A stretch of 64,000 nucleotides of DNA, from assembly GCF_019083995.1 (NCBI RefSeq), contig NZ_JAHRCU010000003.1, positions 124,001-188,000 on the forward strand, given 5' to 3'. A model generated the notes under the pieces. That model ran no database searches. It worked only from the letters and a program-made list of their open reading frames with translations, and was not told the DNA's origin. Made by a program: the position numbers and the translations under genes. This DNA is from Roseococcus sp. SDR. GTDB taxonomy: Bacteria; Pseudomonadota; Alphaproteobacteria; Acetobacterales; Acetobacteraceae. This document shows positions 1 through 64,000 of the stretch, in pieces (the stretch's first letter is position 1; the number at the start of each line of letters is the position of its first letter).

Positions 1-1104
1 CATGGCTTCATCGTCGCTGAGCCCGGCTCGGGCAAGAGCACGCTTTTTTTCGTGCTGCGCGCGGCAAGCCCGCTTTCCACGCTGATAGACGACTACACCG
101 AGGCGGGCATCCGGCAGCTCATCACCGGCTCGGCCTGCGGTGTGATGCTGGATGAGGCGGACCCGGATGATCATCTCGCGGCGGAGAAGCTGCAGCGCGT
201 CATCGGCTTTATCCGCCGCACCTCGGGCGGCAAGGGGGCGACGGCCGTGCGCGGCGGCGCGGGCGGGCAATCGCAGGCCTTCCAGGCGGTGGCGAGCTTC
301 CTGATGTGCGGGACGCTCTCGCCCAATCTGCTGCCGGCCGATGCGTCGCGCATCACATCCATCGGGCTGCTTTCGCTGGATCGCGAGGCGCGGGCGCCCA
401 CTGAGGCGGAGGTCGCGGACATCGAGGCGCTGGGGCCGGCGCTGCTGGGGCGGGTGATGCAGGCGCTGCCGCGCTTCCCGGCCGCCTTCCAGGCGGCGCG
501 GGAGCAGATCATGGCGCGCGACGGCGGGAGCCAGCGCGTGGCGGACCAGATCGGCACCATCCTCGCCGCGCGCTGGGTCGTGCTGCATGACGATCCCTTT
601 CCCTCGCATGCCGATGAGCTGGATGACCTGGCCTGGGCGATGCCGGGCGATGAGGAGCGCGAGCTGGATGGCGCGCCGCGGACATGTTGGCATCACCTGC
701 TGCATTCGGGCCTCGAGAGCTACCGCAAGGGGGACCGGCCCACCGTGCGCAGCATGATCATTGAGGCCATGCGGAGCGAGGGAGTGCCGGAACAGGCGCG
801 GCGCGACCTGTTCGACCACGGGCTGCGCGTCGGGCCCTATCCGCTGAGCGGAAGCGGGCCGCCTGGCCTTTACGTGATGAACAAGCACCCGCGCCTCGCG
901 GCCATCTTCAAGGACACGCGCTGGGAGGGTGGGAAGTGGGGCGAGGAGCTTTCCCGATTGCGGCAGGGCGAGGCGGAGGCGGTGAGACCGCCGCTCCCTG
1001 TGACCCTCGCAAGGGGCGAGAAGCATCGCTGCGTCTGGGTTCCTGGCGTTTTCCTGCCCGTCGCGACCGATTGGAGGGACGGAAGGGACGATCCGGGTGA
1101 GTGA
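1..1104 (+). CDS. Phage replication P-loop ATPase (primase/helicase type), 5' end outside window
   Basis: The frame is open from the first base, so 367 residues of a longer protein are visible. The first codons read into a Walker A motif (EPGSGKST, about residues 7-14), and VMLDEAD about 35 residues further on is a good Walker B. The later stretch with ASFLMCGTLSP and a following Arg resembles the sensor region of phage primase-helicase or DUF927-like ATPases. I infer a role in prophage DNA replication. Support comes from its position just before a GGGAC repeat cluster and the packaging/head genes, which matches the Toprim-VapE gene of the second prophage. The exact family and the N-terminal domain cannot be seen. 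Confidence 0.7.
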   Translation, partial: HGFIVAEPGSGKSTLFFVLRAASPLSTLIDDYTEAGIRQLITGSACGVMLDEADPDDHLAAEKLQRVIGFIRRTSGGKGATAVRGGAGGQSQAFQAVASFLMCGTLSPNLLPADASRITSIGLLSLDREARAPTEAEVADIEALGPALLGRVMQALPRFPAAFQAAREQIMARDGGSQRVADQIGTILAARWVVLHDDPFPSHADELDDLAWAMPGDEERELDGAPRTCWHHLLHSGLESYRKGDRPTVRSMIIEAMRSEGVPEQARRDLFDHGLRVGPYPLSGSGPPGLYVMNKHPRLAAIFKDTRWEGGKWGEELSRLRQGEAEAVRPPLPVTLARGEKHRCVWVPGVFLPVATDWRDGRDDPGE

Positions 1105-1290
1105 GCGTCCCTTCCGAAGCCCTTGATTTCGCAAGGAAGGGACGAAGGGACGCGAGGGACGGGCGCTTCCTCACATGTGTGTGCGGGCGCGCGTATTGCG
1201 CAAATGGTGCGTCCCTCACGTCCCTTCTGTCCCTTTCCTTTGTTTTGAATGGGTTGGGGAGGGACAAGGAAGGGACGCGAGGGACGTTGC
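1074..1290. repeat. GGGAC(G) repeat cluster on both strands (candidate iterons)
   Basis: About a dozen copies of GGGAC, mostly within GAAGGGACG or GAGGGACG, lie in five clusters: about 1074-1090, 1104-1114 (inverted), 1132-1163, 1209-1238 (inverted) and 1257-1290. The cluster overlaps the end of the ATPase gene and fills the non-coding gap before the next gene. A similar GGGAC-based cluster follows the primase/helicase of the second prophage. An origin or protein-binding array is inferred. Confidence 0.6.
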
Positions 1291-1317
1291 GGTGGTCAGG
1301 CAATCAGGAGGGGTTTG

Positions 1318-1956
1318 ATGGACATGGTGGTGGCACAATCGGCCCGGGCTTCGGCGTTGCAGCGCCAGCCCATCGACATCGAGGATCTGCTGGTCTGGAC
1401 CTATCGGGACCAGCGGGCGGATGTGGTGATCGAGCGCGGCATCGGGCTTTTCGACCAGGAAGGCGAGGCGGATGGGTTGGTGCGGCAACGCAGCTCAGCC
1501 TGCGGCGTGCTGGCAGTAGCGCGCAATGCGTTGCTCGGCTGGCGTGTGGATGGCGGTGGGCGCTCGGCTGGCGGGCTGCACGAGGATGCCGAGCTGGTGC
1601 ATCGGGCCGTGATGCAGCTGACGGGTCGCGTTCAGGGGCTGCCGCACTGGCGCCTGGTCATCCAGAACGCGGCGCGGGCGGAGCGGCCAGATGCGATGGT
1701 GCGGGAAGTGCCGCGGCCGGTGCCGCGCATGCATCGGGATGGGCGCGTGCTGGTGGAGTGGAGCGACAAGGGCAAGCGCTATGGCACTTGCCCGGTCGAG
1801 TACGCGCCCTCGGCTGCGCTGATCCTGGCCGCGCAGGCGGAATATACGGCTTGGCACTCGGCGCTGATGCTGCTGGCCCTGGCGTTGCAGGTGGAGCGGA
1901 AGCTGACGCGCTGGTTTCCCCTGCGCCCGGCGGCGCCGGCCACGCCCTGGCTGTGA
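1318..1956 (+). CDS. Hypothetical phage protein, 212 aa
   Basis: I do not recognise this protein. I start it at the ATG preceded by AGGAGGGG, which is a strong ribosome binding site, rather than at an upstream in-frame codon inside the repeat cluster. It has no membrane segment or clear motif. The C-terminal third contains a hydrophobic helix-like stretch (SALMLLALALQ), and the protein ends with Trp-Leu. It lies between the replication ATPase and a small secreted protein, just before the terminase genes. That place in lambdoid prophages often holds late-gene regulators or HNH-type accessory genes, but nothing here proves either. Confidence 0.6.
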   Translation: MDMVVAQSARASALQRQPIDIEDLLVWTYRDQRADVVIERGIGLFDQEGEADGLVRQRSSACGVLAVARNALLGWRVDGGGRSAGGLHEDAELVHRAVMQLTGRVQGLPHWRLVIQNAARAERPDAMVREVPRPVPRMHRDGRVLVEWSDKGKRYGTCPVEYAPSAALILAAQAEYTAWHSALMLLALALQVERKLTRWFPLRPAAPATPWL

Positions 1957-1965
1957 TCTTGCTGG

Positions 1966-2256
1966 ATGATGGGCGCGCGCATCGGGCAGGCTGGAGGCAT
2001 GTGGCAGGTCATCATCCTGGTGGGCATGCTGCTGGCCCCGGCACCGGCGTGGGCGCAGGCGTGCTCGGGCATCTCCGACCCGGCCGCGCGCCTGAATTGC
2101 TACGCCCGGCAGCGCACCGCTCCGGCTGCGCGCTCGGTGCCGGTGGCGCCGCCGGAACTGGGCGGAAACTGCACCGCGGCGAATCCCTGCGTGGGGCCAA
2201 GGGGTGGTCGCTACTACTTCACGCCGTCAGGGACGAAGCGTTACCTCGGCCGGTAA
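1966..2256 (+). CDS. Small secreted protein with C-terminal GPRGGRYY-type motif
   Basis: This 96-residue protein begins with a signal peptide (hydrophobic IILVGMLLAPAPAWA, likely cleavage after AWA-Q). It has cysteines in the mature part and ends with GPRGGRYYFTPSGTKRYL. That last pattern, a GP-GG-YY core followed by SGxKxYL, resembles the short basic adaptor motif found at the ends of many secreted bacterial and viral proteins. The start could instead be the Met at residue 12, directly before the hydrophobic core. The protein is probably periplasmic. Its place between replication and packaging genes suggests a lysogeny-expressed accessory gene, which is inference. Confidence 0.6.
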   Translation: MMGARIGQAGGMWQVIILVGMLLAPAPAWAQACSGISDPAARLNCYARQRTAPAARSVPVAPPELGGNCTAANPCVGPRGGRYYFTPSGTKRYLGR

Positions 2257-2374
2257 CTTCGTGCTTGACGTGCGACGGTGATGTTGACAAAACGGGGCAG
2301 CGATCGGTGCGCCCGGTGGAGGAAACTCCCCCGGGCGCTTTGCGTTTGAGGGGCCTGGCCCTGCCCCTATCGAT

Positions 2375-2480
2375 GGGTCCTTCCCCATTTCACCTGTATG
2401 CGGGCAACAAGCACGCGAGAGCTTGGTAGTGGGGGTTGCGGCAGAGGGTGCAACCCGCAACGCCAGTTGCACAACCCGCA
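2375..2480 (+). other. Candidate packaging (cos/pac) region upstream of terS
   Basis: The non-coding stretch before terS holds GGGTCCTTCC (2375-2384), then CTGTATGCGGG (2394-2404). After these come one GGGTTGCGG and two AACCCGCAAC sequences, in opposite orientation, at about 2432-2480. The same three elements, in the same order and nearly the same spacing, occur at 52438-52560 in the second prophage. In lambda-like phages the terminase cut site and TerS-binding sites lie just upstream of terS, so I infer a cos or pac site. Confidence 0.5.
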
Positions 2481-2492
2481 ACGGGGGCCGGC

Positions 2493-3062
2493 ATGCCACG
2501 CCTGACCATCACGGAGATCGCCTCCCGCGTCGGCGTTCATAAATCCACCGTCTCGCGCCAAGCGCGGGCGCGCGGCCTCGTTGGCGAAGACGGAAAGGTT
2601 GACCTCGAGGAGTACCAGGCTCTCCGTCAGACCGATCTCGACCCGGCGCTGCAGACCACTGGAGCCGCCCGGCCGAGCGAGGTGACGAAGGTCCTGAGCG
2701 GCCCCCAGCTCTCCGTCGAGCGCACGCGAAAGCTCGCCGCCGATGCGGAGCGCGCCGAGATCGAGCTCAAAGCCCGCAAGGCAGAGCTGGTCTCCGCCGC
2801 CGAGACCGCCGCGGCAGAGGAGGACGTCTGGCGCACCGTGCGGGACAAGTTCATGGCCGCCCCGCGCGCCTGGGCGGATAGCCTGCTGGAGGTGACTGAG
2901 CCCGCCGTCATGGAGGCCCGCCTCCGCCGCCTGTTCAACACGGCCCTGCGCGAGATCGCTGAGACCCTGGAGCGCGACGAAGACGATGCCGCTGGACGGT
3001 CTGACGAGCGCGCGCCGGCTGGTGCGCCTGGCGGCAGCGCGGGGGCTCAAGCCGCCGCCTGA
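2493..3062 (+). CDS. terS: Phage terminase small subunit (Nu1-like)
   Basis: This 189-residue protein opens with a helix-turn-helix that reads ITEIASRVGVHKSTVSRQAR, typical of Nu1-type DNA-binding small terminases. A charged helical middle follows (about residues 75-150, rich in Ala, Glu, Lys, Arg), and the tail is low in complexity. It would recognise the packaging site, which is probably the repeat block directly upstream, and recruit the large subunit. The ATG at 2493 comes directly before the helix-turn-helix; an upstream in-frame start would run through the repeats. Its 3' end overlaps the large terminase gene by about 77 bases, consistent with translational coupling. Confidence 0.8.
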   Translation: MPRLTITEIASRVGVHKSTVSRQARARGLVGEDGKVDLEEYQALRQTDLDPALQTTGAARPSEVTKVLSGPQLSVERTRKLAADAERAEIELKARKAELVSAAETAAAEEDVWRTVRDKFMAAPRAWADSLLEVTEPAVMEARLRRLFNTALREIAETLERDEDDAAGRSDERAPAGAPGGSAGAQAAA

Positions 3063-5004
3063 GCGCACCCCGGCGGAATGGGCGGATGCGAAGCGCGTTC
3101 TGGGTTCCGAAGAAGGCCCGCATCCTGGGCCGTGGCGCACCAGCCGCACGCCGTATCTGCGCGAGGTCATGGAGGCCTGCGGGGTCACCCACCCATCGCG
3201 GCGGGTCACACTGCTGGCCTCGGCCCAGGTAGGAAAGACGAATGTCGAGCTGAATGTGCTCGGCCAGATCATTGACGAGACGCCGTGCAAGGTCCTGTTC
3301 GTCGTGCCGTCGCTGGATGAGGCGGGCGCCTTCAACCGGGAGAAGCTGGAGCCGCTGCTGAGCAACACCCCCGCCGTGAAGGCCAGGGTAAAGCCGCTCA
3401 CCAGCCGGGACGAAACGGGCAGCACCACGCGCGTCAAGAAATTCCCGGGCGGCCAGATCGAGCTGACGGGCGCCAACTCCTCCAAGGGGTTGCAGATGCG
3501 CTCGGTGCCCGTGGTCATGCTGGATGAGATCGCGGAATTCCCGTTCGACGTGGACGGCCGCGGGGACCCGGTGGCGATGGCCGAAGCGCGGACCATGGCC
3601 TTCACCGGGCGCGAGAAGATCATCGCCGTCAGCACGCCCGGCACCAAAGGCTCCTGTCGGATCACGGCGCGCTACGAGGAGGGCTCGCGCGCGCTGTTCC
3701 ATGTGGCCTGCCCGCACTGTGACCACCGGCAGCCGCTGATCTTCGACAATCTCCGCTGGCCGACGGGCGAGCCCGCGAAGGCCGAGTACCACTGCGCCGG
3801 GTGCGGCGCCGGCATCAACCATCGCGCCAAGGCCGACATGCTGGCCAACGGCGTCTGGGTGCATGAGCGGCCCGAGCTGGCCGAGATCCACCCGAGCTAC
3901 CGCATCAACGCGCTCTACTCGCCCTTCGTGCCCTGGTCCTGGATCGCGGACCAGCGCGAGAAGTCGGCCGATGATCCGGTGAAGGACAAGGTCTTCACCC
4001 AGCAGGTGAAGGGCGAGGCGCATGAGCCCCGCTATGACGTGCCGGCGCACGAAACCCTCTGGCGGCGGCGTGAGGCCTGGTCGGCCAAGCGCATCCCGCC
4101 AGGCTGCCTGTTCCTGACGCTGGCGGTGGACGTCCAGGGCGACCGCCTGGAATGGGGCGTCTATGCCTTCGACCGGCACTTCGGCCAGTGGTGGATTGAT
4201 GGCGGCATCCTCGATGGCGATCCGAACCTCGATCCGGTGTGGCTGGATATGGATGAGGTGATCGGCCGCAAGTGGCGCGACGCCTGGGGGCGCGAATGGG
4301 CGCCGGAAGCGGTGGGGGTTGATTCAAGCTACCTGCCCCAGCGCGTCTATGCCTACGCCCGCCGCCACGCGCACCGCGCCTCGCCGCGCGTCATGGCGCT
4401 GGATGGCCGGCCGAAATGGGGTGAGCCGCCCGTGGGCAAGTCCTCGCCGCAAGATGTGGACTACCAGGGCCGGAAGATCGGCATGGTGCAGCTCTGGCCC
4501 GTCGGCACCTGGGATCTGAAGACGGAAGTCGCCAGCGCGCTGCGCCTGACCGAGATGGGTCCGGATGCCAGCGGCACCTGGCCGAAGGGAGCGATGCGCT
4601 TTCCGCAGGCGCTGGCCATCGACTTCTTCGAGCAGCTGACGGCCGAGGCCTGCAAGGTGACGGAAACGCGCGGCGGCTTCGAATCCCGCATGTGGGTCAA
4701 GATCAGGGCGCGCAACGAGCAGTGGGACCTTGCGGTCTACTGCCGCGCGCTGGCGCGCCACGCGACTGTTGGATTCAGCGACGCGGAATGGGCCGCGCTG
4801 GAGCGCGAGCGCCTGGGCCCGCCCGAGGCCGCGCAGGCGGATCTGGCTGCGCTCTGGGCGCCGGATTTGAAAGCGCAGGCGCAGGCGGCCGTGGAGGCGC
4901 AGGCGCTCGAAACCGAGCGCCGCGCCAGCCAGGTGCAGGCCGCTCCGCCCCGTGCGGCCGAGGAGCGCCTGTTCGACGGCGCCGAGGATTTCTGGGGCGA
5001 CTGA
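2986..5004 (+). CDS. terL: Phage terminase large subunit, GpA family
   Basis: This 672-residue protein has the GpA-family layout. A Walker A motif SAQVGKT lies at about residues 78-84, Walker B VVMLDEI at about 175, and a zinc-ribbon-like pair CPHC/CAGC at about 241-270. A C-terminal nuclease-like part carries the acidic stretches LAVDVQGDRLEWG (about 378) and VGVDSSYLP (about 443). It would cut concatemeric DNA and pump it into the prohead. The lead-in PGPWRTSRTPYL is typical of the family and recurs in the second prophage's terminase. The gene overlaps terS and is followed 17 bases later by the gpW-like gene. Confidence 0.93.
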   Translation: MPLDGLTSARRLVRLAAARGLKPPPERTPAEWADAKRVLGSEEGPHPGPWRTSRTPYLREVMEACGVTHPSRRVTLLASAQVGKTNVELNVLGQIIDETPCKVLFVVPSLDEAGAFNREKLEPLLSNTPAVKARVKPLTSRDETGSTTRVKKFPGGQIELTGANSSKGLQMRSVPVVMLDEIAEFPFDVDGRGDPVAMAEARTMAFTGREKIIAVSTPGTKGSCRITARYEEGSRALFHVACPHCDHRQPLIFDNLRWPTGEPAKAEYHCAGCGAGINHRAKADMLANGVWVHERPELAEIHPSYRINALYSPFVPWSWIADQREKSADDPVKDKVFTQQVKGEAHEPRYDVPAHETLWRRREAWSAKRIPPGCLFLTLAVDVQGDRLEWGVYAFDRHFGQWWIDGGILDGDPNLDPVWLDMDEVIGRKWRDAWGREWAPEAVGVDSSYLPQRVYAYARRHAHRASPRVMALDGRPKWGEPPVGKSSPQDVDYQGRKIGMVQLWPVGTWDLKTEVASALRLTEMGPDASGTWPKGAMRFPQALAIDFFEQLTAEACKVTETRGGFESRMWVKIRARNEQWDLAVYCRALARHATVGFSDAEWAALERERLGPPEAAQADLAALWAPDLKAQAQAAVEAQALETERRASQVQAAPPRAAEERLFDGAEDFWGD

Positions 5005-5021
5005 GCCCAAAGGAAGCACAG

Positions 5022-5258
5022 ATGGCCTTCACGACCGATGACCTGAACGCGGTGGATCGCGCCATCGTGGCGCTCGCCTCCGGCCAGCGCACGGCCGAGG
5101 TGCGATTCTCCGATGGGCGGCTGGTGAAGTACGCGGAGACCAGCCTGAACGATCTGCGCAGCCTCCGCGCCTCGATGGCGGCCGAGGTGGCGACCGTGGC
5201 GCAGGACCCGACGCTGATGCGCGGCGGCGTGACGTATGCCGAGTGGACGCGGGACTGA
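5022..5258 (+). CDS. Head-tail joining protein, gpW-like
   Basis: This is a 78-residue protein whose size, position between large terminase and portal, and pattern (VALASGQRTAEVRFSDGRLVKY followed by a long helix) fit the gpW family. In lambda, gpW sits at the portal and helps form the head-tail connector. The ATG follows an AGGAAG ribosome binding site. The stop codon overlaps the portal start (TGATG). The second prophage carries an equivalent 78-residue gene in the same place. Confidence 0.8.
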   Translation: MAFTTDDLNAVDRAIVALASGQRTAEVRFSDGRLVKYAETSLNDLRSLRASMAAEVATVAQDPTLMRGGVTYAEWTRD

Positions 5259-6733
5259 TGGCCCGCTTCCTCCTCGAGCGCGCGCTGATGCCGCTGGCGC
5301 CCGGCTGGGCGCTGCGCCGCATCGGCGCCCATGTGCAGGCCGAGGCGTTCCTGCGCGCCTATGACGCGGCGAAGCCCTCGCGCGCGACAAAAAGCTGGCG
5401 GGCGCCCTCCACCTCGGCGCGCACCGAGGATGCACCGGCCCTGCGCACCCTGCGTGATCGCTCGCGCGATCTGGGCCGGAACAACCCCTGGGCGAAGACG
5501 GCGCTGCTGAAGCTGCCGGCGCACATCGTGGGCACGGGCGTCGTCCCCCGGACGGTGGATGGCGCCGAGCGCACGCGCAACCGCGCCCTCTCCGCCTGGC
5601 GCGGCTTCGCGGAGGAGTGCGATGCGGAGAGTGACCTGGGCCATGAGGCCCAGCAAGCGCTCGCCATCCGCACCGTGGTCGAAAGCGGCGAGGCGCTGGT
5701 GCTCTGGGATGTGGATCGGCGCCGCGCCGGCGGCTGGGCCACGCGCGTGCTGGAGCCCGACTATCTGGACGAGCGCTTCAACGAGGTCTCCCGCAACGGC
5801 TCGGGCCGGATCATCGGCGGCATCGAGCTGAGTGCGCGCGGCGAGCGCGTCGCGTACCACCTGTTCCGCGAGCACCCGGGCGACATGTACCCGATGCTCA
5901 ACCGCCTGAGCGAGCGCGTGCGGGTGCCGGCCGAATTCGTGGATCACATCTTCCACAAGGTGCGGCCCGGCCAGCTGCGCGGCATCCCCTGGATGGCGGC
6001 GAGCATGCTCGGCCTGCGGGACATGTCGGACTACATCGAGGCCGAGCGCTGGCGGAAGAAGATCACCGCGGCCCTCGCCGCCTTCGTCACGACGCAAGGC
6101 ACGCCGGCCACCAGCGGCCTCGGCGCGGTCCGGACCGAGACCAGCGCCACGGGCGAACAGCGCGGCATCGAGAAGATCGCGCCCGGCACCATCAAACGCC
6201 TGCTGCCCGGCGAATCGGTGACGTTCAGCTCGCCGCCGGCGGACCAGGGCCTTGATGCCTATCTGCGGTGGGAGCTCTACGCGATCTGCGCCGGCCTCGG
6301 CCTGCCCTATGCCGAGCTGACGGGCGACCTCAGCAACGCGAACTACTCCTCGATGCGGGCGGGCAAGCTCGAGTTCTGGAACCTGCTCGACGCGTGGCAG
6401 TGGCTGATGGTCGAGCCGATGCTGCTGAAGCGCGCCTGGCGCCGCGTGCAGGCCACCTCCGGCGTGCCCGGCATGGCGTGCGAGTGGGGCTTCCCGAAGC
6501 GCCACTGGGTGGACCCGGTAAAAGACGTGACGGCCGAGATCCGCGCCATCCGCGCCGGCCTCACCAGCTCGCCCGAGGCCATCGGCAGCCGCGGCTACGA
6601 CTGGCGCCGCACCCTGGCCGAACAGGCCGAGTACAAGGCGGCGGCCGACGCCGCCGGCCTGGTGCTCGACACCGATCCCGCGCGCACCGCCCTCAGCGGT
6701 GCGGCGAATGCCGAGCCCACGCCCGGCAACTGA
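5258..6733 (+). CDS. Phage portal protein, lambda gpB family
   Basis: This 491-residue protein matches the lambda-type portal. The N-terminal region contains LRDRSRDLGRNNPWAKTAL. The core has VVESGEALVLWD, then LEPDYLDERFN and the family-typical block GDLSNANYSSMRAGKLEF near residue 360. It forms the dodecameric ring through which DNA enters and leaves the capsid and to which terminase docks. The ATG overlaps the upstream stop codon, and I chose it over an in-frame Met five codons earlier because of that coupling. The second prophage has a homologous portal with the same NYSSLRAGKIEF signature. Confidence 0.93.
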   Translation: MARFLLERALMPLAPGWALRRIGAHVQAEAFLRAYDAAKPSRATKSWRAPSTSARTEDAPALRTLRDRSRDLGRNNPWAKTALLKLPAHIVGTGVVPRTVDGAERTRNRALSAWRGFAEECDAESDLGHEAQQALAIRTVVESGEALVLWDVDRRRAGGWATRVLEPDYLDERFNEVSRNGSGRIIGGIELSARGERVAYHLFREHPGDMYPMLNRLSERVRVPAEFVDHIFHKVRPGQLRGIPWMAASMLGLRDMSDYIEAERWRKKITAALAAFVTTQGTPATSGLGAVRTETSATGEQRGIEKIAPGTIKRLLPGESVTFSSPPADQGLDAYLRWELYAICAGLGLPYAELTGDLSNANYSSMRAGKLEFWNLLDAWQWLMVEPMLLKRAWRRVQATSGVPGMACEWGFPKRHWVDPVKDVTAEIRAIRAGLTSSPEAIGSRGYDWRRTLAEQAEYKAAADAAGLVLDTDPARTALSGAANAEPTPGN

Positions 6734-6751
6734 CCTGACAAGGAGGGCCGC

Positions 6752-8782
6752 ATGGCCGATCGCATGACGACGCCCCGCGAGGGGCGCGCGGGTGAGCCGC
6801 TGCGCCGCGAGGCCAGCTTCCGCCCCGGGACCTATGACGCCGAGGCCCGCACCGTCGAGGTGACGTGGACCACCGGCGCCGATGTCCGCCGCTACGACTG
6901 GTGGGAGGGCCGCCACTACATCGAGCGCCTGACCGTGAGCGAAGAGGCGGTGGACCTCTCCCGCCTCAATGCCGGCGCGCCGGTGCTGGACACGCATTCG
7001 AGCTGGGAGCTGAGCGACCAGATCGGCGTGGTCGAGCGCGCCTGGATCGAAGGCGGAGAAGGCCGCGCCGTGCTCCGCTTCTCCGAGCGGGAGGATGTGC
7101 AGGGCATCGTCCGCGACATCCAGGCGGGCATCATCCGCAACATCTCGGCCGGTTACTGGGTGGACGAATGGGTGGTGACGCCCGGCACCTCCCAGCAGGT
7201 CGAGATCCGCACCGCCGCGCGCTGGACGCCCGGCGAGATCAGCTTCGTGCCGGTTCCGGCCGATCCGGGCGCGGGCACCCGCGCGCGCCCGTCCACCCCC
7301 GCACCCCGTGCGGTTTCCACCACCACCCCGCCGGAAGCTCCGGCTCAGCAGGAGGCCCGCATGGCCGTACCCAACAGCACGACGGGCCAGCCGCCCGCCG
7401 AGACCAACGACGCCGCCGCGCTGGACGCGGCCCGTGCGGCCGCCGCCACCGAGGCGCGCGAGGCCGAGACGGCCCGCATCCGCTCCATCAACACCGCCGC
7501 GCGCCACCTGGGCCTGGAGAGCGAGGCCGCCGCGCTGATCGAGAGCGGTGCCACGCTCGAGGCCGCGCAGCAGCGCCTGATCGAGATCATGGCCGAGCGC
7601 CGCGCGGCCGGCGGCACGGTCAACTCGGCCGCCATCACGATCACGCGCGATGAGGGCGACACGAAGCGCAGCGCCCTGCAGATCGCGATCGAGCATCGCG
7701 CGGGTGTCACGCGCGAGCTGCCGGCCGAGGCGCGCGAGTTCCGCGGCATGTCGCTGATCGACCTGGCGCGGGAATCCATCCACCTGGCGGGCGGCCAGAC
7801 GCGCGGCCTGACGAAGGTGGAGGTGGCGAAGCTCGCGATGAACCATCGCGGCATGCTGATGCGCTCCGGCGTCGGCCTGCACACCACCAGCGATTTCCCG
7901 AACCTGCTGGCCAACACCGCCAGCAAGGCGCTGGGCGATGGCTATGGCTCCGCGCGGCGCAGCTTCACCGCCTGGGCGCGGCAGCGCACCCTGCCGGACT
8001 TCAAGTCCTTCCGCGTGATCAACCTCTCGGGCGCGCCGGCGCTCCAGCAGATCGCGGCCGTGGGGCAGGAGGCGGGCGAGATCACCTTCGGCACCGTGGG
8101 CGAATCAGCCGAGGCCTACCAGCTCTTCCGCGCTGGCCGGCGCGTCTCGATCTCCTTCGAGGCCATCGTGAATGATGACCTCTCGGGCTTCTCCCGCGTG
8201 CCGCAGCTCTTCGGCACGGCCGCCGCCCGGATGGAGAGCGAGACCGTCTATGGCATCCTGAACAGCAACCCGAACATGTCGGACAGCGTGGCCCTCTTCG
8301 CGGCGGGCCATGCGAACATCTTCGGCAATGGCGTCGCGGGCTTCGGCGCCGGCGATGGTGTGATCAGCGTCCAGGGCCTGGGCGTCGGCCGCCGCGTCAT
8401 GCGCACGCAGACGGCGCCGAATGGCGACATCATCGACCTGACCCCGCAGTTCCTGCTGGTTCCGGCCACTCTGGAGATGCTGGCCCTCCAGTTCACTTCC
8501 GCGCAGTTCGTGGCCTCTTCGCCGGGCAATACGAACCCGAACCCGAATACGTCGCTGACGCCGATCGTGGAGCCGCGCCTCTCCTCGGCCACGCAGTGGT
8601 ACCTGGTGGCCAACAACGCCGAGGTGGATACCGTCGAGTATGCCTACCTCGAGGGCATGGAGACGCCGGAAGTTACCACCTACGTGGATGAGGACACGGA
8701 CGGCACCATCGTGAAGTGCACGCACAACTTCGGCGCGAAGGCGACCGACTGGCGCGGCATGGCCCGAGCCTCCGGCACCTGA
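6752..8782 (+). CDS. Fused prohead protease/major capsid protein
   Basis: The protein has 676 residues. Residues 1 to about 190 form a prohead serine protease: the His lies in LDTHSSWE (about 80) and the Ser in NISAGYWV (about 132), followed by PGEISFVPVPAD. A linker rich in Pro, Ala and Thr joins it to a charged helical segment that probably acts as scaffold, then to the capsid part from about residue 340. The last contains TTSDFPNLLANTASKAL, the usual start of this capsid class. The protease would release the capsid protein by cutting the linker. An AGGAGG with an in-frame ATG at 7361 could also produce capsid plus scaffold directly. The second prophage encodes the same fusion. Confidence 0.92.
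   Translation: MADRMTTPREGRAGEPLRREASFRPGTYDAEARTVEVTWTTGADVRRYDWWEGRHYIERLTVSEEAVDLSRLNAGAPVLDTHSSWELSDQIGVVERAWIEGGEGRAVLRFSEREDVQGIVRDIQAGIIRNISAGYWVDEWVVTPGTSQQVEIRTAARWTPGEISFVPVPADPGAGTRARPSTPAPRAVSTTTPPEAPAQQEARMAVPNSTTGQPPAETNDAAALDAARAAAATEAREAETARIRSINTAARHLGLESEAAALIESGATLEAAQQRLIEIMAERRAAGGTVNSAAITITRDEGDTKRSALQIAIEHRAGVTRELPAEAREFRGMSLIDLARESIHLAGGQTRGLTKVEVAKLAMNHRGMLMRSGVGLHTTSDFPNLLANTASKALGDGYGSARRSFTAWARQRTLPDFKSFRVINLSGAPALQQIAAVGQEAGEITFGTVGESAEAYQLFRAGRRVSISFEAIVNDDLSGFSRVPQLFGTAAARMESETVYGILNSNPNMSDSVALFAAGHANIFGNGVAGFGAGDGVISVQGLGVGRRVMRTQTAPNGDIIDLTPQFLLVPATLEMLALQFTSAQFVASSPGNTNPNPNTSLTPIVEPRLSSATQWYLVANNAEVDTVEYAYLEGMETPEVTTYVDEDTDGTIVKCTHNFGAKATDWRGMARASGT
7350..7363 (+). 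promoter_or_regulatory. Internal ribosome binding site and start codon in the protease-capsid gene
   Basis: A full AGGAGG (7350-7355) stands five bases before an in-frame ATG (7361), at codon 204, just after the protease domain. The same signal with identical spacing (AGGAGG, five bases, GTG) is at 63111-63124 in the equivalent gene of the second prophage. This suggests the scaffold-capsid part is also translated alone. Confidence 0.55.
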
Positions 8783-8790
8783 TGCCGCCC

Positions 8791-8822
8791 GCCGGGCCGG
8801 CATGGGCCGGCCCGGCATCCTT
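8791..8822 (+). terminator. Hairpin terminator after capsid gene
   Basis: A perfect 11-bp inverted repeat (8791-8801 with 8806-8816, four-base loop) lies nine bases after the capsid stop codon. The following tract has few T residues, so termination may be partial. It would lower transcription of the tail genes relative to capsid. Confidence 0.5.
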
Positions 8823-8862
8823 TCCCTCATGAGGCGCGCCAGGCGCGCAGGAGCTTCCATCC

Positions 8863-9207
8863 ATGGCAAAGAACTATGTCGGCCCCGGCGACAAGATCGC
8901 CGTTGCGGCCCCCTACGCGCTCACCTCCGGCCAGGGCGCCCTGGTGCAGGCGGTCTTCGGCGTCGCGCAGAATGACGCGGCCAACGGCGCTTCCGTCGTG
9001 CTGGACACGACCGGCGTCTATGACATCACCAAGGAGCCGGCGCTGGCCATTTCCCAGGGCGTGCGCGTCTTCTGGGACAACGCCAACCGGCGCATCACCA
9101 CCACGGCGACGTCGAACTTCCATGTCGGCATGGCCTGGGCGGCGGCGCTGGCGGGTGACGCCACGGTGCGCGTCAAGCTCGACCGCGGCACGCCCTCGGG
9201 GAGCTGA
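8863..9207 (+). CDS. Capsid decoration/cement protein, DUF2190-like
   Basis: This is a 114-residue protein with two short lipoyl-like barrel halves. The opening GDKIAVAAPYALTSGQGALV and the closing VFWDNANRRITTTATSNFHVGMAWAAA are typical of DUF2190 proteins. These sit directly after the major capsid gene in many siphoviruses and are thought to stabilise the expanded capsid. The family assignment is by pattern recall, but the position agrees. The protein ends in acid-free sequence with a Gly-Ser tail. The gene is separated from the capsid gene by a hairpin, which may set its expression level. Confidence 0.8.
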   Translation: MAKNYVGPGDKIAVAAPYALTSGQGALVQAVFGVAQNDAANGASVVLDTTGVYDITKEPALAISQGVRVFWDNANRRITTTATSNFHVGMAWAAALAGDATVRVKLDRGTPSGS

Positions 9208-9210
9208 TCC

Positions 9211-9432
9211 ATGCACATCCGCACCTTGAAGCAGGCGGCGACGCCGGGCGGCGGCATCGTCCCCGCCGGCACCATCCTGGACCTGCCGGAGGCTGAGGCG
9301 GCGCCCATGCTCAAGGCTGGTGACGCCGAGCTGCTGAACGAGCCCCAGGCCACCGAGGAGGCAAGTGCCTCCGAGGGGCAGGGCGAGGGTGGTGAGGCCG
9401 AAGAGGGCCAGAACGCCGACGGCGCCGAATGA
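9211..9432 (+). CDS. Small acidic-tailed phage protein, 73 aa
   Basis: I do not recognise a named family. The first 45 residues look like a small beta domain (HIRTLKQAATPGGGIVPAGTILDL, then a short helix with LKAGDAELL). The remaining 28 residues are an acidic, disordered Glu/Gly/Ala tail. Small proteins of this kind are common between the capsid-decoration and head-tail genes of siphoviruses. The start is an ATG three bases after the decoration gene stop, and the stop overlaps the next start (ATGA). Confidence 0.65.
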   Translation: MHIRTLKQAATPGGGIVPAGTILDLPEAEAAPMLKAGDAELLNEPQATEEASASEGQGEGGEAEEGQNADGAE

Positions 9433-9752
9433 GCGACGCCTTTACCAGGGCCGCCGCCGCCCTGGTGGCGGACCCGAACATGGGGCTGGACGCGGTCTAT
9501 CTGCCCGCCTCCGGCCCCAGCATCGCCTGCCGCGTGGTCTATTCCGAGCCGGTGGAGCACGCCGGCAGCCTGGCGCTCGCGAAGCGCCGCATGGCCTCGG
9601 TGCCGGCCTCCGCCGTCGCCGCCCCCGCGCGCGGGGACCAGCTGCGCATCCCGTCCCTCGCGCGGCCGGACAACCTCTTCAAGGTCGAGCAGGTGGAGAC
9701 CGATCCGATGCGCGCCATGCATGACCTGACGCTGAGCCAGGCCGCCTCCTGA
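9429..9752 (+). CDS. Head-tail attachment protein, probable
   Basis: This 107-residue protein contains VYLPASGPSIACRVVYSEP near the start and ends with DNLFKVEQVETDPMRAMHDLTL. The region between holds LRIPSLARPDNLFKVEQV, resembling the small beta-sandwich head-closure proteins (lambda FII type) that join connector and tail. Size, position after the decoration genes and the four-base overlaps on both sides (ATGA before, TGATG after) support that role. Without a structural comparison the assignment is inference. Confidence 0.6.
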   Translation: MSDAFTRAAAALVADPNMGLDAVYLPASGPSIACRVVYSEPVEHAGSLALAKRRMASVPASAVAAPARGDQLRIPSLARPDNLFKVEQVETDPMRAMHDLTLSQAAS

Positions 9753-10198
9753 TGCCCACCACCGTCTGGGATGCCGCAATGGATGCCGTGGCGGCGCAGC
9801 TGCGCGCCGTGGTCACCGGCACCCCGGTGGAGCTCGACCGCCGCGCCCCGGTGGCGGATGGCGAATGCCCCCGCCTGGTCGTGACGCAGGGCGACACGCC
9901 GGCGCCGGACCTCACGCAGGACCCGGGCGCCGAGTACCACGACATCGAAATCACCATCGCCGGCCACTGCGTCGGCAGCACCGACACCGCCACGCGCATC
10001 GCCACCAACACGCTCCGCGCCCAGGTGATGGCCGCGCTGAACGGCTACGCGGCCGGCGTGGTGTTCGACGTGATCGCCATCGGCGGCGATGGCGTGCAGC
10101 TCTTCGACGCCGAGGAATCCGCCAAGCCGCGCGGTGAATTCGTTCAACCCTTCCGGGTGCGGTGCGTCACCGCCTCGGGCCACCCCTACAGCGACTGA
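9752..10198 (+). CDS. Tail completion/terminator protein, probable (gpU or gpZ position)
   Basis: This 148-residue protein lies immediately before the tail tube gene, where siphoviruses encode the tail terminator. The pattern, an N-terminal helix (AMDAVAAQLRAVV), a beta strand with PRLVVTQGD, then YHDIEITIAGHCVG, a helix TNTLRAQVMAALNG and a final strand FVQPFRVRCVT, matches the alpha-beta fold of terminator proteins. It would stop tube growth and prepare the tail for head joining. The start overlaps the previous stop codon. Confidence 0.6.
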   Translation: MPTTVWDAAMDAVAAQLRAVVTGTPVELDRRAPVADGECPRLVVTQGDTPAPDLTQDPGAEYHDIEITIAGHCVGSTDTATRIATNTLRAQVMAALNGYAAGVVFDVIAIGGDGVQLFDAEESAKPRGEFVQPFRVRCVTASGHPYSD

Positions 10199-10210
10199 CC
10201 GGAGGTCCCC

Positions 10211-11383
10211 ATGGCTGGTGCCACCATCCGCAAGCGTTTTTCGGCGTTTGCCTTCAAGCAGGAAGCCACGCCCGGCGTGGACGCAATCGCCGACAGCCCC
10301 GTGCTGGCCGATTTCGTCCTGGGTGAGGGCAGCTACACCTACAACCCGCGGATGGTCGAGGACCCGAGCTTCACCGGCTCGCTCGACATGGCGCCCGGCA
10401 TGCCTGGTGCCTTCGAGGCCAACATCACGATCAACGTCCCGATCCGCGGCAGCGGCGCGGCGGCCACCCCGCCCGCCTGGGGCAAGATGATGCCCTCCTG
10501 CGCGGTGGAAGAGGTGGTGGACGCCACCGGCGTGGCCGCCGCGGCGCTTACCGCCGGCACGGTGACGACGGGCACGCTGGGCACCGGCTTCGGCACCACG
10601 GCGCAGATGTATCGCGGCATGCCCGCCATCCTCGCCGTGAACCCGGTGGGCGGCGCCATCCTGCCCATCCTGGACTACACCGCCGGCAAGGTGGCCGATT
10701 TCGGCGTGACCTTCGGCGCCGCGCTCAGCACCAGCACCACGGTGCAGATCCCGCCGCATGTGCTGTATCGCGCCATCACGGATGAGACGAAGATCAAGTG
10801 GGGCACGCTCTACGTCTATGAGGACGGGCTGGTGTCGAAGTTCACCGGCCTCCAGGGCAGCGTGCGCCTCGGTCTCACCGCGGGCCAGAGCGGCATGCTG
10901 ACCTTCACCTATCGCGGCAAGATGCTGGGGAACCCGGCGCCGGCCGCGCTGCCCACGGCGCTCACCGCCGGCTCCGCGCAGTCCCTGCCCATCTGGGTGA
11001 ATGGCAATGCGCGCTTTGGGCGCGAGGTTATGCGCGTCAGCCAGATGAGCTTTGATCTGCGGAACAACATCATCCTGCCGCCCAACCCGGAATCGGCCGA
11101 TGGCTTTGACCCCGGCCAGATTCTTGGCCGCGCGGTGCAGACCACCTTCGACCCGCAGCGGGACACGACGACGCAGGCGGCGAACATCGCGGCCTTCCGG
11201 GCCGGCAACAGCCGCTCGCTCTTCGCTCGGCTGGGCAGCGTGGCCGGCAACCGGTTCATCGTGAGCCAGCCTGCCATCCGGCAGACCATGGGTGACCCGG
11301 GGGACCGGCAGGGCCTTTCGATCAACCAGATCACCGCCGAGGCCAACCTGGCCGACGCGCCCTTCTTCCTCGCCAGCTTCTGA
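10211..11383 (+). CDS. Major tail tube protein
   Basis: This 390-residue protein starts with RKRFSAFAFKQEATPGVDAIADSPVLA and is rich in Gly, Thr and beta-strand sequence throughout, as expected for a siphovirus tail tube protein. It is larger than the 250-residue lambda V protein, so it may carry an extra surface domain in its C-terminal half, where two stretches (FDLRNNIILPPNPE and NRFIVSQPAIRQTMGDPGD) look like inserted loops. An AGGTCC site precedes the ATG. Position before the chaperone and tape measure genes fixes the role better than sequence does. Confidence 0.8.
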   Translation: MAGATIRKRFSAFAFKQEATPGVDAIADSPVLADFVLGEGSYTYNPRMVEDPSFTGSLDMAPGMPGAFEANITINVPIRGSGAAATPPAWGKMMPSCAVEEVVDATGVAAAALTAGTVTTGTLGTGFGTTAQMYRGMPAILAVNPVGGAILPILDYTAGKVADFGVTFGAALSTSTTVQIPPHVLYRAITDETKIKWGTLYVYEDGLVSKFTGLQGSVRLGLTAGQSGMLTFTYRGKMLGNPAPAALPTALTAGSAQSLPIWVNGNARFGREVMRVSQMSFDLRNNIILPPNPESADGFDPGQILGRAVQTTFDPQRDTTTQAANIAAFRAGNSRSLFARLGSVAGNRFIVSQPAIRQTMGDPGDRQGLSINQITAEANLADAPFFLASF

Positions 11384-11394
11384 AGGAGGCCCCG

Positions 11395-11634
11395 ATGGCC
11401 ACGAAGACCCCCGCCCCCTGGATTGACCGCGCGCGCCTGCGCCTGGCGCTGCCCGGCCACCTGGTGGCGCTGCATGACGACAAGGGCGTGATCCCGCCCG
11501 AGCGGTACCTGCGCAGCGAGGAGGGCGGCTACATCGCCCTGCTGGCCGAACCGGAAGGCGAGGTGATGGTGGAGGTGGCCGAGCCCGCCCCGGCCAAGCC
11601 GAGCCTGCCGCCGAAGCCGGTGGACGCGCCCTGA
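11395..11634 (+). CDS. Small tail-region protein, 79 aa
   Basis: I do not recognise a family. The protein has a compact first 60 residues (PWIDRARLRLALPGHLVALHDDKG, then YLRSEEGGYIALL) and a Pro/Ala/Lys tail. AAGGAGG precedes the ATG with good spacing, and the stop codon overlaps the next gene by one base (TGATG). It is co-transcribed with tail tube and chaperone genes, so a tail assembly or small structural role is likely but unproven. Confidence 0.6.
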   Translation: MATKTPAPWIDRARLRLALPGHLVALHDDKGVIPPERYLRSEEGGYIALLAEPEGEVMVEVAEPAPAKPSLPPKPVDAP

Positions 11635-12296
11635 TGGACAAGCCCATCACTTCGGCGCGCGCGATCGAGCGCTTCACGCCGCATGGCAGCCCGCGCACCT
11701 ATCTGCTGGCGCCGCTGAGCTACTTCCAGCGGATCGATTATGAGGCCGATGTCACGCGCATCGCGGGCCTCTACCCGAGCGACGCGCAGCTCATGGTGGC
11801 CGCCCGCGCCGCGATCCTCGACGCCGCGCCCGCGAACGCGGAGGAGCTGATGCAGATCGTCGCCGCGCGGGAGGAGGCGCCGGCCGATGCGCAGGCCCTC
11901 TCCCGCTTCGGGCAGATCGAGCTGCAGCTGATCAAGGCGCCGGTCTATGTCGAGCTGCTGGTGGCGCGCCAGAAGCGCCTGGCGAAGCTGCCCTGGGTGG
12001 CGGCGATGCACGCGCTGCGCGGCTGGGAAGGCCCAGGCCTGCCGCCCTTCGAGGCGGTGGATGGCGTGGCCTCGCCCGCCTGCATGGAGGCGCTGGCGGC
12101 GCTGGAGGAGTTGCCCGCCGTCGGCTGGCAGGCGCATGCGCTGATGAAGCCGGGCCGGCGTGCGGAGGGAAACTCCGCATCGCCCTCGCCCTCACCCGGG
12201 ACCCCGGCGCCTGCCAAGGCGGGGACCAGCCGGAAGGCGGCGGGCGCTGGCTCCTCGCGGGGGAAGAGTTCGAGGAAAACCCGCGCAAGCGCATAG
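11634..12296 (+). CDS. Tail assembly chaperone (gpG-like), carries -1 frameshift site
   Basis: This 220-residue protein lies between tail tube and tape measure, where siphoviruses encode the short tail chaperone. The folded part ends at about residue 175, and the last 45 residues (Ser, Pro, Lys, Arg, low complexity) read like out-of-frame coding sequence. A canonical slippery heptamer GGGAAAC lies at 12167-12173, read in this frame as (GA)G-GGA-AAC. Slipping back one base gives a clean 98-codon extension ending at 12469. In lambda, the long form made this way (gpGT) loads tail tube subunits on the tape measure. Confidence 0.8.
   Translation: MDKPITSARAIERFTPHGSPRTYLLAPLSYFQRIDYEADVTRIAGLYPSDAQLMVAARAAILDAAPANAEELMQIVAAREEAPADAQALSRFGQIELQLIKAPVYVELLVARQKRLAKLPWVAAMHALRGWEGPGLPPFEAVDGVASPACMEALAALEELPAVGWQAHALMKPGRRAEGNSASPSPSPGTPAPAKAGTSRKAAGAGSSRGKSSRKTRASA
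12167..12173 (+). promoter_or_regulatory. Slippery heptamer GGGAAAC for -1 programmed frameshift
   Basis: GGGAAAC sits in the chaperone gene with the zero-frame codon boundaries G-GGA-AAC, exactly the X-XXY-YYZ form. After a one-base slip the tRNAs can pair with GGG and AAA. Slippery sites of this type in the tail chaperone gene are widely conserved in long-tailed phages; lambda uses GGGAAAG. Confidence 0.8.
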
Positions 12297-12469
12297 GGCC
12301 CGCCTGGATGAGCTTCGTGCGGCTCTGGTTCGCCTGCCGGGGGGAGGCGGGCATCGTGAACTGGCCGGCGGCCGGCGGTGTGGGGGATCAGGCGGCGTGG
12401 CTGGTGGATGCGTTCAACATCCTGGCCGGGGTGGATGCGCAGATGCGGGAGGAGCGGCCGGGGGGTTAG
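12173..12469 (+). CDS. Frameshift extension of the tail chaperone (gpT-like)
   Basis: This reading frame is entered by a -1 shift at the GGGAAAC heptamer and runs 98 codons to TAG. It begins LRIALALTRDPGACQG and continues with RWLLAGEEF, RKRIGPAWMSFVRLWFACRG and WLVDAFNILAGVDAQM. This looks much more like folded protein than the in-frame tail of the short form. The fusion would have about 278 residues. An internal ATG at 12308 could start a 53-residue peptide, but it would cut the well-formed part in two. The T-like part is expected to bind tail tube subunits. Confidence 0.72.
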   Translation, partial: LRIALALTRDPGACQGGDQPEGGGRWLLAGEEFEENPRKRIGPAWMSFVRLWFACRGEAGIVNWPAAGGVGDQAAWLVDAFNILAGVDAQMREERPGG

Positions 12470-12780
12470 GGCTGCCGTCCGCACAGTCGCAGCTGGTGCT
12501 GGTAATCTTCCAGCGCACGCAGCAGTCGCGCGTGACGCTGCAGCATGTCGAACATCTCGACCATGAGCGCCGTATGCGCTTGACCCAGCGGCGTATCCGG
12601 TTGGCTGCGTCCGTGCGGCATGACGATGTTGTTCAAGGCTTCCAGTGGCGCTGCGCGCTCGCTTTCGGCCGCGATCACCAATCGCACGGCACGGTCTATC
12701 GCGCGGCAATCGGCCGGTGTGTAGGCCAGGGCCGATCCCGCCCAGGTCAGACCCATCAACGTAATCGCCAGCGGCTTCAT
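12466..12780 (-). CDS. Reverse-strand secreted small protein (moron-like)
   Basis: This 104-residue protein is encoded against the direction of the whole tail operon. It begins KPLAITLMGLTWAGSALA, a clear signal peptide, and the mature part is helical with two cysteines (near DCRAID and at LRLCG), perhaps bonded in the periplasm. I start it at the Met after GGAGAG, five codons inside a longer frame. Its stop overlaps the end of the frameshift extension of the chaperone. A lone inverted gene between chaperone and tape measure is typical of a moron, a gene expressed from its own promoter in the lysogen. Function unknown. Confidence 0.65.
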   Translation of the reverse strand: MKPLAITLMGLTWAGSALAYTPADCRAIDRAVRLVIAAESERAAPLEALNNIVMPHGRSQPDTPLGQAHTALMVEMFDMLQRHARLLRALEDYQHQLRLCGRQP

Positions 12781-12825
12781 TCTGCTCTCCATCAAGGGCG
12801 CTGAAGCTTAGCCGAAAGCCCCTTC

Positions 12826-13542
12826 ATGATCACGATGAACATCGAGGGCGACCTGCGCGACGCCATCGCGCGGCAGGTGGATGGCCTCTCCGACCGGTTG
12901 GCGGGGGCGGTGCGGCGCACTTCTGAATCCGCCGCTGGCAAGCTCAGGGGGCAGACGCGCGCGGCGGGCCTGGGGGCGGGCCTGGAGAAGGCCTGGCGGA
13001 TGGAAACCTATCCGCAGGGCCGCCGCCGCACGCTGCGCCCCGCCGCGCTGATCTACTCGCGCTCGCCCGTCCTGCATGAGGCGTTCATGGAAGGCGCGGC
13101 CATCGTCCCGCGCCGCTCCCGCTTCCTGGTGATCGCGCTCGACGCCGCGATCAAGATGGGATTCGGCCATACCAGTGTCAGCCGCAAGGGCGGCGCCGTG
13201 CCGGGCGAGCGCAAGCGCAAGGCCAGCCGCCTGGATGACGCGGCCGAAGCCCTGCGGGCCGACATTGTGAGCATCTCGCAAGCCCGGAAGGGCGCTGCCA
13301 TCGGCCCCCGCAAGGGCGGTGCGCCACGCGCGCGGATCGTGCTCTTCCCGTCCAAGGCGCGCCCCGGCGCGCTGCTGGCCGTGCTGTTCCGCCCCGGTGA
13401 GGGCGGGAGGGGCACGCCGTTGTTCCTGCTGCTGCGCGCCACCCGCGCGCCGCGGCTGCTCGACTTCGCAGCGGTGCGTGCCCAGGCGATGGGCGAGCTC
13501 CGCACCAACGTCACCCAGGCCCTGGAAGGTGGTTCAGCATGA
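12826..13542 (+). CDS. Tail-region protein, DUF6441-like
   Basis: This 238-residue protein has an amphipathic N-terminal half (GDLRDAIARQVDGLSDRLAGAVRRT) and a strongly basic middle. It has a recognisable core VVLHEAFMEG/RSRFLVIALDAA-like region at about residues 80-110 and a beta-rich C-terminal part (ARIVLFPSKARPGALLAVLF). I assign DUF6441 from memory of phage tail operons; this is tentative. It precedes the tape measure and overlaps it by four bases (ATGA). Proteins here often act as minor tail or tail-completion factors. Confidence 0.65.
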   Translation: MITMNIEGDLRDAIARQVDGLSDRLAGAVRRTSESAAGKLRGQTRAAGLGAGLEKAWRMETYPQGRRRTLRPAALIYSRSPVLHEAFMEGAAIVPRRSRFLVIALDAAIKMGFGHTSVSRKGGAVPGERKRKASRLDDAAEALRADIVSISQARKGAAIGPRKGGAPRARIVLFPSKARPGALLAVLFRPGEGGRGTPLFLLLRATRAPRLLDFAAVRAQAMGELRTNVTQALEGGSA

Positions 13543-16500
13543 GCGGCAGCAACACCGCCGGCGTCACGCTCCCGATCCGCCTCCAGGCCAATGGCGTGAA
13601 GGAGGGGCTGGAGGCCATCGGCCAGGCCGGCAAGACGGCTTTCGACGGGATCGCCGGCGCGGCGGGCAAGACGGAACAGTCCAGCGCCGCGCTCCAGCGC
13701 GCCTTTGCCCGCACGCAAGCGGTGCTCGACCCCGCTGCCGCGGCGGCCGAGAAGTATGCGCTGCAGGTGACGAACATCAACCGCGCCGAGGAAGCGGGCC
13801 TCGCCACCGCCCAGCGGGCCGCCCAGCTGCGCGAGGCGGCGACCGCGCAGCGGGATCGCTCCATCGCCCGCATCCAGGCCGAGACGGCCGCCATGCTCGC
13901 GCAGAACGGCGCGCTCAGCACGCAGGCGGCGGCAGTCCAGCGCTTTAGCGCGGCCAATGACCAGGCGGCATCCTCCGCGCGTGGCTTTGGCGGCGTGGTG
14001 GGCCAGGCCGGCTTCCAGGTGCAGGACTTCGTCACTCAGGTGCAGATGGGCCAGAATGCCCTGATGGCCTTCGGCGTGCAGGGCGCGCAGCTGCTCGGCG
14101 CCTTTGGCACGGGTGGCGCCATCGCCGGCGCGCTGCTGGTCTTCGGCACGCTGGCCGCGCAGATGGTGGGCCTCGGTTCCGCGGCCGATACCCTGGCCGA
14201 AGCCACGGATGCGGTGAAGGAAGGCTATGACCGGCTGAACGACGCGGCCGAGCGCCGGCAGCGCGGCCTGCAATCTGAGGCCGAGGCGGTGGCCCTGCTG
14301 GCCGAGGAGTATCGCGGCATGGGCCTCGCCGCCGCGCGCGCCGAGACGCTGCTGGTCGAGCGGCGCGGTGCGGCGCTGGACCTTGAGGCCGGCCGCATGC
14401 GGGAGGCCTTGCAGGGCACGCTCTCCAGCGGCGTGCTGCAGCAGCTCCGCCCGCGCGACGCCACCAATGCCCTGGGCGAGGATCTCGGCCTCGCGCGCGT
14501 GGATGAGCGGCTGGTGCCGTTGGCTGGTTTGCTCGAGCGCATCGGCGCCGAGGCCGGCCAGACGCAGCAGAACATCCGCGCGCTGGCGGCGGAGGCGGAC
14601 CGGCTTGCCCAGGCTGGCGGTTCCAGCGCGCAGAGCTTCACGCAGATGCGTGATGCGGCGCTGGACCTTCTGCCGGCCGCCGCGCAGCTGGACCAGGCGC
14701 AGCGCCAGCTTGCTGTCCAGGCCGTTGCCGCGGCCGAGGCCATGGGCAATTCGGACGAGGTGGTGGCGCGCTACGCCGCCCGCTTCGGCAGCCTCGCCAC
14801 CGAGATTATGAATGCCGGGCGCCAGCTCAACGCGCTGCGCCAGGGCGGCATCGGCATCGCTGAGAGCGCCATCGCGGGCGAAATCCGCCGCAACGAGGCG
14901 GTGCTGGCCGCGCTGCGCTCCGGCGGCGTGGAAGCGGGGCGGACGGCGCGTGACGCCGGCACGCGCGAAGAGCAGATCCTGAAACGCGCGAGCGACCTCG
15001 CCGCCGCCGCCCGGCGCGAGATGGAGGCGGCCCAGGTGCCGCTGGCGGAGATCCAGGAGCGCCTGCGCGAGGCGCAGACCGAGTACCTGGCACTCGCGAC
15101 CCGCGCCGTGGACAGCGGCCGTCAAGCGGATGAGGGGCTGCGCCCGGCCCGTGATGGCGCGCGGGGCACCGCGGCGGCTGTGCGGGACATCGCCGAGGCC
15201 TATGTCGAGCTGCGGCGCGAGGCCTCCTCCGGCCTGCTGCTGGTGAGCGAAGCCGACGCCCGCACCGTGCGCGAGGTATCGGCCCAGCTGCGTGGCACCG
15301 CGCTCGATCCTGCCGCGCGCCGCCGTGCGGAGGCGGAGGCGGAGCGCACGGCGGAGCGCGAGGCGGAGCGCCGGCAGTCCGAGGCGGATCGCTTTTCCCA
15401 GAACTGGGGTGACCGCCTGGCGCTGGAAACCACCCGCGGGATCTTCGAGGGCACGAAGAACGGCGAGACCGCGGCGCAGCGCTTCGGCAATGCCTTCCGC
15501 AACATCCTGTTGAGCAGCGTGTCTTCCGTGCTGTCCCGCCAGGTGTTTCAGCCGATCATCTCCAGCGTCGTCAGTGGTGGCAGCGGCGGCGGCCTGTCCA
15601 GCCTCTTTGGCGGCTCCGGCACCATGGGCGGCGCGGGCGCCGTGGCCGATGCCGGCGGCATGCAGGGCGGCCTGAACCAGGCCGGGCAGCTTCTCGGGCT
15701 GCGCAGCGCGGGCGGCTTCGGCAACCTGGGCAACGCCTTCACCGGCAATGGGTTGGCGAACACCGGCTTCGCGGGCCTTGATGGCCTGCTGAACACGCAG
15801 GTGGTGGCACCCTCGCTCAGCACCAACGGCATGATCGGCGCTGGCGGCATTCCCATCGTCGATGGCTCGGCGGGACTGAGCGCCGCCGGTGCCATCGGCG
15901 GCGCCGCCTCCATCGCGGGTGGCGCGTATGGCGTGTATCAGGGCCTCCAGCGCGGCGGCATCGGCGGCTACACCTCCGCCGCCGGCGGCGCGCTCTCGGC
16001 GGGCCTGGGCGTCGCCATGCTGGCCGGCGCCACCATCCCCGTGGCGGGCTGGGTCCTGGCCGGCCTGCTGGCCATCGCGGGCGCGGCCCTGCCCGGCCAG
16101 CAGCAGAGCGGGCGCGGCCAGCTCTCCCGCATCAACCTCAACACCGATAACCAGACCTATGAGGGCCTGGGCGGGGATCGCTTCAGCCAGGGCAACCGCG
16201 ACGCCGCGTCGAGCACCGTCGCGTCCATCGCCGACATGGCTCGCCGCATCGGCGATCAGCTCGGCGGCGCGCGCATCGGCGGCGATGTGGCGGTGGGCGT
16301 CACCAGCTCGCGCGGCTCGGGCCCCGGCCAGCTCTACCTCCAGGTCGGCGCCAACACCCAGGCCTTCGCCAATGACGAAGCCGGCTCCAAGCAGCTGGCC
16401 GAGACCGCCGCGCGCCTCATCCTCGAGGAGTTCAAGCGCCAGGGCACCGCCACGGGCGACTATGCCGGCATCCTCGCCGCCAGCCCCACCGTGGAGGTGC

Positions 16501-17627
16501 TGAGCCAGAACCTCGAATGGTATGAGAAGACCTACAAGGTCCTGACGCAGGCGACCGAGCCCGTCTCCGCCTTCCAGCAGAGCATTGACCAGCTCACCGC
16601 GCAGTTCCAGCCCGCCATCGACAAGGCGCGCGAGCTGGGCCTGAGCGTGGATGCGATGACGGCGGCGCGCGAGCGCGAGTTGCAGAAGCTGCGTGATGAG
16701 CGCGCCACCGCCGTCCGCAACTTCGGCAACAACCTCGATATCCGCACGGCCCGCGCCGTGGGGGATAATCGCAACGCCGATCTCTTGGCTTTCGATGTGC
16801 AGGCTGAAGTTCAGATGAAGCAGGCCCGCGCCGAGCTTGAGGCTCTGGGCCTGACGGCGGAGGAGGTGGCCGGCTACATCACCCGCGTCGAAAGCACGCT
16901 GGCGACCGAGCGCCTGGCCATCGTGACGCAGTATGCCAATGAAGCGGCAGCGAAGGAGCGGCAGGCGGCGGCGGAGCGGCAGCTCGCCCTTGAAGCGACC
17001 GTGCAGGCGGGCCGCGAGCGGCTGCGCGTGCAGGAAGAAGCCCTGCGCGCTGCGAATGACAACGAGATGGCGCTGCGCCAGCGCATGCGGGAGGGCATCG
17101 CCTCGCTTCGGGAAGAGGTGGACGCGGCCTTCCTCGGCAGCAATTCGCCGCTCACGGGCCAGCAGCGCTTCGCACTCGCGCAACAGAAATACGAACGCGG
17201 GCAGCTTGGCCTGAATGAGTATCTGGGCGAGGCGAAGGGCGTCTTCGGTTCCGCGACTTCGGAATATGCCGGCCTGTTCTATGGCGCGCTGGACAATCAG
17301 TTGCAGGAAGCGGCGCGGGTGGAGGAGGCGCTGCGCCTGAGTGCCGCGATGCGCGCCTATCAGCTCGACCCCATCAACAACCCCAATCCGCAATTCGACA
17401 CGAATGTGCGCGCCTGGTGGGATGTGCGCGCGCCCCGCCCGCAGGGCGAAATCGCGGCTACGGATACCAAGGCGCTCACCACGCTCATGCAAGGCGTGCT
17501 GGCCGAGCTGCGCAGCGGCAACAGCGTGCGGGTGAACAGCAGCGAGGAGCAGGCCGATCTCCTCGCTCGCATGACGCGCCTTCTCGCCTCGATGGAAGGC
17601 AAGGCGCAGCTTGCGGCGGCGGCATGA
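13539..17627 (+). CDS. Tail tape measure protein, 1362 aa
   Basis: This is the longest gene in the window. It has long Ala/Glu/Arg/Gln-rich coiled-coil segments at about residues 30-160, 430-660 and 1000-1240. A hydrophobic Gly/Ala/Ile section lies at about residues 750-860 (GAIGGAASIAGGAYG, then MLAGATIPVAGWVLAGLLAIAGAAL) and could insert into a membrane during DNA entry. Position after the chaperone fits a tape measure, which sets tail length and exits ahead of the genome. By the usual rule of about 0.15 nm per residue, the tail would be roughly 200 nm long, which is an estimate. No lytic domain is obvious. Confidence 0.85.
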   Translation: MSGSNTAGVTLPIRLQANGVKEGLEAIGQAGKTAFDGIAGAAGKTEQSSAALQRAFARTQAVLDPAAAAAEKYALQVTNINRAEEAGLATAQRAAQLREAATAQRDRSIARIQAETAAMLAQNGALSTQAAAVQRFSAANDQAASSARGFGGVVGQAGFQVQDFVTQVQMGQNALMAFGVQGAQLLGAFGTGGAIAGALLVFGTLAAQMVGLGSAADTLAEATDAVKEGYDRLNDAAERRQRGLQSEAEAVALLAEEYRGMGLAAARAETLLVERRGAALDLEAGRMREALQGTLSSGVLQQLRPRDATNALGEDLGLARVDERLVPLAGLLERIGAEAGQTQQNIRALAAEADRLAQAGGSSAQSFTQMRDAALDLLPAAAQLDQAQRQLAVQAVAAAEAMGNSDEVVARYAARFGSLATEIMNAGRQLNALRQGGIGIAESAIAGEIRRNEAVLAALRSGGVEAGRTARDAGTREEQILKRASDLAAAARREMEAAQVPLAEIQERLREAQTEYLALATRAVDSGRQADEGLRPARDGARGTAAAVRDIAEAYVELRREASSGLLLVSEADARTVREVSAQLRGTALDPAARRRAEAEAERTAEREAERRQSEADRFSQNWGDRLALETTRGIFEGTKNGETAAQRFGNAFRNILLSSVSSVLSRQVFQPIISSVVSGGSGGGLSSLFGGSGTMGGAGAVADAGGMQGGLNQAGQLLGLRSAGGFGNLGNAFTGNGLANTGFAGLDGLLNTQVVAPSLSTNGMIGAGGIPIVDGSAGLSAAGAIGGAASIAGGAYGVYQGLQRGGIGGYTSAAGGALSAGLGVAMLAGATIPVAGWVLAGLLAIAGAALPGQQQSGRGQLSRINLNTDNQTYEGLGGDRFSQGNRDAASSTVASIADMARRIGDQLGGARIGGDVAVGVTSSRGSGPGQLYLQVGANTQAFANDEAGSKQLAETAARLILEEFKRQGTATGDYAGILAASPTVEVLSQNLEWYEKTYKVLTQATEPVSAFQQSIDQLTAQFQPAIDKARELGLSVDAMTAARERELQKLRDERATAVRNFGNNLDIRTARAVGDNRNADLLAFDVQAEVQMKQARAELEALGLTAEEVAGYITRVESTLATERLAIVTQYANEAAAKERQAAAERQLALEATVQAGRERLRVQEEALRAANDNEMALRQRMREGIASLREEVDAAFLGSNSPLTGQQRFALAQQKYERGQLGLNEYLGEAKGVFGSATSEYAGLFYGALDNQLQEAARVEEALRLSAAMRAYQLDPINNPNPQFDTNVRAWWDVRAPRPQGEIAATDTKALTTLMQGVLAELRSGNSVRVNSSEEQADLLARMTRLLASMEGKAQLAAAA

Positions 17628-19198
17628 GCAAGCTCGTCTATCTGGCCGAGATCGAAGCCTATGACCCCGCGATCTCGGCCGTCCGCACGCTGCGCTTCGC
17701 CTCCTCCGGCTGGGCTGGCACGGGCGCGCCCGGCTTCTTCGATGGCCGTATCATGGGCGTGCCGGTGCTGTCCCGCACCGCCTTCGCGCCCGGCACCACC
17801 TCGGGCCGCATCGCCCAGGGCATCGGCGCGCTGAATCTGGCCAACCCCGATGGCGCGCTGGATGCGCTGGCGGATTATGGCTTCGATGACCGCCGCCTCG
17901 TCATGCGCGTAGGGGAGGAGCGCACGCCCTATGCCGACATGGCGATCCTGCTCACCGGCACCGTTGAGCAGGCCAGCTTCACCGATGCGCAGGTGACGCT
18001 GCGCCTGCGAGATCGTCTCTGGACGCTCGACAAGCCGATGGTCTCGGCGAAGTACCTGGGCACCAACAGCGGCGCGACGGGCGTCGAGGGTACGGCCGAT
18101 ACCATCAAGGGCCAGACCAAGCCGCGCATCTTCGGCCGCGTCATCAACATGGCGCCCAAGCAGGTGAACGTGCCCGCGCAGATCTGGCAGGTGAGTGATG
18201 GTCCGGTGGCCGCGATCACGGCCTATGAAGGCGGCACCGCCATTGCCACGGGCGCGCCCTATGCGGACCTGGCGGCGTTGCAGGCCACGGCGCCCGCTGC
18301 TGGGCAGATGCGCGCGTGGCTTGGGGGTGGCCTGTTCCGGCTGGGCTCATCGCCCACCTTTGCCATCACGGCCGATGTGGATGAGGGCGCGCTGGCGGCC
18401 GACCGCACGGCGGCGCAGGTGCTCTCCCGCCTTGCCGCCGGCCCCGGCGGCCTGCTGACGGATGACATCGATGCGGCCGATGTGGCGGCGCTGGATGCCG
18501 CCAATGCCGCGCAGGTGGGCATCTGGACGCCGGGCGACGGCCCGACGCTGGCCGCGATGGAGGCCATCGCCAACAGCGTCGGCGCCTGGGTGGGCTTCGA
18601 CCGCCTGGGCAAGCTGCGCATGCGGCGGCTGGAGCGTCCTGACGGCGCGCCGGTGGTCACGTTCCGCATGCTGCGCCGTGGCGAGGTGGCGAACGCCACG
18701 ACGGCCGATATCATCCGCCTGGAGCGCGTGCCGCTGGCCGACCAGGGGCGGGGCGTGCCGACCTGGCAGACCACGCTGCGCTACGCCCGCAACTGGACGC
18801 CGCAGCGCCGCAACGAGTTGACGGGCGCCGTCACGGATGCGCGCGCCGCCTATCTGGCCGAGGAGTGGCGCAGCGCCGTCGCCAAGGATGAGGCGGTGAA
18901 GGTCAAGCACCTCGGCGCCTCTGACCTGACCTTTGACAGCCTGCTCATCAGCGAGGCCGACGCCGAGGCCGAAGCGGCGCGCCGCCAGGCCATGACCAGC
19001 GTGCGGCGGGACCGTCTGCGTCTCGGCACGGTGTTGACCTCGGCGCAGCTCGCGGCGGTGGATCTGGGCTCCATCGTGAGCGTGCAGGTACCGCGCTACG
19101 GCTACGCGGCCGGGCGCCTGATGGTGGTGATCGGCCTGACCATGGGCGTGGATGGGCTGGACCGCCCTGATTTCGTCACGCTCGATCTCTGGGGATAG
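17624..19198 (+). CDS. Tail tip/hub protein
   Basis: This 524-residue protein starts at an ATG that overlaps the tape-measure stop (ATGA). The N-terminal half has SKLVYLAEIEAYDPAISAVRTLRF and repeated strands such as AILLTGTVEQASFTDAQVTLRLRDRL. The C-terminal half contains DEAVKVKHLGASDLTFDSLLIS and ends in short strands. This type of protein follows the tape measure in many alphaproteobacterial siphoviruses and gene-transfer-agent-like clusters, and probably forms part of the distal tail or hub. I see no enzyme motif. Assignment is by position and style rather than a specific motif. Confidence 0.65.
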   Translation: MSKLVYLAEIEAYDPAISAVRTLRFASSGWAGTGAPGFFDGRIMGVPVLSRTAFAPGTTSGRIAQGIGALNLANPDGALDALADYGFDDRRLVMRVGEERTPYADMAILLTGTVEQASFTDAQVTLRLRDRLWTLDKPMVSAKYLGTNSGATGVEGTADTIKGQTKPRIFGRVINMAPKQVNVPAQIWQVSDGPVAAITAYEGGTAIATGAPYADLAALQATAPAAGQMRAWLGGGLFRLGSSPTFAITADVDEGALAADRTAAQVLSRLAAGPGGLLTDDIDAADVAALDAANAAQVGIWTPGDGPTLAAMEAIANSVGAWVGFDRLGKLRMRRLERPDGAPVVTFRMLRRGEVANATTADIIRLERVPLADQGRGVPTWQTTLRYARNWTPQRRNELTGAVTDARAAYLAEEWRSAVAKDEAVKVKHLGASDLTFDSLLISEADAEAEAARRQAMTSVRRDRLRLGTVLTSAQLAAVDLGSIVSVQVPRYGYAAGRLMVVIGLTMGVDGLDRPDFVTLDLWG

Positions 19199-19200
19199 CC

Positions 19201-20061
19201 ATGCCGGAAAACGTAGTCTTCGGGTGGCCGCGCTGGACGGATGGCGTGGCCTGGAGCGGTGGCGCGTGGCAGGCGGATTATCCCGTCGCCAATCTCGGCA
19301 CGCTGCCGCTGGCGCGTGTGGCGCGTTCGGCATCGCTCGCGCCGGCTGACACGCAGATTGTCGGCACGCTGGCGAAGGACCGGCAAATCCGCCTCTTTGC
19401 CTTGGTGCGGCACAACTTGACCGTCACGGCGCGCTATCGCCTGCGCCTCTATGCCGACGCCGCGCGCACGGTGGTGCTGTACGACACGGGATGGGTGGAT
19501 GTCTGGCCCATCCTCTACCCCTGGCCGACCGTCGAGTGGGAGGATGACCGGTGGTGGACCGGCACCTACACGGCCGAGGAGCTTGAGGGCTACATCTGGA
19601 CGCGGCCGATCTGGCTGCCGGAGCAGGTGCTGGCCCGCGCCTTCCTGCTGGAGTTGGACGATCCTAGCAACACGGCTGGCTTCGTCGAGCTTGGGCTGCT
19701 GGAGGTGGCGCGCGGCTGGCAGCCCAGCCTGAACGTCTCCTACGGCTACAGCACGGGGCGCCGCACGCGCTCGCTGATGGTAGAGGCGCTGGGCGGCAGC
19801 AAATACTTCGACCGCCGCGACGCGCCCCGCATGGTCAAGGCCGACATCCAGAACCTGCCGCGTGCCGAGGCGATGACGGGTCCGGTGGAGATGGTGCGCC
19901 AGCTCGGCGTGGATACGCCGGTTCTGTGGTTCCCCTTCCCGGATCGTGTGCAGGACTGGGTGCGCGATTGCTTCCTGGGCCGGCTGGTCGATCCCGCGCC
20001 GCTCACGATCCCGCATTACAACCGGATGAGTTTCCCCGTTCAGATTGAGGAAATCTTATGA
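19201..20061 (+). CDS. Distal tail structural protein
   Basis: This is a 286-residue protein of mostly beta-strand sequence with many aromatics (WPRWTDGVAWSGGAW, WPTVEWEDDRWWTGTYTAEELEGYIWTRPIW). The C-terminal third (NVSYGYSTGRRTRSLMVEALGGSKYFDRR, then DTPVLWFPFPDRVQDWVRDCFLGRL) looks like a small jelly-roll region. It begins three bases after the hub gene and overlaps the next gene by four bases. It is probably part of the tail tip. I do not recognise an enzyme or a named family. Confidence 0.62.
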   Translation: MPENVVFGWPRWTDGVAWSGGAWQADYPVANLGTLPLARVARSASLAPADTQIVGTLAKDRQIRLFALVRHNLTVTARYRLRLYADAARTVVLYDTGWVDVWPILYPWPTVEWEDDRWWTGTYTAEELEGYIWTRPIWLPEQVLARAFLLELDDPSNTAGFVELGLLEVARGWQPSLNVSYGYSTGRRTRSLMVEALGGSKYFDRRDAPRMVKADIQNLPRAEAMTGPVEMVRQLGVDTPVLWFPFPDRVQDWVRDCFLGRLVDPAPLTIPHYNRMSFPVQIEEIL

Positions 20062-21407
20062 CGCAGGTCTCCTTCCCTACCGTCTGGGGCGGCAGCGGCA
20101 TTGTCTATTCTGACGATGGCACTGGCCCGCGCGACATGCGCGATGGCGGGTTTCGCAGTTGGCTACTTCTCATGTTGGGTGAGAGCATTACCGTCACGGA
20201 TGGCGCGGCGCAGGCCGCCATCCTGGCGGCGGGCAACGCGCTGGGCGGCGCCGCGACGCAGGCGACTTCCACCACATCTCTCACCATCGGCACGGGCTCC
20301 CAGGCGCTGACGGTTCAGACGGCGAAGAACTTCGTGATTGGCATGCCGGTGCGCATCGCCAGCAGCGCCACCAACTTCATGGACGGCAGCGTCACCGCCT
20401 ATAACAGCGGCACGGGCGCCCTGACGGTGAGCGTAGCGCAAACCGCAGGCAGTGGCACCTTCGCAAGCTGGAATGTGTTTCTGGTCGGTCAGCCCGCCGC
20501 CTTGCCGACGATCCTCCGCGAGGCGCGCAGCAGCAACACCGCCCTCGGCACGGCGCAGCGCGGCGGCTTTTTCCATTGCACCAGCAGCTTCACGCAGACC
20601 TTTGCGGCGGCGGCGACGCTCACGAATGGCTGGTATTGCTATATCGCCAACAATGGTTCGGGTGACATCACGTTGGACCCGAACGGGTCCGAGCAGATCG
20701 ACGGCCTGACCAACTTCATCATGTACCCGGGCGAGGCGCGGTTGGTGATCTGCACCGGGACGGGCTTTGTCTCGATGGTCATGCGCGGTTTCCGTCGCCG
20801 CTATGACGCCTCGGGCACTTTCATCAGGCCGCCGGGCTACACGCAGTTTGCGGGGCTGCTGTGGGGCGCCGGGGGCTCGGGGCGCAAATCCAGTGACTTT
20901 GCTCCTGGCGGCGGTGGCGGTGCGTGCCTGCAATTTCATATCCCATTTGCTTCCGTGGGCGCCTCTGAGACCGTGACTATCGGTGCGGGCGGCGCTGGCG
21001 TCACGGCTTCGGTGGGCGATGGCAACGCGGGCGGCGCATCCTCTTTCGGCTCGATCTGCTCAGCGGCTGGCGGCGGCGGGGGCATTTCGTTAGCTCCGCT
21101 CGGCGGGGATGGCGGGCTTGTGCTTGCCAACGTCACATCCTCCTTCTGGAACGGCGGCGGCGGTTCAAGCAGCGGCATCGCAGGCTTCGCCTCGATCTAC
21201 GGCGGCGGCGGTGGTGGTGGCGTGGGCAACGCCGGAGAAATCCGCGCGGCCGGCGCAAGCACCTTTGGCGGCGCTGGCGGTGCGGGCGGCAACACCACCA
21301 GCGGCACGGCCGGCGCACAGCCTGGCGGCGGCGGTGGCGGCACCCGCACGGGAACGACCAGCGGCGCGGGTGGCGATGGCCGCATGGACATCTGGGGCGT
21401 GCTCTGA
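20058..21407 (+). CDS. Glycine-rich tail fibre/adhesin protein
   Basis: This 449-residue protein has an N-terminal attachment part (VSFPTVWGGSGIVYSDDG) and a beta-rich shaft (residues 70-240). From about residue 270 it changes to dense Gly runs with Ala, Ser and Thr (for example GGGGGGVGNAGEIRAAG and AQPGGGGGGTRTGTTSGAGG). It closes with DGRMDIWGVL. Gly-rich ends of this type form polyglycine-II bundles whose exposed loops bind host receptors in several phage adhesins. Host recognition is therefore a reasonable inference. The stop overlaps the next ATG by one base. Confidence 0.72.
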   Translation: MTQVSFPTVWGGSGIVYSDDGTGPRDMRDGGFRSWLLLMLGESITVTDGAAQAAILAAGNALGGAATQATSTTSLTIGTGSQALTVQTAKNFVIGMPVRIASSATNFMDGSVTAYNSGTGALTVSVAQTAGSGTFASWNVFLVGQPAALPTILREARSSNTALGTAQRGGFFHCTSSFTQTFAAAATLTNGWYCYIANNGSGDITLDPNGSEQIDGLTNFIMYPGEARLVICTGTGFVSMVMRGFRRRYDASGTFIRPPGYTQFAGLLWGAGGSGRKSSDFAPGGGGGACLQFHIPFASVGASETVTIGAGGAGVTASVGDGNAGGASSFGSICSAAGGGGGISLAPLGGDGGLVLANVTSSFWNGGGGSSSGIAGFASIYGGGGGGGVGNAGEIRAAGASTFGGAGGAGGNTTSGTAGAQPGGGGGGTRTGTTSGAGGDGRMDIWGVL

Positions 21408-21661
21408 TGGCGCGCTTCGCCCTGCTCGATGCCGAAGGCGTCGTGCGCAACATCGTGGTGGCCGAAGGCGCCTGGCAGCCGCCCGAGGGGCTGACCAAGC
21501 GCGCGGCCGGGGCCGAGGCGCAGATCGGTGGCCGCTGGACGGGCACGGCGTGGGAGCCCGCCACCCCGGCCCCGCCCGCGTTGCCCACGCGGACCGAGCT
21601 GCTGGCGCTGCTCCAGCAGGTGCAAGCGCAGATCGAATCCCTCCCGCCCGAGGAGCCCTGA
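21407..21661 (+). CDS. Small fibre-associated protein, possible assembly chaperone
   Basis: This 84-residue protein reads MARFALLDAEGVVRNIVVAEGAW, then a linker WTGTAWEPATPAPPALP, and ends in a helix LLALLQQVQAQIESLPPEE. The start, with one or two strands bearing 'VVRNIVVAE', and the Pro-rich linker before a short helix resemble tail fibre assembly or fibre-tip proteins that follow fibre genes. It begins at the base after the fibre stop (TGATG). No enzymatic motif is present. Confidence 0.6.
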   Translation: MARFALLDAEGVVRNIVVAEGAWQPPEGLTKRAAGAEAQIGGRWTGTAWEPATPAPPALPTRTELLALLQQVQAQIESLPPEEP

Positions 21662-21664
21662 CGC

Positions 21665-22030
21665 ATGACCGACACCGGCTTCGCCCGCTGGGAAATCTGG
21701 GTGCAGGACACCGACCCCAGCGACTTCACCTTCACCGATGACGCAGACGCGCCGCTTGACCTCACCGGCATGACCTTCCGCCTCTCCATCGAATGGGCGG
21801 GCGGCGCGCTGCTGCTGGTGAGCGGCGTGGATGCGGAGATCGTGGTGCGGAATCAGGCGGTGGCCGAGACGAAAGGGCTGGTCACGGTGAACCTCTCGGC
21901 CGCGCAGCGTGCGCTGCTGCCTGTGGATGGCAGCACGATCCGCTTCAACATCCAGCGGGTGGATGGCGCGCTGAAGCTGAGCGCGCCCTATGGCGAAATC
22001 ACGGCGGTGAAGTGGGTGGCCAATGCCTAA
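21665..22030 (+). CDS. Small tail structural protein, 121 aa
   Basis: This is a beta-rich protein with the pattern DFTFTDDADAPLDLTGMTFRLSIEW, then VNLSAAQRALLPVDGSTIRFNIQRVDG. It resembles the short immunoglobulin-like proteins found next to phage fibre genes. I know of no assigned function. It starts three bases after the previous gene and overlaps the following gene by eight bases, so it is certainly part of the same late operon. Confidence 0.58.
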   Translation: MTDTGFARWEIWVQDTDPSDFTFTDDADAPLDLTGMTFRLSIEWAGGALLLVSGVDAEIVVRNQAVAETKGLVTVNLSAAQRALLPVDGSTIRFNIQRVDGALKLSAPYGEITAVKWVANA

Positions 22031-22448
22031 CGTAACGATCACCAGTGCGCGCCAGGCGTTCAAGGTGCAGGGCCCCGGCGGGTCGGCTGCCGCGGCCGTC
22101 GCGGTGGCCGCAGCAGACCGCGCCGAGGCCGCCGCCACCACCCTGCCGCCCGTGGCACGCAGCGCGGCCTTCACGCTTGCCGCGGCCGACGCCGGCAAGA
22201 TGCTGGACTGCACCGCTGCCACCACGCTTGCCGTCACGCTGCCGAACAACCTCGCCGCCGGGCTGCAATTCACCTTCCGCCAGGGCGGTGTGGGCGAGAT
22301 CCTGTTCAGCCCGGCCAGCGGCGCCACGCTCCAGGCGCCGGGCGGGGCCACGCGCAGCAATGGGCAATTCGCCACGGCGCTGCTGATCGTGATGAGCAAC
22401 ACGACCGGGACGAACGCCGTCTATACCCTCGGCGGCCGGATCTACTGA
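22023..22448 (+). CDS. Small fibre-like structural protein, 141 aa
   Basis: The protein begins with a strand (NVTITSARQAFKVQGPGG), then an Ala-rich helix (SAAAAVAVAAADRAEAAATT) like a trimeric coiled-coil shaft. A beta domain follows (LAVTLPNNLAAGLQFTFRQGG) that resembles the small knob domain often seen in phage fibres. It ends YTLGGRIY. A role in the fibre or its base is likely. The stop codon overlaps the ATG of the large esterase-like protein. Confidence 0.6.
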   Translation: MPNVTITSARQAFKVQGPGGSAAAAVAVAAADRAEAAATTLPPVARSAAFTLAAADAGKMLDCTAATTLAVTLPNNLAAGLQFTFRQGGVGEILFSPASGATLQAPGGATRSNGQFATALLIVMSNTTGTNAVYTLGGRIY

Positions 22449-25090
22449 TGTACGGCCTGCAAGCCTTGGCATGGGGCGATGCCGGCCCGATGCGCCTGCG
22501 CTCCTGCGGGCCGGTGATGACGCCGGGGCAGCCCTACACCCATACGCCGAACATCACAGGCGGCATCGGCCCCTACACGCTCGCCTTCGCGGGGGATGCA
22601 CCGGCTGGCCTGTCCATCAGCGGCGGCACCATTTCCGGCACGCCCACGGCCTCCGGCCCTTATGTCATCACCGCCACGGATCAGCGCGGCCAGACCGTGC
22701 CGCTGGTGATTCACCCGCTGGCCTGGGATGGCCCGGCGCGGCTCTACATCCTGCCCGCCATCGGCCAGTCAAATGGCGTTGGCGCCACGTCGAACAGCGC
22801 CGGCACGAATGACCCGGCCGGGCCACTGACCCGCACGCCACAGCGCGGCGGGCAGGTGCTGATGTTCAACGGCGGCACGGTGCCGCTGCCGGCCAATCCC
22901 TCGGCCGTCAGCAAGGGCCTCGTCATCCAGCCCGACCGCTACGCCAGCGTGGTGGACGCGCGGGAGGACGCCAACAGCTTCGTCCAGCGCGAGACCTGGG
23001 GCAGCGAGGCGGCGCGCGCCTTCGCGGCATCCCTGCGCCCGCAAGACCGCGTGATCACCTTCAACACCGGCCTCGGAGGCTGCTCCTTCAACGACCTGGT
23101 GCAGGGCTTCGCTGGCAGCCGCGCGACGTTCAGCGGCTCGATCTCCGGCACCACCATGATCGTCACCAGCGTGTCCGCCTCCACGGGCGGCGGCCTGACG
23201 AATGAATTGATCCTGAACCACGCCTCCATCGCGCCGGGCACGATCATCACGGCCGTTCCGGACGAAAACGGCAATGTGGGCGTCTATCAGGTGAGCCCCG
23301 CGCAGGACGTGCCGAGCTTCACCAACGCCACCACGACCGACCCGGCGCCCAAGCCCTGGCAGAACCTGCGCACCCTCACCGCCGCCGCCACGGATTACGC
23401 GCTGGCCAACGGGCTGGTGCCGGTGGTGATCGGGCTGCTCTACAACCAGGGCGAGGCCGAGCAGGACATGCCGCTGGTGGCGCAGCGCACGACGCAGCTC
23501 AACACGCTGCGCACGCTGACCGACGCGCTCAAGCCCATCACCGGCCAGAGCCAGGATATCCTGATCGTCCACCCGCAGGTCGGTGCGCCGATCTACAACA
23601 TCAACGGCGCGCCGCCATCCAACGTCCGGAACGACAACCCCGACACGTCCCTGATGCAGCAGGTTTCCCCGGCGACGCTGGCGGCCGAGCTGCATGCGCG
23701 GCGCTTCGATGCGCGGATGGCGACCTTCGCGCAATATGACCAGGCGAGCGACACCACGCCCCGCGTGCATTACCTCGCCGCCGGGCATCGCCGCATGGGG
23801 CAGAAGGCCGGGGCGCTGCTCGCGGCCTATCACGCCGGGCGCCCGGTGCTGCACCCGCACATGCTGCGCTGCACCGGCAACCTGGGCAGCACGACCCGCA
23901 TGGTCACGCTCAGCGAAGACGCGGTGATCGACACCAGCCTGATCGCCGATCCCGGCCAGCGCGGCGTCCGCTACCGCGACAGCGGGGGCGAGATCGCGGT
24001 CACCGACGTCGCCATCAGCGGCAGCACGCTCACACTCACACTGGCCACCGCGCCGAATGGGCAGGGCGAGCGGGTGGACATCGCGTGCAGCAATGGCCTC
24101 GTCACCGGCAGCTACACCGGCACCTCTTGGCCCTTCACGCCCCCACCCGTCTATCTCGGCCCGCAGGTGGGGCAGCGCTCGCAGATCCGCGCCGTGCGGC
24201 CCTTCGGGTTTGATGAGGACACCGGCCTTCCCCTGCCGCGCTATTTCGCCCACCAGCGCCTGCAGGCGCAGATCGGCAGCGGCGCGGGCACGCTGGATGG
24301 GGTGTTTGCCGATCTTGGCGTGACGCCCTCCTTGATCCTCGATGCGGGCGATGCCGCCTGCTACTCGGGCAGCGGGCAGAGCATCACCGACCGCTCGCCC
24401 AATGCCACGGCCTGGCAGCTCGGCATCAATGGCAGCGCGGATGAGACAGACTCGGGGTTCGTCGCTGCCGCCTCGGGCCAGCCGGCCTATTTCCTGTTTG
24501 ACGGCACGGACAGCATCACGCCGGCCGGGACGGTGAGCTTCGCCGATGCCTGGCACCGGAGCGGCGCGGCCTTCTGCTTCTTTGCGGCGTTCTTCCTGCC
24601 TTCCTCGCCGCCTGGGGCAAACCAGTATCTGCTCTCGACCTGCGCCGACACCTCCACCGGCATCGGCGTCAACATCCGCGTCACCGGCGCGGGCCGCTGG
24701 GGGATGGCTGTGCGGAACGGGTCGGGCGTGGTGTTTAACCAGAACTCGACCGACGTTCTCCAGCCCGGCTGGAATGTCTGCGGCATCGGCATCAACGCTG
24801 CCGCGAATCAAGGGTGGTTCATGACCACGCCCTCCATGGTCTCGGGCGCGTTCCAATCGCTCACGGCGCCCTACACCTCGCCCAGCGCGGGGAACAAAAG
24901 CAACGCGGCGAGCCCCTTCATCGGCAAGACGGCGGAGGGCGCGGATGTGAATTCGCAGCGCCTCATGCCTGGCGCGCGCATCCATGCCGTCGCCGCCTGC
25001 GGCTACCAGACCGCCGCCAAGATGCAGCCGCTGTTCAACGTCCTCGCCGGCCGCGTCGGGCTGGCGGTGGACCTCTCGGGGAATGTGTGA
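22448..25090 (+). CDS. Tail protein with Ig-like and SGNH/sialate O-acetylesterase-like domains
   Basis: This 880-residue protein has three parts. Residues about 20-90 form a putative Ig domain (ITGGIGPYTLAFAGDAPAGLS, then GTISGTPTASGPYVITATD). Residues about 95-450 form an SGNH hydrolase of the sialate esterase type: catalytic GQSN in AIGQSNGVG, NTGLGG, the block YNQGEAEQD and a late His in VHYLAAGHRRMG. The C-terminal half, from about residue 480, is beta-rich and looks like a sugar-binding or receptor part (concanavalin-like). I infer that the virion removes acyl groups from the host surface polysaccharide during adsorption. The substrate is unknown. Confidence 0.78.
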   Translation: MYGLQALAWGDAGPMRLRSCGPVMTPGQPYTHTPNITGGIGPYTLAFAGDAPAGLSISGGTISGTPTASGPYVITATDQRGQTVPLVIHPLAWDGPARLYILPAIGQSNGVGATSNSAGTNDPAGPLTRTPQRGGQVLMFNGGTVPLPANPSAVSKGLVIQPDRYASVVDAREDANSFVQRETWGSEAARAFAASLRPQDRVITFNTGLGGCSFNDLVQGFAGSRATFSGSISGTTMIVTSVSASTGGGLTNELILNHASIAPGTIITAVPDENGNVGVYQVSPAQDVPSFTNATTTDPAPKPWQNLRTLTAAATDYALANGLVPVVIGLLYNQGEAEQDMPLVAQRTTQLNTLRTLTDALKPITGQSQDILIVHPQVGAPIYNINGAPPSNVRNDNPDTSLMQQVSPATLAAELHARRFDARMATFAQYDQASDTTPRVHYLAAGHRRMGQKAGALLAAYHAGRPVLHPHMLRCTGNLGSTTRMVTLSEDAVIDTSLIADPGQRGVRYRDSGGEIAVTDVAISGSTLTLTLATAPNGQGERVDIACSNGLVTGSYTGTSWPFTPPPVYLGPQVGQRSQIRAVRPFGFDEDTGLPLPRYFAHQRLQAQIGSGAGTLDGVFADLGVTPSLILDAGDAACYSGSGQSITDRSPNATAWQLGINGSADETDSGFVAAASGQPAYFLFDGTDSITPAGTVSFADAWHRSGAAFCFFAAFFLPSSPPGANQYLLSTCADTSTGIGVNIRVTGAGRWGMAVRNGSGVVFNQNSTDVLQPGWNVCGIGINAAANQGWFMTTPSMVSGAFQSLTAPYTSPSAGNKSNAASPFIGKTAEGADVNSQRLMPGARIHAVAACGYQTAAKMQPLFNVLAGRVGLAVDLSGNV

Positions 25091-25112
25091 TGGCCGGCAA
25101 GGAGTGGATGGC

Positions 25113-25469
25113 ATGACGAAGACGGCGCAGACCTTGCTCTCTGGTGTGCTGGAGCATGGGGTGAAGCTCATGCTCGGCTTCCTGGCGGCCGGCATGCTCT
25201 GGGTCCACACCAGCATCATCGACCAGCGGCAGAAAATCGAGGTCCTGTCCCGCCGCGTCGATGCCGAGATGCACGCCGAGATCGTGCGGGTGCGGGCGCG
25301 CAGTGACGAGGCGGATGCGCGCATCGAGGGGCGCGTTCAGGCCGTCGAGAGCACCGCCCGCGCCGCCGAGCTGGCCGTGGTGGACATCCGCCGCGCGATC
25401 CAGGGGATCGAGGCTGGCATCGTCCAGATGAACACCCTGCTGCGCGAGCAGGCCCGCGCGGGCCGATGA
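25113..25469 (+). CDS. Small membrane protein with coiled coil, possible holin
   Basis: This 118-residue protein has one hydrophobic segment (LMLGFLAAGMLWVHTSII, about residues 17-34) and then a long charged coiled coil (about 35-118, HAEIVRVRARSDEADARIEGRV). The ATG at 25113 follows AAGGAGTGG. It lies between the fibre gene and the endolysin, a common place for holins or other lysis membrane proteins. One transmembrane segment plus a cytoplasmic or periplasmic helix is compatible with a class III holin, but I cannot decide from sequence. Confidence 0.6.
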   Translation: MTKTAQTLLSGVLEHGVKLMLGFLAAGMLWVHTSIIDQRQKIEVLSRRVDAEMHAEIVRVRARSDEADARIEGRVQAVESTARAAELAVVDIRRAIQGIEAGIVQMNTLLREQARAGR

Positions 25470-25539
25470 AGCGCCCGCCGCCCTGGCGGGTGACCTGGCG
25501 CATCTGGCGCCGCTGATTTCACCACAATTGGAGGCTGCC

Positions 25540-26199
25540 ATGAATCCGTCCTGGATGCAGATTGCACTGGCCGAGCAGGGCCAGGCCGAACAGGCGGGGG
25601 GAAAGCACAACCCCCGCATCCTCGAATACCACGCGGCCACCACGCTCAAGGCGCGCGATGATGAGACGCCGTGGTGCGCCAGCTTCGTGAGCTGGTGCTT
25701 GGCCGAGGCCGGGCTGGTCAGCACCTCGAGCGCGGCGGCCCGGTCCTATAGAACCTGGGGCGTGCCTTTAAGCGAGCCCGCCTATGGCGCGATCATCACG
25801 TTCAAAGACCCCGACCACACCGGGTTCTACATGGGCCGGCGCAAAGACGGTCGGTGGCTGATCCTCGGCGGCAATCAGTCGAATCGGGTGAACGTCGCGG
25901 CTTATGATCCGGATCGCGTGACCGCGATCCGCTGGCCGGCCGGCGTGCCCCTGCCCAATGCCGTGGCGCCGCTCGGCAAGTCGGGCGTGATCCGGGGCAA
26001 CCTCTTGGCCGGCGCCAGCACCATCGGCGCTCTCGGCCTGGGGCTGGTGGAAAATGCCGAGACGGTGGACCGCGCGAAGGGTTGGATCGGCGAGGGCAGC
26101 ACGGTGGCCATCATCCTGGGCGTGCTGGCGCTGGCCGGCATCGCCTGGAGCATCCTGGCCCGGGCCCAGGGCAAGAAGCAGGCCGAGGCCGCGCCGTGA
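25540..26199 (+). CDS. Endolysin-like CHAP/TIGR02594 protein with C-terminal membrane segments
   Basis: This 219-residue protein carries the cysteine peptidase core: NPRILEYHAAT, then TPWCASFVSWCLAEAG with the catalytic Cys, and DHTGFYMGR with the His. This is the TIGR02594/NlpC-like pattern used by phage lysins to cut peptidoglycan. Two hydrophobic stretches follow (GASTIGALGLGLV and TVAIILGVLALAGIAWSIL, about residues 158-207), which may anchor it. I start at the ATG after TTGGAGG and not at the in-frame TTG four codons earlier. It precedes the spanin genes and overlaps them by one base. Confidence 0.85.
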   Translation: MNPSWMQIALAEQGQAEQAGGKHNPRILEYHAATTLKARDDETPWCASFVSWCLAEAGLVSTSSAAARSYRTWGVPLSEPAYGAIITFKDPDHTGFYMGRRKDGRWLILGGNQSNRVNVAAYDPDRVTAIRWPAGVPLPNAVAPLGKSGVIRGNLLAGASTIGALGLGLVENAETVDRAKGWIGEGSTVAIILGVLALAGIAWSILARAQGKKQAEAAP

Positions 26200-26432
26200 T
26201 GGCGCTGCTGGCCCTGCCGGCGGCGCGCTGGGCCATCGGCGCGGCCGTGGCGCTGATGGTGGTGCTGGGCGGGCTGGCCTGGATCCGGCACGACGCGGCG
26301 GCGGATGCCGAGGCTCACCTCGCGGCCCGCGCCGCTCACTCCCAGGAAAGGACACGCCATGAGGCCGATGCTGCTGCCCGCGATGCTGATCGCGATGGCG
26401 CTGACCGCCGGCTGCGCTCCGGCGATTTCTGA
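26199..26432 (+). CDS. Inner-membrane spanin, Rz-like
   Basis: This 77-residue protein starts at the ATG overlapping the endolysin stop (TGATG). One N-terminal transmembrane helix (AIGAAVALMVVLGGLAWI) is followed by a highly charged helical periplasmic part rich in Ala, Glu, Asp and Arg. This is the layout of an i-spanin. It is short for the family. A lipoprotein gene begins inside it in another frame, as in the lambda Rz/Rz1 pair. Together they would fuse inner and outer membranes at the last step of lysis. Confidence 0.72.
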   Translation: MALLALPAARWAIGAAVALMVVLGGLAWIRHDAAADAEAHLAARAAHSQERTRHEADAAARDADRDGADRRLRSGDF

Positions 26433-26574
26433 GCGCCCCTGCCCGCGGGTGACCGAGTTTCCGAAGCCGGTGCAGCTGCAGGCGGCGGAGGAGATCGAGG
26501 GGAAGCCCGCGATCACGCGCATGATGGACGCGATGGCGGCCGACCGGGCGTTCAACCGGGCGGTGTGCCCGTGA
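26359..26574 (+). CDS. Outer-membrane spanin lipoprotein, Rz1-like, overlapping Rz gene
   Basis: This 71-residue lipoprotein begins MRPMLLPAMLIAMALTAGC, a short signal sequence ending in the lipobox LTAGC. After the lipidated Cys it has Pro-containing sequence (CPRVTEFPKPV) and a short helix. Its ATG, preceded by AAAGGA, lies 73 bases before the end of the i-spanin gene in a different frame, so the two genes overlap. This gene arrangement and the lipobox make the o-spanin call firm although the body of the protein is not conserved. Confidence 0.78.
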   Translation: MRPMLLPAMLIAMALTAGCAPAISERPCPRVTEFPKPVQLQAAEEIEGKPAITRMMDAMAADRAFNRAVCP

Positions 26575-26771
26575 ACGTCATGCAGGCATTCTGCCACGCG
26601 GCGGCGCAGGGGTGGGATAGGGGCCGTCGTGAGGAACGGGAGGAGTTCGAATTGCGGGTCCGCCTCTTCGGCCCGTGGCGCGCGTCCTTACGCCATGATT
26701 GGCCGTTCTGGCTGCTGCTGATCAGCCAGAGCTGGAAGCTCGGCGCGGCGCTGGCCCTTGCGCTGGGGTGA
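26571..26771 (+). CDS. Small membrane-associated protein closing the lysis cassette
   Basis: This 66-residue protein starts at a GTG that overlaps the o-spanin stop (GTGA), with an ATG three codons later as an alternative. The first half is charged (QGWDRGRREEREEFELRVRLF). The second half is aromatic and hydrophobic (DWPFWLLLISQSWKLGAALALALG), so it probably lies at the membrane. I do not recognise a family. It is the last gene before the strong terminator and could be a lysis accessory factor. Confidence 0.55.
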   Translation: MNVMQAFCHAAAQGWDRGRREEREEFELRVRLFGPWRASLRHDWPFWLLLISQSWKLGAALALALG

Positions 26772-26791
26772 TCCTTGCACTTTCTGCAAAG

Positions 26792-26826
26792 AAGCCCGGC
26801 CGGGGAAACCCGCGCCGGGCTTTTTG
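26792..26826 (+). terminator. Rho-independent terminator ending the late operon of prophage 1
   Basis: An inverted repeat AGCCCGGC (26793-26800) / GCCGGGCT (26814-26821), with a further short stem in the loop, is followed by a run of five T residues. It sits about 20 bases after the last lysis gene. Confidence 0.88.
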
Positions 26827-26830
26827 CGTT

Positions 26831-27082
26831 TCAGGCCCTGCCGCTGGGGTAGCCGCGTGCATAGCCTGGCGCGCTGGTCTGCGGGCTCTCCACCAGCTCG
26901 GCGGCGCTCGGGCGGGCGCCGCACTTGGCGCAGCGCAGCCGGGCGACGATCCGCGGCAGGGGCGTCTCGGCGCCATGGTCCCGGGCCAGCAGCTTCAGCG
27001 GCAGATGCACCCGCCTGGCGCAGGCGCAGTGCACCGTGAGCCAATGGCCGGACCAGGCGCTGAGGGTGTCGTTCGGCGGCAT
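26831..27082 (-). CDS. Small protein with CxC and CxxC cysteines, reverse strand
   Basis: This 83-residue protein reads toward the prophage terminator. It has the cysteines HCACARRVHLP (about residue 18) and LRCAKCGARP (about residue 49), which may bind zinc, separated by a helix-like LKLLARDHGAETPLPRIVARL. This pattern recurs, in my memory, in small alphaproteobacterial proteins near prophage ends, without an assigned function. It may mark the right boundary of prophage 1. I do not recognise an enzyme or a named family. Confidence 0.55.
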   Translation of the reverse strand: MPPNDTLSAWSGHWLTVHCACARRVHLPLKLLARDHGAETPLPRIVARLRCAKCGARPSAAELVESPQTSAPGYARGYPSGRA

Positions 27083-27316
27083 GCCCGGAGCTTCGAGGTT
27101 TGCAAATCGCCCTGCAAGCTACTGATCCGGCGTGGTGCATTGGCTGGGGGTTGCGGCCGTAGAGCGTTGGCCGGACTGAAAATCCCCAGTCCACCAGGGC
27201 GCGCCATACCCCCGCGCGGGTTCCTGCGGGCCTCGTTTGCTGGCTCGCAGACCACGATGCACACCCGGCACATCTCTCGATGATCCCCCTCCGCAATGAT
27301 CAGCGCAGCTGAATCC

Positions 27317-27600
27317 ATGGTGCTTCATCTCAGGACCGACGGTGCCGGATTCATCGGCTCCAACCGTGCCGGCGCTCTCATCGCGCGCGGTGAGCGCATT
27401 CGCGTACTGGATGAGCTCTCAGTCGGCAGACTTGAGAAGCTGCCGCCCGGCGCCGAATTCATCAAGGGCTGCATCACCGATGCCGCGCTGGTCCGCGGCA
27501 CGATGCAAGGTGTGGCAGGCCGCTTCCACCTCGCCGCCATCGCGTCCGTCGCAGGCTCCAACGAGGCTCGGAGGGGTAAGCATCGCGCGAACCAGGCCAG
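27317..27600 (+). pseudogene. Fragment of an NAD-dependent sugar epimerase (galE-like)
   Basis: The translation starts VLHLRTDGAGFIGSNRAGALIARGE, the usual GxxGFIGS dinucleotide-binding turn of UDP-sugar epimerases. It continues with RVLDELSVGRLEKLP and RFHLAAIASVAGSNE, which match the conserved early part of that family. After about 90 residues the similarity stops and the rest of the 300-residue protein is missing. The first glycine of the GxxGxxG motif is replaced. It is a decayed fragment of a host gene. Confidence 0.75.
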
Positions 27601-27664
27601 CACCATCGCCGCAACGGACGCGACACGGGCGGAAGGGCCCGCACTCGCCCGATAGCGGCGTCAT

Positions 27665-28140
27665 CTGCTTCTGCGCGCGCCGCCTTGCGCACGGTTTGTC
27701 GGACGATCGACAGCGTTGCCGCCTCCGAGGCCATGGTGTTCATCACGGGCGAGACGGGCACTGCAAGGAACTGGCGGCGAAGGCCGTTCACCAGGACTCG
27801 GCCCGGCGCAAGGCGCCCCTCATCCCACTGAACTGGGGTGGCATCCTCAATCGCCCGCTAAAGAGCGAGACCTTCGCCCACATGAAGGGCGCCCTCACCG
27901 AGACCTGCCGCTGTGCCGCCCGCGGGCCACCCCAGGAGCCTGAGTTCGTCGCGATGTGGGGGTATCGAGCGCCGCGCCATTCTGGCCGGCCTGCGTCATA
28001 CTGAGCGGGACGTGCCGCGCACGGCAACCTTGCTCCACTTCAACCCATCCACCGTCTACCGCCGCCTCATCACCTGGCGGGACGAGGGCACACCCCCGGG
28101 CGGATTCGGCCCAGTGGCCGGGCGCGGCCGCAGGGCGTAA
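27665..28140 (+). pseudogene. Decayed NtrC-type sigma-54 activator fragments
   Basis: One frame gives VCRTIDSVAASEAMVFITGETGT, ending where the Walker A motif should continue. A single lost G near 27762 shifts the frame, and the match resumes as KELAAKAVHQDSARRKAPLIPLN. The sigma-54-contact loop GAFTGA appears as GALTET. Most of the AAA+ domain is then missing, and the reading joins the C-terminal Fis-type helix-turn-helix (ERDVPRTATLLHFNPSTVYRRL) near 27960-28080. So a frameshift and an internal deletion have destroyed a response-regulator type activator. Confidence 0.75.
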
Positions 28141-28149
28141 GCAAGGCGC

Positions 28150-29265
28150 ATGACGCGTGATACGGGCTTCGAGATTTTCCTGACCGCCCTGCCTGGGCTG
28201 GAAGAGGCGCTACTCGCCGAAGTCCGTGGCAAGGGCTTCAAACGCCCCCGGGCCGTACCCGGTGGCGTGGTGCTGGAGGGCGGCTGGCCCGAGGTCTGGC
28301 GCGCGAATCTCTGGATCCGCGGCGCGGGGCGCGTGCTGGCCCGCATCGCACGCTTCAAGGCTGAGCATCTGGCGCAACTCGACGGCCGCGCGCGGCATGT
28401 GCCCTGGGCCAGCGTGCTGCGGCCTGACGTTCCGGTCCGGGTCGAGGCGAGTTGCAGCCGTTCGCGCATCTATCACAGCGGGGCTGCGGCGGAGCGCATC
28501 GAGCGCGCCATCCGGGAGACGCTAGGCGCGCGCATCGCCGATGAGGCGGAGCTCAGTATCCGCGTGCGGATCGAGAACGACATCTGCACCATCAGCCTCG
28601 ATACCTCTGGCGAGCTGCTACACCGGCGCGGCCACAAGCAGGCGGTGAACGCGGCGCCCATGCGCGAAACAATGGCGGCACTCTTCCTACGGCAATGCGG
28701 CTTCGGGGGTGCTGAGCCGGTCTTCGACCCGATGTGCGGGTCGGGCACCTTCATCATCGAGGCGGCTGAGATCGCAGCCCGCCTCAACCCCGGGCGGGAC
28801 CGCAACTTCGCGTTCGAGCAACTTGCCACCTTCGACCCCGAAGACTGGGCAAGGATGCGTGCCGTGAGCCCCGCTCGCACACCCGAATTCCGCTACTTTG
28901 GCCGGGATCGCGATGCCGGCGCGATCGCGATGAGCACAGCCAATGCCGAGCGCGCGGGGGTTGCCGCCTTCACCGATTTCCAGCGCGCCCCCATTAGCGA
29001 GGCCACGCCGCCACAGGGGGCACCCGGCCTCGTCATCGTGAACCCGCCCTATGGCAACCGTCTGGGCGACAAGAAACAGTTGCTGCCGCTCTATCAGGCG
29101 CTGGGTCAGGTTCTGCTCAGCCGCTTTTCCGGTTGGCGCGTGGGCCTCATCGCCGCTGATCCACACCTCGCACAGGCTACCCGCCTGCCCTTCCTCCCGC
29201 CTGGCCCGCCGGTGCCGCATGGCGGTGTGCGTGTGACCCTCCATCGCACCGCCGCCCTTCCCTAG
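28150..29265 (+). CDS. THUMP-domain RNA methyltransferase, RlmL/YcbY N-domain type
   Basis: The protein has 371 residues. Residues 1 to about 170 form a ferredoxin-like plus THUMP part (FEIFLTALPGLEEALLAEV, then NDICTISLDTSGELLHRRGHKQ). The methyltransferase follows, with the SAM-binding loop DPMCGSGTFIIEAAE (about 195) and the catalytic NPPYG (about 298). This is the class of the 23S rRNA guanine-N2 methyltransferase domain of RlmL. I infer a base-methylating enzyme acting on rRNA or tRNA. The gene is intact, though both neighbours are decayed, so it is probably a native chromosomal gene under selection. Confidence 0.88.
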   Translation: MTRDTGFEIFLTALPGLEEALLAEVRGKGFKRPRAVPGGVVLEGGWPEVWRANLWIRGAGRVLARIARFKAEHLAQLDGRARHVPWASVLRPDVPVRVEASCSRSRIYHSGAAAERIERAIRETLGARIADEAELSIRVRIENDICTISLDTSGELLHRRGHKQAVNAAPMRETMAALFLRQCGFGGAEPVFDPMCGSGTFIIEAAEIAARLNPGRDRNFAFEQLATFDPEDWARMRAVSPARTPEFRYFGRDRDAGAIAMSTANAERAGVAAFTDFQRAPISEATPPQGAPGLVIVNPPYGNRLGDKKQLLPLYQALGQVLLSRFSGWRVGLIAADPHLAQATRLPFLPPGPPVPHGGVRVTLHRTAALP

Positions 29266-29365
29266 GCCATCTCGCCTGACCGCCCCTCGCCCTCTAGGTC
29301 GCAAATGAAGGGGCGGCACGCCGCATGCCCTGAGTGGGGGAACAACCTTCTCAGCCGTGAACGAC

Positions 29366-29870
29366 ATATGCGGCATGGTAGGTATGGTGAACGGAAATCC
29401 GGTGGCATTGGATGTCGCCGCGGCCCTCCGGCGCCTCGACTATCGCGGCCATGACGAGGCTGGCGTGCCACTGAAGTAGCCTGCCGGCGCATCGAATCGT
29501 GGGCAGCGCCACCGACGTAGTGCCCATGCAGGAAGTCGCGCACCCCGAGGAACGTGCCGCCATCGGTCACATCCGCCATGCCTCCAAGGGGCGTGCAGGT
29601 GACCGCAACGCGAGTGGCAGTGCGCTCGGATGGCCGCCACTTCGAACATCATTCCCGCCGGATGATCGCCGAGGGGCCCGAAGCGCTGACCGCCACCGAC
29701 GCCGCGCTGAGGGGGCTCGCCCTGCAAGCCGAGATCGTCGCCTTTGACTTTCTCACCGTGATCACCTGCGGCGGTTCGCTCTTCATCGGCACGACAGCAT
29801 GCGAGGCGATCGAGCGCGACCGTCGAAGAAGCGGGCGGCGCAACGTTGCGGCTTGCCTTGAATGAAGTTG
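29366..29870 (+). pseudogene. glmS: Decayed glmS (glucosamine-6-phosphate synthase) fragments
   Basis: The first part reads CGMVGMVNGNPVALDVAAALRRLDYRG, nearly identical in pattern to the glutaminase start of GlmS, including the catalytic first Cys. The start codon is changed to ATA, and a stop occurs at 29477. Downstream, AAIGHIRHASKG and VITCGGSLFIGTTACEAIER recall the later GlmS blocks (the IGHTRWATHG and ACGTSYHA regions) in other frames. An intact glmS must lie elsewhere if this one was ever a housekeeping copy. Confidence 0.75.
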
Positions 29871-30350
29871 GCCATATCGGGTCACAGAGCCATAGCCTCT
29901 CCGCGCCAGGCGCGGGCCATCCGGTCTGACAGAACGAGCCCTCCGGAGCGACGGCAAGCGAAACCTAGCCGGCGACATCGAGGGCAAACTGCTAGGTCCA
30001 ATTGGCCGCTTCAGTTTCGGCGCAACCCTGCCGGCGCGAGGATAGCACGGCATGGGCGACAGCCATGACGAGGATGTCAGCGATGACGACGATGATCCGG
30101 CAGCCGAACAAGCGCCCCAGCGGCGGACGGTCAGCATTTCGCGCGGGGAGCCCGTGACCGGCATCACGCCGCCGAACCCTGTGCTCCGAATCAGGAAATG
30201 TCAGCAGAATCTACGCCGGTCGGCTCGTGACGGGCGGCTGCGGTCTTGCATGCATGATCCGCTGCCAACGATGGCCGCCATGCGTGGTCGGCATGCCAAG
30301 GTGGGGTTGCAAGGCTCGGTGATGCGTGCGAGAAGCTCGGCACGGAGCGG
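29871..30350. other. Intergenic stretch without a convincing gene
   Basis: Short open frames exist, one with an acidic run near 30055-30110, but none has a ribosome binding site, a recognisable motif or coding bias like the neighbours. It is probably further decayed host sequence upstream of the tRNA. Confidence 0.5.
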
Positions 30351-30425
<75 letters not shown>

Positions 30426-30779
30426 ATCGGTTTCCCAACCGCACATTTCCATTTCTCTAATACCGCCCTGAACCGCAGGTTTCCTGGGGTTTCGTCGCGG
30501 CGGCTTGAGGGTTGGAGAACAGAACGACCCGGAACGTCGCTCTCCGGAGACGGGAAACTCTCCGAAGCTTGGGGGTAGCCCGATTTAACCCTCAAGCTGT
30601 ATCCCATTGATATTTAATTGTTTATGCTGCGAGAAGCTTGGGGTTTTTCAGCAAGTCGACCGCCCGGCAAAGGCTACTGGAGACTGAAGAGTCGAGGGCT
30701 CGCCTACCGCCACGGCTTCCCCACGGCGCGCCGCCAGCTCGAAGGGAGTGGGGCCGCGAGTCCCCATCTCCCTCATTGG
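30426..30779. other. Gene-free junction after tRNA-Gly with inverted and direct repeats
   Basis: No convincing gene is seen. An 11-bp perfect inverted repeat (GCTTGAGGGTT at 30503-30513 and its complement at 30587-30597) encloses about 73 bases, and GAAGCTTGGGG occurs twice (30564-30574 and 30633-30643). The part from about 30600 is AT-richer. The sequence could be a remnant of an integration junction. Confidence 0.4.
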
Positions 30780-30968
30780 CTACACTAACGGTCCAGGCCC
30801 GCCCTCTTCCTTGACGGCCTGTTCAGCTGCCTTCGTCAGCACTTCGTATTCTGCGCTTACGACGTCCGGCGCGCCGCCCACGGCGGGCTCCGGCTCGGGC
30901 CGGGGCGTTTTCGTGGCGAGCAGCTTGATGTCTGTGTGCTCGACGATGTGCCGCACCATCGAGACCAC
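30780..30968 (-). CDS. Possible small protein downstream of the XRE regulator
   Basis: This 62-residue frame starts 12 bases after the XRE gene ends, on the same strand, and reads MVSMVRHIVEHTDIKLLATKT, then a Pro/Glu-rich stretch and a helix EYEVLTKAAEQAVKEE. It has no recognisable family. The close spacing favours a real gene, but its length would also fit chance, so confidence is low. Confidence 0.35.
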   Translation of the reverse strand: MVSMVRHIVEHTDIKLLATKTPRPEPEPAVGGAPDVVSAEYEVLTKAAEQAVKEEGGPGPLV

Positions 30969-30980
30969 CCGCCGCGATGA

Positions 30981-31331
30981 TTACTTCTGCGCTAAGCGAC
31001 CGGCACTGCGCAGAATGCCCGCCAGCGCCTGCGCCGTTCGCAAGCTCCCGTCCCAGACGTCCGAGACGGCGGTCTGAATGATCTGCTCGCCCTTTGGGTC
31101 GACGTCGAAGGATTCTTCAACGCGAATATTAGCATAGTTTAGGACGATCCGCGTCTTGCGGCTCAGCCGGACGAAATCGCCGTTGCAGATGCGGCTGATC
31201 CAGGACTGGCTTACCCAATCATTGGGATTTCTCGCCTTAATCAGCGCTGAGAGCTCAGATTCGGTTAGCGATCGTGCCGTGAGCCAGTTCCGTAGCTCAG
31301 CGCCGATCGCCTGTGGGGTCCGCGTGCTCAT
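30981..31331 (-). CDS. XRE-type helix-turn-helix regulator of the defence island
   Basis: This 116-residue protein has a helix-turn-helix around residues 30-65 (SELSALIKARNPNDWVSQSW, then ISRICNGDFVRLSRKT). The C-terminal half is helical and may dimerise. It is divergent from the DNA methyltransferase gene, with only about 60 bases between starts. That gap holds two tandem ACGCATA copies, a possible operator. A regulator in this place resembles the controller proteins of type II restriction-modification systems, which delay nuclease expression. I chose the Met at 31331 because the upstream in-frame part reads through the methyltransferase start. Confidence 0.7.
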   Translation of the reverse strand: MSTRTPQAIGAELRNWLTARSLTESELSALIKARNPNDWVSQSWISRICNGDFVRLSRKTRIVLNYANIRVEESFDVDPKGEQIIQTAVSDVWDGSLRTAQALAGILRSAGRLAQK

Positions 31332-31345
31332 ACCTGCCCCTTTAC

Positions 31346-31360
31346 ACGCATAAACGCATA
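31346..31360. promoter_or_regulatory. Tandem ACGCATA repeat, candidate operator
   Basis: Two copies of ACGCATA (31346-31352 and 31354-31360) lie between the divergent XRE regulator and methyltransferase genes with an eight-base period. This is the expected place for a control-protein box. Binding is inferred. Confidence 0.4.
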
Positions 31361-31394
31361 CTGCAAAGTCTTCTGGACAGGCGGGAGACGGCAT

Positions 31395-32729
31395 TTGGAG
31401 GCGTTGAGGGATAGCCTGGGCCTGCGAGTAGACTCGCTCGCCGACGAGCTTGGCGCGGGGCCACGGCTCGTGGCCCAAAGCTGGTTCGCGCGGCACGAGT
31501 TTTTCGGGCCAGCGTCCACCAACCAGGACAGCCACGACCTGCCGTTCCAACGCTGGTACCGATTCAAGGAGGCGTTCGCGCCCCGCGCCGTCGTGGAGGC
31601 GTTCTCCGCGCTCCCCATGCGCCCGCAGACCTGCATCGACCCGTTCGGAGGCAGCGGAACGACGTCCTTAACCGCTCAGTTCCTAGGCGTCCGGCCTACC
31701 ACCGTTGAGGTAAATCCATTCCTGGCCGACCTCATCGAGGCCAAGCTGACGACCTACGTACCCAATCGGCTAATCCGTGCGTTCCGCACGGTGGTCGATG
31801 CGGCGGCAGACATCGAGCCCGACCCGTCGGCTGTCTTAGCCGGAGCGCCATCAACATTCGTGGAACCGGGCGTCGCGGGCCGGTGGATCTTCAATCGGGA
31901 CGTGGCCGTGCGGATCCTGGCCTACCGCCTGGCTATTGAGGGTCTCGAAGACGCGACGCATCGCCGACTGCTGCGGGTTCTTTTGGGCTCGACGCTGATC
32001 ACGCTGAGCAATGTGGTGATCAGCGGGAAGGGTCGCCGCTACCGCTCCGGCTGGACGCGTCGCGCGGTACGGCCCTTCGAGGTCGGCAGGCTGTTCGAAG
32101 CCGCAGTCCTGCGCGCGATCGAGGACATCGTGCGCTTCGGACGCCGAGCCTGCCTTGACTTTACCCTCCTACGCGGCGACGCCCGCACGGCGCTCTCACA
32201 GAGCGACTCAGTCGACTTCGCGCTCTTTTCGCCGCCCTATCCCAACTCCTTCGACTACACGGACATTTACAACGTCGAGCTCTGGATGCTGGGTTACCTG
32301 CGGACCGGGGCGGACAATCGGGCGCTCCGCGAGGCGACCCTGCGCTCGCACGTACAGATCCACCGAAGCTTCGATAGCGCCGCCGTATCGCCGCTCCTGA
32401 CGGAGACCCTTGACCTGCTCAACGCTCGCCGTGACCAGCTTTGGGACGCCAAGATCCCACAGATGGTCTCCGCCTACTTCGACGACATGACGGCAGTCCT
32501 TCGGGGCCTCCATCGCGTCATGCCAGCAGGGGGATCTGTGATGATGGTCGTCGGCGACAGCCAGTACGCGGGGGTGCCGATTGACGTCGCGGCGATATGC
32601 GCTGAGATGGCCGACGGCTGTGGCTTCGCGCTGAAGGGACTGTCACAGATGCGCTCTATGCGATCGAGCGCCCAGCAGGGTGGCGCTCATGAGCTCGGCG
32701 AGACCCTAGTTCACCTCACCTGCGAGTAG
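31395..32729 (+). CDS. DNA methyltransferase (SPPY type) of the defence island
   Basis: The protein has 444 residues. The SAM-binding motif I, DPFGGSGTT, is at about residue 82, and the catalytic motif IV, SPPYPNSFDYTD, at about 279. Motif I comes before IV, which is the opposite order to the two prophage 2 methyltransferases. SPPY usually marks N4-cytosine or N6-adenine methylation of DNA. The first codon is a TTG after GGGAG, and no better start is visible. It is convergent with the nuclease gene and overlaps it tail-to-tail by 24 bases. I infer it marks host DNA against the nuclease-ATPase set next to it. Confidence 0.82.
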   Translation: MEALRDSLGLRVDSLADELGAGPRLVAQSWFARHEFFGPASTNQDSHDLPFQRWYRFKEAFAPRAVVEAFSALPMRPQTCIDPFGGSGTTSLTAQFLGVRPTTVEVNPFLADLIEAKLTTYVPNRLIRAFRTVVDAAADIEPDPSAVLAGAPSTFVEPGVAGRWIFNRDVAVRILAYRLAIEGLEDATHRRLLRVLLGSTLITLSNVVISGKGRRYRSGWTRRAVRPFEVGRLFEAAVLRAIEDIVRFGRRACLDFTLLRGDARTALSQSDSVDFALFSPPYPNSFDYTDIYNVELWMLGYLRTGADNRALREATLRSHVQIHRSFDSAAVSPLLTETLDLLNARRDQLWDAKIPQMVSAYFDDMTAVLRGLHRVMPAGGSVMMVVGDSQYAGVPIDVAAICAEMADGCGFALKGLSQMRSMRSSAQQGGAHELGETLVHLTCE

Positions 32730-33815
32730 GATCCCTGCCTTGTCGGCGGCGGCTTTCGCATCACGGTGCGCCTCGGCGCTAGCGTACATGAAGTAGCGTC
32801 GCACCTCGACATCCTTGGACTTTCCGAGTGCTATCACCTCGGGCTGATCCTGGTCATCGCACCGAGCGTCGAAGCAGCAGAGGTAGGCCAGCTCCGCGCC
32901 GGTGTCCTGCCGGTACTCCACCGCCTGCCCGATACCCTCCATCGCATATGCGAGCATGTCCTCCGGCTTGATGTTGACAACCCGGGTGCCCGAGGATCGG
33001 CGAGAGCGCAGCACCTTGAGCTCGAGCGCACAACCTCCGACGCCCGGCGCCATGGCCGCTCCTACGATCGAGACGTCGACCCGCCCGTGGGGAGTCTGAT
33101 CCTCCATACGCACATTGTCGAGGCCGACCAGTCGGCGGAGGTGAACGGTCAGCATGGTGCTTATGCGCACCTCGAGCGCCTCAATGGTGATCCGGTTCGC
33201 CGCTGCGCCCTTCCAAGGCAGGAGATGACCGCTGGGCGTCTGTGTGTACTGGCGATGGAACTCCCAGATATGCCTCTCGAGGTCGGACGGGCTGAGCTGC
33301 TTGTGCGGATCCAGGACCAGCGGCACACACGAGTTCTTTCCGAGGACACCGCGCTTGCACAAGATCAACTCGCCCCTGTCCGGGCGGAACACCGTATGCG
33401 GCGCCTCGTGCAGGTCTGCCGCCTTGAGGGCGGCGACTATATGTTTCAGGTCGCCGCAATCCTGATCCGGCAGTCTCGCGACGATCGAGAAATCCTCATT
33501 GGCGATGAACACCCCACCGCACACGTCCGCGTCGGCGCTCGAGTTAAGGTAGTGGATGATGCTCGCGTCCAGCCGGGAGGCGTCTTGATGGATCGCCCGC
33601 GACAACACGAACACACAGGGGTTCGCATCCGGCACTGGTCCGTTTTTGTCCAGGAGCCAGCGCCGCGTGTAGTCGTAAGCTCGCGCGAAGAACTCGGCTT
33701 CCAGGCCCTCATCTGAGGCCGGTAGATGCGGGACCCCGGCCAAGCCTGCGCCACGAAGTGACGCGAGCGCGGCATCGTCCAGATCCGCAAGGGCAGCCTG
33801 CAAATCGGGCACCAC
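32706..33815 (-). CDS. PD-(D/E)XK-like nuclease, effector of the SMC system
   Basis: This protein has about 369 residues. Around residues 245-265 it reads HGRVDVSIVGAA and, after a short loop, CALELKVLR, a good fit to the D...(D/E)XK nuclease core with Asp, Glu and Lys in place. The N-terminal 230 residues hold no motif I know; they contain several Asp-rich loops and a Trp-rich segment (WEFHRQYTQ). The start is uncertain. An upstream GTG would overlap the middle gene by about 100 bases, whereas GTG at 33815 lies just past that gene's stop. As last gene of the operon with an SMC ATPase, it is the likely DNA-cutting effector. Confidence 0.68.
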   Translation of the reverse strand: MVPDLQAALADLDDAALASLRGAGLAGVPHLPASDEGLEAEFFARAYDYTRRWLLDKNGPVPDANPCVFVLSRAIHQDASRLDASIIHYLNSSADADVCGGVFIANEDFSIVARLPDQDCGDLKHIVAALKAADLHEAPHTVFRPDRGELILCKRGVLGKNSCVPLVLDPHKQLSPSDLERHIWEFHRQYTQTPSGHLLPWKGAAANRITIEALEVRISTMLTVHLRRLVGLDNVRMEDQTPHGRVDVSIVGAAMAPGVGGCALELKVLRSRRSSGTRVVNIKPEDMLAYAMEGIGQAVEYRQDTGAELAYLCCFDARCDDQDQPEVIALGKSKDVEVRRYFMYASAEAHRDAKAAADKAGILLAGEVN

Positions 33816-33816
33816 C

Positions 33817-34485
33817 TCAGGCAACCGCCCGATTGTGACGGCGGTCCCATAGCTGTTCGAGGTAGCGGAAATAGAGGTGCACCTCGGCCCGACGCCCCAC
33901 GGAGCGATCTCCGCCAACACGGAGCCCTATGGCGCCGGCCGCCAGCGCCGTGAGGTTCTCCGATGCGGTCCGGAAGTCGATGGGCCCCTCGAGGTCCGCG
34001 CGAGTGAAAGCCACATCCTTGAGCAGTACGTCGTCGGCATCGCCCGGCGGCTCATCGCTGGCCTCGTCACGCAGGATCGCTGCAAACGCGCGGACCACCT
34101 CCCTGAGGAATGAGGCCTTGTGTCTAGCCTCCCCGAGGAGGAGTGCACGATCGACTGCGGCCATCCCCGTCCGGGTGAGCGAGTAATTGGCCTCGAACCA
34201 CCACCCCTGATCATCCTTCATCCGCTTTAGGCCGCTCACTGCCGCCAGGCCCTGGACGGACAGGCGATCGATGTCCCACTGGACCTCCGGAAAGAAGGGC
34301 CCACGCTTAAACTTCAGGATGTAGCCGTCCGGGGTCAGCAGGTCGTAAACCGGCGCCATGGCGTTCGCGAGGTAGACTAAGCGATGCAGGCGCTCGACGG
34401 ACAGTGGCGCGATGCCGGTCCGCTCCGCTGCGTCCAAAAGCGACAACAGCCACATCCGCGCGGCCAGCACACCGCGTCGCTGCAT
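33817..34485 (-). CDS. Middle component of the SMC-nuclease operon
   Basis: This 222-residue protein starts at an ATG that overlaps the ATPase stop codon (TGATG), so the genes are translationally coupled. It begins with a helical region (AARMWLLSLLDAAERTGIAPLSVERLHRLVYLANAMAPV), then DGYILKFKRGPFFPEVQWDIDRL, a pattern I associate with the 'middle component' proteins of ABC-three-component conflict systems. A winged-helix-like segment (YSLTRTGMAAVDRALLL) follows. Its probable job is to connect the ATPase to the nuclease. The family name is from memory and should be treated as tentative. Confidence 0.62.
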   Translation of the reverse strand: MQRRGVLAARMWLLSLLDAAERTGIAPLSVERLHRLVYLANAMAPVYDLLTPDGYILKFKRGPFFPEVQWDIDRLSVQGLAAVSGLKRMKDDQGWWFEANYSLTRTGMAAVDRALLLGEARHKASFLREVVRAFAAILRDEASDEPPGDADDVLLKDVAFTRADLEGPIDFRTASENLTALAAGAIGLRVGGDRSVGRRAEVHLYFRYLEQLWDRRHNRAVA

Positions 34486-36674
34486 CACGTGACCTCACCG
34501 TCGGCCTCGTCATCCGCGGCTGCATCTGGAGGCAGGGCATCGGCGATAAGCGCGGCCCGATCTGCCTCGTCCACGTCCTCGTAGACCGCATCCCAGAGCT
34601 TGTTTTCGTAGAACTCGCGGTGCTGCCGCAGCGCGGCGTTCGGCGCTGATATCGACAGCAGGTTGATCAGATGTCCGCGCCGTGCACCTGCCGGCAGAGC
34701 TGGAGGGAGGTCCTCGGCCTCTGGTGCCTCGTCTCGAGTCAGGGCGTCGGCGTCGTCGCTCGACACTGGCTCCCGCGCCGGGGGAGCCGTGACTCCAAAC
34801 AGGGCCGGGATCATCCCCTCGCTGTTGAGGTTCGTGCTCGCGATAAAGACGTTCCCTAGGGCGTCCCCCTTGGCCGCGAACCCCCGGAACAGCGCGCCGG
34901 CCTCGCGCACGAAGAGGCTGTCCAAGCTCGCCTCCGGGGTCTCGAGGACTAGCATCGCGTCGCTCTCGGGCGCGCCGGCGGCCTCCATGAGCGCCATGCG
35001 GAACGCGAGATCGATGAACTCCCGCTGGGACTCAGAGACCTCGCTCGCGTCCTCCCGGGCGCTGGCGCTGCCGGTGAACACGCCCGAGCTCATCATCACT
35101 TCCAGAATGGGGAACTCGAACTGCTCTCCCTCCTGGCCGATCCTGCGGACGTCGCTGGCCTCGTGGAGCAAGCAGGTCTCGGCAAGAAGATGCTTGGCGA
35201 TCCGGGCGAAGGCCTGCTTTACCTTTCCGAGCCTCTCGGTCAGGTGCCGCTCCTGGCTCATCTTGATCGCTTTGTAGCGCGCCTCAGCTGTCGTGCGATC
35301 GGCGGCTATCCGCTTCAGCCGCGCCTCGCCCTCTTCCACATAGCGGCGCTTGTAGGCAATCTGTTCTTCGTCGTCGGCCATTGCCGCGTCGATCACCTCC
35401 GCTGAGGCCTGCCTCTGTAGGTCGTTCAGCCGGTTCTGGTGTAGATTCACCTGGGCGAGGGACTCACCCCGAGCTTCGATCAGTTGCCTAAGTTCGGAGT
35501 CCTCCCGCACTACGTCGAAATCGAGCGCCGAGAGGGAAGCCCGAAGCTTCTCGACCTGCTGACCGACGCGCTCTAGACGCTTCTCGTTGAACTCGGCGGC
35601 ACTGACGACATTCTCCTGCTCCGCCACCTCGCTCTCGCAAACGGGACACTGATGCCGTTCGGCGTAGGCCTTAAGGCGCTCAGCTGCAGCGGCCGAACGA
35701 TTGCCACAGACAAGACAGCCACCACCCGTCGCAAGGCTCAAGAACACATGCGCTGCGGTCGCCTCAAGGCCGGGGAAGACATGCTGATAAAAGAGCTGCT
35801 GCTCCTCCTCGTAGGCGAGGCGCGCTTCCTCAAGGTCCAGCCTCGTCTTCTCGCGGCGGAGCCGCACCGACTCGGCCTTCTGCCGGGCCACGACAATCGC
35901 CTCGGCGTGCTCCTGATCTTGCTCCTGGGCCGCCGCGAGGGCCGTCCGTTCCGCACGGATTTCTACGGCGATGCCGGATTGCTCAGCGGCGTCGTATTCG
36001 TCGAGTTCCTTCCGGGCCTTCCCGATCGGCACTCGTTCGTTGCGATAGTTGCTGTCGAGCGTTTGGGCCTTGTCGTATTCCTCAGCCGCTGTCCACGCGG
36101 CGGTCCTGTCGTAGAATAGTAAGCGGAACATATCGAACTGGGACCGACGATCCCAGATCAGCTCTGCCCGGTCTTCCAGGAAGAAGACCAGGAAGCGAAG
36201 GATGGCGAAGAAATCGAAGTAGCTGGCGGCCCCCGAGAGTTCGCAGACCAGGCTCTCGTAGCGGTCCTGGGTTGCCTGAGCTTCGGGCACATCGTCTAGG
36301 CAGAGCGACTCCACCTCCAGCGTGCGCAGGCTCCGCACGACCTTGATGCGGCGTCGTCCGAAACTGATCACCGCCTCCGCACGCGCGCCACGGGCTTCGT
36401 CACGTACGCGTTTGCGGAAATACTTCTTGTTTCGCCAATCGGACAGAATGTGCTGGGTTGATGCGAGCCCACCATCCTCCTTGCTCATGTCCTTGGGACC
36501 CAGGAGCATCCGGTAGATGATGTTGAGAAGGGTCGTCTTTCCGAGCCCGTTGATGCCGGCGATGACGTGCACGCCGGAACCAAACTTGTGAGCAAGGCCC
36601 GACGAGTTCGCTGTTTCGAAGAGCCCGTACCCCTCGACCTTCAGTTCACGAAGTACAGGAAACGTGATCGCCAA
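34485..36674 (-). CDS. SMC/Rad50-like ATPase of the defence operon
   Basis: The protein has 729 residues. Walker A GINGLGKTT lies at residues 40-48. Long coiled-coil arms surround a hook region with two CxxC pairs (CLVCG and CPVCE, about 315-350), the layout of Rad50 zinc hooks. The ABC signature-like SESQREFIDLAFRM (about 550) and Walker B AMLVLETPEASLD (about 575) close the ATPase head. The C-terminal 100 residues are acidic. Such proteins sense unusual DNA ends or structures and, in Lamassu and ABC-three-component systems, release a nuclease effector. It is first in the leftward operon. Confidence 0.85.
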   Translation of the reverse strand: MAITFPVLRELKVEGYGLFETANSSGLAHKFGSGVHVIAGINGLGKTTLLNIIYRMLLGPKDMSKEDGGLASTQHILSDWRNKKYFRKRVRDEARGARAEAVISFGRRRIKVVRSLRTLEVESLCLDDVPEAQATQDRYESLVCELSGAASYFDFFAILRFLVFFLEDRAELIWDRRSQFDMFRLLFYDRTAAWTAAEEYDKAQTLDSNYRNERVPIGKARKELDEYDAAEQSGIAVEIRAERTALAAAQEQDQEHAEAIVVARQKAESVRLRREKTRLDLEEARLAYEEEQQLFYQHVFPGLEATAAHVFLSLATGGGCLVCGNRSAAAAERLKAYAERHQCPVCESEVAEQENVVSAAEFNEKRLERVGQQVEKLRASLSALDFDVVREDSELRQLIEARGESLAQVNLHQNRLNDLQRQASAEVIDAAMADDEEQIAYKRRYVEEGEARLKRIAADRTTAEARYKAIKMSQERHLTERLGKVKQAFARIAKHLLAETCLLHEASDVRRIGQEGEQFEFPILEVMMSSGVFTGSASAREDASEVSESQREFIDLAFRMALMEAAGAPESDAMLVLETPEASLDSLFVREAGALFRGFAAKGDALGNVFIASTNLNSEGMIPALFGVTAPPAREPVSSDDADALTRDEAPEAEDLPPALPAGARRGHLINLLSISAPNAALRQHREFYENKLWDAVYEDVDEADRAALIADALPPDAAADDEADGEVT

Positions 36675-37015
36675 ACCGAGTTAACCCCCCATTATGCCCT
36701 GTCGTTTGGTTCTACTTGTACGCAACATCGCGTGCCCATTCTGAGGAGCAATTTGTTAAATTAACAGTTTAAACGTTCATTGGATCGCGCAACGCGTCGC
36801 AGTCAGATCGTCACGTTCACGACATGGTCTCGCCTTCGCCGCGCCACTGGCTACGCGCCCCTACTGTCCAACAAATTACCCAGGGCGCACAATACCGGGA
36901 CCGCAACCTTGGGCGTGTTTTTGGGAGATGACTGCCTCGGTGCTCATGTTGAGCGGCTTGGAATAAGGCGGCGTCGCCCGATACGGGCACAGCGCCAAGC
37001 GAGCGATTGAAGGCT
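36675..37015. promoter_or_regulatory. Intergenic region with palindromes, likely promoter of the SMC operon
   Basis: No gene is visible. The half next to the SMC gene is AT-rich and holds an 11-base palindrome GTTAAATTAAC (36755-36765) followed by GTTTAAAC (36767-36774). These could be binding sites at the operon promoter. The other half probably contains the end of prophage 2, since the recombinase operon finishes at 37016, but I cannot identify the attachment core. Confidence 0.45.
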
Positions 37016-37405
37016 TCATGATGCCAAGTTCAGCCGGTGGCGCTGGCACGCCCAGGCATCCGGAATCGGCGCAAGCAACGCCGGCAGTGCACAGGTAGCA
37101 GAAGTCCGCCCATCCAAGATTGCCTCAACGATATCCGGCGCCAGCAGGGTCAGCCGCAGCAGGCTGCCGAGGTAGCCCCTCTCGATTCGTTCGGCGGCTG
37201 CCATCTCGCTGATGGACGCGTAGCGCCCCACGTCGAGCATCCGCTGGTACCGGAACGCCCGTGCCAGCGCCTTCACGAGCGCCGGGTCGGCCCGCGTTGT
37301 GACTGGCGCCACGCCATCGGTCATCGGTGTCACGACGGTCTTCCTGCCTGGCCGGTAGCGGATTGCCAGAGGCACCCGGACCGTGATGCTGGTCGCCGTG
37401 GTCAT
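37016..37405 (-). CDS. Small HTH-containing partner of the serine recombinase
   Basis: This 129-residue protein starts at an ATG overlapping the recombinase stop (ATGA). After a basic N-terminus (VPLAIRYRPGRKTVV) it has a helix ALVKALARAFRYQRMLDVG and a helix-turn-helix-like segment YASISEMAAAERIERGYLGSLLRLTLLAPDIVEAIL, as in ParB/KorB-type DNA binding. It is the last gene of the lysogeny operon. Similar small genes follow recombinase-DUF2924 pairs elsewhere, as far as I recall. It could be a recombination directionality or accessory factor; that is inference. Confidence 0.65.
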   Translation of the reverse strand: MTTATSITVRVPLAIRYRPGRKTVVTPMTDGVAPVTTRADPALVKALARAFRYQRMLDVGRYASISEMAAAERIERGYLGSLLRLTLLAPDIVEAILDGRTSATCALPALLAPIPDAWACQRHRLNLAS

Positions 37406-38754
37406 GCTGCCGACCTCAGCGTATCGGGCGCGATGGCGCCGAGGTCGCGGACCAGGCCGCCGAGACCATCCAGGCGCAGCCGAATGTCCGCGCCGGCCGG
37501 GCCCACGACCACCCGCTCCACCAGCGACCTCACAATTCTCGCCTGCTCTGCAGGAAACAGGTGCTCCCAAAGCGGGTCGAGCCGGTGCAGCGCGTCATGG
37601 GTTTCGCTCTCGGTCAGGTCCGGCGCCTCCCGGCGCGCCGCGCGCCAGGTGCCGATTACGATCTCCGGCTGCCGCAGCAGCGCCCGCACCTGATCCACTA
37701 CCGCCGCCTCGATCTCGGCCGCCGAAATCCGGCGCACTATGCTGGCGTCGCCGGCGGCGTCGCCCTTCAGCACCCGCTGCGCCACGTAGTAGCGGTAAAG
37801 CCGGCCATTCTTCCTGGAATGCGTCGGCGACAGCGCCCGGCCGTCCACCCCGAAGATCAACCCCTTCAGCAGCGCCGGCGTCTGTGCTCGGTTCTGGTTG
37901 GCACGCACGCGCGGGCTGACCTGAAGGACGGCGTGCGCCCGGTCCCATAGATCACGGGGCACAATGCCCTGGTGCTCACCGGGATAGATGCTTCCCTTGT
38001 GCGCGGCCTCCCCGACGTAGGTCCGATTGTTCAGCAGCTTGTAGACATCGCCCTTGTCCAGGGGCCGGCCCACCTTGCTGGTGGCGCCCTCCTCTCGAAG
38101 GCGCTTCACCGTCTCCATGCCCGAGGACGTCTCGGCGAAGATCTCGAACACGCGGCGCACCCGCGGTGCCTCCTCCTCATTCACGATCAGCTTCCTGGCC
38201 ACCACGTCGTAGCCGAGCGGTACCTTGCCCCCCATCCACATGCCGCGGGCGCGGGAGGCGGCGAATTTGTCGCGGATTCGCTCGCCAATGACCTCGCGCT
38301 CGAACTGCGCGAAGCTGAGCAGGATGTTCAGCGTCAACCGGCCCATGCTGGTCGTGGTGTTGAAGCTCTGCGTCACGGACACGAACGTCACGCCGTGCGC
38401 ATCCATCACCTCCACCAGCTTGGCGAAGTCCATTAGCGAGCGGCTCAGGCGATCAATTTTGTAGACCACGATGACGTCGACGAGGTCGGCCTGAATGTCG
38501 CGCAGCAGGCGCTGCAGCGCCGGCCGCTCCAGCGTGCCGCCCGAAAAGCCGCCATCGTCATAGCGATCGCGGACCAGAACCCAGCCCTCGGCGCGCTGGC
38601 TGGTGATGTAGGCCTCGCAGGCGTCGCGCTGCGCGTCGAGCGTGTTGAACTCCTTCTCCAGCCCCTCGTCAGTGGATTTGCGAGTGTAGACCGCGCAGCG
38701 GAGCTTCTTGGTCGTCGCCGGCATGGCCGGCTCGATGCGGGCGCGGCGGGTCAT
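37402..38754 (-). CDS. Large serine recombinase (site-specific integrase)
   Basis: This 450-residue protein has the catalytic resolvase domain in front: CAVYTRKSTDEGLEKEFN with the nucleophilic Ser, then VVYKIDRLSRSL and a helix FAQFEREVIGERIRDK. The recombinase domain follows (RGMWMGGKVPLGYD, then the block with NNRTYVGEAAHKG) and a zinc-ribbon-like region without the usual Cys set, so that part is modified. It would integrate and excise prophage 2 by cutting both strands with a phosphoserine link. It overlaps the DUF2924 gene and the small HTH gene by four bases each. Confidence 0.92.
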   Translation of the reverse strand: MTRRARIEPAMPATTKKLRCAVYTRKSTDEGLEKEFNTLDAQRDACEAYITSQRAEGWVLVRDRYDDGGFSGGTLERPALQRLLRDIQADLVDVIVVYKIDRLSRSLMDFAKLVEVMDAHGVTFVSVTQSFNTTTSMGRLTLNILLSFAQFEREVIGERIRDKFAASRARGMWMGGKVPLGYDVVARKLIVNEEEAPRVRRVFEIFAETSSGMETVKRLREEGATSKVGRPLDKGDVYKLLNNRTYVGEAAHKGSIYPGEHQGIVPRDLWDRAHAVLQVSPRVRANQNRAQTPALLKGLIFGVDGRALSPTHSRKNGRLYRYYVAQRVLKGDAAGDASIVRRISAAEIEAAVVDQVRALLRQPEIVIGTWRAARREAPDLTESETHDALHRLDPLWEHLFPAEQARIVRSLVERVVVGPAGADIRLRLDGLGGLVRDLGAIAPDTLRSAA

Positions 38755-39248
38755 GTCTCACCCCGCGCCCGCAGCCCGAAGAACGTCCAGCCATTCCAGC
38801 GCGTGCCGGTGATGTGGCGCGCGATGGCTGAGAGCGACTGGTAGGGCCGCCCCTCGAATTCGAAGTCGTTGACGCGCACCGCGACCACGTGCTGCACGCC
38901 CTGCCATTCGCGGAGCAGGCGCGTGCCGGCTAGCGGCCGGCTGTCGGCACGAATGCGGCGCAGGACGACGTTGCCGCCATCCAATTGCTCGCCCAGCGCC
39001 ACCAGCCGGTCGACGGTCTCGGGCTTCAGCCCGCCATAGGCCAATTCCTGGATGCGATAGGCCAGCCGGCTCTGGATGTAGGCGCGGTTCCAGGGCGGCG
39101 GCTCCTTGCCGAACAGTTCGCGCCACTGCTGCTTCAGCGTAGCGGTCGGCGCCGCCTGCAGTGCGGCGAGGCGGCTCAGCACCTGCGTCGGCGGGATCTT
39201 CGGGATGGTGGGCGCCGGCGCGGGCGCGGCGGTGGATCGTCTGGTCAT
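38751..39248 (-). CDS. DUF2924 protein next to the recombinase
   Basis: This 165-residue protein fits DUF2924 by pattern: LAALQAAPTATLKQQWRELFGKEPP, then NRAYIQSRLAYRIQELAYGGL, and the closing ARHITGTRWNGWTFFGL, which matches the usual end of the family. DUF2924 genes lie directly upstream of serine recombinases in many alphaproteobacteria, so a role in recombination is likely although the biochemistry is unknown. It overlaps both neighbours by four bases. The C-terminal block is like a small DNA-binding fold with several aromatic residues. Confidence 0.85.
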   Translation of the reverse strand: MTRRSTAAPAPAPTIPKIPPTQVLSRLAALQAAPTATLKQQWRELFGKEPPPWNRAYIQSRLAYRIQELAYGGLKPETVDRLVALGEQLDGGNVVLRRIRADSRPLAGTRLLREWQGVQHVVAVRVNDFEFEGRPYQSLSAIARHITGTRWNGWTFFGLRARGET

Positions 39249-39460
39249 GCGAGTCCCTTCCTGTTGGGGTTCGCATGCAGGCGCTGGTGGGCGGTGGAGT
39301 GTAGGGGAACGTCTCCCACCCCCCGAGCTATTTCGGCATCGCGCGCTTCATCCTCGGCAACGCGGCTGCGCAGCCGCACCAGGCCCCTGGCCAGGATGCC
39401 GCAGACCTCGCGGAGGTGCGGCGGGAGGTGAGCGTTCAGTCCCACGGGCGATGGCTTCAT
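39245..39460 (-). CDS. Small protein upstream of DUF2924
   Basis: This is a 71-residue protein, mostly one helix (LPPHLREVCGILARGLVRLRSRVAEDEARDAEIARG) followed by a His-rich tail. It has no known domain. It overlaps the DUF2924 gene by four bases and so belongs to the recombinase operon. Small proteins of this kind with a REVC-ILA-GL-RLR core recur before DUF2924 genes in my memory. Confidence 0.6.
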   Translation of the reverse strand: MKPSPVGLNAHLPPHLREVCGILARGLVRLRSRVAEDEARDAEIARGVGDVPLHSTAHQRLHANPNRKGLA

Positions 39461-39497
39461 ACTTAGCCCTACCCGTCTCGGCAGCGATCCGTCCCAA

Positions 39498-40193
39498 TCA
39501 GGCGCGGCGGCGTTCCAACTGAGGCGCGATCCGCCGCCAGGGCTGGCTCAGCTTCTTCTTGATCGTGCTGGAGTCCGGATGTTCGCCACGATCAGCAAAC
39601 CACGTCTCCATGCGGCGAACGTATTCCGCCAGCGTGGCCGGCGGACCGTCCTGGAACATGCTGACCAGTGCCTCAGCCCAGAAGGCATCCCAGTCATAAC
39701 GCGGTGCTGCGCCACGCGCGGCGGGTGGCGGCGCCACGACAGCGGCTCCGCTGCTGGCCGTCGCCACACCCACCTCCTGCTCCGCCTCGAAGCGCAAACG
39801 CTCGGCATGCCGGACGACCAGCCGCTCGCGCGAGACCACGATCGTGCCCGCGTCATCGCCGCGCGCTTCAATACTGATGTAGCGACCTGGCTCTGCCTTG
39901 AAGCTGCTGATCGTCTCGGACCCGTTCATGAGGGTGGCCCAGGCCTGCGACTGGTGGAGATCTGCGGCGCCCGAGAGATAGCTGCGCTCGTCCGGGATGT
40001 GGCACCAGTCTCGATCATTCACGTCCTCGATGCTGCCCTTCTCGACAGCGAGGCCCGCGACGACGACGGACAGGGTGAGCTCATTGGCCGCGACGAAATT
40101 CGCCACGTCCAGTTCCGTCACGCCCCCGCGCTCACAGATCTCGGCCAGCCCATAGCAGGGCTTCCTCACAATTCGGCCGCCCACGACATTCAT
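39498..40193 (-). CDS. Hypothetical protein of the lysogeny operon, 231 aa
   Basis: I do not recognise a family. The N-terminal half has short strands and turns (KPCYGLAEICERGGVTELDVANFVAANELTL and ISSFKAEPGRYISIEARGDD). After an Ala/Pro linker comes a separate helical region of about 75 residues (YDWDAFWAEALVSMFQDGPPATLAEYVRRMETWFADRG), ending in DSSTIKKKLSQPWRRIAPQL. That last part looks like a DNA-binding helix bundle. It overlaps the XRE repressor by four bases and is probably part of the prophage's regulatory set. Confidence 0.6.
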   Translation of the reverse strand: MNVVGGRIVRKPCYGLAEICERGGVTELDVANFVAANELTLSVVVAGLAVEKGSIEDVNDRDWCHIPDERSYLSGAADLHQSQAWATLMNGSETISSFKAEPGRYISIEARGDDAGTIVVSRERLVVRHAERLRFEAEQEVGVATASSGAAVVAPPPAARGAAPRYDWDAFWAEALVSMFQDGPPATLAEYVRRMETWFADRGEHPDSSTIKKKLSQPWRRIAPQLERRRA

Positions 40194-40471
40194 CCCTTCC
40201 CGACAAAGCGCAACCGCCGATACGCTTGCACAACCTTGGCCATATCCTTCCGCATGTCGGGCGGCAGTCGCTGCGCCTCGACGAACAGATCATCCATCCG
40301 CACACCGAGAATGGCGGCGGCGCGCTCTATCAGCTCGTCGCGGGGCGGATTCTCCTGGTCACGCTCGATGCGCGACCAATAGGCCGCCGAGATTTCCAAT
40401 CGCTCCGCGAAATCGTTCAACCCGATGCCGAGCGCAGTCCGTCGCTCGCGGATGACCGATCCAAAGCTCAC
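40190..40471 (-). CDS. XRE-family repressor of prophage 2
   Basis: This 93-residue protein contains a complete helix-turn-helix (RERRTALGIGLNDFAERLEISAAYWSRIE, about residues 8-37), followed by a helix with the common pattern PPRDELIERAAAILGVRMDDL. It ends in a basic tail. Together with the ImmA/IrrE-type protease directly upstream it matches repressor-antirepressor pairs in which the protease removes the repressor on induction. The inverted repeat at 41341-41360, between this operon and the early operon, is the likely operator. Confidence 0.85.
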   Translation of the reverse strand: MSFGSVIRERRTALGIGLNDFAERLEISAAYWSRIERDQENPPRDELIERAAAILGVRMDDLFVEAQRLPPDMRKDMAKVVQAYRRLRFVGKG

Positions 40472-41202
40472 CGTTGATCTCCTTGCACCAGGCCGTAGCG
40501 GCTCAGCCGCACGGCGATAAAGCGCTCCGACACACCGAAGTCGCCGGCCAGCGCGGCGACCACGCCCTCGATCACCTCGGGCGGGTTGTCGGATGCCAAC
40601 ACGCGGCAGCCCTGCCGACCCCGATGCGCCGCATGCACCGTGCGCAGCCGCTCGGACCGCGCGTGCACCAGCATCCGGAGGTGGAGCTGCACCGGGGGAG
40701 CGAGTAGCGCACCCATGAATTCATTCGCCCGACGTTCGGAGGCCGCGGTGGTCCGATCGAGCAGCGCGCTCGGGCCGGCCGTCACTGACCGATACCGCCG
40801 CGCTGGCATGCCGAGCGCCACCGGCACGTCGAACACCACATGGCCCAGCTCATGGGCCGCGGTGCTGACCGCGAGATCCGGCCGCCCGGCCACCATGCGC
40901 GCATTCACGGAGACCAGCGCCGTGCCCGGCATATCGGGATCCGTCTCACAGACGCCGAGCACTGCCTCCCCGGAGCCATCATGCACGGGATGGTCGAGCT
41001 CCCAGGCGACCACGATGGCCCGACCGTTAGCCGACACTGTCCGCGTGGCGGCGACCAGAGCGGCGAGCGGGAGCGCAAATGCACCATGCTCCGTCATGGC
41101 CTGGCGGCGCACCTGCGCGGCAACGGCCCAGAGGGTCTGGGCCGACAACGGCCGAGGCGCGCCTGAGGCGGCGTGATGCGGGTACTCAACGGTGATGGAC
41201 AT
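40468..41202 (-). CDS. ImmA/IrrE-family metallopeptidase
   Basis: This 244-residue protein contains the zinc-peptidase motif AAHELGHVVFD (about residue 125), with a further Glu in SERRANEFMGALLAPP (about 165) that normally completes the site. The last 60 residues contain PPEVIEGVVAALAGDFGVSERFIAVRLSRYGL, a winged-helix-like region typical of this family. In ICEBs1 and related elements such a protease cleaves the XRE repressor, here its four-base-overlapping neighbour. I start at the Met that directly precedes SITVEYPHHA instead of an upstream in-frame Met. Confidence 0.85.
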   Translation of the reverse strand: MSITVEYPHHAASGAPRPLSAQTLWAVAAQVRRQAMTEHGAFALPLAALVAATRTVSANGRAIVVAWELDHPVHDGSGEAVLGVCETDPDMPGTALVSVNARMVAGRPDLAVSTAAHELGHVVFDVPVALGMPARRYRSVTAGPSALLDRTTAASERRANEFMGALLAPPVQLHLRMLVHARSERLRTVHAAHRGRQGCRVLASDNPPEVIEGVVAALAGDFGVSERFIAVRLSRYGLVQGDQR

Positions 41203-41499
41203 GCCGGGATCATGACGAACTGCTGTGCGATTGGTCAACAGCAATGTTCCCTTCCTGTTCGACTATCCCCGATATCCACAGGCGACCGGCTCAGGGAGGA
41301 GTTCCCGCATGGGTGGGGCGGAAATCGCCAGGCTATCCATCTGATTTCCGACGAAATCAGCCATAAGCCACTGATTTAGCAATGGGGAATAAATCCCAGG
41401 CGGCTCCAATTCCCCATTGCGCCCCATTCCGCCTCTCCGCCCCGGCAGGTCGTGTGGTTGCTTCTGGACGTCATAGCCGCCCAGCAGGAGCCACGCCCG
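41203..41499. promoter_or_regulatory. Divergent promoter/operator region of prophage 2
   Basis: The stretch between the leftward lysogeny operon and the rightward early operon has no gene. It holds a perfect 8-bp inverted repeat CTGATTTC/GAAATCAG with a four-base centre (41341-41360) and a further CTGATTT at 41371. These are likely repressor binding sites. Confidence 0.6.
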
Positions 41500-42075
41500 A
41501 TGCCCACCGAGCTTTCCCTTGCCGATCTCGACGTCGTTCACCCGCTCGCCGAGCGCTACGCGCGGCGCCTCTGCCGCACCCTGGGGCGCCCCAGCCATGA
41601 GCGGGAGGACATGGAGCAGGACATGCTGCTCGACCTCCTGGCGCGGTTGTCCGGCTTCGATCCGGCGCGAGGGACGTTGGCGGCCTTCGCCACGGTCTGC
41701 TTCCAGCACCGCGCATCCCGTCTCGCCACACGCCTTCGCCGCGAGAAGCGCGAACGGCACGAGGCGTCGCTGGACGACGTGGTGCCGGGCCAGGAGGAGG
41801 AGCTGACGCTCGCCGACATCATCCCCGAATCGGAGGGGTATGCGGCGTGGTGCGGCCAGCAGACCGACGCGGTGGCCGCGCTGGAGCGCCGCCTTGATCT
41901 GGATCGCGCCGGCACCGTGCTGGACCAGCGCGACCACAGCATCTGCGCAGCCCTGACGCAGTGCACGCCGCACGAACTCGGCCAGCAGGGCCCGATGCCG
42001 CGCTCGGTTCTGTACCGCCGCATCCGCGAAATGCGCCTGCGGTTGCTCGCCGGCGGCATCGCCGCGGCGGCCTGA
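41500..42075 (+). CDS. Sigma-70-like protein at head of the early operon
   Basis: This 191-residue protein has a region-2-like part (LAERYARRLCRTLGRPSHEREDMEQDMLLDLLARLSGFDPARGTLAAFATVCFQHR, about residues 11-70). A variable middle follows, and the end has LDQRDHSICAALTQCTPHELGQQG and SVLYRRIREMRLRLL, as in a region-4 helix-turn-helix. It is close to ECF sigma factors in length. I infer that it directs host RNA polymerase to prophage promoters. The start is the ATG after AGGAG, not the upstream in-frame codon. A DNA-binding regulator that only resembles a sigma factor remains possible. Confidence 0.7.
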   Translation: MPTELSLADLDVVHPLAERYARRLCRTLGRPSHEREDMEQDMLLDLLARLSGFDPARGTLAAFATVCFQHRASRLATRLRREKRERHEASLDDVVPGQEEELTLADIIPESEGYAAWCGQQTDAVAALERRLDLDRAGTVLDQRDHSICAALTQCTPHELGQQGPMPRSVLYRRIREMRLRLLAGGIAAAA

Positions 42076-42108
42076 GACGCATCGGCGAGGGGCTGGGTAG
42101 GGCTAAGT

Positions 42109-42450
42109 ATGGACACCAACATCACCGACATCCGCGCAGTGTCGAAGCCTCTCACCGAGGCGTCGCTCTGCACCTGGCTGGGCGCCGCGGCCCCCGGCGA
42201 CAGCATCACCTATCACCGCGGCGCGCTCGCCCGGCAGGTCTGCCCGCAGTTGCGGTGCCTGCCCGAGCAGGAGCGCACCGCGCTGCAGCGCCTGGCGGCC
42301 CGCGCCTGGAAGCTCGCCGAGCTCGGCCTGGCCGATATCGTGCAGCGCCGCCACGGCTACGAGGACTACGCCTACATCCTCGTCGCCCGGCGCCGGCCGC
42401 GTCGCTATGCGTCGTCCATCCTGCCCCTGCTGCTCGCGGAGGCCGCGTGA
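42109..42450 (+). CDS. Hypothetical early phage protein, 113 aa
   Basis: This is a helical protein with TEASLCTWLGAAAPGDSITYHRGALARQVCPQL and a winged-helix-like second half (LQRLAARAWKLAELGLADIVQRRHGYEDYAYILVAR). The last pattern, a helix followed by a strand with aromatic residues, resembles winged-helix transcription proteins. I know no named family. It starts 33 bases after the sigma-like gene, and its stop overlaps the next start (TGATG). Confidence 0.6.
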   Translation: MDTNITDIRAVSKPLTEASLCTWLGAAAPGDSITYHRGALARQVCPQLRCLPEQERTALQRLAARAWKLAELGLADIVQRRHGYEDYAYILVARRRPRRYASSILPLLLAEAA

Positions 42451-42992
42451 TGGACGCGCCCCGCACCAACCGCCCCACGCTCGATGCGCTGCGCCACATG
42501 CCGGTGAGCGACGTTATCGCGCTGCCGGCCGAGCACCTCGCGCTGCTGCAGACCGATGCGCGCGAGGCGCTGGATGGCGCCAAGCGCATGCAGGACTGGA
42601 TCGAGGCCGCGATCGCGCTCCGCTACGAGCAGCGCGCCGTCGGCGCCCGTGCCGCGGCCGGCAAGGACACTGGCACGGTCCGCTTCCAGGACGGCGCCGT
42701 GGAGATCGCGGTCGATCTGCCGAAGAAGGTGGATTGGGATCAGGCGCGTCTCGCCTCCCTGTCCGAGAAGATCCGCGCCGGCGGCGAGGATCCCGGCCAG
42801 TACGTCGAGGTCAGCTTCAAGGTCTCGGAGCGGGCCTACACCGCCTGGCCGGAGCGCATCCGCGCCGCCTTCGAGCCGGCCCGCACGGTTCGCACGGGGC
42901 GCGCCACCTATCGCCTCGCCCTCATGTCCGACGTCGCACGGCGCGATAGCCCGCATGCTGACGGCGTCATCTCGATGCGGGGAGGTCGCTGA
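42450..42992 (+). CDS. Conserved early phage protein, 180 aa
   Basis: The protein opens with a helix region (LDALRHMPVSDVIALPAEHLALLQTDAREALDGAKRMQDWIEAAIALRYEQRA) and continues into TGTVRFQDGAVEIAVDLPKKVDWDQARL and VEVSFKVSERAYTAWPERIRAAFEPAR. The middle block recurs in phage recombination operons as far as I remember, without a known function. It precedes the AAA ATPase and overlaps it by one base. A role in recombination or replication control is inferred from the company it keeps. Confidence 0.62.
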   Translation: MDAPRTNRPTLDALRHMPVSDVIALPAEHLALLQTDAREALDGAKRMQDWIEAAIALRYEQRAVGARAAAGKDTGTVRFQDGAVEIAVDLPKKVDWDQARLASLSEKIRAGGEDPGQYVEVSFKVSERAYTAWPERIRAAFEPARTVRTGRATYRLALMSDVARRDSPHADGVISMRGGR

Positions 42993-43831
42993 TGGCACTC
43001 CGCATCGTCACGGCCGACGAGCGCCTGTCGAGCGCCGTCAACAAGACCACCCTGGCGCTGTTCGGGCCGAGCGGCGTGGGCAAGACCACGCAGGTCCAAA
43101 CGATGCATGCCGAAAAGACCCTCTGCATCGACCTCGAGGCCGGCCTCAAGTCGGTGCAGGACTGGCGCGGCGACAGCATCCCTGTCCGCTGCTTCGAAGA
43201 TGCCATCGACCTTGCCTGCCTGGTCGGCGGTGTGAACCCGGCGGCCGATCCGACCGGGTTCTTCTCGGAAGGGCACTATCAGCATCTCGCCGCGGCGCAT
43301 CCCGACCTGGTGCGGCTGCTCGCCAGCAAATCCATCGTGTTCCTCGACTCGATCACCGACCTCACACGGCAGGCGATGGCCTGGGCCAAGACGCGGCCCG
43401 AGGCCTTCTCGGAGAAGACCGGCAAGCCGGACACCCGTGGCGCCTATGGCTTACTGGCGCGCGAGGTGATCGGCCTGCTGAAGCACCTGCAGCACGCGCC
43501 GGGCAAGACCACCATCATGGTCGGCATCCTGGAGAAGGTGACCGACGAGTTCGGCAAGGTCACCTGGCAGCCGCAGATGGAAGGCGGCAAGGCCGCGCGC
43601 GAACTGCCCGGCATCGTCGATCAGGTCGTCACCATGGGGCTGTTCAGCCGCGAAGGCGATGCCTGGCGATACGACCCGGAGCGCGGAACCGAGCGTCGCT
43701 TCGTTTGCCGCGCCGGCAACAGCTTCGGGCTGCCTGCGAAGGATCGTTCGGGCCGTCTCGACGAGACCGAGCCTGCGGATCTCGCCGCCCTGCTCCGCAA
43801 GATCAACGCCACCAGCACCAACCAGGGGTGA
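42992..43831 (+). CDS. Phage AAA ATPase (AAA_24/RecA-like)
   Basis: The protein has 279 residues with a Walker A motif LFGPSGVGKTT (about residues 23-33), a Walker B-like IVFLDSITD (about 112-121) and a conserved TTIMVGILEKVTDEFG block (about 170). This is the nucleotide-binding protein type found in phage recombination and replication operons. The AAA_24 family is the likely match. It is followed by a DUF669-like gene, a frequent partner. Together they may act in single-strand annealing or DNA pairing. Confidence 0.85.
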   Translation: MALRIVTADERLSSAVNKTTLALFGPSGVGKTTQVQTMHAEKTLCIDLEAGLKSVQDWRGDSIPVRCFEDAIDLACLVGGVNPAADPTGFFSEGHYQHLAAAHPDLVRLLASKSIVFLDSITDLTRQAMAWAKTRPEAFSEKTGKPDTRGAYGLLAREVIGLLKHLQHAPGKTTIMVGILEKVTDEFGKVTWQPQMEGGKAARELPGIVDQVVTMGLFSREGDAWRYDPERGTERRFVCRAGNSFGLPAKDRSGRLDETEPADLAALLRKINATSTNQG

Positions 43832-43835
43832 TGCC

Positions 43836-44582
43836 ATGACCTATGACATGAACGATGCCGAACTGCCGCGCGGCTCCGACCTCATCCCGGACGGCAGCTT
43901 CGTGAAGGTCATCATGCACCTCCGCAAGGGCGGTCTCGATGGCCAGGGCGAGGCAGATCGCGGCCTGCTCAAGGCGACGAAGACGCAGGGCAGCGACGTG
44001 AAGATGCTGGACTGCGAGTTCACCGTCACGGCGGGCCCGCACATCCGCCGCAAGTTCTGGCAGACCTTCACCGTCGTCGGCGGGAAGGTGGACGAGCAGG
44101 GTGTGTCGATTGGCTGGAAGATCTCGAAGGGGGTCTTCCGGGCGATGATCGACAGCGCGCTCGGACTGGATTCGCAGGACATGAGCGAGGCGGCGAAGGC
44201 CAAGCGCATGCTGCGCGGTCTCGCCGATCTGCACGGCATCACCTTCGCTGCGAAGGTGCGCGTCGAGCCCGCCAACGACCCCCGTTATTCCGACAGCAAT
44301 CGCCTGGACCGTGTCGTGCTGCCGGGCGAGCCGGAATACGCCAAGGTCATGGCCGGCGAAGGCGTGGCGGCGGCGCCCAGCCACCGGCCGGCGCGTCCGC
44401 CGGCCGCAGCGGCCACCACGCCGCCCGCCTGGTCGGGCACGGCTGCCGCCGCGCCCGCGGCTCCGGCGCCCCGCATGTGGGAACGCCCGGCCACCGCGAG
44501 CCCCGCACCCGCCGCGCCGCAGCCCGCGGCTCCGCCCGCCCCGGCGCCGGCGGCAGGCGGCCCGGCCTGGTTGAACGGGTGA
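43836..44582 (+). CDS. DUF669-like/ssDNA-binding candidate, partner of the ATPase
   Basis: This 248-residue protein begins with a beta-rich 165-residue domain (GSFVKVIMHLRKGG, then KTQGSDVKMLDCEFTV and RRKFWQTFTVVGGK), with a helix (FRAMIDSALGLDSQDMSEAAKAKRML). The rest is a Pro/Ala tail ending AGGPAWLNG. The folded part resembles DUF669 proteins, which follow AAA_24 ATPases in phage operons and are thought to bind single-stranded DNA. The assignment is from memory. Its ATG lies four bases after the ATPase stop. Confidence 0.68.
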   Translation: MTYDMNDAELPRGSDLIPDGSFVKVIMHLRKGGLDGQGEADRGLLKATKTQGSDVKMLDCEFTVTAGPHIRRKFWQTFTVVGGKVDEQGVSIGWKISKGVFRAMIDSALGLDSQDMSEAAKAKRMLRGLADLHGITFAAKVRVEPANDPRYSDSNRLDRVVLPGEPEYAKVMAGEGVAAAPSHRPARPPAAAATTPPAWSGTAAAAPAAPAPRMWERPATASPAPAAPQPAAPPAPAPAAGGPAWLNG

Positions 44583-44589
44583 TGCGCCG

Positions 44590-45045
44590 ATGGTTCGTCG
44601 CCGCTGGACGCGGCCGGCGCAGCCGCGTGCTGCGGCCCAGTCCCTGCCACCGCCGCGCGGCTGCTCGCCTAAGGATCAGGTGCGTCGCCTCACCTGCGCG
44701 CTGTGCGGTCGGGAGGCGAAGGGCTTCGGCTACATCCACCAGCTTCGCTGGGGCGAATTCCCGCATCACCGCTTCTGCTCAATGCGGTGTTGCGAGGCCG
44801 GGGGCGCGCTGGGCCGGAGGTCCAACGGCGTGATCGACAAAACGCAGATGGAGGAGCGCGCGGTGAAGGACGCGCGCCGGCCGCTCGCCGAGGTGCTGGT
44901 GGAGCTGAACCTCATGGCGCCGTTCCACGACCGCAGTGCGGCAGAAATCGACCGCATCATCGAGGCCTGCGTGGACGGCTTCCAGGCATCCATGCAGCGC
45001 CAGGCCGCCGAGCGGGATCCGCTCGACGACCCAATTCCATTTTGA
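44590..45045 (+). CDS. Zinc-ribbon-like phage protein, DUF6511-like
   Basis: This 151-residue protein contains CALCGREAKGFGYIHQLRW followed by FCSMRCCEAGG, a four-cysteine site that probably binds zinc (about residues 36-70). The C-terminal half, with KTQMEERAVKDARRPLAEVLVELNLMAPF and EIDRIIEACVDGFQASMQRQA, is helical. The last part matches DUF6511-type proteins as I recall them. The first 30 residues are low in complexity and may not be translated if a later start is used. It lies in the recombination operon. Confidence 0.65.
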   Translation: MVRRRWTRPAQPRAAAQSLPPPRGCSPKDQVRRLTCALCGREAKGFGYIHQLRWGEFPHHRFCSMRCCEAGGALGRRSNGVIDKTQMEERAVKDARRPLAEVLVELNLMAPFHDRSAAEIDRIIEACVDGFQASMQRQAAERDPLDDPIPF

Positions 45046-45053
45046 GGACGCCC

Positions 45054-45827
45054 ATGATCCTCGACCTCAACCACCAATCCGGCCTGGTCTACGGACGCGC
45101 CGCGCACGGCATGGCCGACACCACGGCCCGCATCAATGCGCATGTCGATGCCGCACTGGTCGCGCGCAACCAGCGGCAGCGCCCGCGCGACTATCTCGGT
45201 GGCAGCCGGATCGGCGAGGCCTGCGCGCGAAAGCTGGTCTACGAGGTGGCGCATAGCCCGAAGGATGCGGGTCGCGATTTCGACGGCGGCATCCTCCGCG
45301 TCTTCGATGCGGGACACCAGTTCGAGACGCTGTCCATCCGATGGCTCCGCCAGGCGGGCTTCGATCTGCGTGACCGCGGCGCCGATGGCGAGCAGTTCGG
45401 CTTTGCCGCCGCGGACGGGAAGCTGCGTGGGCATGCCGATGGCGTCATCGTCGCGGGTCCCGATGTCGGCATCCGCTGGCCTTCCCTGTGGGAGCACAAG
45501 GCCCTCGGCCAGAAGTCGTGGAACGACCTGGTCAAGCACGGCCTGCGCCAGTCCAAGCCAATCTACTTCGCGCAGGTCCAGCTCTACATGGCCTATCTCG
45601 AGATCGAGGTGGCGCTGCTGACCGCGCTGAACCGCGACACCCTCGCCCTGCACCACGAGGCGGTGCCCTTCGATGCAGCCGAGGCGCAGCGCCTGTCCGA
45701 TCGGGCCGTCGACATCCTCCGCGCTGCCGAGGCCGGCGAGTTGCCCCCGCGCATCGCCGCCCACGCCGATTTCTTCCTCTGCCGCTTCTGTCCCTACGCG
45801 GCCCGCTGCTGGGAGGCCAACCCGTGA
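45054..45827 (+). CDS. Cas4/RecB-like nuclease with probable iron-sulphur cluster
   Basis: The protein has 257 residues. The PD-(D/E)XK core is visible as GHADGVIV (about 127), WEHKALG (about 146) and QVQLYMAYL (about 173). One Cys near residue 57 (EACARKL) and three in CRFCPYAARC (about 243-252) fit the cluster-binding set of Cas4 and AddB nucleases. I infer a 5'-3' single-strand or end-resecting exonuclease for recombination. It starts at an ATG after GAGGACG and overlaps the next gene by four bases. The reading frame has a long upstream shadow that I ignore. Confidence 0.85.
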   Translation: MILDLNHQSGLVYGRAAHGMADTTARINAHVDAALVARNQRQRPRDYLGGSRIGEACARKLVYEVAHSPKDAGRDFDGGILRVFDAGHQFETLSIRWLRQAGFDLRDRGADGEQFGFAAADGKLRGHADGVIVAGPDVGIRWPSLWEHKALGQKSWNDLVKHGLRQSKPIYFAQVQLYMAYLEIEVALLTALNRDTLALHHEAVPFDAAEAQRLSDRAVDILRAAEAGELPPRIAAHADFFLCRFCPYAARCWEANP

Positions 45828-46600
45828 GGTCACCTTCGCCATTTCCGCCCGTGCCACTGGCCTACGCGCTGAAGCGCCACATTCATCGTTACGCGAACCG
45901 CTTCTGGTGTCCCGTCGATGCATCCGGCGTCCTCAGCGCGCCGGTCTACCTCTTTCCCGACCAGACCAGCTTTGACTCGGACGAGGTCCAGCTGCTGTCG
46001 CAGACCATCATGGCCGGCCCGCTGCGGCTGCCTCACGAGCGTGTGCTGTTCGAGGTCACCGAACATCTCCATCCCGGCGCATCTCTCGTTGCCTACGCGG
46101 TCGGGACCGAGCAGGGCGTCGATGCATTCCTCTTTCGCTTCGACACCCGTCGCAAGCTCTGGACCGACGTCTTGGCTCGGGCCAGCTTCCTGCCCGACGG
46201 CGTCGCGGACGTCGAAGCGCATCCGACCCTCGTCGATCCGGCAGAGCACACTCCATACTTTCAGGCGCTCACCGGCATGGTCTGGCGTGCGCTTGGCCTG
46301 CTGTCGGTCGGCACCCAGCTCCGGGAACACGTGGTGTCGCCGCTGCGGCGCGCTTCGCTCGCCAAGCACGGTGTCCGCGGATGGACCTACCGCATCGCCG
46401 AAATCGACACGACGCAGGTTGCGGCCGCAGTCGCGCTTCGCGGCGGAACGCACGCTTCGCCGCGCTGGCACATTCGCCGTGGGCACTGGCGCACGCTCGC
46501 CGACGGGCGGCGCGTGTTCGTCCGCGAATGCGAGGTCGGCGATCACTCGCGCGGGGCTGTCGTGAAGGACTACCGCATGGAACTGGGAAGTGCAGCATGA
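45824..46600 (+). CDS. Hypothetical protein of the recombination operon, 258 aa
   Basis: This protein starts at a GTG overlapping the nuclease stop (GTGA). The N-terminal two thirds read ALKRHIHRYANRFWCPVDASGVLSAPVYLFPDQ and LPHERVLFEVTEHLHPGASLVAYAVG, and the C-terminal part contains RWHIRRGHWRTLADGRRVFVRECEVGD, with several His and Arg. That last block is common to a group of phage proteins found next to recombination genes; no function is known to me. It is followed at once by the helicase gene, with a four-base overlap. Confidence 0.6.
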   Translation: MRSPSPFPPVPLAYALKRHIHRYANRFWCPVDASGVLSAPVYLFPDQTSFDSDEVQLLSQTIMAGPLRLPHERVLFEVTEHLHPGASLVAYAVGTEQGVDAFLFRFDTRRKLWTDVLARASFLPDGVADVEAHPTLVDPAEHTPYFQALTGMVWRALGLLSVGTQLREHVVSPLRRASLAKHGVRGWTYRIAEIDTTQVAAAVALRGGTHASPRWHIRRGHWRTLADGRRVFVRECEVGDHSRGAVVKDYRMELGSAA

Positions 46601-47922
46601 GCGGCGACATCACGCCCTCCGACACCCAGCACCGCGCCATCAGCGCGATCCGGGCATGGTTCGAGCACGGCACCGAGCAGCAGCAGGTGTTCCGCCTGTT
46701 CGGCTTCGCCGGCACGGGCAAATCGACCGTGCTCAAGTTCGCACTGGGTGAGATCGGCCTCGAGCCGCATCGCGCCGGCGGTGATGGCGAGGGCTGCGTG
46801 CCCGGTGTCGTCACAGCCACCTTCACCGGCAAGGCTGCGCTGGTCCTGCGCCGCAAGGGCACGCCCGCACGCACCATCCACAGCCTGATCTACAGCGTCA
46901 TCGAGGCGACCGAGGAGGAAATCGAGGCGGCCGAAAAGAAGATCACCGAGGCGATGGCCAGTGCTCGGCAGATCTCGGGCTTCGATCGCACCACCGCCGA
47001 GGCGACGATCGAGGCGATGCGCCAGGCCGTCTCTGAAATGAAGCGGCCGCGCTTCGCGCTGAACCCGAAAAGCGACGCGGCGCATGCGCGGCTCATCGTG
47101 CTGGATGAGGTGTCGATGGTCGGCGAGGACATGGCGCGCGACCTCATGAGCTTCGGCAAGCCGATCCTGGTCCTCGGCGATCCAGGTCAGTTGCCCCCCA
47201 TCCAGGGCGAGGGCGCCTTCACGAAGGATCCGCCCGACATCATGCTCACCGAAATCCACCGCCAGGCTGCGGAGAGCGCCATCATCCGCCTCGCCACCAT
47301 GGCCCGCGAGGGTATGGCGATCGGCTTTGGCCAGTACGACACGCACGTCTGGAAGATGCGCAAATCCGACGTGACGCCGGAGCAGGCGCTCCGAGGTGGC
47401 CAGGTCATTTGCGGCATGAACGCCACCCGCCTGCAGCTGAACAACGCCATGCGCCAGGCCGCCGGCTTTGGGCCAGGCTGGCTGCCGACCGGCCCGGCCG
47501 AGAAGATCGTCTGCCTGAAGAACCAGAACGACCTCGGGCTGATCAACGGCATGTTCCTTTCGCTCGACGCCGTCGTCGACGAGGGGACACATTACTTATC
47601 GGCGGTGGTGACCGACGAGGACGGCAATCGCATTGGGCCGCCACAGCAGGATGGCAGCCGCGGCCGCCTGCGCATCTACAAGGGCCATTTCGAAGATCAC
47701 ATCGCCTTCGACAAGCAGCGCCATGACCGCGACTGGAAGACCAAGCGTGCACTGACCGAAGCGACCTTCGGCTGGGCCATCACCGGCCATAAGAGCCAGG
47801 GGTCGCAGTGGGAGAACGTGGTGGTCTGGGACGATGGTCTCGGCCGCACGGAGCTGGATCGGCGCCGCTGGCTCTACACCACCATCACCCGCGCCGAGCA
47901 GGGCCTGGTGATCCTCGCATGA
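46597..47922 (+). CDS. RecD-like/Dda-type DNA helicase
   Basis: This 441-residue superfamily 1 helicase has Walker A FGFAGTGKST (about residues 34-43), Walker B VLDEVSMV (about 168) and GDPGQLPPI (about 195). The final motif TGHKSQGSQWENVVV (about 396) is the usual SF1B block that couples ATP use to movement. A predicted insertion of helices lies between residues 105 and 165. It would unwind DNA 5' to 3' in replication or recombination. The start is an ATG overlapping the previous stop. It is coupled to the primase gene by four bases. Confidence 0.88.
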   Translation: MSGDITPSDTQHRAISAIRAWFEHGTEQQQVFRLFGFAGTGKSTVLKFALGEIGLEPHRAGGDGEGCVPGVVTATFTGKAALVLRRKGTPARTIHSLIYSVIEATEEEIEAAEKKITEAMASARQISGFDRTTAEATIEAMRQAVSEMKRPRFALNPKSDAAHARLIVLDEVSMVGEDMARDLMSFGKPILVLGDPGQLPPIQGEGAFTKDPPDIMLTEIHRQAAESAIIRLATMAREGMAIGFGQYDTHVWKMRKSDVTPEQALRGGQVICGMNATRLQLNNAMRQAAGFGPGWLPTGPAEKIVCLKNQNDLGLINGMFLSLDAVVDEGTHYLSAVVTDEDGNRIGPPQQDGSRGRLRIYKGHFEDHIAFDKQRHDRDWKTKRALTEATFGWAITGHKSQGSQWENVVVWDDGLGRTELDRRRWLYTTITRAEQGLVILA

Positions 47923-50510
47923 ACGCCGAGCCGCATCCCGCCGTCGCCGTATCGTCATGCATCGACCTCAACGATGCCGGCCCCGTGCTACAGGTCCGGC
48001 ACGACCTGGCCGAGGTGCGCCGCAGGCTGGCGGACACGGCACGCGACTGGATGCCCGCGCTGTTTCCGCAGGCGATTCGCTCGCCCGACCGGAAGACGCT
48101 GCGCTGCGCCGACCTCTCGGGTCGCCGCCCGCGTGGCGAGGGGTCCTGCGTCCTGCATCTTGAGGGTCGCTTCGCGGGATGGGGCTTCGACCACGCCACC
48201 GGCGAAAGCGCCGGGCCGATCGACATGGTCTATCACGCGACCGGGCTGACCGAGGCACGGCTCTTCGCGGAGGCCGCGCGGCTGGCCCAGATGGAGCAGC
48301 CGGCGCCCAGCCTGCGGCCGCAGGAGCCGCGACCGGACCACAGCCGCGAGGTGGCGCGGCTGCTGGAAGGCTGCCAGCCACTCGCCGGCTCGGTGGCCGA
48401 GACCTATCTGCGCAGCCGCGGGCTGGAGATGCCGGACAGCCCCGACCTGCTGTTCCATCCGGACCTTCCCGACTTCGAGACGAAGCGTGGCTGGGCTGGA
48501 ATGGTGGCGGTTGCTCGCGACAGCACCGGCGAGCCCACCGGCGGCATCCACCGGACCTACCTGCTGGATGACGGATCGGCGAAGGCGCCGCCGGGGAAGA
48601 AGATGCTGGGGCCCATCGCCGGCGGTGCGGTGCGCCTGGCGCCGTTCCCCGCCGACGGCCGGCTCGGCGTCGCCGAGGGGATCGAGACCGCGCTCTCGGC
48701 GCAGGCCATCTTCTGCGTTCCGACCATGGGAGCGCTCTCCGCGGATGGGCTGCGGCGTTGGCGGTGGCCGGACGGCACCACCCACGTCACCATCTTTGCC
48801 GATGCTGGCCTGCCAGGCATGCAGGCCGCGGCCACGCTGGCGGACCAGCTGAACCTCGCCAACATCCCCTCCCGGATCCTCGCGCCGCTGCATGGCGACG
48901 ACTTCAACGACGACCTGCGGCATGGCGTGACGGCCGAAAACTATGCCGCGTCGCCGGCGGCAGATGACCAGGCCCCACCGCCCACCACCGCGGAGGAGTT
49001 GCTGGCAGCCGCGGCCACGCTCACCAACCCGCCCGACATGGCGCCGCTGTCCCAGCTGCTGGGGCGCCTCGTCACCCTGCGCCTCGAGCCACTGCCCGAG
49101 CGCCAGGTCCTCGGCGCCATCAAGTCCGCGACCGGCATCGCCATCTCCATCCTGGAGAAGCAACTCGGGGAACTGCGGCGCCGCTTCAACACCACCGGCG
49201 ATGTGAACCAGGCGCCGATCCGGCCACGCTGGGCCGCCCTGCTGCGCCTCGAGCCCAGCGGCACGCCGGAGCGGAACGAGGCCAACGTGATCACCGCGCT
49301 GTCGCTCGATGCGGCGTTCGCGGGCGCGCTGGTCTTCGACGAATTCGCGCAGGAGATCCTGGTTACCCGCGCCCTGCCCTGGGAGCCCGCCGCCAGCACC
49401 CTGCCGCGGGCCTGGGGCGACGCGGACGACGTGCGCTGCGCCGAATGGCTGCAGCGCCACGAGATCAACGTGCCCCCTGTCGTGGTGGGGCGCAGCGTCG
49501 TGGCCGTCGCCCGCAACATCCGCATCCACCCGGTACGGGACTATCTCACGGCGCTCGCCTGGGACGGCACGCCCCGGCTCGACGCATGGGCCGTGACCTA
49601 TCTCGGCGCCGCAGACACGGCGCTGAACCGAGCCATGGCGTCGCTGTGGATGATCTCCGCCGTCGCGCGGATCATGCGTCCCGGCTGCAAGGCCGACCAC
49701 ATGCTGATCCTGGAAGGACCGCAGGGCATCCGGAAATCGACGGCGCTGAAGGTGCTTGCCTCCGATGCGTGGTTCACCGACGAACTGGCGGAGATCGGCT
49801 CGAAGGACGCGGCGCAGCAGATGCGTGGCGTGTGGATCATCGAGATGGCCGAGCTTGACGCGATCGGCAGGGCCGAGGTGTCGCGCATCAAGGCCTTCCT
49901 CACCCGCACCTCCGATCGCTACCGGCCGCCGTATGAGCGCTACGTGGTCACCGTGCCGCGGCAGTGCGTCTTCGCGGGCAGCGTGAATCCCGACACGTAT
50001 CTGCGCGACGAGACCGGCAATCGGCGCTTCTGGCCGTTGCGATGCGGGGAGATCGACCTCGACGGGCTCCGCCGCGACCGCGACCAGCTTTGGGCCGAGG
50101 CTGTGGCGCGCTTCAACGCGGGCGCGCCGTGGTGGCTGGAGGATCGCGACCTCATCGTCTCGGCCACAGCCGAACAGGAGGCCCGCTACGAGCCGGACGC
50201 CTGGGACGCGCTGATCGAGCGCTGGCTGGTCTCCGAGCGGCGCAGCGTGAATGTCGGCTTCGGCAACTATGACGACTGGCAGGACCGCTACGTGCCGCGC
50301 CCGACACCATTGACCGACGTCTCCGTCGGCGAGGTGCTGGAGCAGGCGCTTAGCATCGAGCCGGCGAAATGGACCCGGGCAGACCAGATGCGCGTCTCCA
50401 GCTTCCTGAAGGCTAGGAAGTGGGAGCGGTTCAAGGCCACCGTGCCCGGCAAGGATGGCGGCACGCGGGAGTGGCGATATCGGGCCCCGCGTCCGGACGG
50501 CAGGGCGTGA
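47919..50510 (+). CDS. Toprim-VapE type primase/helicase
   Basis: This 863-residue fusion has a short N-terminal zinc-less part. The Toprim-like block follows, with GRLGVAEGIETALSAQA (about 247) and VTIFADAG (about 287). From about residue 500 comes the VapE domain (PF05272 type): Walker A LEGPQGIRKST (about 597), Walker B GVWIIEMAELD (about 640) and the final VFAGSVNPDTYLRDETGNRRFWPL (about 685-705). It would prime and unwind DNA at a phage origin. The GTTGGGAC repeat block directly after it is a likely binding site. Confidence 0.88.
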   Translation: MNAEPHPAVAVSSCIDLNDAGPVLQVRHDLAEVRRRLADTARDWMPALFPQAIRSPDRKTLRCADLSGRRPRGEGSCVLHLEGRFAGWGFDHATGESAGPIDMVYHATGLTEARLFAEAARLAQMEQPAPSLRPQEPRPDHSREVARLLEGCQPLAGSVAETYLRSRGLEMPDSPDLLFHPDLPDFETKRGWAGMVAVARDSTGEPTGGIHRTYLLDDGSAKAPPGKKMLGPIAGGAVRLAPFPADGRLGVAEGIETALSAQAIFCVPTMGALSADGLRRWRWPDGTTHVTIFADAGLPGMQAAATLADQLNLANIPSRILAPLHGDDFNDDLRHGVTAENYAASPAADDQAPPPTTAEELLAAAATLTNPPDMAPLSQLLGRLVTLRLEPLPERQVLGAIKSATGIAISILEKQLGELRRRFNTTGDVNQAPIRPRWAALLRLEPSGTPERNEANVITALSLDAAFAGALVFDEFAQEILVTRALPWEPAASTLPRAWGDADDVRCAEWLQRHEINVPPVVVGRSVVAVARNIRIHPVRDYLTALAWDGTPRLDAWAVTYLGAADTALNRAMASLWMISAVARIMRPGCKADHMLILEGPQGIRKSTALKVLASDAWFTDELAEIGSKDAAQQMRGVWIIEMAELDAIGRAEVSRIKAFLTRTSDRYRPPYERYVVTVPRQCVFAGSVNPDTYLRDETGNRRFWPLRCGEIDLDGLRRDRDQLWAEAVARFNAGAPWWLEDRDLIVSATAEQEARYEPDAWDALIERWLVSERRSVNVGFGNYDDWQDRYVPRPTPLTDVSVGEVLEQALSIEPAKWTRADQMRVSSFLKARKWERFKATVPGKDGGTREWRYRAPRPDGRA

Positions 50511-50526
50511 TGGCTGCCGCGCTCAT

Positions 50527-50815
50527 GTCCCAACGCCCCCGCCATGTCCCAACCCATGCGCTGAGGTTGGGTCAGGCGAAATCGACCGAAACTCAGTCAC
50601 TTGCTGACCGGTGTCCCAACGTCCCAACCGTCCCAACGGGTCTGAAACCTAGATGCGGAAGGTCTGGGTCGGGGCGGACATACATTCTCCTTATAGGTTT
50701 AGGGGAGGTCGCCCCAGGTTGGGACGTTGGGACACACCCGCATAACACGTTGATTTGGCGTGAAAGTGCTTCCTGCCAGGTCGCCGCAGGTTGGGCCCGG
50801 TTGGGTCCTGGGTTG
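50527..50815. repeat. GTTGGGAC/GTCCCAAC repeat cluster (candidate iterons)
   Basis: Five exact GTCCCAAC copies (50527, 50546, 50613, 50621 and 50630) lie on the left and two inverted GTTGGGAC copies (50718 and 50726) on the right. Three degenerate GGTTGGG copies follow to about 50815. The centre, 50680-50705, is AT-richer. The arrangement follows the primase/helicase gene, as the GGGAC cluster does in prophage 1. Confidence 0.65.
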
Positions 50816-50947
50816 GGGCGGCACCGGCCACCGGCGATCGGACCGCCGGATACAGGCCCACCCGAAATGCCGGGCAGCGACGGCGAGCTCCGCCAAGAAC
50901 CGCGCCGTCGCTGCCCTCACCAGGATCATCCCCTCTCGGAGACCACC

Positions 50948-51496
50948 ATGGCAGTTGCGACTCTCACCATGCCCGCCGCCCATGCAAGCGGCCCGCCCAT
51001 CGCCCTCCCGCCCACGATCAGCCTGGCGCACCACGCGGTCCTCGCCCTGGATCTCGGCACCACGACCGGATGGGCACTGCGCCGCCATGATGGTGGCATC
51101 ACCTCGGGCACGATGACCTTCAAGCCCAGCCGCTTCGAGGGTGGGGGCATGCGCTTCCTGCGCTTCCGCGGATGGCTGGCGGAGGTCGCCGCCCTGTCCG
51201 GCGGTGTGGCGCGGATCGTGTTCGAGGAGGTCCGCGCCCATGCCGGGACGGACGCGGCCCACATCTATGGCGGCTTCCTCGGCACGCTGACCGCCTGGTG
51301 CGAGGAGCACGACGTCCCCTACGAGGGCGTCCCGGTCGGCACGATCAAGCGCTACGCCACCGGCAAGGGCAATGCCGACAAGGCGAAGATGGTCGCCGCC
51401 ATCGAGGCCCGCGGCTTCCGGCCGGCCGACGACAACGAGGCGGATGCCATCGCCCTTCTGCTCTGGGCGACCGATCCCACGGGAGGCCGCGCATGA
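50948..51496 (+). CDS. RuvC-like Holliday junction resolvase
   Basis: This 182-residue protein has an RNase-H-like nuclease core: the first acidic strand VLALDLGTTTGWALR (about residues 30-44), the second in RIVFEEVRAHAG (about 98), and DNEADAIALLLW near the end. The spacing of these acids is typical of phage and poxviral RuvC-type resolvases. It would cut four-way junctions during recombination or before packaging. The start is the ATG within ACCACCATG after GGAGACC. It overlaps the next gene by four bases. Confidence 0.82.
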   Translation: MAVATLTMPAAHASGPPIALPPTISLAHHAVLALDLGTTTGWALRRHDGGITSGTMTFKPSRFEGGGMRFLRFRGWLAEVAALSGGVARIVFEEVRAHAGTDAAHIYGGFLGTLTAWCEEHDVPYEGVPVGTIKRYATGKGNADKAKMVAAIEARGFRPADDNEADAIALLLWATDPTGGRA

Positions 51497-51723
51497 GCAT
51501 GCACGGCGCACCGCAGCCGCCGCGCTCCTGCCTGGACCGCGGCACGCGCAGCCCGACCAACGACACCGAGGTCAACGCCATGCGCGCGGCCGCCTGGCAT
51601 CGGCACGGCGTCGCTGCCCTGCCGGTGGCCGACATCACGGACCACTGGCTCCGCCAGGCCATCACCAACGAAGCCAATCGGCGCTGGGGGCGTCGCAACG
51701 GGGAGAACCACGATGGCCGGTAA
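51493..51723 (+). CDS. Hypothetical phage protein, 76 aa
   Basis: This is a helical protein that begins SMHGAPQPPRSCLDRGTRSP and continues with TEVNAMRAAAWHRHGVAALPVADITDHWLRQAITNEANRRWG. The last part resembles short regulators with a single helix-turn-helix, but not enough to name it. It is coupled to both neighbours by overlaps of 4 and 11 bases. It lies in the block between resolvase and packaging region. Confidence 0.6.
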   Translation: MSMHGAPQPPRSCLDRGTRSPTNDTEVNAMRAAAWHRHGVAALPVADITDHWLRQAITNEANRRWGRRNGENHDGR

Positions 51724-52267
51724 GCGCAAGCCCAAAGTGCCGAAGCCGGAGCACGACGATCTGGCGAAGCCCTCGAAGTGGCGGCTGCAGCACGGTGGCT
51801 TCTCGGAGCCGATCCGCGAGGCGGATCCCGAGACCGGCAGCCCAGTCCAGCATCGCCGCGCCGTGGACACGCTCGGGCTGATGCTGGCGCACGGCAGCAT
51901 CACGCCACAGATGCACGAAGCGGGTGAGATCTTCCGCGGGCTGTTCCGCGCCGCCTGCTTCGACAGCATGTCGACGTCGCAGATCATGCGCATCCCAGGC
52001 ACGCGCGTCGACACGCTCTCGACGATGCAGGTGGAGGCACGGCGCCGCGTCGCTGCGGCGCTCGATGCGCTGGGGGGGCAGGACAGCCCCTGCGGCTCCT
52101 GCGCGTGGTTTGTCATCGGTCTCGAGTTCTCGGTCCGCGAGTGGTCGATGCGTCAGGGCTGGGCCGGACGGACCGTACACGGCCCAGTGGGACAGGGCAT
52201 CCTGGTCGGATCCCTCGGCATTCTCGCCGTGCATTTCGGGCTGATGCCACGAGCGAGGGCGGCGTGA
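51713..52267 (+). CDS. DUF6456-like regulator
   Basis: This 184-residue protein has a basic start (KRKPKVPKPEHDDLAKPSKWRLQHGG). Its C-terminal region reads SPCGSCAWFVIGLEFSVREWSMRQGW, a pattern I associate with DUF6456, a family of alphaproteobacterial proteins with a presumed helix-turn-helix. It may control late genes. The first half holds EIFRGLFRAACFDSMSTSQIMR, which looks helical. It is the last gene before the packaging-like region, and a hairpin follows it. Confidence 0.62.
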   Translation: MAGKRKPKVPKPEHDDLAKPSKWRLQHGGFSEPIREADPETGSPVQHRRAVDTLGLMLAHGSITPQMHEAGEIFRGLFRAACFDSMSTSQIMRIPGTRVDTLSTMQVEARRRVAAALDALGGQDSPCGSCAWFVIGLEFSVREWSMRQGWAGRTVHGPVGQGILVGSLGILAVHFGLMPRARAA

Positions 52268-52275
52268 CGCGGGAT

Positions 52276-52303
52276 GATCGGGGCGGTCACCATCGCCCCG
52301 ATC
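52276..52303 (+). terminator. Hairpin after the early operon
   Basis: A perfect 10-bp inverted repeat GATCGGGGCG/CGCCCCGATC with an eight-base loop lies eight bases after the stop of the DUF6456-like gene. There is no T run after it, so it may act as a partial terminator or stabilise the mRNA end. Confidence 0.5.
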
Positions 52304-52437
52304 ACGCTGTTACAATTCACCCCGTAGCGGCTCCGAAATCAATGAGGCTAGAAGCAAGACACGTAGAGAAGGTGCGAGAGCGCCGCGGCTGAACAGCCAC
52401 GCTGCGGCTCAATCGAGACAGTGGCTCTCGAGCCGCA

Positions 52438-52620
52438 GGGTCCTTCCTGGCCCCGCTGTATGCGGGGGGCGGAAGCGCGCAAGGTCGCTAGCGCCAGGCC
52501 ATAAAACAGGGTTGCGGTTTGCAGCCCTTTCCGCGTGCGATCAAACAGATAACCCGCAAACTATGCCGCGCTGAGTTTGCAGCCGCGGCCGCATGGTTTG
52601 CACCCACTCCCAAATCTGGA
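52438..52620 (+). other. Candidate packaging (cos/pac) region of prophage 2
   Basis: GGGTCCTTCC (52438-52447) is followed by CTGTATGCGGG (52456-52466), and then by GGGTTGCGG (about 52509), AACCCGCAAAC (about 52551) and several GTTTGCA copies to about 52608. The order and spacing match 2375-2480 in prophage 1. Here the block is separated from terS by about 4 kb of methyltransferase and accessory genes. Confidence 0.5.
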
Positions 52621-52627
52621 TGGCACG

Positions 52628-54097
52628 ATGACGCTCCCCTGGATGGCGGCGAAGATTCTGCTGCGTCCGGTGGCGGAGCTGCGCCCCCATGCCGGCAACG
52701 CGCGCGTGCACAGCGCCGCGCAGCTGGAGCAGATCAAAGCCAGCATGCTGGCCTTCGGCTTCACCAACCCGCTGCTGGTGGATGAGGCGGGCGTGCTGAT
52801 CGCCGGCCATGGTCGGCTGGAGGCAGCGTCGGCGCTCGGCATAGCCAAGGTGCCGGTGATCGTGCTGCGGCATCTTTCCGCCGCGCAGAAGGAGGCGCTG
52901 CGGCTCGCCGATAATCGCATCGCGGAGAATGCGACCTGGGACCAGGCGCTGCTGCGCGATGCGCTCGCTGCGGTGCAGACGGCGCAGGACATCGACCTCG
53001 CCGCGCTCGGCTTCTCGGCGGATGAGCTCGCGGACATCCTCGCGGCGGCTGGAGATGCCGTGTCCGACGGCGACGCGCCCGAGGCTCTGTCTGCGGATCT
53101 CGCCGAGGGGGGCGGTGCGGCAGGCGCGGCAGGCACCGAGGATGCACCGGCGGACGATCCCGCCGATGCCGATCCGGAGCCGCCGCGCCAGGCCGTCACG
53201 CGCCCCGGGGACCTCTGGCTGCTCGGCGAGCATCGCCTGCTCTGCGGCGACAGCACCGACGCAGCCAGCGTGGCGCGCGTGATGGGCGATGACCGTGCGG
53301 CGTTGCTCTTCACCTCCCCGCCCTACGGCAACCAGCGGGACTACACCACCGGCGGCGGGACCGATTGGGACGCGCTGATGCAGGGCGCGTTCCAGCATCT
53401 GGACGCGGCCATGCGCCCGGACGGGCAAGTGCTGGTGAACCTCGGGCTGATCCATCGCGACAATGAATGGCAGCCCTATTGGTCCGGCTGGCTCGACTGG
53501 ATGCGCGCCCGCGGATGGCGCCGCTTCGGCCTCTACACCTGGGACCAGGGGCCCGGCCTGCCGGGCGACTGGAACGGTCGGCTCGCACCGGCCTTCGAGT
53601 TCGTCTTCCACTTCAACCGCCAGGCCCGCCAGGCCAACAAGATCGTGCCCTGCAAATGGGCCGGCACGCCGAACAAGGGCAGCGGCCTGCGGGCGGCCGA
53701 CGGCACCATCTCGGAATACCAGCATGCCGGCCTGCCGGTGCAGGACTTCCGGATCCCGGATAACGTGCTGCGCCTGACCCGCCACAAGGGCCGCGGCATC
53801 GAGACCGAGCACCCCGCGGTGTTTCCGGTGGTGCTGCCGGAGTTCCTGATGCGGACCTACACCGACGAGGGCGAGATCATCTTCGAGCCCTTCGGCGGGA
53901 GCGGCACAACCATCCTGGCCGGCCAGCGCACCGGCCGCCGCGTGCGCGCGATCGAGCTGGCACCGGCCTATGTCGACCTGGCGGTGGCACGCTGGCGGAT
54001 GCTGCATCCAGATCTGCCCGTGGCGCTGGCGGACGATGGCCGCGATTACGATGCCGTGGCCGCGGCGCGGTTGGAGGTCACCGCCGATGCAGCCTGA
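52628..54097 (+). CDS. ParB-domain/DNA methyltransferase fusion, SPPY type
   Basis: This 489-residue protein starts with a ParB-like domain (LRPVAELRPHAGNARVHSAAQL, then VLIAGHGRLEAA, about residues 10-90). A middle linker of about 100 residues follows. The methyltransferase has motif IV first (TSPPYGNQRDYT, about 228) and motif I last (FEPFGGSGTT, about 419), which is the beta-class order. It probably methylates N4-cytosine or N6-adenine in phage DNA, shielding it from host restriction. It is the first of two such fusions in tandem. I chose the Met at 52628 as start, since the codons before it read into the repeat block. Confidence 0.86.
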   Translation: MTLPWMAAKILLRPVAELRPHAGNARVHSAAQLEQIKASMLAFGFTNPLLVDEAGVLIAGHGRLEAASALGIAKVPVIVLRHLSAAQKEALRLADNRIAENATWDQALLRDALAAVQTAQDIDLAALGFSADELADILAAAGDAVSDGDAPEALSADLAEGGGAAGAAGTEDAPADDPADADPEPPRQAVTRPGDLWLLGEHRLLCGDSTDAASVARVMGDDRAALLFTSPPYGNQRDYTTGGGTDWDALMQGAFQHLDAAMRPDGQVLVNLGLIHRDNEWQPYWSGWLDWMRARGWRRFGLYTWDQGPGLPGDWNGRLAPAFEFVFHFNRQARQANKIVPCKWAGTPNKGSGLRAADGTISEYQHAGLPVQDFRIPDNVLRLTRHKGRGIETEHPAVFPVVLPEFLMRTYTDEGEIIFEPFGGSGTTILAGQRTGRRVRAIELAPAYVDLAVARWRMLHPDLPVALADDGRDYDAVAAARLEVTADAA

Positions 54098-55355
54098 TCT
54101 CGTCGTCTCCGCGCTGCCGGTGGTGGCGCTGGTCCCCTATGCCGAGAACGCGCGCACGCACTCGCCGGCGCAGGTGGCGCAGATCGCCGCCTCCATCGCC
54201 GAGTTCGGCTTCGTGAACCCGGTTCTGGTCGATGCCGAGGGCGTGCTGATCGCCGGCCACGGCCGCGTCATGGCGGCGAAGCAGCTCGGGCTCGCCTCGG
54301 TGCCGGTGCTGCGGCTCGGCCATCTCTCTCCCGCGCAGGCGCGTGCGCTACGCCTGGCCGACAACCAGATCGCGCTGAACTCGGGCTGGGACGAGGCGCT
54401 GCTCGCCGCCGAGATCGCCCGCATCCGCGACGAGGCGGTGGTGGATCTCGACGTGCTCGGCTTCTCCGGCATGGAGCTGGACCGGCTGCTGGCGGCTGCC
54501 GACGCTGGTCTCGGCGATGATGCCGACGATGCGCCGCCACCGCCCGTGGTGCCCGTCACTCGCACCGGCGACCTTTGGCGCTGCGGGGAACACCGCCTGC
54601 TGTGCGGCGATGCCACCAAGATCGAGGATGTCCAGCGCGCCCTCGGCGCCGGCCACCTGGCCGACATGGGCTTCGTCGATCCGCCCTACAACGTGGCCTA
54701 CGAGGGCGGCACTGCGGCCAAAATGACCATCGCCAATGACGCGCTCGGCGGCGGCTTCCCGGAGTTCCTCCGTCCCGCCCTGGCCAATCTGCTCTCGGTC
54801 ACGAAGGGCGCCTGCTACGTCTGCATGTCCTCCTCGGAATGGCCGACGCTGCATCGCGTCTGGCAGGAGGCGGGCGGGAAGTGGTCGAGCACGATCATCT
54901 GGGCGAAGAACACCTTCGCGCTCGGCCGTGCCGACTACCACCAGCAGTTCGAGGCGATGCTCTACGGCTGGAAGGCGGGCGCGCAGCACTACTGGTGCGG
55001 CGCGCGCGACCAGGGGAATGTCTGGCACTTCGACAAGCCGGCGCGCAACGACCTCCATCCCACTATGAAGCCGGTGGCGCTGGTCGAGCGCGCGATCCGC
55101 AACAGCAGCAAGCCGCGAGACACGGTGCTGGATTGCTTCGGCGGCTCGGGCACGACCATGATCGCGGCGGAGCGCACGGGGCGGCGCGCTGTGCTGCTGG
55201 AGATCGATCCCGCCTATGTCGACGTCATCGTGCGGCGCTGGCAGGAGACGACGGGCGAAGCAGCCGTGCTGGAGGGCGATGATCGCATCTTCGCCGATGT
55301 CGCCGCGGCGCGTGGCGTCGTCGATCATGATGTGATCCAGACCGCCGAATCATAG
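54087..55355 (+). CDS. ParB-domain/DNA methyltransferase fusion, DPPY type
   Basis: This 422-residue protein has the same plan as the preceding gene but differs in the catalytic motif: VDPPYNVAYEGG (about 197), then HPTMKPV and LDCFGGSGTTMIAAE (about 348), which is typical of N6-adenine enzymes. The ParB-like start (VVALVPYAENARTHSPAQV, then VLIAGHGRVMAAKQL) is 40-50 percent alike by eye to that of the neighbour, so the pair probably arose by duplication. The start overlaps the first gene by 11 bases. Confidence 0.88.
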   Translation: MQPDLVVSALPVVALVPYAENARTHSPAQVAQIAASIAEFGFVNPVLVDAEGVLIAGHGRVMAAKQLGLASVPVLRLGHLSPAQARALRLADNQIALNSGWDEALLAAEIARIRDEAVVDLDVLGFSGMELDRLLAAADAGLGDDADDAPPPPVVPVTRTGDLWRCGEHRLLCGDATKIEDVQRALGAGHLADMGFVDPPYNVAYEGGTAAKMTIANDALGGGFPEFLRPALANLLSVTKGACYVCMSSSEWPTLHRVWQEAGGKWSSTIIWAKNTFALGRADYHQQFEAMLYGWKAGAQHYWCGARDQGNVWHFDKPARNDLHPTMKPVALVERAIRNSSKPRDTVLDCFGGSGTTMIAAERTGRRAVLLEIDPAYVDVIVRRWQETTGEAAVLEGDDRIFADVAAARGVVDHDVIQTAES

Positions 55356-55454
55356 CAATTCCGCGCCGCTGCATCTTGCTTGGCTCGTGCGCGCCACAGC
55401 GCGAATGGTCCGTCACACGCAGGGGATTCCCTGCCGCAACAGACGGAGACCAGC

Positions 55455-55691
55455 ATGACGGATCGCACCGCCCGCGCAGCCCGCAACCAGGAACGCAGCC
55501 TCGAAGCCTTCCTCGCCGAGAAGGCGCGCTTCGACGCGATGGTCGCCGAGCTTCAGCAGATGAGCGCGGACCACTTCGGCGCGGATCCCGAGGCGGTGCT
55601 CTGGGGTGCGCATGCCAACCTGCAGCACTGGAACAGCCTGCTGGCGCGGGTGACGGACTCCTACCTGAGGCGCGGCGAATGGGCCGAATGA
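55455..55691 (+). CDS. Small helical phage protein, 78 aa
   Basis: This is a helical protein (RAARNQERSLEAFLAEKARFDAMVAELQQMSADHFG), then DPEAVLWGAHANLQHWNSLLARVTDSYLRRGEW. I know no named family. It stands between the methyltransferases and the DUF3489-like gene and is preceded by GGAGACC. It could be a packaging or restriction accessory protein. Confidence 0.6.
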   Translation: MTDRTARAARNQERSLEAFLAEKARFDAMVAELQQMSADHFGADPEAVLWGAHANLQHWNSLLARVTDSYLRRGEWAE

Positions 55692-55786
55692 ATCGGGCCA
55701 CTCCCGCACCGCCCCGACCGGCAGCGCCGGCGGGGCTCCCGGCAGTAGGGGCCGATGGTCGGCACCCGGAACCGGAGACCACCAGG

Positions 55787-56596
55787 ATGACCAAGCTTTC
55801 CGACAGCCAGCGCGTGATCCTCAGCGCCGCCGCGCAGCACGAGATGGGCCTGGCCCGCGCGCCGAAGACCCTGCCGGCCGCGTCCCGCAACGCGGTGTTC
55901 CGCAGCCTGATCAAGAACAACCTGCTCACCGAGATCAACGCCCCGCGGGAGCATGTCGGGCTCGGCTGGCGGCAGGACGAGGACGGCACCTGGATCGTGG
56001 CGCGCATCACCGACGAGGGGCTGCGCGCTATCGGCATCGACCCGAACGAGGGCGACGTGGAGGCCGGCGAGCCCGACTGCTCCGGCATCGAGGGCAGCGT
56101 GCACGACACGGCGCCCGCGGGCGCGGACGACGCCGCCGAGGGGGATGCCCCCGCGGAGGAAGCCGAACCCGCCCAGGGCGTGCCGACACCCGCCCCGCGC
56201 GCGAGCCTGCGTGACGCCGCCGTGGCGGTTCTGGCCGCCTGGGACGCCAGCCCGGCGCAGGACGCGACCGACAACCCGATCAGCCGCGCCATCGAGGCCC
56301 TCCGCGCCGCCCTCGCGGGCAAGCCCGCCCGCACGGCCCGCGAGCCGGGTGCGCCTCGCAAGCCGCGCGAGGGCACCAAGCAGGAGCAGGTGCTGGCCAT
56401 GCTGCGCCGGCCCGAGGGCGCGACCGTCGCGCAGATCGCCGAGGCGACGGGCTGGGCGCAGCACACGGTCCGCGGCTTCTTCGCGGGGCTGAAGAAGAAG
56501 GGCCACGCGGTCGAGGTGAAGTCGCGCGAGCGGATGGTCGGCCCGAACAAGACGGGCGCGAAGGGCTCCTTCACCATCTACCACCTGCCGGCCTGA
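55787..56596 (+). CDS. DUF3489-like protein
   Basis: This 269-residue protein has a helical N-terminus (LSDSQRVILSAAAQHEMGL), a long acidic Pro/Ala linker and a C-terminal winged-helix segment (TKQEQVLAMLRRPEGATVAQIAEATGWAQHTVRGFFAGLKKKG), which is the recognisable DUF3489 part. This family is a small DNA-binding domain often found in prophages and islands. It ends TIYHLPA. The ATG at 55787 directly precedes the first helix and follows GGAGACC. It may regulate the terminase operon. Confidence 0.78.
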   Translation: MTKLSDSQRVILSAAAQHEMGLARAPKTLPAASRNAVFRSLIKNNLLTEINAPREHVGLGWRQDEDGTWIVARITDEGLRAIGIDPNEGDVEAGEPDCSGIEGSVHDTAPAGADDAAEGDAPAEEAEPAQGVPTPAPRASLRDAAVAVLAAWDASPAQDATDNPISRAIEALRAALAGKPARTAREPGAPRKPREGTKQEQVLAMLRRPEGATVAQIAEATGWAQHTVRGFFAGLKKKGHAVEVKSRERMVGPNKTGAKGSFTIYHLPA

Positions 56597-56686
56597 CCAC
56601 GGAGCCGGACACGTCGAGGGCTCGCCGCCGGACGGTAGCGGGCCCTTGCTCATGATGACCATCAAGCGCGGCGGGAGGTCGCCGCC

Positions 56687-57202
56687 ATGCCGGAAATGAC
56701 CGCCTCCACGCGCGAGGCCGCCCGTCGCCTCGGCGTCAGCGACACCGCCATCCACAAGGCAGAACGCGCGGGCCGCATCGCCCGCGAGCCGGACGGCCAG
56801 TGGGACATCGACAAGACCCGCCGTCGCCTCACCGAAACCGCCGATCCCACCCGCTCGCCCCTGGCCAACGGCGCCGGCGCCGAGGGCACGCCCTTCGCCC
56901 GGCTGAAGGTCGCGCAGCTTGCCCTGAAGGTGGAGGCGCAGCGCCTCTCGCTGGACGAGACCAAGCGCCGCCTGCTGGACGTTGCCGAGGCCAATGCCGC
57001 TCTCGACGAGATCGGCAGCACGATGCGCGACGCTTTGCTGAACTGGCCCGCCCGCGTGTCCGGCCTGATCGCAGCCGAGATCAGCGTCGACCCGCATCTG
57101 CTGCAGACCATCCTGCAGAGCCACATCAACGACCTGCTGACGGAGGCGGCCGATCGCTTCGATCCAGCAGGCCTCGGAGGGGACCGGTCCTCGCAGCCGT
57201 GA
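56687..57202 (+). CDS. terS: Terminase small subunit of prophage 2 (Nu1-like)
   Basis: This 171-residue protein starts with a helix-turn-helix (TREAARRLGVSDTAIHKAERAGRI, about residues 7-30). It then has a helical region (ARLKVAQLALKVEAQRLSLDETKRRLLDVAEANA) and a conserved end LLQTILQSHINDLL. It resembles the first prophage's TerS only in layout. It should bind the packaging site, which here lies about 4 kb upstream. The ATG follows GGGAGGTCG. It is followed four bases later by the large subunit. Confidence 0.82.
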   Translation: MPEMTASTREAARRLGVSDTAIHKAERAGRIAREPDGQWDIDKTRRRLTETADPTRSPLANGAGAEGTPFARLKVAQLALKVEAQRLSLDETKRRLLDVAEANAALDEIGSTMRDALLNWPARVSGLIAAEISVDPHLLQTILQSHINDLLTEAADRFDPAGLGGDRSSQP

Positions 57203-57206
57203 GCAT

Positions 57207-59141
57207 GTGCGTCGGCGTGTCGGCGCCATGCTCCGCCCGCCGCCGCAGCTCACCGTATCGGAATGGGCCGAACGCCACCGCCTGCTCGGCAGCCGCGCCT
57301 CCGCGGAACCCGGCCCCTGGCGCACCAGCCGCACGCCTTATCTGAAGGACGTGATGGACGCGCTGTCCGCGGTGCATCCGGCTCGGCGCGTCGTGTTCAT
57401 GAAGGGTGCGCAGGTCGGAGCGACCGAAAGCGGCAACAACTGGCTTGGCTACATCATGCACCACGTGCCGGCACCGGCGCTGGCGGTGCAGCCGACCGTG
57501 GAACTGGCCAAGCGCTTCTCGCGCCAGCGCATCGACCCGCTGCTGGAGGAGACGCCGGCGCTGCGGGAGCGCGTCGCCCCCGCCCGTGCGCGCGACAGTG
57601 GCAACACGATGCTGTCGAAGGAATTCCCCGGCGGCATTCTGGTCCTGACCGGCGCAAACAGCGCAGTCGGGCTGCGCTCGATGACGGCACGCTTCCTCTT
57701 TCTCGACGAGGTGGACGCCTATCCCGGCGACGTCGCCGGCGAGGGTGATCCGATCGCGCTGGCCGAGGCGCGGGCCCGAACCTTCGGCTGGCGCCGCAAG
57801 GCCTTCCTGGTCAGCACGCCGACCATCGCCGGGCGCAGCCGGATCGAGCGGGAATACCTGGCCTCCGACCAGCGGCGGTTCTTCGTGCCGTGCACGGCCT
57901 GCGGCGACATGCAGTGGCTGCGATTCGAGCGGTTGATCTGGGAGAAGGGTGCACCGGAGACGGCGCGGTATCACTGCGATGCCTGCGACCATCCGATGCA
58001 GGAGCACGACAAGACCGCGATGCTGGGTGGCGGGGAATGGCGCGCGACGTCCGAGGGTCAGGATCCAGACACGATCGGCTTCCACATCTCGGCGCTCTAT
58101 TCGCCCGTGGGCTGGCTCTCCTGGGAACAGATCGCCCGGGATTGGGAGGCCGCCCAGGGCAAGCCCGAGGACATCAAGACCTTCAAGAACACCGTGCTCG
58201 GCGAGACCTGGCAGGAGCAGGGCGAGGCGCCGGATTGGGAGCGCCTGGTCGAGCGGCGCGAGGATTTCGCCATGGGCGTCGTCCCGCTCGGTGCGCTGGT
58301 GCTCACCGCCGGCGTGGACGTGCAGGACGACCGCCTGGAATGCGATGTCTGGGGCTGGGCGGAGGGGTTCTCGTCCTGGCTCGTCGATCACGTGGTGATC
58401 CCCGGCAGCCCGCGGGACCGCGAGCCCTGGGACGAACTGGCTCAAGTGCTGGCGCGCGACTGGCCGCGCCATGGTGGCGGCGCGATGCGCATCGCCCGGC
58501 TCTGCGTCGATACCGGCGGCCGGGACACCGCCGCCGTTTATGGCCACCTCCGCCGCCTGCGGGATCCGCGCATCGCGCCGACGAAGGGCATCGATGGCTG
58601 GAACCGGGCGCAGCCTGTCCAGGGCCCGACGCCGGTGGACGCGCTGGTCAATGGCCAGAAGCTGCGGCGCGGCCTCAAGCTCTGGACCGTGTCGGTCTCG
58701 ACCTGGAAGGCCGATCTCTATCGCCGGCTTTGGCTCGGCCGCGGCGACGCGGAGGAGCTTCCACCCGGTTGGGTGCATCTGCCGCGCGCGATCGACGTCG
58801 AATGGGTCAAGCAGCTGGTCGCGGAGCAGCTGCGCAACACGAAGGATCGCCGCGGCTTTGCCCGCCAGGAATGGGCAAAGCTTAGGGAACGCAACGAGGC
58901 GCTGGACTGCGCCGTGCTGGCCCGCGCCGCGCTCTGGCTGCTGGGTGCAGACCGCTACGGCGAGCAGTTCTGGGCGCGGCTGCGGGATGAGGCGGCAGAT
59001 GCGCCGCTGCGGCCGAGCGAGGTTCCCGCCGCCGGGAATGTCGCTCCCCCATCACCGCCGCCCCTGACTGCCCCGGCATCGGGGCCCGATACCCAGCGGC
59101 CGCGGGGCTGGCTGGCGCCGCGCAGTGGCTGGCTTCGTTGA
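57207..59141 (+). CDS. terL: Terminase large subunit of prophage 2, GpA family
   Basis: This 644-residue protein shares family features with the first prophage's terminase: PGPWRTSRTPYL, FLFLDEVDAYPGD (Walker B, about 172), paired cysteines CTAC and CDAC (about 230-255), and the nuclease acids in AGVDVQDDRLECD (about 373). The Walker A region differs: MKGAQVGATES, without a Lys in the P-loop, as in lambda gpA, where an upstream Lys substitutes. The frame could start at GTG 57207 or ATG 57228. It is followed 13 bases later by the gpW-like gene. Confidence 0.92.
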   Translation: MRRRVGAMLRPPPQLTVSEWAERHRLLGSRASAEPGPWRTSRTPYLKDVMDALSAVHPARRVVFMKGAQVGATESGNNWLGYIMHHVPAPALAVQPTVELAKRFSRQRIDPLLEETPALRERVAPARARDSGNTMLSKEFPGGILVLTGANSAVGLRSMTARFLFLDEVDAYPGDVAGEGDPIALAEARARTFGWRRKAFLVSTPTIAGRSRIEREYLASDQRRFFVPCTACGDMQWLRFERLIWEKGAPETARYHCDACDHPMQEHDKTAMLGGGEWRATSEGQDPDTIGFHISALYSPVGWLSWEQIARDWEAAQGKPEDIKTFKNTVLGETWQEQGEAPDWERLVERREDFAMGVVPLGALVLTAGVDVQDDRLECDVWGWAEGFSSWLVDHVVIPGSPRDREPWDELAQVLARDWPRHGGGAMRIARLCVDTGGRDTAAVYGHLRRLRDPRIAPTKGIDGWNRAQPVQGPTPVDALVNGQKLRRGLKLWTVSVSTWKADLYRRLWLGRGDAEELPPGWVHLPRAIDVEWVKQLVAEQLRNTKDRRGFARQEWAKLRERNEALDCAVLARAALWLLGADRYGEQFWARLRDEAADAPLRPSEVPAAGNVAPPSPPPLTAPASGPDTQRPRGWLAPRSGWLR

Positions 59142-59154
59142 AAGGAGGACGTTA

Positions 59155-59391
59155 ATGGATCCGACCGTCCTCGCCTGGGCGCTGGCACAGCCCGCTGGCA
59201 CCCGCGCCGCCGTGCTGGCCGCCGCCTTCACCGGCGGCACCACACGCGTGACCTTCGACGGCCGCACGGTGGAGTACCGCTCACTGGATGAGCTCGGCCG
59301 GGCGCTGTCGGTGCTGCACGCCGCGGAGAACAGCGCCGCCCGCCGGCCCAACGTGACCTTCGCCAGCTTCTCGCGCGAGGGCAGCAGGTGA
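59155..59391 (+). CDS. Head-tail joining protein, gpW-like (prophage 2)
   Basis: This 78-residue protein, starting at an ATG after AGGAGG, holds RAAVLAAAFTGGTTRVTFDGRTVEYRSLDEL, comparable in layout to the gpW-like protein of prophage 1 (same length, same place, same helix-strand-strand-helix order). It links terminase and portal genes. Its stop overlaps the start of the portal gene (TGATG). Confidence 0.75.
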   Translation: MDPTVLAWALAQPAGTRAAVLAAAFTGGTTRVTFDGRTVEYRSLDELGRALSVLHAAENSAARRPNVTFASFSREGSR

Positions 59392-60884
59392 TGGGGCGCC
59401 TTCGTGACGCCTGGCACGCCCTGCGCGGCTATGCCGCTGCGCAGGACAGCCGCGCCTCGAGCTGGGCGGCATCGGGAGGCAGCGCCACAGCCGAGGTTGG
59501 TGCCGCCGCGCCCACCGTAGCGCGCCGTGCCCGCGATGCCGTGCGCAACGACCCCTACGCCGCCCGCATCGTCGATCTCTGGACCGGCAACGCGGTCGGC
59601 GCCGGCATCACCACGCGCTGGCCGGACAAGCCCCATGCCGAGGCCTGGCGCCGCTGGTCCGACAGCACCGCGTGCGACGCCGAGGGGCGGCTCGACCTCT
59701 ATGGCCTCCAGGCCCTGGTGATGCGCGCCGTGGTGGAGAGCGGCGAATGCTTCATGCGCCTCCTGCCGGCCGACATCACGCCGGCCAATCCGATCGGCCT
59801 GCGGCTCCAGGTGCTGGAGAGCGACCACCTCGACGCGGCGCGGCAGGGCGTCATCGAAGGCGTCCCCACGCTGCAGGGGATCGGCCTGGGCGAGGCCGGT
59901 GAGCCGGTCGGTTACTGGCTGCACCGCGTCCATCCGGGCGCGTCCTGGGTTCTGCCGGGAGGTGCGACCTGGCTGAGCAGCCAGCGCGTGCCGGCCCGCG
60001 ATGTGCTGCACATCTATCGCAAGCGCCGGCCTGGCCAGCTGCGCGACGTCTCCTGGCTGGCGCCGGTGCTGACGCGGCTGCGCGATCTCGGCGATTACGA
60101 GGCCGCGCTACTGATGAAGGCCAAGATCGAGGCGTGCCTCGCCGCAGTCGTCTCCGAGGATGGCGACGACGCCATGACCGGGCCGGCCTCGGGCCTGCTA
60201 CGCGATGCGCAGGGCCGCACGGTGGAGAGCTTCGAGCCCGGCATGATCCTCTATCGCCGCGGAATGGGATCCGTGGAGGTGGTGAACCCGTCCGGCGGTG
60301 GATCGCACGCCGCCTTCGCGCGCCGCGCGCTGGAGGCCTCCGCGGTCGGCTCAGGCCTGACCTATGACCAGGTCGCCGGCGATTTGACCCAGGCGAACTA
60401 CTCCTCGCTGCGTGCAGGAAAAATCGAATTCCGCCGGCTCTGCGAGCAGGTGCAGTACGGCATGCTCATCCCGATGCTGGTGCGGCCGATCGCGGATCGC
60501 TTCCACGCCCAGGGTGCACTGCTCGGACTGTGGGGCGCGGAACTGCCGGACGGCCTGTCCCACGTCCCGCCCGCGCACGAGATGATCGACCCACTCAAGG
60601 ACACCACCGCGCTGATCGCGCAGGTGCGTGCCGGCTTCGTGCCGCAGCCCGAGGCGGTCGGCGCCTTCGGCTATGACTTCCGCCAGGTCGTGGAGATGAT
60701 CCGCGAGGCCAATGCCCTGCTCGATGAGGCAGGGCTGTCGCTCGACAGCGATCCGCGCCGCGTTGCGAAGTCGGGCGCTGCCCAGGACGCTGCTCAGCTC
60801 GCCGCCATCGAGATCGCCGCCACCGGCGCTGCTTCGCCGCGTGCGGATGCGGGCGCTGCCGCCAATCCAGGAGCATCCCAATGA
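59391..60884 (+). CDS. Phage portal protein of prophage 2
   Basis: This 497-residue protein has the lambda-type portal marks: ARRARDAVRNDPYAARIVDLWTGNAVGAG near the start, VVESGECFMRLL (about 115), LESDHLDAARQG, and GDLTQANYSSLRAGKIEF (about 332). It ends in an Ala/Gly tail. It forms the ring for DNA entry. The ATG at 59391 overlaps the previous stop; a GTG one codon upstream is also possible. Confidence 0.92.
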   Translation: MGRLRDAWHALRGYAAAQDSRASSWAASGGSATAEVGAAAPTVARRARDAVRNDPYAARIVDLWTGNAVGAGITTRWPDKPHAEAWRRWSDSTACDAEGRLDLYGLQALVMRAVVESGECFMRLLPADITPANPIGLRLQVLESDHLDAARQGVIEGVPTLQGIGLGEAGEPVGYWLHRVHPGASWVLPGGATWLSSQRVPARDVLHIYRKRRPGQLRDVSWLAPVLTRLRDLGDYEAALLMKAKIEACLAAVVSEDGDDAMTGPASGLLRDAQGRTVESFEPGMILYRRGMGSVEVVNPSGGGSHAAFARRALEASAVGSGLTYDQVAGDLTQANYSSLRAGKIEFRRLCEQVQYGMLIPMLVRPIADRFHAQGALLGLWGAELPDGLSHVPPAHEMIDPLKDTTALIAQVRAGFVPQPEAVGAFGYDFRQVVEMIREANALLDEAGLSLDSDPRRVAKSGAAQDAAQLAAIEIAATGAASPRADAGAAANPGASQ

Positions 60885-62374
60885 TCGCAGGCGCCTACGA
60901 CTGGACCGATGACATGCTCAAGATCAAGAGCATGCAGAAGAAGTTCCGCGACAGCTTCAACGGCACCGAGATCAATCCGGCCCGCTGGGAGATCGCGGCC
61001 ACCGGCGGCGGCATCACCCACACCGTGGCGGATGGCGCCGTCACCATCTCCACCGGCACGACCCTCGACGATGAGCTGACGCTCACCAGCCGCACCAGCT
61101 TCACCATCCCGCTCCGGGTCATGGTGGCGGTGAACATGAGCCAGCGCATCGTCGGCCAGTCGGTGTGGCTCGAGCTCGTCAGCATCGATCCCACCACGGC
61201 GCAGCCGGACGGGCGCAGTGCGGCGGCCTGGCGGTTGGATGGCGCCAGCGCGACGCTCGCGAACTACGAGGTGCAGAGCGAGGGCGCCCCGCGCCTCGGC
61301 AGCACCTCGGGCAGCACCATCCCGACCACGGCCCCGGCCGGCTGGTCCGTGCTGGAGCTCGAGCCGACCAACGACGAATGCTACTTCCACGGCCGGCTGC
61401 TCGACACCACGGCCGCGCGGTCGAACTCCTATGTACGCCACCAGCAGATTCCGGAGCCGAACGCGCTGTATCGTTTTCGGATCCGCGTGCGGAACCGCCA
61501 GTTCATCAGTGGCATCTCCGCGGTGGCGAACAACGGCTCCGGCGCGGTGCGCATCACCCGCGCGGCGCATGGCTTTGCCACCAATGACGTGGTGACGGTG
61601 GCTGACGTCTCCGGCGTGCCCGGGGCGAATGGCAGCTTCACCATCACGGTGATCGATGCGAACAGCTTCGATCTGGTGGGCTCGACCTTCACCGGCGCCT
61701 ATCTGAACACCGGCTGGGCCTCGGTCTCGCGCAACCTCGCGCCGGTCTCGAACACGGACATCAAGGTCCAGTTCGTCACCATCGCGGACTACGCCGAGCT
61801 GACGACGGAAATCACCGCCGGCCGCGGGCAGTCGGTCGCGGGCCAGGGGCTGGGGGTGAACGTGCTCAGCACCATCCCGCCCAGCGTCACGCCGGTGGGT
61901 GGCCAGGCGCGCAACACCTCCGGCGCTGTGCCGGTGCTGGCGGCGACCGGCTACTCGGCCAACCCGGTCGCGGTGACCACGGCGCGGGGCGTCGACCTGC
62001 TGGCGACGCTGATCGGCGCGCTGGTCACCAAGCCCTACGCGATCCCGGAGGCGGACTGGCAATACGCCGCTGCCGCGGGCGGGATCATCACCACCACCGA
62101 CGTGGTGCTCCGGGCAGCGGCGGCCGCCGGCATCCGGAACTACGTCACCTCGATCGATGTGCGCAACGCGCATGCGACGGTCGCGACGGAGGTGGTGATC
62201 AAGGACGGCGCGACAGTGATCTGGCGGCAGCTACTGCCGGCGGCGATGGCGGCCCCGGTGGAGATCACCTTCCCGACGCCGCTGCGCGGCACCGCGGCCA
62301 CGGCCATGAACGTCGCCTGCATCACCACCGGCGCGCAGGTCTACGTGAACGCGCAGGGCTTCGCCGCGCCGTAA
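60881..62374 (+). CDS. Virion structural protein inserted between portal and capsid genes
   Basis: This 497-residue, strongly beta-rich protein overlaps the portal gene by four bases. It has a first domain with FRDSFNGTEINPARWEIAATGGGITHTV (residues 20-60), a region with repeated strands near VRITRAAHGFATNDVVTVADVSGV (about 225), and a C-terminal part with GVDLLATLIGALVTKPYAIPE and DVVLRAAAAAGIRNYVTSID. Such features occur in decoration and fibre-like proteins. The first prophage has no gene at this place. Its position inside the head block suggests a capsid-associated or receptor-binding component; I infer nothing firmer. Confidence 0.65.
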   Translation: MIAGAYDWTDDMLKIKSMQKKFRDSFNGTEINPARWEIAATGGGITHTVADGAVTISTGTTLDDELTLTSRTSFTIPLRVMVAVNMSQRIVGQSVWLELVSIDPTTAQPDGRSAAAWRLDGASATLANYEVQSEGAPRLGSTSGSTIPTTAPAGWSVLELEPTNDECYFHGRLLDTTAARSNSYVRHQQIPEPNALYRFRIRVRNRQFISGISAVANNGSGAVRITRAAHGFATNDVVTVADVSGVPGANGSFTITVIDANSFDLVGSTFTGAYLNTGWASVSRNLAPVSNTDIKVQFVTIADYAELTTEITAGRGQSVAGQGLGVNVLSTIPPSVTPVGGQARNTSGAVPVLAATGYSANPVAVTTARGVDLLATLIGALVTKPYAIPEADWQYAAAAGGIITTTDVVLRAAAAAGIRNYVTSIDVRNAHATVATEVVIKDGATVIWRQLLPAAMAAPVEITFPTPLRGTAATAMNVACITTGAQVYVNAQGFAAP

Positions 62375-62398
62375 CGGCGCCCCGCAAGGAGCACTTCC

Positions 62399-64000
62399 AT
62401 GACCGAGCCGATCGAACCGGCGGGGCCCACCCCCGCACCGGAACAGGAAACCGTGCCCGATCGAGTTCCCGTCGCTGGGCAGTCGATCACCGCGTGCCGC
62501 GCCCTGGCAGCTCCGGTCACCGTCAATCGAGCGGCCCGCACCGTCGAGGTGGTGTGGAGCACCGGCGCACGGGCCCGCAACTTCGTGCCCCCCTATGGGC
62601 CGATCCTCGAAGAGCTCGACATGGCGCCCTCCGCGGTGCGCATGGACGCGCTGCGCTCTGGCCGCGCACCCGTGCTGGACACACACCGGCGCGCTGGCAC
62701 GCGCGACGTGCTGGGCCGCGTCACCGCCGCCCGCCTCGAGGCCGGCCGCGGCTACGCCACGCTCCAGTTCAGTGGCGCCGATGACGTGGAGCCGGTCTGG
62801 CAGCGCGTGGCCGACGGCACGCTGCAGTCTGTCAGCGTCGGTTACCGGGTGCATCGCTACGACCCAAGGCCCGACGCCTGCACCGGCCAGACCATCCACC
62901 GCGCCGTGGATTGGGAGCCCTACGAGATCTCGATCGTGCCGGTGCCGGTGGACGGCTTGGCCGTGATCCGTGGCGAGGGGGATCAAGGCACCCCCGCCAC
63001 CGCCATCGAACCCGCCCTGACCATCCCCGAGGACCCACCCATGCCCGAGACGACGCCGGCTTCGCCGGATCCCGCGCCGGCGCCGCCTGCGCCGCCCACC
63101 ATTCCGCACCAGGAGGTCCCCGTGACCACGACGCCCGCCAGCACCCCGCCCACCGCGCCGCCCGAGCCGACCCGCGCCATGCCGCCCACGCCTGACCTCG
63201 AGGCCATCCGCGCCGAGGCCGAACGCGCCGCGGTCGAGCGCATCGCCGGCTATGAACCGGTGCTGGCCGCCGCCCGCGGCCTGGTGACCCCCGACATGCT
63301 CGACGCCATGCGCGAGGCCGCCATCCGCGACCGCATCTCGCCCGAGGTGCTGCGCGGCCGGCTGTGGGACGCCTTCACCAGCGGCGCCGCGCGTCCCTCC
63401 CTGCCAGCGCGCCCCGACACCGGCCCCTCCAACGAAGACCCGTCGCAGCTCCTCGACGCGATGGCCGAAGCGCTCGCGGCCCGCACCATGCCCGGCTACC
63501 AGGCCCCGGCCACCGGCCGCCACACCGAGTTCCTGGGCTGGCGCCCCTCCGACATGATCGGCGAGCTGCTTCGCGCCCGCGGCGAGCGCAACGTCCCGCG
63601 CAACCCGACCATCCTCGCCGAGCGCGCCTTCCACACCACCAGCGACTTCCCGGCGCTGCTCTCGGCTGCGGCCAACAAGATGCTGCTGGCGGCCTATGCG
63701 CCGGCGGCCCCGACCTACCGGACGCTGTTCCTCCGCCGCGATTTTCGGGACTTCAAGCCGCACCGCCACCTGCGGGTCGGCGACTTCCCGACGCTGCTGC
63801 CGCTGTCGGAGAATGGCGAGGTGCAGGCCGGGACCATGTCCGAGAGCCAGGAGCTGGTGTTCCTGCAGACCTTCGCCCGGCGCATCCGCGTCACGCGGCA
63901 GATGCTGGTGAACGACGACCTCGGCGCCTTCACTGACTTCGCCAGCATGATCGGCCGGCGCGTCGCGGACTTCGAGAATGCGACGGCCTATGCCCTGGTG
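62399..64000 (+). CDS. Fused prohead protease/major capsid protein of prophage 2, cut by window end
   Basis: At least 534 codons are open to the window end. The protease part (residues 30-200) has His in VLDTHRRAG (about 95), Ser in SVSVGYRV (about 147) and EISIVPVPVDG. A Pro/Thr linker and a helical scaffold-like part lead to the capsid region, which begins FHTTSDFPALLSAAANKML (about 410), like that of prophage 1. GTG at 63122 with AGGAGG may allow separate translation of the capsid part. The start is the ATG at 62399, 11 bases after AAGGAG. The capsid C-terminus lies outside the window. Confidence 0.92.
   Translation, partial: MTEPIEPAGPTPAPEQETVPDRVPVAGQSITACRALAAPVTVNRAARTVEVVWSTGARARNFVPPYGPILEELDMAPSAVRMDALRSGRAPVLDTHRRAGTRDVLGRVTAARLEAGRGYATLQFSGADDVEPVWQRVADGTLQSVSVGYRVHRYDPRPDACTGQTIHRAVDWEPYEISIVPVPVDGLAVIRGEGDQGTPATAIEPALTIPEDPPMPETTPASPDPAPAPPAPPTIPHQEVPVTTTPASTPPTAPPEPTRAMPPTPDLEAIRAEAERAAVERIAGYEPVLAAARGLVTPDMLDAMREAAIRDRISPEVLRGRLWDAFTSGAARPSLPARPDTGPSNEDPSQLLDAMAEALAARTMPGYQAPATGRHTEFLGWRPSDMIGELLRARGERNVPRNPTILAERAFHTTSDFPALLSAAANKMLLAAYAPAAPTYRTLFLRRDFRDFKPHRHLRVGDFPTLLPLSENGEVQAGTMSESQELVFLQTFARRIRVTRQMLVNDDLGAFTDFASMIGRRVADFENATAYALV
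63111..63124 (+). promoter_or_regulatory. Internal ribosome binding site and start codon in the second protease-capsid gene
   Basis: AGGAGG (63111-63116), five bases and an in-frame GTG (63122, codon 242) stand after the protease domain, equivalent to the signal at 7350-7363 in prophage 1. Confidence 0.5.

Follow-up and report, generated by a model that had tools for sequence, protein, structure and literature searches.

Programmed -1 frameshifting in tail-assembly chaperone genes is a textbook mechanism, and in phage lambda, where the slippery heptamer is GGGAAAG, the G/GT gene gives a short zero-frame product and a longer product extended in the -1 frame. The G part of the lambda protein binds the tape-measure protein and the T part binds the major tail protein, as described in PMC5009743, which also gives GGGAAAC as the tail-chaperone shift site of HCTV-1. 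GGGAAAC is likewise the predicted shift site of gp18/gp19 in Burkholderia phage KL1, where a gene intervenes before the tape-measure gene, an arrangement described for HK97 too (PMC3483164). Among Caulobacter phages, the reported site is AAAAAAC for phiCbK gp93/gp94 and GGGAAAC for Colossus (PMC3556154), and the scale of the phenomenon is indicated by a count of 2,397 joined tail-chaperone genes in 3,679 SEA-PHAGES genomes given in PMC10885494. Tail-chaperone frameshifts are thus common among tailed phages and published cases with GGGAAAC exist, in keeping with an earlier reading of the present locus, made from its sequence alone, that had placed it in a known class of phage genes. In the library searched, no paper on tail frameshifts in Roseomonas phages was found.

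The stretch of DNA analysed here (64,000 nucleotides, hereafter the window) is prophage DNA and covers C3:124001-188000 in a draft genome of 5.0 Mb. We consider it very probable, from comparison of the site across relatives, that this prophage carries a lambda-like tail-assembly chaperone gene in which a programmed -1 frameshift at G_GGA_AAC yields G-like and G-T products. The zero-frame ORF starts with ATG at 11634 and runs on the forward strand to 12296, encoding a 220-aa protein predicted to be the gpG-like short tail-assembly chaperone. Near the 3' end of this gene, at 12167-12173 on the same strand, lies the heptamer GGGAAAC; position 12167 is a third codon position of the ORF, giving the phase G_GGA_AAC. 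The -1 frame extension, a predicted gpT-like domain, occupies 12173-12469 (forward strand) and comprises 98 codons followed by TAG at 12467-12469, with post-shift reading from 12173 beginning CTC CGC ATC. The predicted GT-like frameshift product (11634-12469, forward strand) would therefore have 278 aa, read in the zero frame over 11634-12173 and in the -1 frame over 12173-12466. Both the phasing of the heptamer and the 98-codon open frame had been proposed by the sequence-only reading and were confirmed, and the three peptides that it had pointed out (RIALALTRD, RWLLAGEEF and WMSFVRLWF) are all present in the extension.

Past the heptamer, the zero frame continues for 41 codons including its stop (123 nt), so that 12174-12296 of the forward strand is a dual-frame stretch in which the zero frame encodes a 40-aa Ser/Pro/Lys tail. 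Over 12173-12296, the -1 frame has a G+C of 0.81/0.54/0.88 at its three codon positions and the zero frame one of 0.54/0.88/0.80; the gene body (11634-12166) has 0.75/0.49/0.93. It is thus the -1 reading of the overlap, and not the zero-frame one, that shows the composition of a gene.

Upstream of the chaperone gene are genes for a gpA-type terminase, a lambda-family portal, a capsid protein (PF25209), a cement protein and a head-tail attachment protein, and then a 390-aa gene (10211-11383, forward strand) that has no match in Pfam, PHROGs or NCBIfam and is assigned to the tail tube gene position by its place only. As in lambda G/GT, the chaperone gene lies upstream of the tape-measure gene, here a 1362-aa gene at 13539-17627 (forward strand) that matches the tail length tape measure families phrog_1538 (E 4.3e-11) and phrog_24 (E 1.6e-4). 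Unlike in lambda, the extension is separated from the tape-measure gene by two genes, a cargo gene and a DUF6441 gene (12826-13542, forward strand; PF20039, E 6.8e-12; phrog_6367, E 2.5e-13). Elsewhere in the window, the last ~310 residues (362-672) of a 676-aa ORF at 6752-8782 match Phage_capsid_4, and the N-terminal half of that ORF may, judged by eye, be a fused protease. A tRNA-Gly (GCC) gene at 30351-30425, downstream of the prophage structural genes, is a possible integration site.

Other differences from the described systems concern the site itself and the proteins around it. The window heptamer is GGGAAAC rather than the GGGAAAG of lambda, and, unlike lambda G/GT, neither half of the window protein matched a named tail-chaperone family in the libraries searched. 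KL1 shares both GGGAAAC and the intervening gene with the window, a likeness drawn from its description and not from sequence; its zero-frame stop comes immediately after the site, whereas the window has 123 nt more, stop included. The phiCbK and Colossus sites correspond to the two main heptamers of the family described below, and both phages are absent from the tblastn matches of either half in the phage collection, which may not contain them. The sole record of that collection to match the extension is Synechococcus phage MinM1 (ON981384.1; 38.8% identity), which, like the window, has a heptamer (AAAAAAC) before the extension and a DUF6441 gene after it. For the MinM1 extension (L185 83-403) the record gives a hypothetical protein that starts at an internal GTG, 20 codons in. 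It annotates neither the AAAAAAC site nor a frameshift, and it stops inside the presumed upstream gene.

Conservation of the shift site was assessed in loci collected through the extension, and the counts therefore test the heptamer and not the frequency of the gene. Of 299 genomes of the same family, 19 gave a match to the G part and 24 to the extension; both counts include the genome of the window. The extension search gave 35 places, five of them without a locus, and all 30 fetched loci had an in-phase heptamer where the extension starts. Scans beyond the family added 45 loci from genome contigs and 78 from viral contigs; with one omitted (L099, an extension fragment at a contig start without upstream sequence), all 122 scored had an in-phase heptamer as well. 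Collapsing the 152 scored loci by identity of 480 nt left 106 distinct loci (58 from viral contigs, 42 from genome contigs and 6 from the family genomes) in 42 extension clusters. An in-phase XXXYYYZ heptamer stood at the extension start in 106/106, within a scan range of 18 to 26 codon positions around that start, depending on the locus. As background, the upstream zero frame of the 42 cluster representatives held 6 in-phase heptamers in 6,229 codon positions, from which about 0.02 per locus would be expected by chance. The extension of the window copy is 38-62% identical to 28 other aligned copies, and the mean column identity over the 29 sequences is 56%. The protein alignments comprised 29 (extension) and 28 (G part) of the 30 family loci.

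The G part was followed separately in the family genomes, where homologs of 11634-12173 were found at 30 places, the scored loci being those of the extension search; two of the 30 (L025 and L030) are partial, and their contigs show no match to the extension. Five of the 24 extension-bearing genomes had no G-part match at E 0.001, and the upstream frame there is accordingly assigned by position. The gene in tail tube position has a homolog in 102 of the 106 loci, ending 535-1608 nt before the heptamer (median 611). This distance is 1186-1608 nt in 11 of the 102 (L068, L070, L072, L104 and L116, for example), and a second insertion place may thus exist upstream of the chaperone gene.

As the prophage comes from a draft assembly, the frame change could in principle be a sequencing error or the mark of a decayed pseudogene, and one relative does look broken (L071, whose upstream G frame is open for 239 nt only, is probably a damaged copy). 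The same frame relation and heptamer in every one of the distinct loci, from three sources, nevertheless refute this reading for the family, and we consider it to have practically no chance of being correct.

The identity of the heptamer varies across the family while its slippery character is retained. AAAAAAC was found in 64 of the 106 distinct loci, GGGAAAC in 38, GGGAAAA in 3 and GGGAAAG in 1, and in a DNA alignment of 26 loci of our own choosing the final AAAC is invariant and the first half is GGG or AAA by lineage. The six-A run of AAAAAAC could lead RNA polymerase to slip at the site, in which case the frame change would sit in the mRNA and not in translation. Against this, GGGAAAC in the window and 37 other distinct loci offers only three A in a row, and the heptamer is strictly phased to the zero frame throughout, a phase that slippage of tRNAs requires and slippage of polymerase does not. 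Polymerase slippage is accordingly highly improbable, if marginally less so than a sequencing error or a pseudogene.

A further alternative is that the extension is translated alone, whether through re-initiation or through a non-standard start close to the heptamer, whose conservation would then be incidental. Some features could serve such a start: GGAGG overlaps the window heptamer, the zero-frame stop in loci with AAAAAACTGA overlaps a CTG that is a possible weak start, ATG, GTG or TTG occurs in the extension frame within 20 codons of the shift in 32/106 loci, and MinM1 is one phage record in which the homologous extension is annotated as a gene of its own, from the internal GTG. The -1 frame of the window is open, stop to stop, from 11744 and holds four CTG codons before the heptamer (11993-12125). 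However, its first codon after the shift is CTC, its first ATG, GTG or TTG is at 12308, 45 codons inside the extension, and 74 of the 106 loci have none of these codons within 20 codons of the shift; at any single extension position, a start codon is present in at most 13 loci. Separate translation would, moreover, leave unexplained both the in-phase heptamer in all 106 loci and the exchange of its sequence between lineages. We regard it as very unlikely, though the least unlikely of the three alternatives. A heptamer that differs by lineage yet stays slippery, next to an extension without a conserved start, is best explained by -1 ribosomal frameshifting.

Under ribosomal frameshifting, most ribosomes would stay in the zero frame and produce the short, 220-aa G-like chaperone. 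A minority, probably a small one, would slip back one base at G_GGA_AAC, with the tRNAs on GGA and AAC re-pairing with GGG and AAA, and reading would go on in the -1 frame to give the 278-aa G-T fusion. If the products act as in lambda, the tape-measure protein would be coated by the G part, and the T part would recruit tail-tube subunits. We infer the occurrence of the frameshift, its low efficiency and the roles of both products. The proposal of a programmed -1 frameshift in a tail chaperone gene, made on first reading of the window, has gained comparative support from the heptamer in every distinct locus, the conserved extension and the position of the gene.

The second codon of the heptamer is AAC in 102/106 loci, AAA in 3 and AAG in 1. 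According to PMC5009743, ribosomes of E. coli shift far more readily on A_AAA_AAG than on A_AAA_AAC, a point that counts against the frameshift reading, and roughly half of known bacteria possess only one lysine tRNA. The exchange between GGGAAAC and AAAAAAC, with AAC retained as second codon, suggests that these phages avoid the AAG favoured in E. coli. The host genome, with 47 tRNA places, has tRNA-Lys(UUU) and tRNA-Lys(CUU), tRNA-Asn(GUU) and tRNA-Gly with UCC, CCC and GCC anticodons; we infer that the separate tRNA-Lys(CUU) makes AAG a poor choice here. The GGA codon of the heptamer is rare in the prophage (10 of 507 Gly codons in nine structural genes of the window). Four stretches of RNA downstream of the site were no more stable than shuffles (z -0.08 to +1.84), and in the consensus fold of 26 sequences 1/14 pairs was changed on both sides, with a covariation term of -0.01. 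With folding no better than in shuffles and almost no covariation, no stimulatory structure was found downstream. Shine-Dalgarno-like motifs (AGGA, GGAG, GAGG or AAGG) occur in 20/42 cluster representatives, within a 16-nt stretch whose end lies 4 nt ahead of the heptamer, a count made without a background control and for which no stimulatory role is claimed.

The zero-frame tail beyond the heptamer had been described, from the window alone, as low-complexity Ser/Pro/Lys sequence. This description needs one correction, as the tail is not just meaningless sequence: its Lys-rich end alone is peculiar to the window, and its first ~13 residues are conserved in the main subfamily as a peptide of roughly SxAPSPSPxxPAP. 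The zero-frame stop lies 0-3 nt past the heptamer in 30/106 loci, which dispense with the tail, and 51 nt past it in 63/106, which end the tail after 17 codons; the window lacks the +51 stop, and its Lys-rich end results from that absence. The 63 stops at +51 come from Leu codons with G or A as last base, next to codons whose first base is A. Where an Arg codon is found at this stop, it is AGG or AGA in 44/44 cases, compared with 60 of the 505 Arg codons in the rest of these extensions, a comparison conditioned on the +51 stop being present. Thirteen loci have neither the early nor the +51 stop; Arg occurs at that position in three of them, all with CGN codons. Among the 19 cluster representatives with the +51 stop, codon homozygosity is 0.73 in the overlap, against 0.42 expected (14 codons), and 0.59 past the overlap, against 0.47 expected (8 codons, one of them part of the stop). 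The conserved tail start overlaps the stretch of reduced synonymous variation, and part of the Ser/Pro tail, or the RNA beneath it, seems to be under constraint in this subfamily.

Searches of Pfam, PHROGs and NCBIfam matched no window protein to a tail-chaperone family, and the 29 extension members and 28 G members likewise had no tail-chaperone match in PHROGs and Pfam. Two PHROGs, one of which bears the name head scaffolding protein, weakly matched 2 of the 28 G members (best E 0.008) and were rejected. AlphaFold models were confident, with a mean pLDDT of 89.6 for G residues 1-180 and 87.3 for the extension. The G model gave 189 matches in BFVD, none with E below 0.001 (best E 4.4e-3), and 6 of the 50 listed among these 189 carry the annotation tail assembly chaperone or tail assembly protein (E 0.03 to 2.7). 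Against the PDB, the fold search with the G model gave nothing with E below 0.001 (best E 1.1); the extension model had no match with E below 0.1 in BFVD and none with Z of 2 or more among 8 PDB chains. The best PDB fold score, Z 5.2 over 70 residues with a chain of the phage Mu baseplate, was unconvincing. The PDB sequence search with the G profile returned 8fje_A at E 4.3e-8 over 27 residues, a hit that was disregarded as no stretch passed on its own; apart from it, nothing was better than E 0.3, and for the extension nothing was better than E 0.07. Since neither half matched a tail-chaperone family in these libraries, these proteins would form an unnamed family of a known kind, that of lambda G/GT. 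A tail-chaperone identity is likely on the basis of gene position, architecture and weak structural matches, with no family match.

The stretch between the extension and the DUF6441 gene appears to be a place of variable gene content, separate from the frameshift cassette. In the 77 loci with a DUF6441 match (29/106 have no such match), the gap from the extension stop to this gene falls into two ranges, -9 to 30 nt (43 loci) and 245-2514 nt (34 loci); the 77 include related copies and some inserts share cargo, and by extension cluster an insert is present in 4/21 representatives. The window itself has such a cargo junction at 12470-12825, and other examples are L074, L072, L068 and L130. Its cargo gene (12466-12795, reverse strand) lies outside the frameshift mechanism and encodes a 109-aa protein with a signal-peptide-like N-terminus, as judged by eye, that had no match in Pfam, PHROGs or NCBIfam and no relative in the other 298 family genomes searched; no promoter or terminator patterns were found near it. 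The longest mechanical ORF of the insert is on the minus strand in 26/34, and some of the others may be spurious.

Cargo was scanned in ORFs that we chose from mechanical ORFs of at least 60 aa, 20 for Pfam and 29 for PADLOC, and several of the genes proved to be toxin-antitoxin or defence-like. The Pfam matches among the 20 include HicA and HicB-like proteins, BrnT, ParE, HTH_3 and T5orf172, as well as DUF4365, DUF4238, DMP19 and an exonuclease. They also include a peptidase M28 and a carbon-nitrogen hydrolase, neither of which suggests defence; four of the 20 had no Pfam family at E 0.01. PADLOC matches among the 29 include PD-Lambda-2_B (2 members) and the candidates PDC-S48, PDC-S57 and PDC-S62, and hold for the set, as the tool does not tell which member matched. 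We put at about an even chance the proposal that the post-extension gap is a dedicated cargo site, where temperate phages carry mostly reverse-oriented accessory genes, many of them for defence or toxin-antitoxin functions, and leave the frameshift cassette undisturbed; it would include the 109-aa exported-looking protein of the window, perhaps a superinfection-exclusion protein like the HK97 gp15 moron. HK97 gp15 is reportedly a superinfection-exclusion moron, and we take it to sit at the same place as the cargo site here. Late-operon morons acting in defence have been described (PMC10884400, PMC11364771, PMC9122126).

The frameshift mechanism is already well known; the protein family that appears to use it here is unnamed in the databases searched. 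With this analysis, an unnamed tail-chaperone family represented by 106 distinct loci gains a likely identity. The MinM1 record illustrates how the long product goes unnoticed when each frame is annotated on its own.
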